44,543 nucleotides of DNA from Pararhodobacter sp. GTDB lineage: Bacteria; Pseudomonadota; Alphaproteobacteria; Rhodobacterales; Rhodobacteraceae. Numbering within the stretch: position 1 is the first letter of the stretch; the number at the start of each line of letters is the position of its first letter. The translations under genes were made by a program, and so were the position numbers. The DNA lies in assembly GCA_020832665.1 (NCBI GenBank), contig JAFIEG010000033.1:1-44543 (forward strand), given 5' to 3'. This document shows, in pieces, positions 1 through 44,543 of the stretch. Below the pieces are notes generated by a model. It was not told where the DNA came from. It was given only the letters and a program-made list of their open reading frames with translations, and searched no databases.

Positions 1-345
1 CGCGGAAGCGCCCGGCCCGGCCCCTGCCGCCGCCCCGCCCCCCGGCGCGTGGCCATCATCGGCCGGCAGGTCGTGCAGCGTGGCGAGCAGCAGCTCAAGC
101 CGTTGGCACGCGGCCTCGGCACGGGCGGTCTGAGAATCGAGTGCCGCTGCCCCCGAATCGGCGTTTTCGCGTGCCCGGCGAAGCGTGCGCGACAGATCGT
201 CCACCTGCGCCGAGAGCAGCGCGATGGCGCTGCCCAGACCGCCGTCAAGCCGGGTCAGGGCCTGCAGCCGGCGCGACAGGATGAAACAGTATACTGCGGC
301 ACCAAGTGCTGCCGCCACGACCAGAAAATCCGATACGAATGCCAC
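1..345 (-). CDS. Membrane-anchored coiled-coil protein of the flagellar locus (partial, C-terminus outside window)
   Basis: The reverse strand is open from a GTG at 345 to the window edge (115 codons seen). A G5 tract lies four bases before the GTG. The product begins with a single hydrophobic segment (about residues 4-23, ending before SRR), followed by a Leu/Ala/Arg-rich stretch to about residue 95 that would form a coiled coil, then a Gly/Ala/Pro tail. It sits 23 bp behind fliL on the same strand, so it is probably co-transcribed with it. A small one-TM protein at this place is common in alphaproteobacterial flagellar clusters (DUF6468-like), but I recognise the architecture and context rather than a diagnostic motif. 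The function is unknown; a role at the motor or basal body is inferred from position only. Confidence 0.6.
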   Translation of the reverse strand, partial: MAFVSDFLVVAAALGAAVYCFILSRRLQALTRLDGGLGSAIALLSAQVDDLSRTLRRARENADSGAAALDSQTARAEAACQRLELLLATLHDLPADDGHAPGGGAAAGAGPGASA

Positions 346-368
346 GTTGCCCCCGTTGGTTGAGCCTG

Positions 369-848
369 TCAGTTGAGAATGAATTCGGTTACCAGCAGGT
401 CGTTCACCCGCCCCGCGCCGGTGACGATCTGCACGCGCCTGAGCATCTGCGCGCGAAGCCGAATCAGCGAGGCCGGCTCCTCTATCTCGTGCATTTCCAG
501 CGCACGCAGATAGATGTTCAGCACATCGATGATACGCGGAATCAGGCGGCTGACCTCGGACACATGCTCGGGCGCCACCTCGAGTTGGGCGCCGAAGCGC
601 AGCATCCGCGACTGCCCGCGCGGGCCGAGATTGATCACGATCGGCTCGAGCGCCACATAGGAAAAGCCGGCCGGCTCGGGCACGGGCGCGGCAGAGGCGG
701 CGGCCTCGGGCGCACCCGCTCGCCACAGCTCGTTCTGGGTGACGTAGAACCCGCCCGCCCCTGCCGGCAGCGCCAGCAAGAGCCCGAGCAGCCATCCCTT
801 GCGGCTTCTCGCAGGCGCCTGTTCGGGCGTTTGTGCGGCCTCGCTCAT
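369..848 (-). CDS. fliL: Flagellar basal body-associated protein FliL
   Basis: FliL is an inner-membrane protein that surrounds the stator and supports torque and rotor-stator coupling. The 159-residue product has a short cytoplasmic N-terminus, one transmembrane segment (about 19-36) and a periplasmic domain containing the typical stretch 'YVALEPIVINLG' followed by an alpha/beta region ending in 'LLVTEFILN', the usual FliL C-terminus. AAAGGA lies seven bases upstream of the ATG at 848. The gene diverges from fliF, and the 137-bp gap between them carries a CtrA-like box. The next gene on the same strand is the coiled-coil protein at 1-345. Length and domain are normal for alphaproteobacterial FliL. 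Confidence 0.93.
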   Translation of the reverse strand: MSEAAQTPEQAPARSRKGWLLGLLLALPAGAGGFYVTQNELWRAGAPEAAASAAPVPEPAGFSYVALEPIVINLGPRGQSRMLRFGAQLEVAPEHVSEVSRLIPRIIDVLNIYLRALEMHEIEEPASLIRLRAQMLRRVQIVTGAGRVNDLLVTEFILN

Positions 849-908
849 GATTGCGTCCTTTCGACCCGTTGGCGGGTGGTTTGCCCGCCGAGTCCTCGCA
901 CAAGGTGA

Positions 909-923
909 CTAACCGATTGTTAA
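909..923. promoter_or_regulatory. CtrA-like binding box in the fliL/fliF divergent region
   Basis: The sequence CTAA-N7-TTAA (909-912, then 920-923) matches the CtrA consensus TTAA-N7-TTAA with one mismatch. It lies 61 bp from the fliL start and 63 bp from the chosen fliF start, in a region otherwise GC-rich. CtrA is the established activator of flagellar genes in Rhodobacterales. Binding here is inferred. Confidence 0.45.
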
Positions 924-985
924 GCGCTCTCGGTCAAGGATCGCGGCTGACGGGGCAGAAGAACCGTTTGCACAGGAGTGGCTTG

Positions 986-2608
986 TTGGAACAGTTGCTG
1001 GGCTTCTGGAATGCGTTGGATAACCGCCGCAGGCTAATGCTGGGCGCGGGGCTTGCCGCGGCGCTGGTGACCGTGCTCGCGATCGCACGAATCGCCGCCA
1101 CGCCTTCGATGGCGCTGCTTTATGCCGGGCTCGAAGGGGCACCGGCGGGCGAGGTGATCCAGGCGCTGGAACAGCGCGGCATCCGCTACGAGGTGCGCGG
1201 CGATTCGATCTGGGTTGATGCCCGCATGCGCGACGAAACGCGCATGGGCCTGGCCGCGCAGGGGCTGCCGGCCAACACCGCCGGCGGCTACGAGTTGCTT
1301 GACGGGCTCAGCGGCTTCGGCACCACCTCACAGATGTTCGATGCCGCCTATTGGCGCGCCAAGGAGGGCGAGCTTGCCCGCACCATCGTCGCCAGCGCGC
1401 ATGTCAGCGCCGCGCGGGTGCATATCAGCCAGGGCGGCCAGCAGCCCTTCCGGCGCGAGCAGCAGGTCTCGGCATCGGTGACGGTCACCCCCGCCGGCGG
1501 CAGCCTGGGTACGGTCCAGGCCGAGGCGCTTCGCTTTCTCGTTGCCTCGGCGGTGCCGGGGCTGGAGCCGGCCAATGTCGCGGTGATCGATTCGGTCTCG
1601 GGGCTCGTTGTGGCCCAGGATGACAATGGCACCCGCTACAGCGGCGAGCGGGCCGAGGCACTGCGGCGCAATGTCGAGCGCCTGATCGAGGCGCATGTCG
1701 GGCGCGGTCGCGCGGTGGTCGAGGTCAATGTCGATACGGTGACGGACCGCGAAACCATCGTCGAGCGCCGGCTCGACCCCGAATCGCGCGTCGCCGTGAG
1801 CGAGGAAAGCGAAGAGCGCAACGCCACCAACACCGACACACGCGCCGGCGCCGTGACCGTGGCCTCGAACCTGCCCGACGGAGACGCGGCCGGCGGCGAC
1901 GGGCGCAGCGATTCGCGCGACATCCAGACCCGCGAACGCCGCACATGGGAGGTCAGCTCGCTCAGCCGCGAGTTGCAGCGCGAACCGGGAGCGATCAGGC
2001 GCCTGACCGTGGCGGTGCTGGTTGACGGGGTGCGCGCGCCCGATGCCGGCGGCACCATGCAGTGGCAGCCACGCTCCGATGCAGAGCTGGAGGCGCTGCG
2101 CGAGCTGGTTGCCTCGGCGGTCGGTTACGACCCCGAGCGCGGCGATGTGATCACGCTTCGCTCGCTGCCATTCGAGCCGGTGGCCGAGGCCGCGGGCGGC
2201 ATTCAGCCGGGGCTGGCCGAGCGGCTGGGGCTGGATGTGATGGGCATCATCCGCCTGCTGGCGCTGGCGGTGGTTCTGCTGATCCTGGCCTTTTTCGTCA
2301 TCGGCCCGGTGCTGCGTGCCGCGCGCGGCAATGGTGCGCAGCAAGGCGGCGATGACGGCCCGATGGCGCTGGCCGGGCTCGACCTGCCGGGCGGCGACCA
2401 TGGTTTCGCAACGGTTCCGGTGCTGACTGGCGAGATCGATGACGATGAAGGCCCCGGCGCCATGCCCGGCGTCATGTCTGGGGGGCGGGCAACGGGGCAT
2501 GACGAAGCCGATCCTGTTGCCCGGATGCGCCAGCTCATTGCCGAAAGACAGGACGAGACGATGGAAATACTGCGCCACTGGATGGAAGATCATGACGGAG
2601 GCCGCTGA
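986..2608 (+). CDS. fliF: Flagellar M-S ring protein FliF
   Basis: FliF builds the membrane M-S ring on which the rotor and export gate assemble. From the chosen start the protein is 540 residues. TM1 is at about 17-37, then come the YscJ/FliF ring-building domains (to about 210) and the FliF C-terminal periplasmic domain with an acidic/Thr-rich loop. TM2 is at about 419-442, and the cytoplasmic tail ends in 'MRQLIAERQDETMEILRHWM', the FliG-binding helix. The frame is open from an ATG at 851, but an AGGAG at 974-978 is ideally spaced (seven bases) before TTG 986. The resulting N-terminus, 'LEQLLGFWNALDNRRRLML', looks like other Rhodobacterales FliF proteins. TTG 983 is also possible. The stop overlaps the next ATG by one base. 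Confidence 0.93.
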   Translation: MEQLLGFWNALDNRRRLMLGAGLAAALVTVLAIARIAATPSMALLYAGLEGAPAGEVIQALEQRGIRYEVRGDSIWVDARMRDETRMGLAAQGLPANTAGGYELLDGLSGFGTTSQMFDAAYWRAKEGELARTIVASAHVSAARVHISQGGQQPFRREQQVSASVTVTPAGGSLGTVQAEALRFLVASAVPGLEPANVAVIDSVSGLVVAQDDNGTRYSGERAEALRRNVERLIEAHVGRGRAVVEVNVDTVTDRETIVERRLDPESRVAVSEESEERNATNTDTRAGAVTVASNLPDGDAAGGDGRSDSRDIQTRERRTWEVSSLSRELQREPGAIRRLTVAVLVDGVRAPDAGGTMQWQPRSDAELEALRELVASAVGYDPERGDVITLRSLPFEPVAEAAGGIQPGLAERLGLDVMGIIRLLALAVVLLILAFFVIGPVLRAARGNGAQQGGDDGPMALAGLDLPGGDHGFATVPVLTGEIDDDEGPGAMPGVMSGGRATGHDEADPVARMRQLIAERQDETMEILRHWMEDHDGGR

Positions 2609-3210
2609 TGTCCGCGCCCTTGCGACTTGAGGTTTTCGAAACCCCTGGCGAGCCCGAGGCGCCAAGCTTGGTCATGCCCGAGGATCTCGAGGATCTGAAG
2701 CTCAACGCCTATGAGCGCGGCTACACCGCCGGCTGGGACGACGCCATGCGCCAGGCATCCGACGAGACGCGCGCGCGCCACGAGGCGCTGGCGCGGATGG
2801 CCGAGGGGCTGAGCTTCACCTTTCACGAGGCGCAGGCGCATGTGCTGGGCGCGCTCGAACCGCTCCTGCAGGCCATCGCGGCCCAGATTTTGCCCGAACT
2901 GGCACGCGCGGCGCTGGTGCAGGCGGTCGGCGAAGAGCTGATGTCGGTGGCGGCAACGCTGGCGGGAACGCCGGTCGAGCTGCGCGTGCCGGCCGGAAAG
3001 CGCGATGCCTTCGAGGAGGGTTTCGAGGGGCTGGTCCTGCCGCCGCTGGAGATTGTCGAATGCGACGATCTCGCCGAGGGGGTGGCGGAATTTGCCGCCG
3101 ATGCGCGCCATACCCGCGTCGATCTTGCCGGCGTTGCCGACCGGCTGGCCGATGCCATCACGCGTTTCTACCAGACCGACATGCCGCAAAAGGAGGCCGT
3201 CAATGGCTGA
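2608..3210 (+). CDS. fliH: Flagellar assembly protein FliH-like
   Basis: This 200-residue protein lies between fliF and fliN and is translationally coupled to both: one base overlap with fliF (TGATG) and eight with fliN. FliH-type proteins bind and restrain the FliI ATPase and link it to the C-ring through FliN. The N-terminal third is charged and helical, with 'AYERGYTAGWDDAMRQ', a G-x3-G-type segment typical of FliH/YscL. The C-terminal half shows the FliH-like alternation of helices and strands ('AIAAQILPELARAALVQAVG', 'ELRVPAGKRDAFEEGF'). Sequence similarity within this family is weak, so the call leans on position and architecture. There is no signal peptide or TM segment. Confidence 0.75.
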   Translation: MSAPLRLEVFETPGEPEAPSLVMPEDLEDLKLNAYERGYTAGWDDAMRQASDETRARHEALARMAEGLSFTFHEAQAHVLGALEPLLQAIAAQILPELARAALVQAVGEELMSVAATLAGTPVELRVPAGKRDAFEEGFEGLVLPPLEIVECDDLAEGVAEFAADARHTRVDLAGVADRLADAITRFYQTDMPQKEAVNG

Positions 3211-3544
3211 ACCCGCCGACAACCCCGAGCTGCAGGCCGCCGCCGCACCCGCTTCCGCCTCCGGCGAGGGCAGCGAGCCGCGCCCGGCAATGCGCGGCGC
3301 CTTCGGCCAGGTGCCGATCGAGATCGTGATCTCGGTGGGCCGCGCCCGGCCGACCGTGCGCGAGATGCTGCAGCTCAGGCGCGACAGCGTGCTTGCGCTC
3401 GACCGGCGCCTCGACGAGCCGGTCGAGCTGCATGTCGGAGACCGGCTGATCGCGCGCGGCGTGCTGGAGGAACTCGAGGGCGAGCAGGCCGGCCAGATCG
3501 CGGTCAGGCTGACCGAAGTCGTCGATCTCAGCGACGGGCTGTGA
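3203..3544 (+). CDS. fliN: Flagellar motor switch protein FliN
   Basis: FliN forms the lower part of the cytoplasmic C-ring and contacts FliH during export. The 113-residue product has an Ala/Pro/Glu-rich N-terminal 35 residues, then a complete SpoA/FliMN C-terminal domain: 'VPIEIVISVGRARPTVREML', 'LDRRLDEPVELHVGDRLIA' and 'IAVRLTEVVD'. AGGAGG at 3191-3196 precedes the ATG at 3203, inside the end of fliH. It is the third gene of the fliF operon and is followed after one base by the frame carrying fliP. The length is normal for short FliN proteins. Confidence 0.9.
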   Translation: MAEPADNPELQAAAAPASASGEGSEPRPAMRGAFGQVPIEIVISVGRARPTVREMLQLRRDSVLALDRRLDEPVELHVGDRLIARGVLEELEGEQAGQIAVRLTEVVDLSDGL

Positions 3545-3545
3545 C

Positions 3546-4592
3546 ATGGCCTCGAGCCACGCCGCGCCGGCTCCCGGGGCCGCCTCCCCGCCTTGGGTTG
3601 TTTCGCCGCGGCGCGTGGCGCCGGCGCGCAACGTCGCGGCAGTGCCTGTTGGCCGTGTTGCGGCAATGCCGGGGATGACCGCTCAGGCGGCGCCCGCGCG
3701 CGCCGCGCACATTGCCGGCAATGGCCGGCCGGGCCGAAGCCACAGCCACAGCCGGGGGCAGGGCGGGGTAAGGGGCAGTGACAATGGCAAAGGCCGGCCC
3801 ATTCGGCCGGTAGCGGCTGCTTCACCCTGCCAAGCCCGTCAGCGGGAAGGGTCGTGCCGGAAGGCCTTGTGGCGCCGGTTGCTGCCGGTGGCCTTCCTTC
3901 TGTTGGTGACGCTGCCGTGGCCGGCGGCGGCGCAGGAGATCACCCTTAGCTTCGGCGACGAGGGCAGCCTCGCGGTGCGCTCGGTCCAGCTGATCGCGCT
4001 GATGACGCTGCTCAGCCTGGTGCCCGGCCTGGCGATCATGATCACCTGCTTTCCCTTCATCGTCACCGTGCTCGCCATCCTGCGCCAGGCCATCGGGCTG
4101 CAGCAATCGCCGCCGGGCATGTTGCTGACGACGCTGGCCATCTTCCTGACCTGGTTCGTCATGGAGCCGGTCTTCACCGCCGCCTGGGAAGCCGGTATCG
4201 AGCCGCTCAATGCCGGGCACATCGGTCTGGAGGAAGCCTTCATGCGCGCGATCGAGCCGTTTCGCGGCTTCATGGCGGCGCGCATCGATGCCGACACCTT
4301 TGCCAGCCTCGCCGGGCTCAGGCCCGAACCTGTCGCCACCGGCCCCGAGGCGCCGCTTTCGGTGCTGGTGCCCTCGTTCCTGCTGTCGGAACTGGCGCGC
4401 GCCTTCGAAGTGGGTTTCCTGATCTTCCTGCCCTTCCTGATCATCGATCTCGTGGTCGCCGCGGTGCTGATGTCGATGGGCATGATGATGGTGCCCCCGG
4501 CCATCGTGTCGCTGCCCTTCAAACTGGCCTTCTTCGTGGTCGCCGATGGCTGGTCGCTGGTCTCGGCGGCGCTGGTGACGGGGTATTTCTGA
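3546..4592 (+). CDS. fliP: Flagellar export-gate protein FliP with a long N-terminal extension
   Basis: FliP is a core subunit of the type III export gate. The conserved part begins near residue 108 with a signal-like segment ('RRLLPVAFLLLVTLPWPAAA'), then 'SVQLIALMTLLSLVPGLAIM' and the classic C-terminal 'SMGMMMVPPAIVSLPFKLAF', about 240 residues, which is the usual FliP length. The frame, however, opens at an ATG one base after the fliN stop, adding about 107 residues rich in Ala, Pro, Arg, Gly and His with no TM segment. No alternative start is convincing: TTG 3867 gives a normal FliP but GGAAGG sits only two bases away. FliO, often encoded here, is absent. I give the long frame; the true start may be near 3867. 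Confidence 0.85.
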   Translation: MASSHAAPAPGAASPPWVVSPRRVAPARNVAAVPVGRVAAMPGMTAQAAPARAAHIAGNGRPGRSHSHSRGQGGVRGSDNGKGRPIRPVAAASPCQARQREGSCRKALWRRLLPVAFLLLVTLPWPAAAQEITLSFGDEGSLAVRSVQLIALMTLLSLVPGLAIMITCFPFIVTVLAILRQAIGLQQSPPGMLLTTLAIFLTWFVMEPVFTAAWEAGIEPLNAGHIGLEEAFMRAIEPFRGFMAARIDADTFASLAGLRPEPVATGPEAPLSVLVPSFLLSELARAFEVGFLIFLPFLIIDLVVAAVLMSMGMMMVPPAIVSLPFKLAFFVVADGWSLVSAALVTGYF

Positions 4593-4646
4593 ACAATGGC
4601 GCAGACTGCCCGCCCTGCCGATTGCCTTGTGCGCAATGGGACGTGG

Positions 4647-4713
4647 CGAAAAGGGCAGCGCCCGCAAGGCGCGCGGGGTGGGCGGGTGGGAGCGCGGCTT
4701 GCGGGCGCTGCCC
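4647..4713 (-). terminator. Long inverted repeat, probable terminator of the response-regulator operon
   Basis: A perfect 16-bp inverted repeat (4653-4668 and 4698-4713) encloses a G-rich 29-base loop. Read on the minus strand it is followed by TTTT (complement of 4649-4652), as expected of an intrinsic terminator downstream of the response regulator. It lies between the convergent fliP and response-regulator genes and could act in both directions. Confidence 0.5.
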
Positions 4714-4795
4714 GTGCTTCAGGTGATGCAGTCAATCGAAACCGGCAAGCAAGGGCAGATTGACCTCCCCGCAGCGGGCAGGCTGTGCGCTTTGC

Positions 4796-5503
4796 TCAGC
4801 GCCAGCTCACATCGCCCAGGAAGATATAGCCAGCGCCGTAGATGGTCTTGATCAACCGCGGGTTCTTGGGGTCCTCGCGCAGCTTCGCACGCAGCCGCGA
4901 AATGCGCACATCCATCGCCCGGTCGAAGCTTTCCCCGGCTGCGCCGCCCAGTGATTCCTGCATCTGCGCGCGCGAGATCAGCCGCCGGGGCGATTCCAGA
5001 AACAGCCGCAGCACCTCGCCCTCGGCATGGCTGAAGCCGACCTCGTCGCCATCATCGGCGACCAGCGCATAGCGGTCGAAATGTGCTTCCCAGCCGGCAA
5101 AGGCGGCGATGGTGGCGCCGGTATCCTGGGCGGCGCGGGTATTCTTGCGCAGCCGCGCGCGCACGCGCGCCACCACCTCGGCCGGCTCGAAGGGCTTGAT
5201 GATGTAGTCGTCGGCGCCCAGTTCCAGCCCCGTCACCCGGTCCTGCAACTGCGCGCGGCCCGAGACGATGATGATGGTGGCCCCCGATTCAAGCGCCAGC
5301 CGATGCACCAGCGCCAGCCCGTCGCGGTCGGGCAGGCCCAGATCCACCAGGCAGACATCGGGCGTAGTGCGCTTGAGCGCGGCCTCGAACTCGGTGGCGC
5401 GGGCATAGGTCGAGGTGCGAAATCCCGCCTCGCCCAGCGCATCGGCAAGAATGCGGCGGATCTCGGCCTCGTCATCGAGAATGGCGACATGCGGCTGGCT
5501 CAT
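4796..5503 (-). CDS. OmpR/PhoB-family response regulator
   Basis: This is a DNA-binding response regulator of 235 residues. The receiver domain (about 1-120) has the acidic pair D10-D11, phosphoacceptor D54 in 'CLVDLGLPDRDG' and K103 in 'YIIKPF'. The winged-helix output domain (about 135-230) ends in the OmpR-type 'RISRLRAKLREDPKNPRLIK' and 'YGAGYIFLG'. It overlaps the upstream histidine kinase by four bases (ATGA), so the two are translationally coupled and almost certainly a cognate pair. A linker with 'RKNTRAAQ' joins the domains. The signal and targets cannot be read from the sequence. Confidence 0.93.
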   Translation of the reverse strand: MSQPHVAILDDEAEIRRILADALGEAGFRTSTYARATEFEAALKRTTPDVCLVDLGLPDRDGLALVHRLALESGATIIIVSGRAQLQDRVTGLELGADDYIIKPFEPAEVVARVRARLRKNTRAAQDTGATIAAFAGWEAHFDRYALVADDGDEVGFSHAEGEVLRLFLESPRRLISRAQMQESLGGAAGESFDRAMDVRISRLRAKLREDPKNPRLIKTIYGAGYIFLGDVSWR

Positions 5504-7464
5504 GCTAGGGGCTCCAGCGAGCGGCCGGGCGCCACCTCGCAGCGGCCGAGAAAGGCGCCCAGCGCCTCGGGGCCGAAAGGTTTGCGCAGGACGGGGAAAT
5601 GGCGCGCGCCTTCCATGTGCAGCGCCGCGCCGGGCGGCAGCGAGGTCATCAGCCCCATGGCGATGGCGGGAAGCCGCGCGCGCAGCCTTCGCAGCAGCGT
5701 CAGGCCCGAATCGCCGCCTCGCAGATCGATGTCGGAGAGCACCATGCCGATGCCCTCGATCTCGGCCAGCGCCTCGGCATCCTGCGCGCTTTCGGCCTCG
5801 AGCACGGCATGGCCCTGCGCGCAGAGCATGTCACGCACATGGGTGCGGATATCAGCGTCATCTTCCACCAGCAGCACAAGGTGCCCGTGCTGCTGCGGCT
5901 GCGCCAGCCGCAGTGGCAGGCGCAGCGTGACGCGCGCACCGCCGCCAGAGCGGTTGGCAAGCCGCACCGAGCCGCCGCAAAGCGTGGCGTGGTCATAGAC
6001 CATTGCCAGACCCAGCCCCGAACCGGCGCCGCGCTTGGTGGTGAAGAACGGGTCGAGCCCGTGTTTCAGCGCTTCGGGCGAGAAGCCGGGCCCGTCATCC
6101 TCGACGGTGAATTCCAGCCAGGTATCGCGGCGGCGGCGCAGCGAGAGCCTGATCTCGCCGCCGGCTTCGCCCATGGCGTCGCGGGCGTTGAGGATCAGGT
6201 TCAGAAGGCTGTCCTGCACCGCGCCCTGATCGAGCAGCACCGCGCCCAGCCCGTCTTCGCATTCGATGCCCAGCCGCGTGGCATCGGGCAGCGACGGGCC
6301 GGCAAGCAGCGCCAGATCGTCGAGCAACCCGGCCAGATCGGTGGGTTCGGCGCGAAGCTCACGCGGCCCCGAGATGGCGCCTATACGCTGCAACAAGGTG
6401 CCGCCTCGCCGCGCCGCGCCGAGGGTGGCGCGCACCAGCTCGGCACCCTCGGCGGGCAGGCCCGGCAGGCGGTGAAGCTTTTCCTGCATCCCCAGGATGA
6501 TGGTCAGCAGGTTCGAGAAATCATGCGCCAGCCCCGAGGTGAGTTGCGCGGCCAGTTCGCGCTTTCGGGTCTGCATGAGCGCGGCGCGGGCCTGGGTTTC
6601 TTCGGTGATGTCGGTCGACAGGATATAGATGCCGCCGCCCTGTTCCTGGCCCGAATTGTCGACAAGGCCCGGATCGGGGGTCAGCGCAACGCGAATACGC
6701 CGCCCGCTTTCCTCATGGGTGATTTCGCACACCGCCGATTCGCCGTCGAGCGCGCGCTGCATATGCGGGCGGATGCGCTCGAAGGTCATGCCCAGCGCCT
6801 GCGCCGCGTGCAGCCCGACGACATCGCCGGGCACTCCCGGCATGATCGATGACAGCCGGCGGTTGGAATAGGTATAGACCAGATCGCGGTTCACATGCGC
6901 GATATGCGCCGGCATCATCTCGGTGGTCAGCCTTGTGCGCGCCTCGATCTCGGTCAGCTCGCGCTTGGCCTGTTCCAGCGCCGCGTTCATTGCCGCCAGC
7001 TCGCGGTTGGCCAGGCTCAGCCTTTCGGCATGGGCGAAAAGCTGGCCCGAAAGCTCTTCCGAGCGTGCGCGCAGAAGTTGCTCCTGCAGCTTGATCTCGG
7101 TGATGTCGGTATAGACCGTCACCCAGCCGCCCTGTGGCAGCGGCGCCCCTTCAACGCTGATCCAGCGGCCATTGGCGCGCTGGCGTTCCATGTAATGCGG
7201 CTCGAAGGCCCGCGCCGTCTCGACGCGCACGCGCACGGCCTCTTCCGGGTCTGGCTGGGGGCCGTATTCGCCCTTGTTGACCAGATAGCGGATCGTGTCT
7301 TCGAAAGTGGCGCCGGGGGTGACCAGCCGGTCGGGCAGGCCGAACATTTCCTGATAGCGCTGGTTGCAGACGGCCAGGCGCAGATCGCTGTCGAAGATCG
7401 ACAGCGCCTGCTGGATCAGGTTCAGCCCGGCACGGGTAAGCTTTTCATTGGCTTCAGCGAGCAT
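5500..7464 (-). CDS. Hybrid sensor histidine kinase with two PAS domains and a C-terminal receiver
   Basis: This 654-residue kinase has no TM segment and is predicted cytoplasmic. In order: a PAS domain of the PAS_7 type (about 12-122), a coiled coil (125-180), a second PAS (about 180-288), the dimerisation/phosphoacceptor helix with H314 in 'SGLAHDFSNLLTII', the ATPase domain (N-box N426, G1 'DDGPGF', G2 'GSGLGLAMVYDH') and a receiver domain (about 530-640, D578, K628). It resembles NahK/ErcS'-type kinases. The start ATG at 7464 is where homology-like sequence begins; the upstream open frame is repeat DNA. Its stop overlaps the response-regulator start (ATGA). The internal receiver suggests autoregulation or a phosphorelay alongside the OmpR partner. 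Confidence 0.9.
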   Translation of the reverse strand: MLAEANEKLTRAGLNLIQQALSIFDSDLRLAVCNQRYQEMFGLPDRLVTPGATFEDTIRYLVNKGEYGPQPDPEEAVRVRVETARAFEPHYMERQRANGRWISVEGAPLPQGGWVTVYTDITEIKLQEQLLRARSEELSGQLFAHAERLSLANRELAAMNAALEQAKRELTEIEARTRLTTEMMPAHIAHVNRDLVYTYSNRRLSSIMPGVPGDVVGLHAAQALGMTFERIRPHMQRALDGESAVCEITHEESGRRIRVALTPDPGLVDNSGQEQGGGIYILSTDITEETQARAALMQTRKRELAAQLTSGLAHDFSNLLTIILGMQEKLHRLPGLPAEGAELVRATLGAARRGGTLLQRIGAISGPRELRAEPTDLAGLLDDLALLAGPSLPDATRLGIECEDGLGAVLLDQGAVQDSLLNLILNARDAMGEAGGEIRLSLRRRRDTWLEFTVEDDGPGFSPEALKHGLDPFFTTKRGAGSGLGLAMVYDHATLCGGSVRLANRSGGGARVTLRLPLRLAQPQQHGHLVLLVEDDADIRTHVRDMLCAQGHAVLEAESAQDAEALAEIEGIGMVLSDIDLRGGDSGLTLLRRLRARLPAIAMGLMTSLPPGAALHMEGARHFPVLRKPFGPEALGAFLGRCEVAPGRSLEPLA

Positions 7465-7567
7465 GATGCCTGCAATCTCCCCCCTCGGTGCCGCGGCTGC
7501 GGCCCGGCCGCAGGATAGGCGCAGCGGCCGCCGCTGCCAAGCCGCGCGTGTTTGCGCCACGCCATAA

Positions 7568-7640
7568 GGGGGCTCTGCCCCCGTCCAGCCCCGCAAGGGG
7601 GGCTGAACTCCCCCGGCGTATTTCGGGGCAAGATGAAGGG
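7568..7640 (+). repeat. Dispersed intergenic repeat, copy 1
   Basis: A first hairpin (GGGGGC/GCCCCC), a second hairpin (CAGCCCC/GGGGCTG) and a conserved tail with GGCGTATTT and GGCAAGATGAAG make up this element. The same architecture recurs at 16271-16336 (minus) and 40427-40494 (plus). Here it lies between the SH3 gene and the histidine kinase, opposite in orientation to both. Confidence 0.7.
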
Positions 7641-7709
7641 GGTGCGGACTGCGCGGCCAGGGCGGCCCGCATCTCCTGTGCCTTGTCGAAGCGGCGGGCA
7701 GGATGCGTT

Positions 7710-8276
7710 TCAGTTGAGGGTTTCGCCCGGGTCCACGCCCCACAGTGCCGTGCGCGGCACCCAGCCGCGCCAGCGATCCACCCGCAGTCGGCACCAGGCC
7801 TCTTCGCAGGCGAGGATGCGCGCGATGACGCCGCGTTCAAGAAGCGCCACCTCGCTGGCGCTCTCCTGGGGCTGGCTGCGCATCACCGCCATGTCCTGCA
7901 TCACCAGCGCGGTGCGCACCCCCGAAAGCAACGAATAATGCATCCAGCCGCCTTCGCCGTCGTGATCCTCGACGCGTCGCCAGTGCTCGAACTCGGCGGT
8001 AACCCTGAGTGGCATGTCGCGGCGGGTGAACAGCCAGTCCACACGGTGCCCGCGATTGGGGCCGCGCCGGGCGCGCCCCTCGGATGTCTTGAGCGAGACA
8101 TAGCGCGGCAGCGGCAGGCCGGTTTCGGGGCCGCGTTGCAGCGCTTCGGCGGGTTGCGATGCCGGTATTGCCTGGGTGTTCTGGCCCGTCTGCGCCGCCG
8201 CACCGGCGCCGGCCAGCGCCAGCATCAGCGCCGCAAGGGCGCCGGCCAGCGCCGCCGCAATCCTGCCATTGCTCAT
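7710..8276 (-). CDS. Secreted SH3-like domain protein
   Basis: The protein has 188 residues. It begins with a Sec signal peptide (residues 1-29, ending AGAAAQ) when translated from the ATG at 8276, which has AGGAG eight bases upstream; a longer open frame to 8366 has no such site. The mature part contains two SH3-like (SH3_4) repeats: 'YVSLKTSEGRARRGPNRGHR' with 'VDWLFTRRDMPLRVTAEFEH', then 'LVMQDMAVMRSQPQESASEV' with 'WCRLRVDRWRGWVPRTALWG'. Such proteins are conserved in Rhodobacterales and are presumed periplasmic, possibly binding peptidoglycan; no catalytic domain is present. It is divergent from the hydroxyacid dehydrogenase at 8492. Confidence 0.85.
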   Translation of the reverse strand: MSNGRIAAALAGALAALMLALAGAGAAAQTGQNTQAIPASQPAEALQRGPETGLPLPRYVSLKTSEGRARRGPNRGHRVDWLFTRRDMPLRVTAEFEHWRRVEDHDGEGGWMHYSLLSGVRTALVMQDMAVMRSQPQESASEVALLERGVIARILACEEAWCRLRVDRWRGWVPRTALWGVDPGETLN

Positions 8277-8491
8277 GCTCTGTGCTCCTGCCCGTTTGCC
8301 TGTTGCCTGTCTGCCTGCCGCGTCTAGCCTGCCATCGGGCCAAGCCCGAAGGCCCCTTCGCAACAATCGGGCGCATGCGCCCCTTTCAGGGTCATTTTAT
8401 TGCGCCGCGGCTGCGAGGGTGCTTGTGCCTTTTCTCGCTATCGGTCACTTTGCCAGCGTCAATGCCGATTGGAAAGCCCCGAGGAGAGCCG

Positions 8492-9478
8492 ATGCCCGCA
8501 AAACGTCTCAGTGTTGTCGTCACGCGACGCCTGCCCGACCCGGTGGAAACCCGCCTGAAGGAGCTGTTCGACACCGAGCTGAACGAGGACGATCGCGCGA
8601 TGAGCCGCGAAGAACTGGTCGCGGCGATGCAGCGCGCCGATGTGCTGGTGCCCACGCTGACCGATCAGATCGACGCCACCATGCTGGGCCAGGCCGGCGA
8701 ACGGCTGAAGCTGATCGCCAATTACGGCGCCGGGGTGGACCATATCGATGTGCATTCGGCCCGCCAGCGCGGCGTGCTGGTTTCCAACACCCCCGGCGTG
8801 GTGACCGAGGATACCGCCGACATGACGATCGCGCTGATGCTGGCGGTGACGCGGCGCATCCCCGAGGGGCTGGCCGAGATGCAGGCCGGCGAGTGGCGCG
8901 GCTGGTCGCCGATGGCGCATCTGGGCAGCCGCATCGGCGGCAAGCGGCTGGGTATTCTGGGCATGGGGCGGATCGGGCAGGCGGTGGCGCGCCGGGCCAG
9001 CGCCTTTGGGCTGCAGATCCATTATCACAACCGCAAGCGGCTGCGCGCCGAGGTGGAAGAGGCGCATGAGGCCACCTGGTGGGAAAGCCTGGATCAGATG
9101 GTGGCGCGGGTCGATGTGCTGTCGATCAACTGCCCGCATACGCCCTCGACCTTTCATCTGCTCAATGCGCGCCGACTCAAGCTGATGAAGCCCACGGCGG
9201 TGATCGTGAACACCTCGCGCGGCGAGGTGATCGACGAGAACGCGCTTACCCGTGCGCTGCGCTCCGGTGAACTGGCAGGGGCGGGGCTGGATGTGTTCGA
9301 ACGTGGCGCCGAAATCAACCCGCGGCTGCGTGAATTGCCTAATGTGGTGCTCTTGCCGCATATGGGCTCGGCCACACTGGAGGGGCGCATCGAGATGGGC
9401 GAGAAGGTGATCGTGAACATCAAGACCTTCGCCGACGGCCACCGCCCGCCCGATCAGGTGCTGCCCTCGATGCTGTAG
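8492..9478 (+). CDS. D-2-hydroxyacid dehydrogenase (glyoxylate/hydroxypyruvate reductase type)
   Basis: This NAD(P)-dependent enzyme has 328 residues. The Rossmann motif is 'GILGMGRIGQAVARR' near residue 153. Catalytic Arg lies in 'NYGAGVDHID'/'NTSRGEVIDE' regions, Glu follows in 'GLDVFERGAEINPRL' and His in 'LLPHMGSATLEGR'. The 'GSAT' signature and overall sequence are those of GyaR/GrhB-like glyoxylate reductases, which reduce glyoxylate or hydroxypyruvate to glycolate or D-glycerate. GAGGAG five bases upstream supports the ATG at 8492. It converges on ghrA, a member of another branch of the same superfamily; a GC hairpin separates the two. Substrate preference cannot be decided from sequence. 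Confidence 0.9.
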   Translation: MPAKRLSVVVTRRLPDPVETRLKELFDTELNEDDRAMSREELVAAMQRADVLVPTLTDQIDATMLGQAGERLKLIANYGAGVDHIDVHSARQRGVLVSNTPGVVTEDTADMTIALMLAVTRRIPEGLAEMQAGEWRGWSPMAHLGSRIGGKRLGILGMGRIGQAVARRASAFGLQIHYHNRKRLRAEVEEAHEATWWESLDQMVARVDVLSINCPHTPSTFHLLNARRLKLMKPTAVIVNTSRGEVIDENALTRALRSGELAGAGLDVFERGAEINPRLRELPNVVLLPHMGSATLEGRIEMGEKVIVNIKTFADGHRPPDQVLPSML

Positions 9479-9497
9479 GGCGGGGTTCATCCCGCCC
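9478..9497. terminator. Hairpin between convergent dehydrogenase genes
   Basis: GGGCGGG (9478-9484) and CCCGCCC (9491-9497) form a 7-bp stem with a 6-base loop directly at the stop codon of the plus-strand gene and 15 bp from the ghrA stop. There is no T-tract, so its terminator function is uncertain. Confidence 0.35.
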
Positions 9498-9511
9498 CGC
9501 GCCCTGCATTC

Positions 9512-10447
9512 TCAGTACCCGGCCTGGCGGTCCACCAGATGCAGAAGCGGCTCGCCGGCCAGCGAGCGGCGGATGTTCTCGGCAATCACATGCGCCGCCG
9601 TCGCGGGCCGGGTTTCGGCGGCGATATGGGGGGTGACGGTTACGCTGGGGTGGCGCCAGTAGGGGTGATCGGCGGGCAGCGGCTCGGTGCGGAATACATC
9701 GAGTGTGGCCTGGCCTATCTGCCCCGAATCGAGCGCCGCCAGAAGCGCTGCATCATCGATCAGGCTGCCGCGGCCGGGGTTGATGATGGAAGCGCCGCGC
9801 GGCAGCCAGGTCAGGGTTTCGGCGTCGAGGATATTCTCGGTTCCGGCGGTGGCCGGCAGCAGGGTCACTGCGATCTGCGCCCTGCCCAGCGCGTGGCGCA
9901 ACCCGTCGCGCCCGTGATGGCAGGCGATACCGGGAAGCGATTTCGGCCGCCGGCTCCAGCCCAGCACCTCGAAGCCCATGCCCGCCAGCGCCCTTGCGCA
10001 GGCCTCGCCCAGGGCGCCCAGCCCCAGCATTGCCACCGGCCTTTCGCTGGCCAGCGGCGGCGCGACCGGGTTCCAGCGCCCGTCCTGCGCGGCGAGGACC
10101 GCATCGAGGCCCAGATGCAGCCGCAGCACATGGCCGGCGACATATTCGACCATGCCCCGCGTCAGCCCCGGATCGACCATCCGGCACAGCGGTTGTGTAA
10201 GCGTGGGGTTGGTCACTATCCGCTCGACCCCGGCCCAGAGACTGAATACGGCGCGGCAGCGCGTGAACTGGGTGAAATCGCCCGGCGTGTCGTCGCCCGG
10301 TGCATAGAGAATGAAATCCACCTTGCCGGCCGGAGCTTCGGTGGTGATCTCGGCCTTGACTCCGGCTGCGGCGAGGGCCTCGGCGAGCGGGCCTTGCCAA
10401 TCAGGCCAGCGCGCCTCCCCGCCGGCAAACAGCACCAGCGGCTTCAT
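9512..10447 (-). CDS. ghrA: Glyoxylate/hydroxypyruvate reductase A
   Basis: The 311-residue protein belongs to the GhrA branch of the D-2-hydroxyacid dehydrogenases: a divergent N-terminal half ('ILYAPGDDTPGDFTQFTRCR', 'FSLWAGVERI') with the nucleotide-binding motif 'AMLGLGALGEACARALAGMG'. Catalytic residues are in 'NPGRGSLIDD' (Arg), 'TLDVFRTEPLPADHPYW' (Glu) and 'VTPHIAAETRP' (His). It reduces glyoxylate and hydroxypyruvate with NADPH. The ATG at 10447 overlaps the rodA stop by four bases (ATGA), so ghrA is the translationally coupled last gene of the mre/mrd operon. That is an odd place for a metabolic enzyme, though I recall the arrangement from other Rhodobacterales. Confidence 0.9.
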   Translation of the reverse strand: MKPLVLFAGGEARWPDWQGPLAEALAAAGVKAEITTEAPAGKVDFILYAPGDDTPGDFTQFTRCRAVFSLWAGVERIVTNPTLTQPLCRMVDPGLTRGMVEYVAGHVLRLHLGLDAVLAAQDGRWNPVAPPLASERPVAMLGLGALGEACARALAGMGFEVLGWSRRPKSLPGIACHHGRDGLRHALGRAQIAVTLLPATAGTENILDAETLTWLPRGASIINPGRGSLIDDAALLAALDSGQIGQATLDVFRTEPLPADHPYWRHPSVTVTPHIAAETRPATAAHVIAENIRRSLAGEPLLHLVDRQAGY

Positions 10448-11592
10448 GCCGGCGTCCTTGGGCGGTGCACGCAGGCGCTTTGCACCAGTCCGAATCCGAT
10501 AAGGATCATCAGCATTGCCGACCCTCCGAAGGAAACCAGCGGCAGCGGTACGCCCACCACCGGAATGAGCCCCGTAACCATCGCCATGTTGGCCGCGAAA
10601 TACAAAAAGAAATTCCCCGCCACGCCCAGAATCAGAAGCGAGGCAAAACGGTTGCGGCTTTGCAGCGCGGCGATGACGCAGGCCACCAGAATGGCGATAT
10701 AGAGTGCCAGCAGGGCCACCGCGCCGATGAAGCCGAATTCCTCGGCCAGCGTGGTGAAGATGAAGTCGGTGTGTTTCTCGGGCAGGAACTGAAGCCGCGA
10801 TTGCGTACCCTGCATGAAGCCGCGCCCCGACCAGCCGCCCGAGCCCAGTGCGATCATGGCCTGGTTGATGTGATAGCTGGCGCCCAGCGGGTCGATCGAG
10901 GGATCGAGAAAGGCATCGATCCGGCGATACTGGTAGTCCTTGAGGATTTGCCAGCCTGTCCCGCGCGAGGCCAGGACCAGCGCCACCACCCCGGCACCGC
11001 CGCCCAGCGCCAGGCCGAAATACCACAGGCTGACCCCGGCGAAGAACATCACCAGCACGCCCGAGCCCAGAATCAGAAGCGCCGTGCCCAGATCTGGCTG
11101 GCGCAGCACCAGCAGCGTGGGCACCAGCGCGATGGCCAGCCCGACAAGCACGAAAAGCGGGCGCGACACGCGCCTGAGATCAAGCGCGTCGTAATAGGCC
11201 GCCATGGCGAGAATGACGGTGATCTTGGCCATTTCCGAAGGTTGCAGCCTGATCGGGCCGATCTCCAGCCAGCGGCGCGCGCCCATGCCCACGGTGCCGA
11301 AGAACTCGACCCCAAGCAGCAGGATAACCGAAATCGCATAGGCCAGCCCGGCCATCGAGCGCCAGAACCACAGCGGCACGAAGGCGATGGCGAACATCAG
11401 CGCCAGCCCCAGCGCGAAGCGGCGCATCTGCGGCTCGGCCCAGGGCGTCAGCGAGCCACCGGCGACCGAGTAGAGCATCAGAAAGCCCACCGCCGCCACC
11501 GCGGAAAGCAGCACCACCAGCGGCCAGTTGAGATGCAGCACCTTGGCAAGGCCGGTCGGCGAACGCCTGACATTGTATTCAAGATAGCTCAT
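10444..11592 (-). CDS. rodA: Peptidoglycan glycosyltransferase RodA
   Basis: RodA is the SEDS-family glycan polymerase of the elongasome and works with PBP2. The 382-residue protein is polytopic with about ten TM segments. SEDS landmarks include 'GARRWLEIGPIRLQPSEMAK', 'LRQPDLGTALLILGSG' and 'EKHTDFIFTTLAEEFGF', which contains the conserved acidic residue region. The C-terminal 'GLIPVVGVPLPLVSFGGSAM' motif is also intact. The ATG at 11592 lies 22 bp after mrdA. The stop overlaps ghrA. Length is normal and nothing essential appears to be missing. Confidence 0.95.
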   Translation of the reverse strand: MSYLEYNVRRSPTGLAKVLHLNWPLVVLLSAVAAVGFLMLYSVAGGSLTPWAEPQMRRFALGLALMFAIAFVPLWFWRSMAGLAYAISVILLLGVEFFGTVGMGARRWLEIGPIRLQPSEMAKITVILAMAAYYDALDLRRVSRPLFVLVGLAIALVPTLLVLRQPDLGTALLILGSGVLVMFFAGVSLWYFGLALGGGAGVVALVLASRGTGWQILKDYQYRRIDAFLDPSIDPLGASYHINQAMIALGSGGWSGRGFMQGTQSRLQFLPEKHTDFIFTTLAEEFGFIGAVALLALYIAILVACVIAALQSRNRFASLLILGVAGNFFLYFAANMAMVTGLIPVVGVPLPLVSFGGSAMLMILIGFGLVQSACVHRPRTPA

Positions 11593-11614
11593 CGCCTGCT
11601 TCCCCCGCCGCCTC

Positions 11615-13564
11615 TCATGCGCGGCTGCGCTGTGGGCCGTCGGCGTCGGCCGGGCCGATGCGTTCGCGCAGCTCGCGCAGCATCGCCTCGATCCGGTTGC
11701 GCTGGGGTTGCGGATAGGCCTCGATGGCGGGCCAGCCGTCATTGAGCGCGGCCAGCATGATGTCGCGCGCGATGGGGGCTGCCACGGTTGAGCCGCCGCC
11801 GCCATGCTCGACAACGACGCTGAGCGCGTAGCGCGGCGCCGATTCCGGTGCGAAGCAGACGAAAAGCGCGTGATTGCGCCGGTTCCAGGGCAACTGCTCT
11901 TGCCGGCGTATCCCGGCGGCGCGTTCGGCAGCGCTGATGCGGAACACCTGGCTGGTGCCGGTCTTGCCGGCCATGCGCATGCCGGCCTCGACGATGCGCG
12001 AGGAATAGGCGGTGCCGCGCACATCGTTCGAGCATTCCGCCATGCCGCGCTGGATCAGCGACAGTACCGGCGCGGGCAGGTCGAGCGCGGGCTGCTCGGG
12101 CACCGGCAATTCATTTCCGTTGATCGCCTTGACCAGCCGCGGCAGCACCGCGCGGTTGGTCGCCAGCCGCGCTGTCATCACCGCAAGCTGCATCGGTGTG
12201 GTCAGCACGAAACCCTGCCCGATCGAGGCGTTGACGGTGTCGCCCACCATCCATTCCTCGCCCCGGCGCTGGCGCTTCCACTCGCGCGAGGGGTTGAGCC
12301 CGGACGACACCGCCGAAAGCGGCAGGTCGTAGCGCTGCCCCAGACCCAGCCTTTCGGACATGGCGTTGATGCGATCGATGCCGCAGCGCTGGGCCAGCTC
12401 GTAGAAATACACATCGCAGCTTTCCGACAGCGCCGACACCAGGCTAAGCCGGCCATGCCCGCCGCGTTTCCAGCAGTGAAAGCGGTGCCCGGCGACGTCG
12501 GTGTGGCCCGGGCAGAAGACGCGCTCATCGGCGCCGACGAGCCCGGCCTGGAAGGCGGCCAGCGCGGTGACCATCTTGAAGGTCGAACCCGGCGGATAGG
12601 CTCCCTGCACCGTCTTGTTCGACATCGGGCGGTGCTCGTTCTCGCGCAGGGCGTTGAAATCGGCCACCGAGATGCCGCGCACGAAGAGATTGGGATCGAA
12701 TGACGGCGAAGAGGCCAGCGCCAGCACATTGCCGGTGTCGATTTCCATGAGCACCGCGGCGGCGCTTTCGCCATCGAGCCGCGCGGCGGCGAAGGACTGC
12801 AGATTGCGATCGAGCGTGAGCTGGACATTCTGTCCCGGCACGCCCTCCTGGCGGTCCAGCTCGCGCATCTCGCGCCCAAGCGCGTTTACCTCAACGCGCC
12901 GGTGCCCCGCCGAGCCGCGCAACGATTCCTCGAGTTCGCGCTCGATCCCGACCTTGCCGATCTGGAAACGCGGAATCAGCAAGAGCGGCTCGGGGTTTTC
13001 CCGCGCCGCCAGATCCGCCTCGGAAACCGGGCCGACATAGCCTACGGCATGCGCAAATTCCGGGCCGTAGGGGTAGTTTCGGCTCAGCCCTACCTCGGGG
13101 GTGATGCCGGGCAGGGCAGGGGCGTTGGCGGCCACCCGCGCCAGTTCTTCCCAGCTCAGCCGGTCGGCAATGGTGACCGGCACGAAGGGGCGGTGGCGCA
13201 TGATCTCGCGCATGGCGCGCTCGATCTCGGCCTCGCCCAGCTCGATGAGTTGCGCCAGGCTCTCGAGCGCGGCGCGCGGGTCTCCGGCATCCTCGCGCAC
13301 CAGCACGATTCGGTAATTCTGCTCGTTGTCGGCCAGCACCAGGCCATTGCGATCGAGGATCAACCCGCGCGATGGGGGCAGAAGCCGGATGTTGATGCGG
13401 TTTTCCTCGGCCAGCAGGCGGTACTGGTCGGCATCGGCGAGCTGCATCTGGCGCATGCGCAGCACCAGCGTGCCCGCCACTAGAAGTTGCACCCCGCCCA
13501 GAATGGCGGCGCGGCGCCCGATCCGGCGCGCACTTTCGGCGTTTTCCAGCGGCGCTCTTTTCAC
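11615..13564 (-). CDS. mrdA: Penicillin-binding protein 2 (transpeptidase)
   Basis: PBP2 is the class B transpeptidase that cross-links peptidoglycan during elongation. The 649-residue protein has a short cytoplasmic N-terminus, one TM segment (about 18-36) and a pedestal domain with 'PPSRGLILDRNGLVLADN'. The transpeptidase domain carries the active-site S327-x-x-K330 in 'PPGSTFKMVTALAAF', an SxC variant in 'LSESCDVYFYELA', and 'GKTGTSQ' near residue 550. It overlaps mreD by four bases (ATGA type) and precedes rodA by 22 bp. This is the canonical partner gene of rodA. Confidence 0.95.
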   Translation of the reverse strand: MKRAPLENAESARRIGRRAAILGGVQLLVAGTLVLRMRQMQLADADQYRLLAEENRINIRLLPPSRGLILDRNGLVLADNEQNYRIVLVREDAGDPRAALESLAQLIELGEAEIERAMREIMRHRPFVPVTIADRLSWEELARVAANAPALPGITPEVGLSRNYPYGPEFAHAVGYVGPVSEADLAARENPEPLLLIPRFQIGKVGIERELEESLRGSAGHRRVEVNALGREMRELDRQEGVPGQNVQLTLDRNLQSFAAARLDGESAAAVLMEIDTGNVLALASSPSFDPNLFVRGISVADFNALRENEHRPMSNKTVQGAYPPGSTFKMVTALAAFQAGLVGADERVFCPGHTDVAGHRFHCWKRGGHGRLSLVSALSESCDVYFYELAQRCGIDRINAMSERLGLGQRYDLPLSAVSSGLNPSREWKRQRRGEEWMVGDTVNASIGQGFVLTTPMQLAVMTARLATNRAVLPRLVKAINGNELPVPEQPALDLPAPVLSLIQRGMAECSNDVRGTAYSSRIVEAGMRMAGKTGTSQVFRISAAERAAGIRRQEQLPWNRRNHALFVCFAPESAPRYALSVVVEHGGGGSTVAAPIARDIMLAALNDGWPAIEAYPQPQRNRIEAMLRELRERIGPADADGPQRSRA

Positions 13565-14100
13565 AGCTTGCGTCCCAATTCATCGAGTTCACCCGGCGCG
13601 GGCTTTCGAATGCGCAGCACGAAATGCAGCACCAGCACCACCGGAGGGTAGAAGAACACTGTGAGCCCAAGGCCCAGCAGGCTCAAGTCCAGCGGTGGCT
13701 GCGGCACCATCACAATCGCAAGAACCGTGCGATTGGCCAGCACCATTACCAGCATCACCCCGGCCACCAGCGCCCATTCCAGCGCCAGGTTGATCTCGCG
13801 CGCCACGGCCTGGCGCCGGCGCAGGAATTCAGTGCCGGCAAGCACCATCAGCGCCCAAAGCCCCGGCGGGCGCAGGGTGAGCAGATCCTCGGCCAGATAG
13901 GCCAGACCGATCAGCGGCGCGGGCAGATGCGCCGGGCGGCGCAGCACCCAGGCCATGGTCAGGCACAGCATCAGATCGGGCATGGGCAGCATGCCGCCGG
14001 TCACGTCGAGCGGCAGCAGCCGTATGAACAGGGCGACGGCGAAGAGCAGAAGATAGAGGCCCGCAAAGGCCAGGCTGTCCAGTCGCGGCGCCTCAGCCAT
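13561..14100 (-). CDS. mreD: Rod shape-determining protein MreD
   Basis: MreD is a small integral membrane protein linking MreC and the elongasome. This 179-residue product has five or six hydrophobic segments, an N-terminal helix ('LAFAGLYLLLFAVALFIRLL') and a Pro-rich turn 'DVTGGMLPMPDLMLCLTMAW', typical of the alphaproteobacterial family. The C-terminus is charged ('RIRKPAPGELDELGRKL'). The ATG at 14100 overlaps the end of mreC by eight bases, and the stop overlaps mrdA by four. Sequence conservation of MreD is low, but position between mreC and mrdA makes the call secure. Confidence 0.92.
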   Translation of the reverse strand: MAEAPRLDSLAFAGLYLLLFAVALFIRLLPLDVTGGMLPMPDLMLCLTMAWVLRRPAHLPAPLIGLAYLAEDLLTLRPPGLWALMVLAGTEFLRRRQAVAREINLALEWALVAGVMLVMVLANRTVLAIVMVPQPPLDLSLLGLGLTVFFYPPVVLVLHFVLRIRKPAPGELDELGRKL

Positions 14101-15022
14101 CGCCGGCCTCTTCCGCTTCGGGTGCCGCCTCGCTGGCCGGGTCAAGCAGCGATCCGTCCTCGCCCAGCGGGCGCAGCAACGCGCCCGAATGCTCGATCCG
14201 CTCGGCCGGGCGCGAGCGTAGCACGCGCAGGAAATCCAGCCGCCCGTAATCGGCCGCCAGCCGCACCCGCATGCGTCGGTCGGAATCGAGCACCACCGCG
14301 CCCACCAGCAGCCCGGGCGGGAAGACCCCGCCATCCGAGGCGCTGACCACCCGGTCGCCGGGGCGGATGTCATCGGGCGCCTCGATGAATTCCAGCAGCG
14401 GTGCCGGCCCGTTGTCGCCGCTCAGGATTGCGCGCTGCCCCGAAGGCTGCAGGATGACAGGCACGCGGCTGTTGGAATCGGTCAGCAGCATCACCCGTGA
14501 GGTGCGCTGCCCCACCCCGGCGACGCGCCCGGCCAGCCCCAGCCCGTCGGTCACCGCCCAGCCATCGACGATGCCGTCGCGCGCACCGACATTGATCAGC
14601 ACCGATTTGCGAAAGGGCGAGCCGGCATCGGCCATCACCACGCCGGTGACATGGGTCAGTTGCGGATCAAGGCGCACCTGCGCCAGGTCCAGCAGCTGGG
14701 CGTTGCGCTGCTCCAGCTGCAGTGCCGCCTCGCGCCAGGCGCGCATCTGCTGCAACTCGCGGCGCAGCTCCTGATTCTGCTCGTAGATACGGGTATAGGA
14801 GCGGAAATCCTCGATCATCCGCGCCGCGCGAGTCACCGGCGCCATGGCCCATTCCATGTTCGGCACCACGGCATCGACAAAGGCCATTCGAAAGCGTTCC
14901 ACCCGCGGGCTGTCGACCCGCCACAACAGGAACAGCCCGGCCAGCACCAGCACCAGCACCGCCAGCAACAGCCGCCGGACGGGGCGGACATAGTCGGCCT
15001 CCTGTGAGCGGTCGCTGGGCAC
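14093..15022 (-). CDS. mreC: Rod shape-determining protein MreC
   Basis: MreC is a bitopic membrane protein that activates PBP2-RodA. The 309-residue product has one TM segment (about 16-34), a coiled coil ('YEQNQELRRELQQMRAWREA', about 75-105) and the paired beta-barrel periplasmic region ('VMADAGSPFRKSVLINVGAR', 'VSASDGGVFPPGLLVGAVVL'). The C-terminal 40 residues are Glu/Pro/Ala rich and probably disordered. It starts 16 bp after mreB and overlaps mreD by eight bases. Nothing is missing relative to the family. Confidence 0.94.
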   Translation of the reverse strand: MPSDRSQEADYVRPVRRLLLAVLVLVLAGLFLLWRVDSPRVERFRMAFVDAVVPNMEWAMAPVTRAARMIEDFRSYTRIYEQNQELRRELQQMRAWREAALQLEQRNAQLLDLAQVRLDPQLTHVTGVVMADAGSPFRKSVLINVGARDGIVDGWAVTDGLGLAGRVAGVGQRTSRVMLLTDSNSRVPVILQPSGQRAILSGDNGPAPLLEFIEAPDDIRPGDRVVSASDGGVFPPGLLVGAVVLDSDRRMRVRLAADYGRLDFLRVLRSRPAERIEHSGALLRPLGEDGSLLDPASEAAPEAEEAGDG

Positions 15023-15038
15023 GCGAGCCTACCCCCGA

Positions 15039-16171
<1,133 letters not shown>

Positions 16172-16270
16172 GGGGAGGGGATGCATACATGCGCGCCGAA
16201 CCGCCGCCAGCGCACATTCCGGCCTTCACGTTACGGTCATGCAAGCGCCGCGCCCGCCCTTCAAATTGCC

Positions 16271-16336
16271 TTTCATCTTGGAAAAAAATACTCCGGGGGG
16301 AGTCCGCGAAAGCGGACGGGGGGCAGCGCCCCCCGC
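16271..16336 (-). repeat. Dispersed intergenic repeat, copy 2
   Basis: Read on the minus strand, a GGGGGGC/GCCCCCC-type hairpin is followed by a perfect second hairpin (GTCCGC/GCGGAC, loop TTTC), then CCCCCCGGAGTATTTTT and CCAAGATGAAA. It begins 20 bp after the leuA stop in the same orientation, so it could serve as the leuA terminator (GC hairpins with a following T-run). Confidence 0.75.
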
Positions 16337-16356
16337 CTTGTCCGGCACGGGCGGCT

Positions 16357-17913
16357 TCAGCCCGCCGATTGCATCAGCGCCGCATTGTCGGCGCGTCCGG
16401 CGAAGAGATGCAGCTTGTTGAGCGCGTTCAGATAGGCCTTGGCCGAGGCCACCACCGTGTCGGTATCCGATGACTGCCCGGTATAGACCCGCCCGTCACG
16501 CGCCAGCCGCACGCTGACCGTGGCCTGGGCATCGGTGCCCTCGGTGACGGCATGCACCTGATACAGCTCCAGCAGCGCGTCATGAGGATACAGCATCATG
16601 ATGGCGTTGAAGGTGGCATCGACCGGCCCGTCGCCGGTGGCGTCGATGCTCTTTTCCTCGCCGCCCACCGCCAGGGTCAGTTCGGCCTCCTGCGGCCCGT
16701 CGGTGCCGCAGACCACGCGCAGGCGCTTGAGTTGCAGGTGATCGTCCTCGCCGCCGGCGACACTTTCCTGCATCAGCGCGATCAAGTCCTCGTCATAGAC
16801 CTCTTTCTTGCGGTCGGCGAGTGCCTTGAAGCGCACGAAGACGTCCTTGAGCTGGTTGTCTCCCAGCTCATAACCCAGCTCGCTGAGCTTGGCACGCAGT
16901 GCCGCGCGGCCCGAATGCTTGCCCATCACCAGGCTGGTCGAGGCCAGGCCAACATCTTCGGGGCGCATGATCTCGAAGGTCTGCGCGTTCTTCAGCATCC
17001 CGTCCTGATGGATGCCCGATTCATGCGCAAAGGCGTTCTTGCCCACCACCGCCTTGTTGTATTGCACCGGAAAGCCCGAAACGGCGGCGACCAACCGGCT
17101 GATTTGCATGATCTTCGTGGTGTCGATGCCCGTGCGCCACGGCATGATGTCGTTGCGCACCTTCAGCGCCATCACCACCTCTTCCAGCGCGGTGTTGCCG
17201 GCGCGTTCGCCCAACCCGTTGATGGTGCACTCGATCTGCCGCGCGCCCGCTTCCACTGCCGCCAGGGAATTGGCCGTCGCCATGCCCAGATCGTTATGGC
17301 AATGCGTGGCGAAGGTAATGGTGTCGGCGCCCGGCACGCGCTCGCGCAGCATGGCGATCAGTTCGGCCGATTCGCGCGGCGCGGTATAGCCCACCGTATC
17401 GGGGATGTTGATGGTGGTGGCGCCGGCCTTGATGGCGGTTTCCACCACCCGGCACAAATAGTCGTGCTCGGTGCGGGTGGCGTCCATCGGCGACCATTGC
17501 ACATTGTCGCACAGGTTGCGCGCATGGGCGACGGTGGCCTGGATGCGCTCGATCATGCCCGCCTGATCCAGCGCGGTGATGTCGCGATGCAGCGGCGAGG
17601 TGCCGATGAAGGTATGGATGCGCGGGCGCCTGGCGTGCTTCACCGCTTCCCAGCAGCGGTCGATATCGGTGGTGCTGGCGCGCGCCAGCCCGCAGATAAC
17701 GGCGTTCTTCGCCTGCTCGGCGATTGCCCTCACCGCCTCGAAATCGCCTTCCGAGGCGATCGGAAAGCCGGCCTCGATGATATCGACGCCCATTTCGTCG
17801 AGCAGCTGGGCGATTTCCAGCTTTTCTTCATGGCTCATGGTGGCGCCGGGGGATTGTTCGCCATCACGCAGCGTGGTGTCGAAAATCAGAACGCGGTCCT
17901 GTTCGGTGGTCAT
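16357..17913 (-). CDS. leuA: 2-isopropylmalate synthase
   Basis: LeuA condenses acetyl-CoA with 2-oxoisovalerate, the first committed step of leucine synthesis. The 518-residue protein has the catalytic TIM barrel with 'DTTLRDGEQSPGATM' (about 12-26), metal ligands in 'FATHCHNDLGMATANS' and 'NGLGERAGNTALEEV'. A linker 'KHSGRAALRAKL' leads to the C-terminal LeuA regulatory domain (about 395-510), where leucine binds for feedback inhibition. The ATG at 17913 has only a weak GTGAGA-type ribosome site. The upstream region encodes a leucine-rich leader peptide and alternative hairpins, indicating control by attenuation in addition to feedback inhibition. A dispersed repeat follows the stop. Confidence 0.96.
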   Translation of the reverse strand: MTTEQDRVLIFDTTLRDGEQSPGATMSHEEKLEIAQLLDEMGVDIIEAGFPIASEGDFEAVRAIAEQAKNAVICGLARASTTDIDRCWEAVKHARRPRIHTFIGTSPLHRDITALDQAGMIERIQATVAHARNLCDNVQWSPMDATRTEHDYLCRVVETAIKAGATTINIPDTVGYTAPRESAELIAMLRERVPGADTITFATHCHNDLGMATANSLAAVEAGARQIECTINGLGERAGNTALEEVVMALKVRNDIMPWRTGIDTTKIMQISRLVAAVSGFPVQYNKAVVGKNAFAHESGIHQDGMLKNAQTFEIMRPEDVGLASTSLVMGKHSGRAALRAKLSELGYELGDNQLKDVFVRFKALADRKKEVYDEDLIALMQESVAGGEDDHLQLKRLRVVCGTDGPQEAELTLAVGGEEKSIDATGDGPVDATFNAIMMLYPHDALLELYQVHAVTEGTDAQATVSVRLARDGRVYTGQSSDTDTVVASAKAYLNALNKLHLFAGRADNAALMQSAG

Positions 17914-17957
17914 GTCTGTCTCACAAGAATTGGTGCCTCGGGTCCCATTCGGGGGCG

Positions 17958-18007
17958 ACGGGCGCTACCTACCTCTGAGCGGTCGCGCCCGTGGGCACGC
18001 TCAGAGG
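17958..18007 (-). promoter_or_regulatory. Mutually exclusive hairpins of a leu attenuator
   Basis: Two perfect inverted repeats interleave. Hairpin A pairs 17998-18007 with 17972-17981 (10 bp; its 5' arm contains the last Leu codon and stop of the leader peptide). Hairpin B pairs 17985-17992 with 17958-17965 (8 bp). Each loop contains an arm of the other, so both cannot form as simple hairpins. A ribosome stalled on the leader Leu codons would cover the 5' arm of A and free B. No U-tract follows, so the output may be Rho-dependent or act on leuA translation. Confidence 0.6.
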
Positions 18008-18111
18008 CATGTAAGGAGAAGCAGACCGCCGCTGACCGACCGCAGCCCATGGCCTGCGGCCACGCGGGGCGCGGAGCAAGCGAAGCAGGTGTGGCGGTGG
18101 TCATCATGCAT
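18001..18111 (-). CDS. Leucine leader peptide of leuA
   Basis: A 36-codon reading frame on the leuA strand ends in 'GGLLLLTCL' and a TGA at 18001, with four consecutive Leu codons (CTG CTT CTC CTT; 18024-18013) and a fifth just before the stop. Two of them are CTT, an infrequent codon in such GC-rich DNA. The stop is 87 bp before leuA. The ATG at 18111 has no ribosome-binding site but stands exactly seven bases after a TATAGT -10 element, so the transcript should begin at or next to the ATG: a leaderless frame, as reported for rhizobial trpL. A shorter version starting at GTG 18063 (20 residues) is possible. The role, sensing charged tRNA-Leu, is inferred from the Leu run, the position and the hairpins. 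Confidence 0.65.
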   Translation of the reverse strand: MHDDHRHTCFACSAPRVAAGHGLRSVSGGLLLLTCL

Positions 18112-18118
18112 GCGCGGA

Positions 18119-18147
18119 ACTATACGGACCGGGCTGGAAAAGAAAAG
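18119..18147 (-). promoter_or_regulatory. Promoter of the leuA leader transcript
   Basis: On the minus strand CTTTTC (18147-18142; 4 of 6 to the alphaproteobacterial CTTGAC) and TATAGT (18124-18119; 5 of 6) are 17 bases apart. Seven bases follow before the leader ATG, placing the predicted start of transcription on its A. Confidence 0.5.
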
Positions 18148-18274
18148 CCTGAAATGCGCGCCGAAAAGCATCAACATTCTGCTGCCGGCGCCGGCAGCGG
18201 CGGGTTTCCTGCACAAACCGACCGAATCGCCCTATGCTGGCGCCATGCTGGTGTTGCCGAAAGGACTTTCCGAC

Positions 18275-19495
18275 ATGATCCAGAGGGCTGCCTTGATCGC
18301 CTGCCTGTGTTGCCTTGCCGGCGCCGCCACGGCGCAGCAGGTCAGCGCGGACGATGTCATCGGGCCGGTCAGAAGCCAAGCGGTTGCTGACTGTCTGCAC
18401 AACACCCCCGAGGCGGATGCGCTGGCCTGTTTCGACCAGTCCGGCGTCACCGCCCCCGCGAGGCGCCTCGCGCAGGTGCTGGCTGAGGAGTCAAGCTTCG
18501 GCATGCCGGCCATTCTTACCGGGTTTCAGGCCGTCGGCGCGGTTGACGTGGCGACGGTCTTCTTTCCCATGCTGGCCAACACCAATGACCAGATCGTGCT
18601 GGTGAACGGCGCCGAGGGCCCGAAGATGGCAGTTGATTTCATGGCCGGCCCCAATGCGCCGCGTACCCCGGAGAACAGCGCGCTCATGGACCGCTACCCC
18701 AATGCCTTCGAATCGGGGCGTGTGACCCTTGCCGCGGTGCGCCGGCTGCCGGATGGTGGGCAGCGGTTCGTGCTGCGCGATGTCGTCACCGATGGCTGCC
18801 GGGCCTGCCCACCCGTGGCGGTGGCGTTGCGTCATGTTGATTTCGCCAATGGCCGGCTGGCTGGTATCCGCGATATCGGTTGGTACCCGCTGGCGGTGTT
18901 CGACCCACAGTTGCGCCGCCAGCGGCTGCGGGCCGGTGATCGGCGGATGCTGCAACAGGCGCTGAACGCTCAAGGCTATGATGCGGGGTCTGTCGATGGT
19001 CAGGTGGGGCCACGAACCCTTGGCGCATTGGCCGATTTCCAGCGCGCGCATTGTCTTTCCGTGGCGCCCCGGGTCACACCGGAGGTGGCTGCTGCTCTCT
19101 CTGCCGCGCTTTCAAGTCTTGATCCGCCGCCCTGCGCGCCCGCGGCTCCATCGGCGCCCGAGTCCGCGCCGGACGCCGATGCGGTCGCGCTTCCGGTGCG
19201 CGATGGCGTCTATGCCGCCATGCCCGAAGGATGCCCGAACCATGACGGGGGCACACGCACCGGTGATGCCGAAATTGCCGCCAACCTGCGGGTAACGCTG
19301 CGCGACGGCCAGTTCCACCAGATGACGCAGGCTTGCCCGATTGTCGCCTATATCGAGGCGGACGGGCAGGGCCGGTTGAGCATGGATTGCGTTTATGGCG
19401 ATACGCCGGTGCTGTACAATTTCGTCATCACCCCGATGACGCGCAACAGTTTTGAACGCAATGGCCAAGTCTACAGCCGCTGCGCCGAGCAATGA
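18275..19495 (+). CDS. Secreted protein with a peptidoglycan-binding domain
   Basis: The product has 406 residues and a clear Sec signal peptide (residues 1-20, cleavage after AATA). AAAGGA nine bases upstream selects ATG 18275 over an in-frame ATG at 18245, which has no site. The N-terminal half (about 25-215) is an unrecognised domain with several Cys residues ('CLHNTPEADALACF', 'DGCRACPPV') that could form disulfides. A PG_binding_1 domain ('RMLQQALNAQGYDAGSVDGQ', then a GALADFQRAH core) lies at about 220-255, followed by a Pro/Ala linker and a C-terminal beta-rich domain with three or four Cys. No catalytic motif is visible. It stands alone on the plus strand, convergent with the cytochrome c peroxidase. 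A periplasmic role at the cell wall is inferred. Confidence 0.8.
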   Translation: MIQRAALIACLCCLAGAATAQQVSADDVIGPVRSQAVADCLHNTPEADALACFDQSGVTAPARRLAQVLAEESSFGMPAILTGFQAVGAVDVATVFFPMLANTNDQIVLVNGAEGPKMAVDFMAGPNAPRTPENSALMDRYPNAFESGRVTLAAVRRLPDGGQRFVLRDVVTDGCRACPPVAVALRHVDFANGRLAGIRDIGWYPLAVFDPQLRRQRLRAGDRRMLQQALNAQGYDAGSVDGQVGPRTLGALADFQRAHCLSVAPRVTPEVAAALSAALSSLDPPPCAPAAPSAPESAPDADAVALPVRDGVYAAMPEGCPNHDGGTRTGDAEIAANLRVTLRDGQFHQMTQACPIVAYIEADGQGRLSMDCVYGDTPVLYNFVITPMTRNSFERNGQVYSRCAEQ

Positions 19496-19537
19496 CACGG
19501 CCGCATGACATGGACTTGCATAGACCGGACCGCAGAT

Positions 19538-19567
19538 AAAAACCGCCCCACCGAATTGGCGGGGCGG
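19538..19567 (-). terminator. Intrinsic terminator of the cytochrome c peroxidase gene
   Basis: On the minus strand CCGCCCCGCC and GGTGGGGCGG form a 10-bp stem (one G-U pair) around AATTC, followed by TTTTTA. It lies just after the peroxidase stop and is a textbook intrinsic terminator. Confidence 0.75.
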
Positions 19568-19589
19568 GGCCTTTGGCCGGCCGGCGCGC

Positions 19590-20585
19590 TTATGGCAGTG
19601 CCGGGATTTCCAGGCGCGGCATCTCGCCGGTGAGCGCGTGCAGGAAGGCAACAAGATCGTCGAGTTCGTCCTCGGCGAATTCCTGCCCCAGCATCTGATC
19701 GCCCATCAGCTGCACCGCGTCGTGCAGGTTGTCCACCGAGCCGTTGTTGAAATACGGATAGGTCACCGCCACGTTCAGCAGCGTCGGCGTGCGGAAGGCA
19801 AAGCGGTCCATTTCGTCGCCTGTGACCACGAAGCGGCCCTCATCGGTCGAGCCGGGCAGCTCGAAACGGTGGAAGTTGCTGTCGGTCAGCGCCGGCCCGT
19901 TGTGGCAGGCCACGCAGCCGCTGTCGGCAAACAGGCGCATGCCGCGCACCTGCTGCTCGCTCATCGCCATCTCGTCGCCCATCAGATAGCGGTTGAAGGG
20001 CGAATTCGGCGTGTTGAGCGTGCGCTCAAACGCCGCGATCGACAGCGCCACATTCTGCGGCGTTACCGGATCATCCTCGCCGGGGAAGGCCGCCGAGAAC
20101 ATGTCGCGGTAGATCTCGAACTCGTTGAGCCGCACGATCGCCTCTTCCAGCGACATTGCCATCTCGATGTCGGCCTCGATCGGGCCCAGCGCCTGGCCTT
20201 CCAGATCGGGCTCGCGCCCGTCCCAGAACTGCGCTTCCAGAAAACCCGAATTGAGCACGGTCGGCGTGTTGCGGTCGCCCACCTGGCCCTGGTGGCCCAC
20301 CGCGCGCGGAATGCGGTCGGTCCAGCCCAGTGCGGGGTTGTGGCAGGTGGCACAGCTGATCACGCCCGAAGAGGAGATGCGCGGCTCGAAGAAAAGCATA
20401 CGGCCCAGATCGATTCGTTCGGCCGACATGGTGGTGCCAGACGGGATGGGGGGCAGCGCCGGCAATGGCTCGAACAGGTCGATATATTCCTGCATCGACA
20501 CGTCCTGCGCAATCGCCGGGCTCGCGATGGCCATGGCTCCGGCGGCTACCGACGCGAGTAGCTTACGGGTTGCTGGCTTGGGCAC
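19590..20585 (-). CDS. Di-haem cytochrome c peroxidase (BCCP/MauG superfamily)
   Basis: This periplasmic enzyme reduces H2O2 to water with electrons from c-type cytochromes. The 331-residue precursor has a signal peptide (1-27, ending SPAIAQ) and two haem-binding motifs, C78-A-T-C-H82 and C224-V-A-C-H228. The spacing and the 'GRMLFFEPRISSSGVISCAT', 'NTPTVLNSGF' and 'FRTPTLLNVAVTYPYFNNGS' blocks are typical of bacterial cytochrome c peroxidases. The GTG at 20585 is chosen because AAGGAG lies seven bases upstream; a longer frame to 20621 has no such support. Upstream lies an AT-rich control region with an FNR-like site, which fits the microaerobic expression known for this family in Paracoccus and Rhodobacter. 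It is a single gene with its own terminator. Confidence 0.93.
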   Translation of the reverse strand: MPKPATRKLLASVAAGAMAIASPAIAQDVSMQEYIDLFEPLPALPPIPSGTTMSAERIDLGRMLFFEPRISSSGVISCATCHNPALGWTDRIPRAVGHQGQVGDRNTPTVLNSGFLEAQFWDGREPDLEGQALGPIEADIEMAMSLEEAIVRLNEFEIYRDMFSAAFPGEDDPVTPQNVALSIAAFERTLNTPNSPFNRYLMGDEMAMSEQQVRGMRLFADSGCVACHNGPALTDSNFHRFELPGSTDEGRFVVTGDEMDRFAFRTPTLLNVAVTYPYFNNGSVDNLHDAVQLMGDQMLGQEFAEDELDDLVAFLHALTGEMPRLEIPALP

Positions 20586-20695
20586 CTTGTATCTCCTTTC
20601 AAACTGACTTCGCGCGAACAAGCCAGAGCTTGTCAGAAATCGTCAGACTGCGTTCGCGCGCATCACTAGTAATCACTGACGCTTGAGAAGCTACT

Positions 20696-20709
20696 ATGAT
20701 CTGAGTCAA
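20696..20709. promoter_or_regulatory. FNR/FnrL-like binding site upstream of the peroxidase gene
   Basis: ATGAT-CTGA-GTCAA (minus strand TTGAC-TCAG-ATCAT) matches the FNR palindrome TTGAT-N4-ATCAA except at the fifth and the last position. It is 111 bp upstream of the GTG start. If it is centred near -41.5, a -10 element would fall around 20664-20675, where the minus strand reads GATTACTAG. This is a candidate site by inspection. Confidence 0.5.
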
Positions 20710-20810
20710 GTAATAAGGGTAAATTAGAGCGACTCCAAGTTTCCTATACGAAAAAGCTTTTTAATTCAGTATTTTGTGCCTTTTGGTGTGCCGGCTTGGT
20801 AAGGCTGTCC

Positions 20811-21365
20811 TCACCCGGTGGGCGGGGTTGAGGGCGGGGGCGCGGGCGGCCAGGGGCGCTCGGAATCGGCCTCGATCCAGGCTTGCACCCAGCGCGGCAG
20901 TTTTGGGCTGCTCATGCCGGGATGGCCCATGGCGGCGATCAGCCTCTCGGGCGCCACGATGCCTTCGGCGCTGGTTGCAGCCAGCCGCACAAGGATGTGG
21001 TTGAGTGCCTCGCCCTCGCGCCACATTATCTGCTCGGTATAGATGAAGCGATGATCCCAGCCCAGCAACCGGCAATGCATTTCAACCCGGTGAAGCAGCC
21101 GCACCCGGCGCCGGTAACGCATCGAAGAGCCGGCAACGGTCATGCCCCAGCCGTTTTCGCGCAGCGCCCCCGCCAGGCCGATGCGCACCGAAAACGGCAT
21201 CCGGCCCAGATCGAACAGGGTGAGCGTGCGCCCGTTGTTGAGCTCCATCCAGGGGTCCAGATCCCACGGCCAGCAACGGTGATGCGAGACATGCGTCTCC
21301 AGAAGGCCCAGCTTCTGGCCGCGGAACTTGATCTGCTCCTTCAGCAGGCGGATGACGGGATACAT
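20811..21365 (-). CDS. Acyl-CoA thioesterase (4HBT hot-dog family)
   Basis: The 184-residue protein has the hot-dog thioesterase pattern: 'PWDLDPWMELNNGRTLTLFD' (active-site loop with the long helix), 'SVRIGLAGALRENGWGMTVA', 'SSMRYRRRVRLLHRVEMHCR' and 'WDHRFIYTEQIMWREGEALN'. Members hydrolyse acyl-CoA thioesters; the substrate here is not identifiable. The N-terminal 25 residues are basic and amphipathic, and the C-terminus ends in a Pro-rich tail. The ATG at 21365 is the first in frame. It is upstream of, but separated by 225 bp from, the cytochrome c peroxidase, so they are not obviously an operon. Confidence 0.85.
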   Translation of the reverse strand: MYPVIRLLKEQIKFRGQKLGLLETHVSHHRCWPWDLDPWMELNNGRTLTLFDLGRMPFSVRIGLAGALRENGWGMTVAGSSMRYRRRVRLLHRVEMHCRLLGWDHRFIYTEQIMWREGEALNHILVRLAATSAEGIVAPERLIAAMGHPGMSSPKLPRWVQAWIEADSERPWPPAPPPSTPPTG

Positions 21366-21659
21366 GCGGCCACGGTCCCCCCGATTGTGGCATTTCAGGA
21401 AATCTCGGTGGCAAGTCGGGGCGCCGAGCGCAAGCGGGTCGCTGCGTCACGGGCATTGACGGCGCAGGGGAGCGGGCGCTGCCGCGCGCCGCTCGGGCGG
21501 TTGCTGCCCGTGATCCGGGCGGAAGCAATCATGCGATTCCAGTATGACACTGCCGCGAGCAGGCGCTTCCCTTACCCTTGGGCAACATTGCCCGCAGGCG
21601 GCAACGGGAGTACCCTCCGACGCATCCGGCCTGCTGGCCCCCACCGAGCGAAACGCCAC

Positions 21660-22310
21660 ATGAGCAATGCCACCCAGACGCGCAGCGGATACAGCCGCAC
21701 CGAATTCCTGTCCGATGCCGTGGTGCATGTCACCGGGCTGACGCTGGTGCTGATGGCGCTGCCGGTACTGATCGTGATCACCGGGCTTTTCCGCGGCGAT
21801 CTGCACAGCATGTTCGGGGTGGGCGTGTATTCGGCGGCGCTGCTGGCCATGCTCAGCTTCTCGGCGCTGTGCAACATGGGCGCGGGCACGGCGCGCGCCT
21901 GGCTCTACCGGCGGCTTGATCATGCGGCGATCTATGTGAAAATCGCGGGCACCTACACCCCCTTCACGCTGCTCACCGGGCAAGGCATGGCGCTTACCCT
22001 GGGGCTGTGGGGCGCGGCGCTCGCCGGCGTGGTGCTCAAGCTGATTTCGCCCGAGAAGCTGCGCTGGCTGGCGCTGGCGCTCTATCTGGGCATGGGCTGG
22101 GCCGGGGTGGTGGCCGGGCAGGCGCTGCTGGCGGCGCTGCCGATGCCGGTTCTGGTGCTGATGATGCTGGGCGGCGGGCTCTATACGCTGGGCGTTGTCT
22201 TCTATCTTTGGACGACGCTGCCCTATCACAACACCATCTGGCATGTCTTCGTGCTGGTGGCGAGCCTGGTCTTCTATGCCGCCGTTATGGTGCAGGTGCT
22301 GCTGGGCTGA
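21660..22310 (+). CDS. Hemolysin III / YqfA-type seven-TM membrane protein
   Basis: This 216-residue polytopic protein belongs to the hemolysin III / progestin-and-adipoQ-receptor superfamily. Seven hydrophobic segments are visible, and the family metal-site residues are present: 'VHVTGLTLVL' (His in TM1), 'RRLDHAAIYVKIAGTYTPFT' (TM3 region) and 'YHNTIWHVFVLVAS' (two His near the C-terminus). Despite the name, bacterial members are not proven haemolysins; a zinc-dependent hydrolase or membrane-homeostasis role has been proposed. The ATG at 21660 has a poor ribosome site; upstream in-frame starts are in unrecognisable sequence. It diverges from the thioesterase with a 294-bp gap in which I see no gene. 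Confidence 0.88.
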   Translation: MSNATQTRSGYSRTEFLSDAVVHVTGLTLVLMALPVLIVITGLFRGDLHSMFGVGVYSAALLAMLSFSALCNMGAGTARAWLYRRLDHAAIYVKIAGTYTPFTLLTGQGMALTLGLWGAALAGVVLKLISPEKLRWLALALYLGMGWAGVVAGQALLAALPMPVLVLMMLGGGLYTLGVVFYLWTTLPYHNTIWHVFVLVASLVFYAAVMVQVLLG

Positions 22311-22424
22311 GCGGCGCCGCGCGGGGCTTGAGAAGGCCAAACGCAATCCCTTGATCTCGATCAGCAGGCGGGCCTGGCATTGGTGCTAGCCTGCTTGCTG
22401 ATTCTTAGTGCAAGGAGTTTGCAG

Positions 22425-22841
22425 ATGGTCGAAAAAACCCCTCTCGGCAGTTTCTGGCCCACCCTTTACGAACCCCTGCGCCAGTTCGGCGGCAAGCTTG
22501 GCGAGTGGCTTTCCCCAGCCGCCGAGGCCTCATCGGATGACAGCGCCTATACCATCAGCATGGAACTGCCGGGCGTTGCCGAGGAAGACATTCACCTGAC
22601 CGTCGAGAACGGGCAGGTGACGGTTAAGGGCGAGAAGAAGACCGAACGCGAGGAAAAGGGCGATACCTGGTATTTCAGCGAGCGCCAGTTCGGCAGTTTC
22701 CAGCGCAGCTTTCGCGTGCCCGCCGATGTCGATGAATCGGCGGTCAGCGCGGCGTTGAAGGAAGGCGTGCTGACCATCACCCTGCCGCGCAAGGCGCCGC
22801 AGAAACAGGGCGGCAAGCGCGTTAAGATCAACAAGGGCTGA
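22425..22841 (+). CDS. Small heat-shock protein (Hsp20/alpha-crystallin family)
   Basis: This ATP-independent holdase chaperone has 138 residues. The alpha-crystallin domain runs from about 35 to 125: 'YTISMELPGVAEEDIHLTVE' 'NGQVTVKGEKK' and 'SFRVPADVDESAVSAALKEG' followed by 'VLTITLPRKAP', the A-x-x-x-n-G-V-L signature. AAGGAG seven bases upstream fixes the ATG at 22425. The C-terminal tail 'GGKRVKINKG' is short; an I-x-I oligomerisation motif is represented at best by 'VKI'. It is a single gene, 114 bp after the hemolysin III gene. No convincing RpoH promoter was found. Confidence 0.93.
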   Translation: MVEKTPLGSFWPTLYEPLRQFGGKLGEWLSPAAEASSDDSAYTISMELPGVAEEDIHLTVENGQVTVKGEKKTEREEKGDTWYFSERQFGSFQRSFRVPADVDESAVSAALKEGVLTITLPRKAPQKQGGKRVKINKG

Positions 22842-22849
22842 ATCGCGCC

Positions 22850-22882
22850 AACCGCGGCCACCCGCCTGGCGGGGTGGCGGTT
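22850..22882 (+). terminator. Hairpin after the Hsp20 gene
   Basis: AACCG(C) ... CGGTT and CCACCC-GC ... GCGGGGTGG form an imperfect stem of about 13 bp starting nine bases after the stop. No T-run follows, so it is only a possible terminator. Confidence 0.35.
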
Positions 22883-23016
22883 CATGCCGTCGTCCAATGC
22901 CGTGATCGCTCGCGGCGTTTTATCGATGTTTCACCAGCGCCCTGCCACCCGTAGGATGGGCAGTATTGCCCATCCTTCCAGTTCGGCACCCTCGAAACCA
23001 TCAACCGAATCCGGTA

Positions 23017-24147
23017 TCAGTCTTCGTGCCTGCCGCCCCCCGAATTGCCGGCCAGCGCGCGCAGCTTTCTTTGCAGCTCGGATACCTGCTGCACCAGCCG
23101 CGGCAGCCGGCGCTGGGCCTTGTAGAGCGCGATCTGGCTGTCCATCCGCGTTGCGGGCGCGCCCAGCAGCACCCGGCCCGCAGGGGCGTTGGTGAAGATC
23201 TTGCTGGCGCCGCCGGCGACCACGTCATCGCCGATGGTGATGTTGTCGCTCACCCCGCATTGCCCGCCCAACACCACCCGGTTGCCGATCCGCGACGAGC
23301 CGGCAATGCCGACCTGCCCGCACAGCAGGCAATCCTCGCCCAGTTGCACATTATGCCCGATATGCACGAGGTTATCGATCTTCGTGCCGCGCCCTACCCG
23401 CGTGTCACGAATGGTGCCGCGGTCGATGGTGGCGTTGGCGCCGATCTCGACATCGTCGCCCAGTGTCACCGCGCCCAGCGAATGAATGCGCGTCCAGCTT
23501 TGCGCCGTACTCGCGCCCTCGCCGGGGGTCATGCCCTCACGCCCCAGCGATTCGCGCGCGGTCTCGGCGGATGAGCGCGTCGGGGTAACGAAGGAAAAGC
23601 CGTCGCTGCCGATGACGGCGCCGGCATGGGCGATGAAGCGATCGCCGATCTGCACTCGGGCGCCGATGAATACGCCGGGCATCAGAAGCGGCGCGGCACC
23701 GATGCGGGCGCCGGCGCCGATAACGCAATGCGCGCCGATGCGCGCCTGCGCGCCGATACGGGCGCCGGCGCCGATCACCGCGAAGGGCCCGATAGCGGCG
23801 CCCTCGCCGATCTCGGCCGCCGGGTCGATCAGCGCCGAGGGGTGGATGCCCGGCGCGATGTCCGGGCCCGGATCGAGCGTGCGCGTCAGCGCCGCCATCG
23901 CATAGCGCGGGCGCTCCACGAAAAGCGCGGCCTCGAGCCCCAGCGCGCGCCAGTCCGCACCCTCCCACAGCACGGCGGCGCGGGCGCGACCCTGCGCCAT
24001 ACCCTCGGCATAGTGCGGCGCCATCGCCAGCGCCAACTCGCCGGGCCCTGCCAGCGCCGGCTCGGCCGCGCCGGTGATCTCGATATCACCGCGCCCTTCC
24101 AGGCGCGCGCCCAGCGCGGCGGCGATGTCGGACAGGCGGTGCTTCAT
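23017..24147 (-). CDS. lpxD: UDP-3-O-(3-hydroxyacyl)glucosamine N-acyltransferase LpxD
   Basis: LpxD adds the N-linked hydroxyacyl chain in lipid A synthesis, using acyl-ACP. The 376-residue protein has the N-terminal uridine-binding domain (about 1-95: '[14 protein letters not shown]', '[12 protein letters not shown]'), then a long left-handed hexapeptide-repeat domain (about 100-320; repeats such as '[20 protein letters not shown]'). The catalytic His is in '[16 protein letters not shown]', and a C-terminal helix ('[20 protein letters not shown]') follows. The gene stands alone rather than in the common bamA-lpxD-fabZ-lpxA-lpxB cluster; none of those neighbours is present. It could be the only copy or a second paralogue. 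Downstream of it, convergent, is the Hsp20 gene. Confidence 0.92.
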
Positions 24148-24236
24148 CCCGCTCTCCCGGTTGGCTGTTCCATGGCTGACGGTCTAAGCCTTCCGGCAGG
24201 AAGTGAAAACCGTTTTCGCCCCCCGGCAAGGCAACG

Positions 24237-24259
24237 AAAAAGGGGCGCCGCGGCGCCCC
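24237..24259 (-). terminator. Intrinsic terminator of the L,D-transpeptidase gene
   Basis: GGGGCGCC/GGCGCCCC forms a perfect 8-bp stem (24242-24249 and 24252-24259), and on the minus strand TTTTT follows. It begins 27 bp after the transpeptidase stop. Confidence 0.7.
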
Positions 24260-24285
24260 TGTCGCATGCTTGCATCGATGCCCGC

Positions 24286-25974
24286 TCAGCTTGCCGGCAG
24301 GCCCGGCATCGGCACCCCGGCATTGCGCAGCGCGTCATAGATGCGCGCATCGCGGCCATAGACATCATCGCGATAGTTCAACTCGCCGGTGACCGAGGTG
24401 AAGGCCGTGCGATAGACGATGTGAATCGGCACCGGATTTTCAAGATAGACGCGCGTCTGCTGCCCCGAGCGAAGGATATGCTGGTAATGCGTCACCGGAT
24501 CGGCGAACTGGCGCGAGAGCAGCTCATAGGCGAATTCCTGCGGATCGTTCAGCCGCACGCAGCCGGCCGAATGGGTGCGCACCGTATTGCGAAACAGGTG
24601 GCGTTCGGGCGTGTCGTGCAGATAGATCGCATAGGGGTTGGGGAACATGAACTTCACCTCGCCCAGCGGGTTGCCCGGCCCCGGGGGCTGGCGCACATTG
24701 AAGGGCAGGGTGCGCGGCGTGTAGCGCGAGAAATCGACGCTGAAGGGCGACACCCTGTTGCCGCGCGCATCGATCAGCTCGTAACGCCCCGAGGCAATCG
24801 CCCCCCAGCGCCCGGCCAGCAGCGAGCGCGGGATCGTCCAGTCGGGGTTGATCTCGATATAGGTCATGTGATCGGAAAATTCCGGTGTCTGCCGGTTCGA
24901 TTCCCGCTGGCCAATAATCGAGGGGGTGACAAAGGTTACCTGGTCGTCATCCATGATGCGGACGTGGAAATCGGTCAGGTTGACCATGATATGGCGCTCG
25001 CCGCGCTCGATATTTGTCCAGCGTTCGCGCTCCAGCGCCACGACGACCGAGCGCAACCGCTCCTGCGGCTCGACATTGATGGCCGAGATGGTGGCGTTGT
25101 TGGCAATGCCGTTGGGCTCCAGCCCGTGGGCTTCCTGGAAGCGCTGCACGGCGCGTTGCATGGTGGCGTCATAGCTGGCCGTGGCCAGGCGCGGCATGTA
25201 GCCCATGGCGATCAGCCGGTTGCGCAGCGCGATCACCGACTGGCCTTCCTGCCCCGGGCTCAGCGAGCCAACGGGCACGCGCGGGCCCCAGCCGCCGCGG
25301 GCGATGGTGGCCTCGAGCTCGCGCTTGGCATGGAAAAGCCGCGCATATTCCGGCGATGACGGCGCCAGGTTGCGGATGAAGCTGACCGGCTCGGCCCCGG
25401 CGAAATCATGCATCATCTGGCGCGCATCGGGGCGCGGCACTTCGCGCACGATCTGCGAGATGACGGCGCCGGGTTCGAGCACGCCGCTGGAGATGTCGCG
25501 CGCATACTGCATGAATGCCTGGCTGGCCCTCGCCTCGGCAAAGCCCCGGTCGCGCTCGCTTTCCACGGCCTCAAACGCCGACAGCAGCCCTTGAAGATCG
25601 TAGCGATCGCCGGGCAGGCCATGTTCGCGGGCGCGGCTGAGTGCCGACACCAGCGCCGTGCGCCGCGTGGCGTGTTCCGCGCCGGTCCAGACCGCTTCGA
25701 AATTCGTTTCGCGATAGAACGCCGCCAGCGCCGAATCGGCGGCAACCCCTTCCGCCAGCGCCTGGCGGAAGGCCGGGAAGGCCTGCGCCTGCATCGGGGC
25801 AGGGGTAAGCAGCAGGGTTGTTGCCGGCAGACCTGCCGCGATGGTCAGCGGTGCCAGCGCCAGAGCCGAGCCGAATGCGGCAACGGCACCGAGCCCTGCC
25901 TTGCGCAATCGCGCGCCAAGGCGACGTGGGGCAAGGGGCGGGACCGCCGGGGTTTCGGGGCTCTCTCTACGCAT
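24286..25974 (-). CDS. YcbB-type L,D-transpeptidase
   Basis: The enzyme makes 3-3 (mDAP-mDAP) cross-links in peptidoglycan and is insensitive to most beta-lactams. From ATG 25974 (GGAG six bases upstream) it has 562 residues: an N-terminal hydrophobic signal/anchor (about 23-62), a YcbB scaffold domain (65-235), a PG_binding_1 domain (about 247-299, 'LRNRLIAMGYMPRLATASYD') and the YkuD catalytic domain (about 328-505). The active site is H468-S-A-G-C472 in 'THSAGCVRL'. An alternative ATG at 26007, with AAGGA, adds 11 residues encoded by AT-rich codons. It is divergent from a MepK/DUF882 peptidase gene, the same association as ycbB-ycbK in E. coli. Confidence 0.92.
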   Translation of the reverse strand: MRRESPETPAVPPLAPRRLGARLRKAGLGAVAAFGSALALAPLTIAAGLPATTLLLTPAPMQAQAFPAFRQALAEGVAADSALAAFYRETNFEAVWTGAEHATRRTALVSALSRAREHGLPGDRYDLQGLLSAFEAVESERDRGFAEARASQAFMQYARDISSGVLEPGAVISQIVREVPRPDARQMMHDFAGAEPVSFIRNLAPSSPEYARLFHAKRELEATIARGGWGPRVPVGSLSPGQEGQSVIALRNRLIAMGYMPRLATASYDATMQRAVQRFQEAHGLEPNGIANNATISAINVEPQERLRSVVVALERERWTNIERGERHIMVNLTDFHVRIMDDDQVTFVTPSIIGQRESNRQTPEFSDHMTYIEINPDWTIPRSLLAGRWGAIASGRYELIDARGNRVSPFSVDFSRYTPRTLPFNVRQPPGPGNPLGEVKFMFPNPYAIYLHDTPERHLFRNTVRTHSAGCVRLNDPQEFAYELLSRQFADPVTHYQHILRSGQQTRVYLENPVPIHIVYRTAFTSVTGELNYRDDVYGRDARIYDALRNAGVPMPGLPAS

Positions 25975-26552
25975 GACATACTCCGCTTTCACAAATTTCC
26001 ATTTCATTCCTTACGACTTCCTTGCCCGGACGGTCCTAACGTCCCTCATGTTGCCGGATCCTGAATGTCACTCGTGTTGCCGGATTCGGCTTCCGAGCGT
26101 CGGCGGAAACTCGCTCAAAGTTCGACTATGCCCTCTGCCAGGTCGATTCACAATCGCGACAGCACGACTCGAAGCGCGCCGCCGAATCGTTCCATGGAAA
26201 AGGCTGCAAGATGTCGGCATTTCGTCGGGCCCGCGCCTGGCCGGCGCCGGGCCCTTTCCTGGGCAGGTGTTAAGGCGCTGTAATTCCCGCAGAACTCACG
26301 GTTAAGGGGATTTCAGCGAATTCCCGCCTATTTTTCATGAAGGCGTTGATCGGGCAGAATCTTGTCTTGGGCAGACGGAATGCATGTGGCATAGAAGCAT
26401 CAGGCAGAGAAAATCGGTACCGCGGGCTGCAAGGACGGCAAGGGGTTGAACTTTCGGGTACGAGTGAACCTGGCGAACGGTCGGGGCCGATACAGGGAAT
26501 AGAAAGCAGACCGACCCAGAAGGGTTGGCAGCAGGACAGAGGAGCCATGAGG
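25975..26552. other. Intergenic control region between the L,D-transpeptidase and MepK-like genes
   Basis: This 578-bp divergent gap is noticeably less GC-rich than the surrounding genes. I see no credible gene in it. It holds an 11-bp direct repeat (TGTTGCCGGAT at 26049-26059 and 26075-26085) and a small palindrome, CGATT-CAC-AATCG. Promoters for both genes presumably lie here, but no pair of hexamers stands out clearly enough to call. Confidence 0.5.
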
Positions 26553-27116
26553 ATGGAAGACAGTACCCGGTTCACCCGGCGATCGCTTCTGGGCATTTTT
26601 GCAGCAACAGCCGTCGTCGCTGCACCTCACTATGCCAATGCCTTTTCGATCCGGCGCGGTGCCGGCGATTTCAGGCGCATGAAGCTTTACTCGGGCCGCA
26701 CCGGCGAACGCCTCGATACCATCTACTGGATCGATGGCGAGTACATCCCCGAGGCGCTGGACGATATCAACCGCTTCTTCCGCGACTGGCGCAACAACCA
26801 TGTTCACCGCATCGACACCCGCACCCTCGATCTGATGACCGCCGCCCACCGGCTTCTCAATGTGGACGAGCCCTACATGCTGCTGTCGGGCTATCGCTCG
26901 CCGGAAACCAATGCGATGCTGCGCCAGCGCTCGCGCAACGTAGCGCGCAACTCGCGGCACACGGTCGGCCAAGCCGGCGATGTGCGCCTGCGCACACGCA
27001 GCGTGGCGCAGATGGCGCGCGCCGCGATTGCCTGCAATGCCGGCGGGGTGGGGCGTTATTCGCGCTCGGATTTCGTTCATATGGATTGCGGGCCGGTACG
27101 CAGCTGGGGCAGCTGA
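26553..27116 (+). CDS. DUF882/MepK-like peptidoglycan endopeptidase with a Tat signal
   Basis: This 187-residue protein belongs to the DUF882 family (YcbK/MepK, M15-like fold), whose E. coli member cleaves 3-3 cross-links. The N-terminus 'TRRSLLGIFAATAVVAAPHY' is a twin-arginine signal, cleaved near residue 30 (YANA). The zinc-site pattern H136-x2-G-x-A-x-D143 and H176 ('DFVHMDCGPVRSWG') is intact, as is 'LLSGYRSPETNAML'. ATG 26553 is eight bases after AGGAG; ATG 26547 is only two bases from it and adds MR. Divergent from the YcbB-type L,D-transpeptidase, it would open the bonds that enzyme makes. A strong terminator follows. Confidence 0.88.
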   Translation: MEDSTRFTRRSLLGIFAATAVVAAPHYANAFSIRRGAGDFRRMKLYSGRTGERLDTIYWIDGEYIPEALDDINRFFRDWRNNHVHRIDTRTLDLMTAAHRLLNVDEPYMLLSGYRSPETNAMLRQRSRNVARNSRHTVGQAGDVRLRTRSVAQMARAAIACNAGGVGRYSRSDFVHMDCGPVRSWGS

Positions 27117-27182
27117 AGATTTCGCGGCAAGCCGTTCGGGCACCCGACGGAGCCCTTCGGCCGAACAAGTTCGAACCTTATC

Positions 27183-27220
27183 GGCAAGGGCCCGGCACGT
27201 TAAAGTGTCGGGCCCTTGCC
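27183..27220 (+). terminator. Terminator of the MepK-like gene
   Basis: A 16-bp stem with one G-U pair (27183-27198 and 27205-27220) and a GTTAAA loop is followed by TTGTCGCTTGTAT. It is strong and 66 bp after the stop. The rest of the 358-bp gap up to 27474 holds only the palindromic repeat listed separately. Confidence 0.65.
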
Positions 27221-27388
27221 TTGTCGCTTGTATCGCGCACAGTCGTTCGTATCGGACACAGGCCAAGCCTTTGGCCCCGGCATATCGTTCCGGCGCTGAT
27301 GAAAAGCTGTTTCCCTCGCCTGCCGCGATGCACGATGGCCTGTCGCGCTCATTCGATTTCGTTTGGCAGCCCATAACCTTTTCTTCCC

Positions 27389-27435
27389 GCATGGCCGAGA
27401 AGCGAAAAACCGGTTCCCACTTTTTCGCGACATGC
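27389..27435. repeat. Nested palindromic element
   Basis: GCATG (27389-27393) and CATGC (27431-27435) enclose GCGAAAAA (27402-27409), CCGGTTCCCAC and TTTTTCGC (27421-27428). The nested inverted repeats around an ACCGGTTCCCACTTTTTCGC core resemble a small intergenic element I recall as abundant in Rhizobiales. It lies 40 bp before the CNNM/CBS gene; only one copy was seen in this window. Confidence 0.55.
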
Positions 27436-27474
27436 TGTAGAGGTTGATATCCCGGGGTTTCAAATAGCGGATCC

Positions 27475-28764
27475 ATGTTCGATAGCGCCTTCTGGCTGAC
27501 CGTAGCCGCCATCTTGCTGCTGCTCGTCCTCTCAGGCTTCTTTTCTGGAAGCGAGACCGCGCTAACCGCCTCGTCGCGCGCCAAGCTACGCGCCCAGGCC
27601 GACAAGGGCTCGCGCGGGGCCGAGCGGGCGCTGGGGCTGACCGATGACAATGAAAGGCTGATCGGCGCGGTCCTGCTGGGCAACAATCTGGTCAATATCC
27701 TGGCCGCGTCGCTGGCAACCGCCCTGTTCACCCGGCTTTTCGGCGATTCCGGCGTGGCGCTGGCGACGCTGGTGATGACGCTGCTGGTGCTGATCTTCGC
27801 CGAGGTGCTGCCCAAGACCTATGCCATTTCCAACCCCGAAAACGCCGCCGCGCGGGTCTCGACACCGATTCGCGTGGTGGTGGTGCTGCTGTCGCCGGTG
27901 GTGCAGGCGGTGCGGGTGCTGGTGCAGGCGATCCTCAATGTGTTCGGGGTGCGCTCGGACCCGAACGCGGCGCTGCTGTCCTATCACGAGGAAATCGCCG
28001 GCACGCTGGCGCTGGGCCATTCCGAGGGCACGGTCGACAAGGAAGACCGCGACCGTCTGCTGGGCGCGCTGGATCTGGGCCATCGAACCGTCGAGGAGGT
28101 GATGCTTCACCGCAGCCAGATCGAGATGGTCAATATCGATGCCCCGATGGAAGAGATCATCGCGCAATGCGTCAATTCCACCCATACTCGCCTGCCGGCC
28201 TGGCAGGGCGAACCCGAGAACATCATCGGCGTGATCCATGCGCGCGACCTGATGCGCGAAGTGCACCGGCTGGTCACCGATGCCGAAGGCGATTATGGCG
28301 CCGTCGATGCGCTTGATCTCGAAGCGGTGGCGCGCGAGCCCTATTTCGTGCCCGAAACCACGCCGCTGGACGAGCAGATGCGCCAGTTCCTGCATCAGCG
28401 TCGCCATTTCGCGCTGGTCATCGACGAATACGGCGCGCTGCTGGGGCTGATCACGCTCGAGGACATTCTCGAAGAGATCGTTGGCGAAATCGAGGACGAA
28501 CACGACGAGGATGCCCCCGACCCGATCGTCCGCCTGCCCGATGGCAGCATCGAGGTGGACGGCGCCATGACCATCCGCGACCTGAACCGAGCGATGGACT
28601 GGTCGCTGCCCGATGAAGAGGCCAACACCGTGGCCGGGCTGGTGATTCACGAGGCGCAGATGATCCCCGAAAGCGGGCAGATCTTCCGCTTTCACCGCTT
28701 CCGTTTCGAGGTCGCCGAGCGCGCCGAGAACCGCTTGACCCGGCTGCGCATCCGGCCGATGTAG
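27475..28764 (+). CDS. CNNM/CBS-domain membrane protein (HlyC/CorC family)
   Basis: This is a predicted inner-membrane transporter or regulator of Mg2+/Co2+ efflux. The 429-residue protein has a CNNM (DUF21) transmembrane domain (about 1-185) with 'SGFFSGSETALTASSRAKLR' and 'AEVLPKTYAISNPENAA', then a pair of CBS domains (about 200-340: 'VMLHRSQIEMVNIDAPMEEI', 'HFALVIDEYGALLGLITLED'). A C-terminal CorC_HlyC domain (about 350-429, 'GAMTIRDLNRAMDW', 'TVAGLVIHEAQMIPESGQ') completes it. The acidic linker 'EIEDEHDEDAPDP' is typical. The old name hemolysin C is not supported by function. It is followed after 100 bp by the DUF1178 gene on the same strand. The ribosome site before ATG 27475 is weak. 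Confidence 0.92.
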   Translation: MFDSAFWLTVAAILLLLVLSGFFSGSETALTASSRAKLRAQADKGSRGAERALGLTDDNERLIGAVLLGNNLVNILAASLATALFTRLFGDSGVALATLVMTLLVLIFAEVLPKTYAISNPENAAARVSTPIRVVVVLLSPVVQAVRVLVQAILNVFGVRSDPNAALLSYHEEIAGTLALGHSEGTVDKEDRDRLLGALDLGHRTVEEVMLHRSQIEMVNIDAPMEEIIAQCVNSTHTRLPAWQGEPENIIGVIHARDLMREVHRLVTDAEGDYGAVDALDLEAVAREPYFVPETTPLDEQMRQFLHQRRHFALVIDEYGALLGLITLEDILEEIVGEIEDEHDEDAPDPIVRLPDGSIEVDGAMTIRDLNRAMDWSLPDEEANTVAGLVIHEAQMIPESGQIFRFHRFRFEVAERAENRLTRLRIRPM

Positions 28765-28864
28765 GGTTTCGCGCAAGGCCGGCTTGAACTGGGGCCGGCT
28801 GTCACTATCCTTTCAAGGGCAGGGGCGTGCAGGCGCGCCGCCCCGCCAAGCCGGGTTCCAAGCC

Positions 28865-29323
28865 ATGATCCGTTACAGCCTGAAATGCGACAAAGGCCAC
28901 GATTTCGACAGCTGGTTTGCTTCGTCGGCGGCTTTTGACCGGCTGCATGCGGCGGGCCATGTGTCTTGCGCGATCTGCGGCAGCGCCGGGGTGGACAAGG
29001 CGCTGATGGCGCCCTCGGTGAGCAGCAATGAGGCTCTCGCCAAGGATGCCGATCCGGGCGGTTCCGCCGCGGCTGGTCCTCTTGCCGCGCCCGCGCCGCA
29101 GGATGCGCTGGCCAGCCGGCTGGCGGCCTTGCGGCGCCATGTCGAGGCGAACTCGGATTATGTCGGCATGGAATTCGTGCGCGAGGCGCGCGCCATCCAT
29201 GCCGGCGAGGCGCCCGAGCGCGCCATCTGGGGCGAGGCGAAGCTCGACGAGGCGAAGGCGCTTGCCGAAGATGGCGTGCCGGTCGCGCCGCTGCCTTTCG
29301 GCCCGCGCCGCAACGCCAATTGA
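28865..29323 (+). CDS. DUF1178 family protein with a zinc-ribbon-like N-terminus
   Basis: The 152-residue protein matches the DUF1178 pattern: 'MIRYSLKCDKGHDFDSWFAS' followed by 'SAAFDRL' and a second Cys pair in 'HVSCAICGSAGVDKALMAPS'. The two Cys groups (C-x3-H and C-x2-C) probably bind a metal. A Pro/Ala-rich linker leads to a conserved C-terminal helix region ('LAALRRHVEANSDYVGMEFV', 'APERAIWGEA'). The family is widespread in alphaproteobacteria and of unknown function. It lies 100 bp downstream of the CNNM gene and may share its transcript. The ATG is poorly supported by a ribosome site but starts exactly at the family N-terminus. Confidence 0.85.
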   Translation: MIRYSLKCDKGHDFDSWFASSAAFDRLHAAGHVSCAICGSAGVDKALMAPSVSSNEALAKDADPGGSAAAGPLAAPAPQDALASRLAALRRHVEANSDYVGMEFVREARAIHAGEAPERAIWGEAKLDEAKALAEDGVPVAPLPFGPRRNAN

Positions 29324-29856
29324 TCGGGGCAGGGAATGCGGGGGGCAGCTTTGCCGGACCAAGCGGTTTCTTGGCATTGCGGGTGCAGAGCCGTGCCTTG
29401 TCGGGTCGCGGTGCGGCGATCCTCGCCTTGATCCATGGCGCTTTATTGCAGCCAAATCCGCGCAAGATCGAGGCTATGCGCAAGTGGCAGCCAGATCGCC
29501 GTGCCGTGGGGACGGCCCGGCGATGCGCGGCGGCCTTCGACCTTGATTTCGCGCAGGAAATTGCCCAGACCGTCCGCAAAGGGCTAGATGATGCCGACTG
29601 CGCTCGTGCCGGTTGAGGTAGGTTTGATCGTCCGCAAAGGGTGCCTTCCCGACGCTCGAACGCCCTTCATCCGCATCAACGCCCCTGGAAGAGGCTGGCC
29701 TCCCGAGGGTGTTGGTGCCCCGCTTTTTCCGGCCTTGCCGGCGCATGGTTCGCATGCCCCCGACACACAACCCACCCTTGCACCGGCCCCCCGCCACCAG
29801 TATGAGATGCGCGCGCCGCAAGGGCGCTTGCCGGCCGTTGGGGGACACAGGCGACC
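29324..29856. other. Non-coding stretch upstream of lysC
   Basis: Over 533 bp I find no gene with recognisable sequence; the short open frames on both strands look random. A 13-bp direct repeat CGTCCGCAAAGGG occurs at 29571-29583 and 29629-29641. No riboswitch (lysine, SAM-II) could be recognised by eye. The lysC promoter is presumably in the last 200 bp, which also contain GC-rich, Pro-codon-like sequence. Confidence 0.4.
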
Positions 29857-31116
29857 ATGGCGCTACTGGTGATGAAATTCGGCGGCACCTCGGTTGCCGA
29901 TATCGAGCGCATCGCGCACGCCGCCGAGAAGGTCAGGCGCGAGGTCGAGCGCGGCCATGATGTCATCGTCATCGTTTCGGCCATGGCCGGGCGCACCAAC
30001 GAGCTGGCCGGCTGGGTGAACCAGACATCGCCCTTCTATGATGCGCGCGAATATGATGCCGTGGTGGCCTCGGGCGAGAATGTCACCGCCGGGTTGATGG
30101 CGCTGCGCCTGCAGGAGATGGATGTGCCCGCGCGCAGTTGGCAGGGCTGGCAGGTGCCGCTGCTGACCACCAGCCAGCACGGCGCGGCGCGCATCGTCGA
30201 CATTCCGCGCGTGGGTATCGAGGCCAAGTTCGCCGAGGGCATGCGCGTGGCCGTGGTGGCGGGTTTCCAGGGGCTCAGCCCCGAAGGGCGCATCACCACG
30301 CTGGGGCGCGGCGGTTCCGACACTACAGCGGTGGCCTTTGCCGCCGCATTCGGCGCCGAGCGCTGCGACATCTATACCGATGTCGATGGAATCTATACAA
30401 CCGATCCGCGCATCAGCGCCAAGGCGCGCAAGCTCGATCGCATTTCCTTCGAGGAAATGCTGGAACTGGCCTCGCTCGGCGCCAAGGTGCTGCAGACGCG
30501 CTCGGTCGAGCTGGCGATGCGCTACAAGGTGCGCCTGCGGGTGCTGTCTTCCTTCGAGGAAACCGACGATGATTCGGGAACCCTGGTCTGCGACGAGGAT
30601 GAAATCATGGAACTGAAGGTCGTCTCGGGCGTCGCCCACAGCCGCGACGAGGCCAAGCTCACCCTCGTCACCGTCGAGGACCGCCCCGGCATTGCCGCCG
30701 CCATCTTCGGCCCGCTTGCCGATGCCGGAGTCAATGTCGACATGATCGTGCAGAACATCTCGGAAAAGGATTACGGCGATCAGCCCGGTGCGGTGACCGA
30801 CATGACCTTTTCCTGCCCCGTCGATCAGGTCGAGCGCGCCCGCCGCGCCATCGAGACGGCGCGCGCCACCGGCAGCATCGGCTATGAGGATCTCATCGTC
30901 GATACCGACGTCGCCAAGGTTTCGGTGGTCGGCATCGGCATGCGCAGCCATGCCGGCGTGGCGGCGCGGATGTTTGAGGCGCTCGCCGCCGAAAATATCA
31001 ACATCAAGGTCATCGGTACATCCGAGATCAAGATTTCCGTGCTGATCGACCGCAAATACATGGAACTGGCGGTGCAGACGCTGCATGATGCCTTCGAACT
31101 GGAAAAGTCGGGCTGA
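29857..31116 (+). CDS. lysC: Aspartate kinase
   Basis: Aspartokinase phosphorylates L-aspartate at the head of the lysine, threonine, methionine and diaminopimelate pathways. The 419-residue protein has the N-terminal kinase domain ('LVMKFGGTSVADIERI', 'VIVSAMAGRTNELA', 'TLGRGGSDTTAVAFAAAFGA', 'CDIYTDVDGIYTTDPR') and two C-terminal ACT domains (about 265-415: 'LTLVTVEDRPGIAAAIFGPL', 'VSVVGIGMRSHAGVAARMFE', 'NIKVIGTSEIKISVLID'), through which end products inhibit. ATG 29857 starts precisely at the family N-terminus. ptsP follows after 36 bp; the lysC-ptsP pair is a familiar arrangement in alphaproteobacteria. Confidence 0.95.
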   Translation: MALLVMKFGGTSVADIERIAHAAEKVRREVERGHDVIVIVSAMAGRTNELAGWVNQTSPFYDAREYDAVVASGENVTAGLMALRLQEMDVPARSWQGWQVPLLTTSQHGAARIVDIPRVGIEAKFAEGMRVAVVAGFQGLSPEGRITTLGRGGSDTTAVAFAAAFGAERCDIYTDVDGIYTTDPRISAKARKLDRISFEEMLELASLGAKVLQTRSVELAMRYKVRLRVLSSFEETDDDSGTLVCDEDEIMELKVVSGVAHSRDEAKLTLVTVEDRPGIAAAIFGPLADAGVNVDMIVQNISEKDYGDQPGAVTDMTFSCPVDQVERARRAIETARATGSIGYEDLIVDTDVAKVSVVGIGMRSHAGVAARMFEALAAENINIKVIGTSEIKISVLIDRKYMELAVQTLHDAFELEKSG

Positions 31117-31152
31117 ACCTGACTGAACCGGCATCCTCGAAAGGGAGAGGGC

Positions 31153-33420
31153 ATGCCGCACCGCCTTGAAACACAGAGCAGAAAACTGCTGCGCCGGCTC
31201 AGGGACACGCTCGCCGAGCCGGGCGCCGGCCAGGAGCGGCTTGACCGGATAACCGGCCTTATCGCCGAGTCGATGGTCACCGATGTGTGCTCGATCTATC
31301 TGTTCCGCGACCCCGCGACGCTGGAGTTGTGCGCCACGCGCGGGCTCAAGCGCGACGCGGTGCACCAGACCAGGCTCAAGCTTGGCGAGGGGCTCGTCGG
31401 GCGGGTCGCGCGCGCTGGCGAGCCGGTCAACTCGGCTGATGCCCCTGCCGAACGCGGTTTTCGCTTCATGCCGGAAACCGGCGAAGAGGCGTTTTGCTCG
31501 TTTCTCGGCGTGCCCATCCAGCGGCTGGGCGAGCGCCGGGGCGTGCTGGTGGTGCAATCGCGCGAGGCGCGGCGCTACTCTGATGACGAGGTCTATGCGC
31601 TGGAAGTCGTCGCCATGGTGCTGGCCGAAATGACCGAGCTGGGCGCCTTTGTCGGCGATGAAGGCGCCATGGCGCCGCCGCATATGGACCCGGTGATGAT
31701 CCGTGGCGGCGCGGCGCAGGAGGGCACCGCCGAGGGGCTGGTGTGGCTGCACGAGCCGCGCGTGGTGATCACCAACCTGGTCAATGACGACCCCGAGGCC
31801 GAGAAGGAGCGCCTGCGCGCGGCGGTCGACCGGTTGCGCATCTCGGTCGATGATCTGCTCAGCGCAGCGCAAACAGCAGACAAGGAGCATCGCGAGATCC
31901 TCGAGGCCTATCGCATGTTTGCCCATTCGCGCGGCTGGCTGAAGCGGATGGAGCAAAGCATCGAAAGCGGCCTGTCGGCCGAGGCCGCGGCGGAAAAGGA
32001 ACAAAGCCAGGCGCGTGCTCGCCTGCAGCTGGTGCCCGACCCCTATCTGCGCGACCGGCTGCACGATCTAGACGATCTGTCGAACCGGCTGTTGCGCATC
32101 CTTACCGGTCAGGGCCGCGAAACCGGCGCCGATCTGCCCGAACGGCCGATTCTGGTGGCGCGCAATATCGGCCCGGGCGAGCTGCTGGAATATGGACGCA
32201 AGCTGCGCGGCGTGGTGCTTGAAGAGGGCTCGGTGGGCAGCCATGCGGCGGTGGTGGCGCGGGCATTGGCAATCCCGCTGGTGGTGCATGCCGCGCGCAT
32301 CACCACCGAGGCGCTCAACGGCGATGCGATCATCGTCGATGGCGATGAGGGGGTGGTGCATCTGCGCCCCGACGACGCCGTCGCCAGCGCCTTTCGTGAC
32401 AAGATCGCCGTGCAGGCGCAGGCCAAGGCCCGCTATGCGGCGCTGCGCGACAGGCCCGCCATTGCGCGCTGCGGCGCGCGGGTCAAGCTGCACATGAATG
32501 CAGGCATCATGGCCGATCTGCCCTCGCTCGAAGGCTCGGGCGCCGAGGGGGTGGGGCTGTTTCGCACCGAGTTGCAGTTCCTGCTGCGCAACTCCATGCC
32601 GCGTCGCTCGGATCTGGCGGCTCTCTATGCGCGGGTGATGGATGCCGCCGCAGGAAGGCGCGTGGCCTTCCGCACGCTTGATATCGGCTCGGACAAGGTC
32701 ATGCCCTACATGAACCGGCCCGACGAGCCGAACCCGGCGATGGGCTGGCGCGCGCTGCGCGTGGGGCTCGACAAGCCGGGCGTGCTGCGCATGCAGATGC
32801 AGGCGCTGATCCGCGCCGCGAATGGCCGCGCGCTGAGCGTGATGTTCCCTCTGGTCAGCGAAATGGCCGAGTTCGAGGGCGCGCGCGCCATCCTCATGCG
32901 CGAGATCGAGCGCGAGGACCGTCTCGGCCACAAGCTGCCCGAGAAGCTCGAGATCGGCGCCATGCTGGAAACCCCCAGCCTTGCCTTCGCCCCTCCCGCC
33001 TTCTTCGAGAAGGTCGATTTCCTGTCCATCGGCGGCAATGATCTCAAGCAGTTCTTCTTCGCCGCCGACCGCGAGAACGAGCTTGTGCGCCGGCGCTACG
33101 ATACGCTTTCCTTCAGCTTCCTGCGCTTCATCGCGCGTATCGTGGCGCGTTGTGCCGAGGCGGGCACGCCGCTTTCCTTTTGCGGCGAGGACGCCGGGCG
33201 CCCGCTCGATGCGCTGGCGCTGGCGGCAATCGGGCTGCGCGAGTTGTCCATGCGGCCGGCCTCGATCGGGCCGGTGAAGGAAATGATTCTGCGCGCCGAT
33301 CTGGGCGAGGTGAGCGAAATCCTCGATGGCGGTTATCGCCGCGGCACCGAACGTATCCGCCCGCTGCTGTTGGATTACATCAGCCGACTACCCCGGCTCG
33401 ATCAGACCGAACGGGCGTGA
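31153..33420 (+). CDS. ptsP: Phosphoenolpyruvate-protein phosphotransferase of the nitrogen PTS (EI-Ntr)
   Basis: EI-Ntr takes phosphate from PEP and passes it to NPr and EIIA-Ntr, a regulatory cascade for nitrogen and potassium balance. The 755-residue protein has an N-terminal GAF domain (about 17-165, 'RLKLGEGLVGRVARAGEPVN', 'FCSFLGVPIQRLGER'), then enzyme I domains: the NPr-binding helical region (about 190-330) and the phospho-His domain with H364 in 'GSVGSHAAVVARALAIPLVV'. The PEP-binding barrel is at about 440-740 ('LFRTELQFLLRNSMPRRSDL', 'FRTLDIGSDKVMPYM', 'FLSIGGNDLKQFFFAADREN', active-site C677 in 'FCGEDAGRP'). The GAF domain in other EI-Ntr proteins senses glutamine. It is 36 bp after lysC. 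Confidence 0.95.
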   Translation: MPHRLETQSRKLLRRLRDTLAEPGAGQERLDRITGLIAESMVTDVCSIYLFRDPATLELCATRGLKRDAVHQTRLKLGEGLVGRVARAGEPVNSADAPAERGFRFMPETGEEAFCSFLGVPIQRLGERRGVLVVQSREARRYSDDEVYALEVVAMVLAEMTELGAFVGDEGAMAPPHMDPVMIRGGAAQEGTAEGLVWLHEPRVVITNLVNDDPEAEKERLRAAVDRLRISVDDLLSAAQTADKEHREILEAYRMFAHSRGWLKRMEQSIESGLSAEAAAEKEQSQARARLQLVPDPYLRDRLHDLDDLSNRLLRILTGQGRETGADLPERPILVARNIGPGELLEYGRKLRGVVLEEGSVGSHAAVVARALAIPLVVHAARITTEALNGDAIIVDGDEGVVHLRPDDAVASAFRDKIAVQAQAKARYAALRDRPAIARCGARVKLHMNAGIMADLPSLEGSGAEGVGLFRTELQFLLRNSMPRRSDLAALYARVMDAAAGRRVAFRTLDIGSDKVMPYMNRPDEPNPAMGWRALRVGLDKPGVLRMQMQALIRAANGRALSVMFPLVSEMAEFEGARAILMREIEREDRLGHKLPEKLEIGAMLETPSLAFAPPAFFEKVDFLSIGGNDLKQFFFAADRENELVRRRYDTLSFSFLRFIARIVARCAEAGTPLSFCGEDAGRPLDALALAAIGLRELSMRPASIGPVKEMILRADLGEVSEILDGGYRRGTERIRPLLLDYISRLPRLDQTERA

Positions 33421-33477
33421 TACCGGCTTCGGTTGAAGGCTTGGTTTCCGGCACGGGCGGGCCAGGGCCGGCGGCGC

Positions 33478-33975
33478 TCAATCCGCTTCCCGCCAGGGCG
33501 TTACCTTGCCGCAAACACCCCGCCAGGCATCGGGGAGCAGCGCAATGCCCAGAACCCGCTCGGGGTTGGTCGGCGGCGGCAATTCCACCTGCGCCAGGCG
33601 GCTGAAGCCGAAACGCCCGTAATAGGGCGCGTCGCCCACAAGCAGCACCCGCGACCAGCCCATCCTGGCCGCCCGCGCCAGGCTGTCGCGGATCAGCAAC
33701 CCCGCCAGCCCCTCGCCTTGATATGTCGGATGCACCGCTACCGGCCCAAGAAGCAGCGCCGGCGCGCCAGCCTCGCCTACGCGCACCGGCCAGTATCGGA
33801 TCGCGCCGGTCAACGCCCCGCTCTCGTCGCGCAGGCAAAGGCAGAGCGGCGCCACCGGCGCCACCCCCTCGCGCAGCCGATAGGAAGACAGCGCTTCGCG
33901 CCCCGGCGCGAAGCACAGGTCGAAAAGCGCCTCGACCTCCCACCAGTCCTCGGCGCTTTCCACCGCCAGCGACAC
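33478..33975 (-). CDS. GNAT-family N-acetyltransferase
   Basis: The 165-residue protein shows the GNAT fold: 'DWWEVEALFDLCFAPGREAL' (helix 1), 'IRYWPVRVG', the acetyl-CoA-binding motif A 'LLGPVAVHPTYQGEGLAGLL' (Q/R-x-x-G-x-G/A variant), and 'VLLVGDAPYYGRFGFSRL', the C-terminal signature of the YhbS-like COG3153 group. The substrate is unknown. The start is uncertain: GTG 33975 sits behind a G-rich tract and gives the usual family length; the frame stays open upstream to 34173 through unrelated sequence. The gene converges on ptsP and follows the DUF2189 pair on the same strand, with a partial dispersed repeat between. Confidence 0.82.
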   Translation of the reverse strand: MSLAVESAEDWWEVEALFDLCFAPGREALSSYRLREGVAPVAPLCLCLRDESGALTGAIRYWPVRVGEAGAPALLLGPVAVHPTYQGEGLAGLLIRDSLARAARMGWSRVLLVGDAPYYGRFGFSRLAQVELPPPTNPERVLGIALLPDAWRGVCGKVTPWREAD

Positions 33976-34141
33976 GCGCGCCCCCTGTTTCTGCCCGAGG
34001 GTGTTTCTGGCATTCTTCGCCGGGGCTTTCAAACCACACGCTGCTTCATCTTGCCGAAAAATTCGCAGGGCGGGTGCAAGCGCCCGGAATTCGCTCCAGT
34101 GGAACGATTTCAGCGACGGAACGGGCGAAGCCCGGTGTGCA

Positions 34142-34167
34142 GCGGACGGGGGGCGGCGCCCCCCACC
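34142..34167 (-). repeat. Dispersed intergenic repeat, partial copy
   Basis: On the minus strand GGTGGGGGGCGCCGCCCCCC followed by GTCCGC corresponds to the first hairpin and the start of the second hairpin of the element seen at 16271-16336; the tail is missing. It begins 12 bp after the stop of the DUF2189 gene in the same orientation. Confidence 0.5.
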
Positions 34168-34179
34168 CGTCATGAGGGC

Positions 34180-34965
34180 TCAGCCCGCCTCGGGCAAGAG
34201 CCGCCGGTATAGATGCCAGCTGGCATGGCCAAATACCGGCAACACCACGAACAGCCCCAGAAAACCCGGCAGCATGGCGCCGAACAGCGCCGCCGCGATG
34301 ATCGCCGCCCAAAGCGCCATGACGCCCGGATTGGCCGCCACGCAGCCGAAGGAGGCGATCATCGCCGAGACGAAATCGACCTCGCGATCCAGAAGCAGCG
34401 GCAAGCTGACAACGCTCAGCGAAAAGAACACTGCCGCCATCGCGCCGCCGACGATCGTGCCCACCGCCAGCATGGTCAGCCCGGTCGGGGTGAGCAGCAT
34501 CGCCCAGGCCGACTGGCCCACCGGCTGCAACCCGAAGAAGAGTGCAAAGACCGTATGCGCGACGAAGACCCAGAACATGAATACCAGCAGGATCACCATT
34601 GCCATCGAGGGCAATTGCCGGTCCTTCTGGGCGAAGAGGCAGCCGAAGATGTCGCGCGGGCTCAATGTTGCGCCCTGCTCAAACCGGCGGCTGATCTCAT
34701 ACAGTCCGGTTGCGGCAAAGGGGGCCAGCAGCGGAAACCCCACCGCGATGGGGATGAACCACCATTCCGCCGCCGCGGCGGTGAAGATGGCGAACAGCAG
34801 CAGCCCGCCGATGACATAGACGCCGCTGAACAGCACGCCGAAAAGGGGCGCGCGGGTGAAATCGCGCCAGCCCAGCGCAAGCGCCTCGCGCAGCGCCCCG
34901 GCGGTTATCCTTTGCGGCGCGGGAATCGGCGAGGGCGGGGCGTGGAGGGGGTTGGTGTCGGACAT
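34180..34965 (-). CDS. DUF2189 family membrane protein (copy A)
   Basis: The 261-residue protein is an integral membrane protein with about six TM segments and the DUF2189 pattern 'LGWRDFTRAPLFGVLFSGVY' near the N-terminus, 'WWFIPIAVGFPLLAPFAATG' with 'LYEISRR', and the C-terminal 'LPGFLGLFVVLPVFGHASWH' followed by LYRRL. The start at 34965 is the first Met close to the conserved region. It is a paralogue of the protein encoded at 35129-35920, and the C-terminal coding ends are nearly identical in DNA, indicating tandem duplication. The family is restricted mostly to proteobacteria and its function is unknown; no catalytic motif is visible. Confidence 0.85.
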   Translation of the reverse strand: MSDTNPLHAPPSPIPAPQRITAGALREALALGWRDFTRAPLFGVLFSGVYVIGGLLLFAIFTAAAAEWWFIPIAVGFPLLAPFAATGLYEISRRFEQGATLSPRDIFGCLFAQKDRQLPSMAMVILLVFMFWVFVAHTVFALFFGLQPVGQSAWAMLLTPTGLTMLAVGTIVGGAMAAVFFSLSVVSLPLLLDREVDFVSAMIASFGCVAANPGVMALWAAIIAAALFGAMLPGFLGLFVVLPVFGHASWHLYRRLLPEAG

Positions 34966-35128
34966 GGTGCCTGCTTCATGCGGGCGCCGGGCCTGCACGC
35001 AGGGCCGGACGGACCGGCGCATGCTGCAGCGGCGCAGGAAGGGGAATTGAACGCGACCGGCGCGCAGCGCCCGTGACCGCTTTCATGGCCAGGGGCGCCG
35101 CGCGCGGGCGGCGGCTGGTTTCGCTCGC

Positions 35129-35920
35129 TCAGCCGGTCTCGCCGATGGCGCGGCGGTATAGATGCCAGGTGGCATGGCCCAGCACCGGCAGCACGATCAA
35201 AAGCCCCAGGAAGGCCGGCAGCATGGCCACGAACAGGAGCGCCGCGATGATAACGCCCCAGCGCAGCATGATCCCGGCATTGGCCTGCACCGCCGCGAGC
35301 GAGCTGATGATGGCAGTCACGAAATCAACCGGGCGATGCAGCAGCATCGGCAGGCTGAAGGCGGTGATGGCAAACAGCGCCAGCGCCACCAGCGCGCCGA
35401 TCGTGCCGCCCACCAGCAGCATTCCGAAGCCGGGCAGGGTGAATACATGCGCCACCGAATCGAAGCCCACGCCGGACTGGGCGAAGAAGATGGCGAAGAT
35501 GCCGCGCGCCAGAATAACCCAGAAGCCAAAGACGATCAGCACCACCACGCCCATCACCGGCAACTGCCCGTCGCCCTGACCGCGCAGCGCGCCCAGCACC
35601 GGGCCCCAGCTCAGCGCCTCGCCCGCTTCGCGCCGGCGGCTGACCTCGTAAAGGCCCACCGCGGCAAAGGGCGCCAGAAGCGGAAAGCCGGCGGCGATGG
35701 GGATGAACCAGAACGGATCGGCCGCGCCCATCAGCCACAGGTAAAGAATGAGACCGCCCACCGTATAGACCAGCGCAAAGAACAGCCCGTATGCCGGTGC
35801 GGCCTTGAAATCGGCCCATCCGGCAGACAGCGCGGCGCGCAGATCGTCCTGGCTCAGCCGGTTGATCGGCGGCAGTGTGGCGCCGTGATTGTCAGGAAGG
35901 CCGGCTTCCATCTGTTGCAT
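35129..35920 (-). CDS. DUF2189 family membrane protein (copy B)
   Basis: This 263-residue paralogue of the downstream gene has the same layout: 'AGWADFKAAPAYGLFFALVY', 'FWFIPIAAGFPLLAPFAAVG' with 'LYEVSRRR', and 'LPAFLGLLIVLPVLGHATWH' with LYRRAIGETG. AGGAGG six bases upstream strongly supports ATG 35920. The two copies are 163 bp apart and probably co-transcribed. The middle loops differ (a Gln-Gly-rich loop here, a Lys-Asp loop in copy A), which suggests divergence of a soluble segment while the membrane core is kept. The function is unknown. The gene downstream of dctP on the same strand would normally be dctQ; these two are unrelated to TRAP permeases. Confidence 0.86.
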   Translation of the reverse strand: MQQMEAGLPDNHGATLPPINRLSQDDLRAALSAGWADFKAAPAYGLFFALVYTVGGLILYLWLMGAADPFWFIPIAAGFPLLAPFAAVGLYEVSRRREAGEALSWGPVLGALRGQGDGQLPVMGVVVLIVFGFWVILARGIFAIFFAQSGVGFDSVAHVFTLPGFGMLLVGGTIGALVALALFAITAFSLPMLLHRPVDFVTAIISSLAAVQANAGIMLRWGVIIAALLFVAMLPAFLGLLIVLPVLGHATWHLYRRAIGETG

Positions 35921-36070
35921 CGTCGTCCTCCTCGGATCGGTTCCTGATGCGCGCGTTCCTGCCGTCATGATGATCCGCGGCGCATTGTCGCACAAGGATT
36001 TTCAGCATCTTTCGCGAAGGTTTCACTGAATTTGAGCGCCGCGGTGCAGCCTGCTTTCGCGCCGGGTGAC

Positions 36071-36103
36071 AAAAGGGGCGGGCAGCGTTGGCTGCCCGCC
36101 CCT
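36071..36103 (-). terminator. Intrinsic terminator of the TRAP binding-protein gene
   Basis: A perfect 13-bp stem (36074-36086 and 36091-36103) with a GTTG loop is followed on the minus strand by TTTT. It is 22 bp after the dctP stop and shows that the transcript ends before the DUF2189 genes. Confidence 0.8.
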
Positions 36104-36125
36104 GAAAAGTTCGCCGCCAACAAGA

Positions 36126-37175
36126 TCAGCGGTTGGATTCTTCCTCGATCAGCGCCTCGGCGGCTGCCAGCAGCGCCTCGCCGTCATAGCCGCGCTCGTT
36201 CATTTCCTCGACCCAGGCGGCGCGGACCCGCTCGCCCATTTCGTGCCACTCGGCCAGGGCATCGCCCTCGACGGTGATGATGGTGTTGCCGCGATCGACC
36301 GCCGCCTGGCGTGCCGGCGCGTCGCCTTCCTGCTGGATGCGCCCGGCCCAGGCCGAGGCCTCGATGCCCGAGTTGGCGTCGATGATGGCGCGCAGATCCT
36401 CGGGCAGTTCCTCATAGGCCTCGCGGTTCATGGCGAAGTAGAAGAACGAGGTGTAAAGCGCAGTGTCACCGCCCATTTCGGTATGGGTGTCAACCAGTTC
36501 GGGCACGCGCAGCACCGCCGTCACCTCCCACGGGATCACGGCGCCGTCGATGACGTTGCGCGACAGCGATTCGGGCACCTGCGGCACCGGCATGCCGACG
36601 GCGGTGGCGCCCATGCTTTCCAGCATGCGGGTGATGATGCGGGTGGGGCCACGCACCGTGCGGCCTTCCATGTCGGCCACGGTTTCCACCGCCGGGGCGT
36701 TCATGTGCAGCTGGCCCGGCCCATGCACATGCACGGCGATCATGTGGATGTCTTCACCCACTTCTTCCTGCATGTGCTCTTCGAAGAAGCGCCATGCCGC
36801 GCGCGAGGTGGCTTCGGCATTGGTCATCATGAAGGGCAGTTCGAACACTTCCGAGATCGGAAAGCGCCCCGGCGTGTAGCCCGGCAGCGTCCACACGATA
36901 TCGACCACGCCTTCGCGTGCCTGGTCGAACAGCGACGGCGGCGTGCCGCCCAGCGCCATCGAGGAATACACCTCGACATTGAGCCGGCCTTCGGATTCCT
37001 CGGTCACCTTCTCGGCCCACGGGATGATGAAGTCGCGCGGCACGACACCCTGCGGCGGCAGGAACTGGTGCACGCGCAGCGTGTATTCCTGCGATTGCGC
37101 CGCACCGGGCACCATAAGCGCACCCAGCGCCACGCTGCCGGCAAGCCCGGCGGTGATGAAAACTCTTCTCAGCAT
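36126..37175 (-). CDS. dctP: TRAP transporter substrate-binding protein (DctP family), orphan
   Basis: This periplasmic binding protein captures small carboxylates for a TRAP permease. The 349-residue precursor begins with a signal peptide (1-27, ending GAAQSQ) after ATG 37175, which has GGAGG seven bases upstream. The mature protein shows the DctP pattern: 'YTLRVHQFLPPQGVVPRDFI', 'RLNVEVYSSMALGG' and 'VWTLPGYTPGRFPISEVFEL' with PFM. 'DMEGRTVRGPTRI' carries the conserved Arg that binds the ligand carboxylate, and 'FYFAMNREAYEELPEDLRAI' is also present. The permease subunits dctQ and dctM are not adjacent, and a terminator follows directly, so it must work with a permease encoded elsewhere. 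Its divergent neighbour is a benzoate-CoA-ligase-type gene, which suggests an aromatic acid as ligand (inference). Confidence 0.93.
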   Translation of the reverse strand: MLRRVFITAGLAGSVALGALMVPGAAQSQEYTLRVHQFLPPQGVVPRDFIIPWAEKVTEESEGRLNVEVYSSMALGGTPPSLFDQAREGVVDIVWTLPGYTPGRFPISEVFELPFMMTNAEATSRAAWRFFEEHMQEEVGEDIHMIAVHVHGPGQLHMNAPAVETVADMEGRTVRGPTRIITRMLESMGATAVGMPVPQVPESLSRNVIDGAVIPWEVTAVLRVPELVDTHTEMGGDTALYTSFFYFAMNREAYEELPEDLRAIIDANSGIEASAWAGRIQQEGDAPARQAAVDRGNTIITVEGDALAEWHEMGERVRAAWVEEMNERGYDGEALLAAAEALIEEESNR

Positions 37176-37372
37176 TTCTCTTCCTCCCTGAGGTCCTTGT
37201 TTGTCGCAATGCCGCAGGGCGGCAACGCGCACATGCTCCCCCCACGGCCAGCGCAAATGCAGGAGCCGCGAGCCCGGCAGAGAGTCTTGCCGCCCGTGCC
37301 GCCATCGCAGGTTTTGTCGCTGCGCATTGTCGGCACGGCCAGGAGCGAATCCCCGCCACGTGCCCCCTACCA

Positions 37373-37396
37373 TGCAAAAGATGAAACATAATGCAA
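37373..37396. promoter_or_regulatory. TGCA-type operator on the dctP side
   Basis: On the minus strand TTGCATTAT (37396-37388) is followed by a second TTGCAT ending at 37372. This is one of three exact copies of the 9-mer TTGCATTAT in the 441-bp dctP/ligase gap. The surrounding 40 bp are very AT-rich for this genome. A regulatory role for dctP is inferred. Confidence 0.5.
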
Positions 37397-37524
37397 CATT
37401 TTTCTGTTGGGATCGGATGCCTCGCTGCCGGGGAAATACAGCCCGTTAGGTTCTGTAAGGATTGCTTGGCCCAGCCAGTTTTGGCAGTGTCGGCCTGGTG
37501 CAGGAAAAAGCTGCAGGAGAGATA

Positions 37525-37549
37525 TTGCATTATTTTGCATTATGTGCAG
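37525..37549 (+). promoter_or_regulatory. Tandem TGCA operator upstream of the CoA-ligase operon
   Basis: Two TTGCATTAT or near-identical units lie head to tail (37525-37533 and 37535-37543), giving TGCA-N6-TGCA (37526-37529, 37536-37539), with a third TGCA at 37545-37548. Operators reported for BzdR and BoxR, regulators of benzoyl-CoA pathways, contain TGCA direct repeats. The site is 68-92 bp upstream of the ligase ATG and could overlap its promoter. The rest of the gap 37176-37616 holds no gene. Confidence 0.55.
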
Positions 37550-37616
37550 TATCGAGCACAAGTCGTGCGCCCTGGGGGAGAGCGGGCGCGCGAGGCCGTG
37601 CAAGGGGGGAGCGAGC

Positions 37617-39161
37617 ATGACGCAAGACGGCAACGCCGCGCAGTATTTCATCGAACGCCACCTTGCCGAGGGGCGCGGTTCGAACCCGGCCTTTCGCGAG
37701 GCCTTCGGCGACGGTCGCAGCCTGAGTTATGCGGGGCTTGCCCGGGCCACGGCGCAGGCCGCCGGGGCGCTGGCCCGTGCCGGCATAAGGCGCGAAGAGC
37801 GCGTGGCGATGATCGTGCTCGACCAGCTTGAATTTCCGGTGCTGTTCTGGGGTGCGATCCGCGCCGGGGTGGTGCCGGTCCCGCTCAACACGCTGCTGGC
37901 GGCCAGCGTCTATGAGGCGATCCTCGCCGATGCGCGCCCCGCCGCGATCTTTGTCTCGGCCGAGCTGTGGCCGGTTGTCGAACCGGCGCTGGCCAGCTGC
38001 GACAGCCTGCGCCATGTTATCGTGATCGGCGCCAGCGCGCCCGCCGGCACCACCGGCTACGAAGATTTCTTCGCCGGCGCCGCCCCCGCCGGCACCGCGC
38101 CAGTAAGCGCCGATGAGGTGGCTTTCTGGCTCTATTCCTCGGGCTCGACCGGCCAGCCCAAGGGCGTGCGCCATGTCCATGCCAGCTTGCAGGCCACAGC
38201 CGATACCTATGGCGCGCAGGTGCTGGGCATCGAGGAAACCGACCGGGTCTATTCGGTGGCGAAGCTTTTCTTTGCCTATGGGCTGGGCAATGCCATGACA
38301 TTTCCCATGTCGGTGGGCGCCGAGACGCTGCTTTTCAACGCAAGGCCCACGCCGGAAAGTGCGCTGGACATCATCACAAGCGAGCAACCGACCATCTTTT
38401 GCGGCGTGCCAACGCTTTACGCCGCGCTGATCGCGCATCTGGAGGCGCAGGGAGGGGCGGCGGGTGAGCATGCGCTGCGCCGCTGCATCTCGGCCGGCGA
38501 GGCGCTGCCCAAGGAGGTGGGCGCGCGCTGGCAGGGCTATTGGGGGGTGGATATCCTCGATGGTGTGGGCTCCACCGAGATGCTGCACATCTTCCTGTCC
38601 AACCGTAACGATGATCTGGCCTATGGCACCTCGGGCCGCGCGGTGCCGGGTTATGAGCTTCGCCTGGTCGATGAAAGCGGCGCCGAAGTCGGCATTGGCG
38701 AGGTGGGCGAGCTTCTGGTGCGGGGCCCCTCGGCCGCCGATGGCTACTGGAACCGCCGCCACAAGACCCGCACCACCTTCGAGGGCGAATGGACCCGCAC
38801 CGGCGACAAATACGAGCGCCGCGAGGATGGCCGGCTGGTCTATTGCGGGCGCACCGACGACATGTTCAAGGTCTCGGGCATCTGGGTCTCGCCCTTCGAG
38901 GTGGAGCAGGCGCTGGTCGATCATCCCTCGGTGCTGGAGGCCGCCGTGGTGGCCGCGCGCGACGGCGACGGGCTGGAAAAGCCGAAAGCCTTTGTCGTGC
39001 TCAAGGGCGGGCAGGGAAAGGTTGACGCCGCCACGCTCAAGGACTTCGTCAAGGAGCGGATCGGCAAGTGGAAGTATCCGCGCTGGATCGAGGTTGTCGA
39101 GGAATTGCCGAAAACCGCCACCGGCAAGATCCAGCGCTTCAGGCTGCGGGAGGATGCGTGA
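37617..39161 (+). CDS. Benzoate-CoA ligase family protein
   Basis: The enzyme activates an aromatic carboxylate to its CoA thioester with ATP, the entry step of benzoyl-CoA-type pathways. The 514-residue protein is a full ANL-family adenylate-forming enzyme: P-loop 'YSSGSTGQPKGV' at 173-184, 'KLFFAYGLGNAMTFPMSVGA' (a segment typical of benzoate-CoA ligases), 'DGVGSTEMLHIFLSNRNDDL', 'YCGRTDDMFKVSGIWVSPFE' (hinge) and the catalytic K504 in 'PKTATGKIQRF'. Length matches BclA/BadA enzymes. A G-rich ribosome site precedes ATG 37617. The stop overlaps the next start by one base. The box oxygenase genes are not in the window, so the exact substrate (benzoate or a substituted benzoate) is unproven. 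Confidence 0.9.
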   Translation: MTQDGNAAQYFIERHLAEGRGSNPAFREAFGDGRSLSYAGLARATAQAAGALARAGIRREERVAMIVLDQLEFPVLFWGAIRAGVVPVPLNTLLAASVYEAILADARPAAIFVSAELWPVVEPALASCDSLRHVIVIGASAPAGTTGYEDFFAGAAPAGTAPVSADEVAFWLYSSGSTGQPKGVRHVHASLQATADTYGAQVLGIEETDRVYSVAKLFFAYGLGNAMTFPMSVGAETLLFNARPTPESALDIITSEQPTIFCGVPTLYAALIAHLEAQGGAAGEHALRRCISAGEALPKEVGARWQGYWGVDILDGVGSTEMLHIFLSNRNDDLAYGTSGRAVPGYELRLVDESGAEVGIGEVGELLVRGPSAADGYWNRRHKTRTTFEGEWTRTGDKYERREDGRLVYCGRTDDMFKVSGIWVSPFEVEQALVDHPSVLEAAVVAARDGDGLEKPKAFVVLKGGQGKVDAATLKDFVKERIGKWKYPRWIEVVEELPKTATGKIQRFRLREDA

Positions 39162-39982
39162 TGGTGCTCGACTGGGCGCAGGGCAGGGGCCGGGTTCAGG
39201 CCGGCGGCAAGTCGCTGGAATGGGCCTGCTGGGGCAATGCGCCCGGCGAGGCGCCGACGCTGGTGCTGTTGCATGAGGGGCTGGGCTGCCTGGGGCTGTG
39301 GCGCGATTTCCCCGAACAACTGGCGCAGGCGACGGGTTTTGGCGTATTCGCGTATTCGCGCGCGGGTTACGGGCAGTCCGACCCGGCCGATCTGCCGCGC
39401 CCGGTCGATTACATGACGCGCGAGGCGGTGGATGTGCTGCCGCAGGTGCTGGATGCGATGGGTTTTCACCGCGGCGTGCTGATGGGCCATTCCGACGGCG
39501 CCACCATCGCGGCCATCCATGCCGGCTCGGTGAGCGATCACCGGGTGCGCGCGCTGGTGCTGATGGCGCCGCATTTCTTCACCGAAGCGATGGGGTTGAA
39601 ATCCATCGAGGCGGCGCGCGATGCCTTTGATGCGGGCGAGTTGCGCGAGCGCATGGCGCGCTGGCACGCCGATGCCGAGCATACCTTCCGCGGCTGGAAC
39701 GATGCCTGGCTCAACCCCGATTTCCACGACTGGAACGTGGCCGAGGTGATTGACTATCTGCGCATCCCGGCGCTGGCGATCCAGGGGCGGCAGGATCAGT
39801 ACGGCACGCTGAAGCAGATCGACGAGCTGGCAGAGCGCTCCTACGCGCCGGTGGATACGCTGATCCTTGACGAGTGCCGCCACGCGCCGCATCAGGACAA
39901 GCCGCAAGAGGTGCTCGACGCGGTGGCCGAGTTCACCGCCAGGCTGGAACGCATCGAGGCCGCCGAGGTCGAGATGGGGTGA
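39161..39982 (+). CDS. Alpha/beta-fold hydrolase coupled to the CoA ligase
   Basis: The 273-residue protein is an alpha/beta hydrolase with nucleophile S111 in 'LMGHSDGATIAAIH', an acid in 'LAIQGRQDQYG', catalytic H241 in 'DECRHAPHQDKP' and an oxyanion-hole loop 'LLHEGLGCLGLWRDFPEQL'. Hydrolases with the HEGLG loop are, as far as I recall, frequent beside benzoate-CoA ligase genes and may hydrolyse a thioester or lactone intermediate, or recycle a dead-end CoA ester. The ATG overlaps the ligase stop (TGATG), and the stop overlaps the next GTG (GTGA), so all three proteins are made from one coupled message. There is no signal peptide; it is cytoplasmic. Confidence 0.87.
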   Translation: MVLDWAQGRGRVQAGGKSLEWACWGNAPGEAPTLVLLHEGLGCLGLWRDFPEQLAQATGFGVFAYSRAGYGQSDPADLPRPVDYMTREAVDVLPQVLDAMGFHRGVLMGHSDGATIAAIHAGSVSDHRVRALVLMAPHFFTEAMGLKSIEAARDAFDAGELRERMARWHADAEHTFRGWNDAWLNPDFHDWNVAEVIDYLRIPALAIQGRQDQYGTLKQIDELAERSYAPVDTLILDECRHAPHQDKPQEVLDAVAEFTARLERIEAAEVEMG

Positions 39983-40416
39983 GCGAGCCGCCGCTGCCCA
40001 GCCATGCCTATCTGCCCGGGCAGACGCCGCGCCACCCCGAAGGCGCTTTTGATCAACTACGCGAGAGCGCCCGGGCAGGCATGAGCGCTGAGGCGCTGGC
40101 GTTCTCGGCGGCCTTCAGGGCGGGGATTTTCTATCTCGAGAAGGGTTACTTCTGGGAAGCGCATGAGGTGCTGGAGCCGGTCTGGATGGCGCTGCCGCAT
40201 GGCGCGAGCGAGCGTCATTTCCTGCAGGCGCTTATCCAGCTGGCCAATGCGCGGCTCAAGGCACGCATGGGCCGGCCGCGCGCGGTGGCGCGGCTGGGAG
40301 CGATGGTGCTGCGCCATCTCGCTGATTGCCGGGACGCGGGCGGTGGCGCGGCGGTGATGGGGGTGGCTTTGGCGCCGATCGAGGCCGAGGCCGAAGCCAT
40401 GGAGAGCGATGACTGA
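39979..40416 (+). CDS. DUF309 domain protein, third gene of the CoA-ligase operon
   Basis: The 145-residue protein carries the DUF309 signature 'FRAGIFYLEKGYFWEAHEVL' followed by 'EPVWMALPHGASERHFLQAL' and 'IQLANARLKARMGRPRA', an all-helical pair of repeats with the conserved E-A-H-E motif. The family function is unknown. GTG 39979 overlaps the hydrolase stop by four bases and gives the N-terminus 'SEPPLPSHAYLPGQTPRHPE', which is also conserved in the longer alphaproteobacterial versions. Tight coupling to an aromatic-acid ligase suggests a helper role in that pathway, but nothing in the sequence shows what it does. A dispersed repeat follows after 10 bp. Confidence 0.85.
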   Translation: MSEPPLPSHAYLPGQTPRHPEGAFDQLRESARAGMSAEALAFSAAFRAGIFYLEKGYFWEAHEVLEPVWMALPHGASERHFLQALIQLANARLKARMGRPRAVARLGAMVLRHLADCRDAGGGAAVMGVALAPIEAEAEAMESDD

Positions 40417-40426
40417 GCGGGCTTGT

Positions 40427-40494
40427 GCGGGGGGCGCTGCCCCCGGTCCGCTATCGCGGGCTCCCCCCGGCGTATTTCGGGCAAGATGAAGAAT
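40427..40494 (+). repeat. Dispersed intergenic repeat, copy 3
   Basis: GGGGGGCGCTGCCCCC (first hairpin) is followed by GGTCCGC-TATC-GCGGGCT (second hairpin) and the tail CCCCCCGGCGTATTTC with GGGCAAGATGAAG. It begins 10 bp after the DUF309 stop in the same orientation and 23 bp before the convergent DsbD-alpha-like gene. Confidence 0.75.
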
Positions 40495-40517
40495 GCGGGG
40501 CGGGCAGGCGGGGGGGC

Positions 40518-41414
40518 TCAGCCGCCGGTGCAGCCGCGGTGCTCGTAGAGCCTGTCAGGGGTGATGATGGTAAAGGCGAGCTGGTCGCGGCTGATGCTGA
40601 CCGGGCCGCGCTGCGGGGCGCTGATGCGCGCGGTGGCGACAAGCTCGGCGCTTTCGCGCCTCGTGTGGCTGTCCGATACCCAGTAATTGGTGCCGGGCAG
40701 TTCCATCACCACATGTTCCTCGCGGTGGAGCTGCGGCATGGTGATGCGCAGGGTCAGTTCGACCCCGCGCTCGTCGGGCCTGATCTGGCAGGTGGCGCGG
40801 CTCAGCCCGGCAGCGCGTGCAGGTTCGGGGCGGCGCTCGAGCGCGGCGGCGATCACGGGGTCATGCGCGCCATTGCCGCGCAGCGGCTGGCTGACGCTCA
40901 GATCGGCCGGGATGCACACATCGCGGCAAAGTCCGACGGTCAGATCGCCGACCAGCGCCATGGGGCGGGCCGGGTCGCGCGGGGTCAGCGTGAGCGGCAG
41001 CACCAACTCGCCTGCATAGCCCACCGAGTTGTAGCCGTCCTGGTCGAACACCGCCGGCCGCGGCCAGTGCGCGGTGACGCTGGCCACGTTTTGCGAGCGC
41101 GACCAGTCAAGCTGCGGGGCGATGCCGGCCTGGCCGGGGATGCGCCAGTAGGTGCGCCAGCCCTCGGCCAGCCGCAGATGCAGCGCGGCGATGTGCTGCC
41201 CGTCGGCCCCGCGCCAGCCGGGGCGGATTTCGGCCTGCACGATCTGCGCGATGGAAGGGGGCGATGCGCCGGCGCGGGCATGGCCGGCAAGCATGAGCGC
41301 GGCAAGGACAAGCGCGGCCAGGAAAACCGCGGCGGGTTGCACCGCAATGACAGGCGCGGAAACGGCGCGCGCGGCGCGGCGGGGCGGGCGCGAGGGGGGC
41401 GTGGGATCATCCAT
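40518..41414 (-). CDS. Stand-alone DsbD N-terminal (alpha) domain protein
   Basis: The 298-residue protein has a basic N-terminus, a hydrophobic signal segment (about 20-46, ending GHARAGA) and a periplasmic DsbD-alpha/DsbC_N-type domain: 'QIVQAEIRPGWRGADGQHIA', 'GWRTYWRIPGQAGIAPQLDW', 'TVGLCRDVCIPADLSVSQPL' with a C-x3-C pair in the position of the DsbD-alpha redox Cys, and 'DQLAFTIITPDRLYEHRGCT'. The TM electron-transfer and thioredoxin domains of full DsbD are absent; they may be separate proteins elsewhere. DsbD-alpha proteins pass electrons to periplasmic thiol partners. The start is uncertain: ATG 41414 is the nearest Met before the signal segment, with 41456 and 41438 as alternatives. 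It is divergent from the YqgE gene. Confidence 0.82.
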   Translation of the reverse strand: MDDPTPPSRPPRRAARAVSAPVIAVQPAAVFLAALVLAALMLAGHARAGASPPSIAQIVQAEIRPGWRGADGQHIAALHLRLAEGWRTYWRIPGQAGIAPQLDWSRSQNVASVTAHWPRPAVFDQDGYNSVGYAGELVLPLTLTPRDPARPMALVGDLTVGLCRDVCIPADLSVSQPLRGNGAHDPVIAAALERRPEPARAAGLSRATCQIRPDERGVELTLRITMPQLHREEHVVMELPGTNYWVSDSHTRRESAELVATARISAPQRGPVSISRDQLAFTIITPDRLYEHRGCTGG

Positions 41415-41592
41415 GCGCGGATGCTTAGCAGCCGGCATGGCGGCGCCGGAAGTCACAAATAGGCGATGGCGCGGCGCGCCGTGCTGGCAGGGGGGCTTTT
41501 GCCGCCCCGCCCCCTTTTCTTTTGATCATCGGCGCGGCACAGTTGTCATTGAGGCCGTTCTACCCACCCCGCCCGGCCAGCCAGGGATTGCG

Positions 41593-42168
41593 ATGGATTT
41601 CGATCTGACCGGCAAGCTTCTGATCTCGACCCCGGCGATGGGCGATCCGCGCTTTGCCCATAGCGTGATCCTGCTTTGCGCACATTCGCGGGAGGGGGCG
41701 TTCGGGCTGGTCGTCAACCGCCCGATTGCACAGCTGACGCTGGCCGACATCCTGTCGCAGCTCGATATCGAGCCCGGCGAGGGCGCGACCGGGCAGCCGG
41801 TGCTGGCCGGCGGGCCGGTCGAGACGGCGCGTGGCTTCGTGCTGCACAGCGACGAGGGCCGCGCCGGGGCCAAGGACGACGAGGCGAGCCAGAAATTGCC
41901 CGGAGATATGGCACTGACCGCCTCGACCGGCATCCTGTCTGCCATCGCGCAGGGGCAGGGGCCGCGGCAATGGCTTCTGGCGCTGGGTTATGCCGGCTGG
42001 GGGCCGGGCCAGCTGGAAGGCGAGATCGCGCAAAATGCCTGGCTGACCTGCGATGCGCGCGACGATCTGGTGTTCGACCCGTCGCCCGGCGACGGGCAGT
42101 GGCACGCGGCGCTGAAATCGATCGGCGTGGATCCGCTCACCCTGTCGGCGGTGGCCGGGCGCGCCTGA
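41593..42168 (+). CDS. YqgE/AlgH family protein
   Basis: The 191-residue protein matches YqgE/AlgH along its full length: 'LTGKLLISTPAMGDPRFAHS' with 'VILLCAHSREGAFGLVVNRP', 'QPVLAGGPVETARGFVLHSD', and the C-terminal 'WLLALGYAGWGPGQLEGEIA' with 'QNAWLTCDA'. The family is broadly conserved with no agreed biochemical role (AlgH was linked to alginate control in Pseudomonas). AGGGA five bases upstream supports ATG 41593. It diverges from the DsbD-alpha gene, an arrangement I recall in other Rhodobacterales. It converges on the MarR gene, and a weak hairpin at 42170-42203 lies between the two stops. Confidence 0.92.
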   Translation: MDFDLTGKLLISTPAMGDPRFAHSVILLCAHSREGAFGLVVNRPIAQLTLADILSQLDIEPGEGATGQPVLAGGPVETARGFVLHSDEGRAGAKDDEASQKLPGDMALTASTGILSAIAQGQGPRQWLLALGYAGWGPGQLEGEIAQNAWLTCDARDDLVFDPSPGDGQWHAALKSIGVDPLTLSAVAGRA

Positions 42169-42209
42169 TCGGCGCTGCCCCGACAATCGAAAATCGGGCG
42201 CCGCCCCCC

Positions 42210-42737
42210 TCAGCCGGTGTCACTGTTCCCGCGCGGCGGGGCGTTCGGGCGGGTTTCAGGCAGCGCCTCGGTGACGATGCGCAATTCGTTGAGCAGATCG
42301 AGCAGCATGGCCATCCGGTCGGCGCCGAGGGCCTCTTCGATCTCGCGCCTGGTGCCTTCGGATTGCACCACCAGCGTGTTGAACAGCACCCGCCCCTTTT
42401 CGGTCAGCGTCACGGTATGGCGGCGGGCATCGGCGCTGGGCACAGGCGCGATGAGCCCGCGCTCGCACAGCGCACGCAGGATGCGGGTCAGCGAGGGCGG
42501 CAGGATCACGCAGCGCTGGCACAGCGTGCCGGCATCGAGCGGCTCGCCATCGGCCAGCGCGCGCAGCACACGCCATTGCGGCAAGGTCAGATCATGCGCA
42601 TCGGAAAAGCGTTTGAAGCGGCGCATCGTCACCTCGCGCGCGCGCAACAGCGCCACGGTGAGCGAGCGCTCGTAATACTCCTTGCCTGACGGGATGTCCG
42701 CAGGCAGTGCAGAATGCGAATCGGCTGATGCTTTCAT
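42210..42737 (-). CDS. hpaR: MarR-family regulator, HpaR-like
   Basis: This is a 175-residue winged-helix regulator with the HpaR signature: 'YYERSLTVALLRAREVTMRR', 'AHDLTLPQWRVLRALADGEP', recognition helix 'LCQRCVILPPSLTRILRALC' and wing 'PSADARRHTVTLTEKG'. HpaR controls homoprotocatechuate (4-hydroxyphenylacetate) degradation genes in enterobacteria; no such genes are in this window, so the target is unknown, though aromatic catabolism fits the nearby ligase operon. The N-terminal 20 residues and the C-terminal 'NAPPRGNSDTG' tail are unstructured. It is divergent from ileS with a 231-bp gap. Confidence 0.85.
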   Translation of the reverse strand: MKASADSHSALPADIPSGKEYYERSLTVALLRAREVTMRRFKRFSDAHDLTLPQWRVLRALADGEPLDAGTLCQRCVILPPSLTRILRALCERGLIAPVPSADARRHTVTLTEKGRVLFNTLVVQSEGTRREIEEALGADRMAMLLDLLNELRIVTEALPETRPNAPPRGNSDTG

Positions 42738-42968
42738 GTGGAAATAATCGCCGTGGCGGCGGGGAAAGCAAGGAAAAACGAAGCGAATCGGTGCTTCTGC
42801 CCCTCTGGACCGTCACCAAAGCGCGGCCTATAAGCGCCCCCATGGGACCGTGGCGCGCGAATGCACGAATTAGCGGCCCGGCGGGCTGAACTGCCCGCCG
42901 GGAATGACCCGCCATTTGCGCCGCCTTGCCCTGGCGCTCCGCCCCCCCGATTTTGAGGAATGCTGCCC

Positions 42969-44543
42969 ATGTGCGCCGACACGCCCGACTATCGCGAGAC
43001 GCTTTTCCTGCCCGAAACCGGCTTTCCCATGCGCGCCGGCCTGCCCGCGCGCGAGCCCGAATGGCTGGCCCGCTGGGAAAGGCTGCGCATCTATGACCGG
43101 CTGCGCGAGAAACCCGGTCGCAAGCCCTTCATCCTGCATGACGGCCCGCCCTATGCGAACGGGCATCTGCATATCGGCCACGCGCTCAACAAGGTGCTGA
43201 AGGATTTCATCACCCGTTCCCGGCAGATGCTGGGGTTTGACGCGCGCTATGTGCCGGGCTGGGATTGCCACGGCTTGCCCATCGAGTGGAAGATCGAGGA
43301 GCGCTATCGCGAGCAGGGGCTCGACAAGGATGCGGTGCCGGTGGTCGATTTCCGCCAGGAGTGCCGGCGCTTCGCCGAAGGCTGGATCGATGTGCAGCGC
43401 GACGAGTTCAAGCGGCTGGGTGTCACCGGCAAATGGGATGATCCCTATCTGACGATGGATTACCACGCCGAGGCGGTGATCGCCGGCGAATTCATGAAAT
43501 TCGTCATGAATGGCGCGCTTTATCAGGGCTCGAAGCCGGTGATGTGGTCGCCGGTGGAAAAGACGGCGCTGGCCGAGGCCGAGGTGGAATACAAGGATCA
43601 CAGCAGCCATACGGTATGGGCGAAGTTTCCGGTCACGGATTTCGGGGATGCGGCGTCGGATTTGAGTATTTTTGGCAAGATGAAGCCCCTGTCGGTTGTC
43701 ATCTGGACCACCACGCCGTGGACGATCCCGCAAAACCGCGCCGTGTGCTACGGGCCCGAAATTGCCTATGGGCTTTATGAGGTCACCGAGCTGGGCGAGC
43801 ATGCCAAGGCGGCGTTGGGCGATCTGGTGGTGCTGGCCGATGCGCTGGCCGAAAGCTGCTTCACCGCGGCGCGGGTGCAGGCGAAGCGGCTGCGCGATGT
43901 GGCCCCGGCCGAGCTGGGCGCGCTGACCCTCGCCCATCCCTTGCGCGGCATCGAGGGGGGCGCGGGCGAGTGGGATTACGACGTGCCCATGCTTCCCGGC
44001 GACCATGTCACCGACGAGGCCGGCACCGGCTTCGTGCATACCGCGCCCAGCCATGGCGATGACGACTATCTGATCGGCCTGAAACATGGGCTGGCGATGA
44101 CCTACAATGTCATGGAAGATGGCAGCTTTCGTGCCGATCTGCCGCTTTTCGGCGGTCAGCACATCATCACGCAAGAGGGCAAGGAGGGGCCGGCGAATGT
44201 GTCGGTGATCAAGGCGCTGGCGCAGGCCGGGGCGCTCTTTGCCAAGGGCAAGCTGAAGCATTCCTACCCGCATAGCTGGCGCTCCAAGGCGCCGGTGATC
44301 TATCGCAACACGCCGCAATGGTTTGCCGCCATCGATCGCGAGCTGGGCGACGGGATGGATGAGCACGGCCGCACCATCCGTGCGCGCGCGCTCGCCTCGA
44401 TCGACCGGCTGGTGACATGGACCCCGCCCTCGGGGCGCAACCGGCTTTACTCGATGATCGAGAACCGCCCCGACTGGGTGCTTTCGCGCCAGCGCGCCTG
44501 GGGCGTGCCGCTGACCTGTTTCGTGAAAAAGGGTGCGAAGCCG
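42969..44543 (+). CDS. ileS: Isoleucyl-tRNA synthetase (N-terminal 525 residues, runs off window)
   Basis: IleRS charges tRNA-Ile and edits misactivated valine. The visible part has the class I signature 'GPPYANGHLHIGHALNK' (HIGH at 68-71), 'VPGWDCHGLPIEWKIE', the start of the editing domain 'VVIWTTTPWTIPQNRAVCYG' and 'DEAGTGFVHTAPSHGDDDY', the editing pocket. KMSKS lies beyond the edge. ATG 42969 has GAGGA nine bases upstream. Just before the 'VVIWTTTPWT' block is an extra segment of about 15 residues including S233-to-K239 (SIFGKMK), whose DNA is the tail of the dispersed repeat found elsewhere in the window. The frame is intact across it. Confidence 0.95.
   Translation, partial: MCADTPDYRETLFLPETGFPMRAGLPAREPEWLARWERLRIYDRLREKPGRKPFILHDGPPYANGHLHIGHALNKVLKDFITRSRQMLGFDARYVPGWDCHGLPIEWKIEERYREQGLDKDAVPVVDFRQECRRFAEGWIDVQRDEFKRLGVTGKWDDPYLTMDYHAEAVIAGEFMKFVMNGALYQGSKPVMWSPVEKTALAEAEVEYKDHSSHTVWAKFPVTDFGDAASDLSIFGKMKPLSVVIWTTTPWTIPQNRAVCYGPEIAYGLYEVTELGEHAKAALGDLVVLADALAESCFTAARVQAKRLRDVAPAELGALTLAHPLRGIEGGAGEWDYDVPMLPGDHVTDEAGTGFVHTAPSHGDDDYLIGLKHGLAMTYNVMEDGSFRADLPLFGGQHIITQEGKEGPANVSVIKALAQAGALFAKGKLKHSYPHSWRSKAPVIYRNTPQWFAAIDRELGDGMDEHGRTIRARALASIDRLVTWTPPSGRNRLYSMIENRPDWVLSRQRAWGVPLTCFVKKGAKP
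43664..43685 (+). repeat. Repeat tail embedded in the ileS coding sequence
   Basis: TATTTTTGGCAAGATGAAG (43667-43685), preceded by GAG, is the tail of the dispersed repeat (compare the tails at 40474-40491 and 7617-7637), here without its hairpins and read in frame as SIFGKMK in IleRS. Confidence 0.6.

Follow-up and report, generated by a model that had tools for sequence, protein, structure and literature searches.

The leader region upstream of leuA

The window (the whole stretch of DNA analysed here, 44,543 nucleotides from Pararhodobacter sp.) carries on its minus strand leuA, the gene for 2-isopropylmalate synthase (16357..17913; 518 aa; 847 bits to NF002087 and 683 bits to TIGR00973). 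The element described here lies directly upstream of leuA, which is presumably the gene that it controls. A divergent neighbor, an open frame on the plus strand that extends to 19495 from a likely start at 18275, encodes a protein (18275–19495) with a peptidoglycan-binding domain (PF01471); the leader sits between this neighbor and leuA. All features given below are on the minus strand.

The leader peptide frame, MHDDHRHTCFACSAPRVAAGHGLRSVSGGLLLLTCL-stop (18001..18111), comprises 36 codons and a stop codon and ends GGLLLLTCL. It is apparently leaderless: the ATG stands seven bases after a –10 box, TATAGT (18119..18124), and these seven bases, TCCGCGC, include no Shine–Dalgarno (SD) sequence. 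The frame, its spacing from TATAGT and the missing ribosome site had all been described in the first-pass annotation of this DNA, and all are present. The –35 region, CTTTTC (18142..18147), is located 17 nt 5' of the –10 box, within a YTTTTC(A/T)TT motif (18147–18139) instead of TTGACA.

The 10-bp hairpin over the leader stop and the interleaved 8-bp helix that the same annotation had listed were also found. In the former, here called helix B, the 5' strand CCTCTGAGCG (17998..18007) covers the leader stop codon and pairs with CGCTCAGAGG (17972..17981). The 5' strand of the latter, helix C, lies inside the loop of helix B (ACGGGCGC, 17985..17992), with its 3' strand further downstream (GCGCCCGT, 17958..17965). 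Both helices are real, as discussed below, but the two-hairpin picture was incomplete: the family has a third helix, which joins the Leu codons to the region where the first gene starts, and this had been overlooked. The best candidate in the window for this base stem, or helix A, pairs UGCUUCUCCU (18014..18023), inside the Leu codons, with GGGA-CCC-GAGGCA (17934..17946), which ends 20 nt 5' of the leuA ATG, at –10.8 kcal/mol.

No Rfam 15 family was matched at its gathering score; four matches of 7.6–16 bits, all far below that level, are attributable to chance. Free folding of the window leader alone was unremarkable (z = –1.49), and the case for the element therefore rests on comparison with its relatives.

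Occurrence and conservation of the leader

A LeuA scan gave 80 loci and, with the window included, 81 leuA upstream regions. A mechanical search (for a Leu-rich frame ending near a stop) found a leader in 68 of these, and a covariance model, R1, matched 11 of the 13 misses at E values of 0.05 or less, some of them weakly, which left L048 and L055 without a match. Three of the 13 (L013, L022 and L046) had escaped the mechanical search owing to a gene that separates the element from leuA. The window DNA was matched in each of the other 17 genomes of its genus, and all 17 contained the leader and the helix B motif. R1 found exactly one match in each of 149 genomes sampled at ≥90% completeness from the order to which the window belongs, to judge from named relatives the Rhodobacterales. 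Of these elements, 80 were fetched: 73 are located directly before leuA and the other seven before a cupin gene followed by leuA.

Among 289 genomes of the class, R1 matched 19, all of them before leuA and 14 of them outside the family of the window. A second model, R2, was built from 63 matches, among them two likely spurious ones (L078 at 478 and L004, which lies on the opposite strand); it matched 84 of the 289 class genomes, and by model alone 66 of 299 genomes from the phylum, 65 of which belong to the class. The 15 newly numbered loci from the R2 class scan (three re-fetches) are all located before a leuA, as are 19 of 20 weak R2 matches that were fetched. The exception, G477, is also the single match outside the class; it has no LeuA within 1 kb and was rejected. 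Because the model scans used strict filters, a genome without a match is not thereby shown to be free of the element. In five loci (L242, L243, L244, L246 and L249), the element precedes a LeuA that is only 25–29% identical to the query; the LeuA of L242 belongs, as a Streptomyces copy does, to the NF002991 type. The leaders in these five loci contain LRLTRP or, in L243, LRLMRP. Sphingomonas (L267) also has the element before a distantly related LeuA, with a leader that contains LRLIRP.

The start of the leader was compared by picking the best –10-like hexamer 5–9 bases before any ATG, blind to the reading frame. In the first comparison, 50 of the 65 sequences passed the score threshold, and the ATG was in frame with the Leu run in all 50, at a spacing of seven bases in 36. 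Shuffled controls reached the threshold in 309 of 3250 cases, spread over the three frames (89, 114 and 106). A later set of 68 sequences gave the same picture: 55 passed the threshold, 54 of them with the ATG in the frame of the Leu run. The frame and its distance from the –10 box are thus conserved. In the 132 of 137 sequences that had an alignable in-frame –10/ATG pair, the base before the ATG was C in 117. The –10 spacing, the C at –1 and the lack of an SD sequence are compatible with transcription beginning on the A of this ATG.

The unusual YTTTTC(A/T)TT is strongly conserved in place of TTGACA in the window and its relatives, with T occupying –35 in 123 of 132 sequences and –34 in 121, and it is possibly an activator site or part of an unusual promoter. 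Codons 6–7 of Rhodobacterales leaders often encode His-Ile, written CATATC in 54 of 65 such pairs, and CATAT occurs exactly at +16 from the leader ATG in 58 of 132 sequences. This is a motif at the nucleotide level, and it is degenerate in the window.

The Leu run is likewise kept in the relatives; its loss there had been named by the first-pass annotation as a result that would count against a leucine leader. The codons used in it are unusual. Over the final eight codons of the 137 leaders, the 675 Leu codons were CTC (34.5%), CTT (31.6%), CTG (20.1%), CTA (12.9%) and TTG (0.9%), while the 1139 Leu codons of 33 leuA genes were CTG (60.8%), CTC (18.4%), TTG (12.7%), CTT (6.8%), TTA (0.8%) and CTA (0.5%). 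The leaders favor Leu codons that are rare in leuA. In the window itself, CTT is absent from leuA and occurs twice in the leader. The leader likely senses leucyl-tRNA.

Helices B and C and the base stem

Helix B is well supported by covariation. Among 61 sequences, 98.7% of cells were paired and compensatory changes were present; none of 500 shuffles was as good in cells paired or in covariation. Both sides had changed in three of the ten pairs, and as many were seen in four of the 500 shuffles. The pair counts for helix C were hampered by misalignment: in the MAFFT alignment, 76.8% of its cells were paired, and for B and C together there were 23 cells with double changes, compared to 25 when the strands were slid by +2. 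We therefore judged helix C by a permutation test and by its geometry. The mean duplex energy with its own partner was –17.5, compared to –15.87 (sd 0.29) with permuted partners, a difference not reached in any of 20,000 permutations (65 sequences). A helix C of at least 6 bp could be formed in 132 of 135 sequences, two further sequences having been excluded since they had no recognised B strand. The covariation that the first-pass annotation had proposed to look for in both stems is thus evident in helix B, whereas helix C is supported by the preference for its own partner.

The same annotation had held that only one of the two hairpins can form. This does not follow from their overlap. For the window, the 10-bp hairpin gives loops of 5, 3 and 6 nt, which become 5, 3 and 4 nt if the hairpin is extended to 12 bp, and the medians over 135 sequences are 7, 2 and 7 nt, with the third loop (L3) ranging from 2 to 24 nt. 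Loops of these lengths would mostly allow B and C to form an H-type pseudoknot, so that the two helices need not exclude each other and could coexist.

In helix A, the Leu codons pair with a stretch before the first gene, often as UCCUUAGC with GCUAAGGA. The two strands have co-varied in Paracoccus, where UUCUUACGCU pairs with AAGCGUAAGAA. The pairing of each leader with its own downstream stretch scored –11.7 in an initial set of 48 sequences, compared to –8.44 (sd 0.35) for permuted partners, and –12.7 in the later set (68 sequences, each sharing under 95% identity with the initial set near the leader stop), compared to –9.49 (sd 0.30); in both cases, none of 20,000 permutations did as well, although these permutation tests, like that of helix C, ignore the phylogeny among the sequences. 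Individually, the base stem reached p ≤ 0.05 in 62 of 130 sequences and in seven of the 15 genus relatives for which it was computed (L083, L084 and L086 were at 0.42 to 0.86), and it is weak in the window, where p = 0.22 is not significant. The pairing of Leu codons with the start region points to a translational output. It counts against this reading that the right strand ends 15–24 nt before the ATG, upstream of the presumed SD sequence, in 23 of 36 sequences with a helix of at least 7 bp.

Ten loci (L203–L209, L013, L022 and L046) have a cupin gene of 117–118 codons, with a PF07883 match in all ten, between the element and leuA, suggesting that a cupin-leuA operon is under the same control there as leuA is elsewhere. 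A partner for helix A was found before the cupin start with p < 0.02 in six of the ten, at p = 0.07 and 0.08 in two, and at about 0.43 in the remaining two. In front of leuA in these operons, the lowest p value was 0.18. The partner lies before the cupin and not before leuA, which matches the prediction for control at the first start codon. L207 and L208 are exceptions, with a stronger pairing before leuA (–11.1 and –12.4) than before the cupin gene (–6.2 and –6.8), neither being significant. On the whole, the base stem follows the start codon of the first gene, which favors control of translation initiation.

Proposed control of leuA and relation to known elements

It is nearly certain that a regulatory element precedes leuA. 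We consider it most probable, at roughly 0.58, that the element is a LEU-type switch in which a ribosome stalled on the Leu codons makes the leuA start accessible to initiating ribosomes. The leader mRNA would begin with the A of the leader ATG and hence be leaderless. With ample leucyl-tRNA, ribosomes would pass the Leu codons and detach at the stop codon; B and C would then fold, possibly as a pseudoknot, and the base of the structure would be closed by the Leu codons pairing just before the first gene, hindering translation initiation of leuA. When leucyl-tRNA is scarce, the ribosome would stall on the Leu codons and mask the left strand of the base stem, leaving the start region of leuA open. 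The first-pass annotation had proposed attenuation of leuA by charged tRNA-Leu through a leaderless upstream frame. The start signals, the selected Leu run, the rare Leu codons and the two conserved helices with their link to leuA fit that proposal; its mutually exclusive helices are unsupported, and it lacked helix A.

Folding with a ribosome mask weakly favors translational control. In nested folding of 130 sequences, masking raised the mean unpaired fraction between –30 and +3 from 0.48 to 0.57, with a rise in 91 sequences and a fall in 16, and that between –15 and +3 from 0.54 to 0.58, with a rise in 61 and a fall in 42; for the window itself, the unpaired fraction of the start region was unchanged. 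A mask at the stop codon opened the start region as much as a mask at the Leu codons, and for this reason the direction of the switch is one that we infer.

The principal alternative is Rho-dependent attenuation, in which the leader ribosome shields or exposes the spacer RNA and the helices steer Rho, which terminates transcription when leucine is ample. The helices come early enough to act during transcription, and there is no intrinsic terminator. Rho sites are rich in C and poor in G. The spacer contains little T beyond 40 nt from the leader stop (33% A, 31% C, 25% G and 11% T), with C slightly above G, but this excess is small and nearly gone in the last stretch (26% vs. 24%), and the composition neither excludes nor demands Rho. 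Termination by Rho would not account for a base stem that goes with whichever gene comes first, and we regard it as unlikely, though it deserves more weight than any of the other alternatives. Classical intrinsic attenuation, with helix C as the terminator and helix B as the antiterminator, would make use of the sequence overlap of B and C, and a ribosome at the stop codon, covering the 5' strand of B, would favor C. Such an attenuator should have a U-tract after the helices; the first-pass annotation had already noted that there is none behind the second hairpin and had taken this to imply Rho or a translational output. We counted T from 26, 32 and 40 nt after the leader stop. From 40 nt to leuA, none of the 130 sequences has an 8-nt window with six T and the longest T run is at most 4; from 32 nt, a single sequence (L047) reaches six T, in a broken run before helix C. 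The lack of a U-tract speaks against a classical intrinsic attenuator, which we consider improbable.

A regulatory protein might instead read the RNA, with the leader peptide being incidental, as was proposed in 2005 for the actinobacterial LEU element in an interpretation of mutational data (PMC1262725). A protein would not need the conserved frame, the start spacing, the Leu run or the unusual Leu codons found here, and this explanation seems slightly less probable still. Least probable of all, in our estimation, is that the leader mainly yields a small trans-acting peptide or RNA, like rnTrpL/peTrpL in Sinorhizobium (PMC7298713), with control in cis being secondary. Besides that precedent, the His-Ile CATATC motif at +16 could be accounted for in this way, but a role in cis is indicated by the base stem and by the association with leuA, and the middle of the peptide looks variable among the later-set peptides that were listed. 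The translational switch remains our preferred reading; by it, a ribosome that stalls on a leaderless peptide may govern translation rather than transcription.

Among known systems, the enterobacterial leuLABCD attenuator has a leader with a run of Leu codons and alternative hairpins, which resemble those described here; in contrast, its leader is preceded by an SD sequence and it ends in an intrinsic terminator with a U-tract. The rhizobial trpL/rnTrpL is also a leaderless leader peptide with regulatory codons before a biosynthesis gene in an alphaproteobacterium, but, as described in PMC7298713, it acts by transcription termination, whereas here there is no terminator and a stem is predicted on the start region. 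Closer in its peptide is leuL1 of Streptomyces lividans, MRFGLLLLSCRGEGL, from another phylum: according to the description in PMC8079986, it precedes leuA, is made from a leaderless transcript, contains GLLLLSC and lacks a typical Rho-independent terminator. Leader peptides before leuA are also described in Corynebacterium (PMC4046766, PMC5784534).

In architecture, the element in the window and its relatives is a LEU-type leader element. The LEU element of Actinobacteria, as characterized by Seliverstov et al. (2005, PMC1262725), shares with it the leader with a Leu run, two helices that could form a pseudoknot, the lack of a terminator and the position before leuA; it also has a base stem that involves the Leu codons, which here is seen over the family and is weak in the window. 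In that account, the base stem is formed by the Leu codons with the SD box, whereas in many Rhodobacterales it lies upstream of the SD sequence. The 2005 description offers no mechanism for the actinobacterial element beyond the proposed RNA-reading protein and deems translation of the leader unlikely to matter; Leu-codon mutations in Streptomyces coelicolor, cited there, do not fit the prediction of classical attenuation (PMC1262725), which counts against our reading as well. Among the papers listed by full-text searches of the open literature, there was no report of a LEU-type element in Alphaproteobacteria (Vitreschak 2004 and Lopatovskaya 2010 fell outside this scope).

We also inspected regions upstream of actinobacterial-type leuA genes from a plasmid collection, picking leaders by eye (a script filter listed only L267 and L268). 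Eight of the records L263–L272 were analysed; L271 was left out, and L269 had neither a leader by eye nor a model match. The leuA-like genes on Streptomyces plasmids (L261 and L262) likewise had no model match. A short Leu leader precedes leuA in Nonomuraea (MTSYGRLLLGRRGGA), Nocardia (MQRALLLGRRDGV), Microbacterium (MQFGLLLLSCRDESSD) and two Tsukamurella loci, in each case with a hairpin of 11–16 bp and a candidate match of 6–8 bp from its loop to a downstream stretch. The leader stop lies in the helix B loop in these five loci, unlike here, where it lies in the 5' strand of helix B, and the leuA of the window is of another enzyme type than NF002991. R2, built from alphaproteobacteria only, matched two of the five at the right place (Microbacterium, E = 2.8e-5, and Nonomuraea, E = 0.034; L263 and L265) and missed L264, L268 and L270 even at E = 10. 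Comparable candidate layouts are seen in Sinorhizobium meliloti and in the betaproteobacterium Cupriavidus, where the candidate match between Leu codons and SD sequence is 11 bp long. On the Cupriavidus metallidurans megaplasmid (L272), the Leu-leader letters CTTCCTCGCTA are complementary to TAGCGAGGAAG, which ends 10 nt before the leuA ATG. On eight fetched loci that do not belong to the core set, a permutation test of helix A could not tell own partners (–12.8) from permuted ones (–13.4), and for this reason the stem in Actinobacteria rests on PMC1262725.

Tentatively, these elements could all be forms of a single ancient or horizontally spread one, a leaderless Leu leader whose Leu codons double as the anti-Shine–Dalgarno strand of a pseudoknotted translational switch, serving either enzyme type of leuA in Actinobacteria and Alphaproteobacteria and, among Betaproteobacteria, in some at least; we hold this broader view to be possible, with the odds somewhat against it. 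With the leader frame, its start spacing and its codon choice plainly conserved in tractable bacteria, the role of translation of the LEU leader becomes directly testable.
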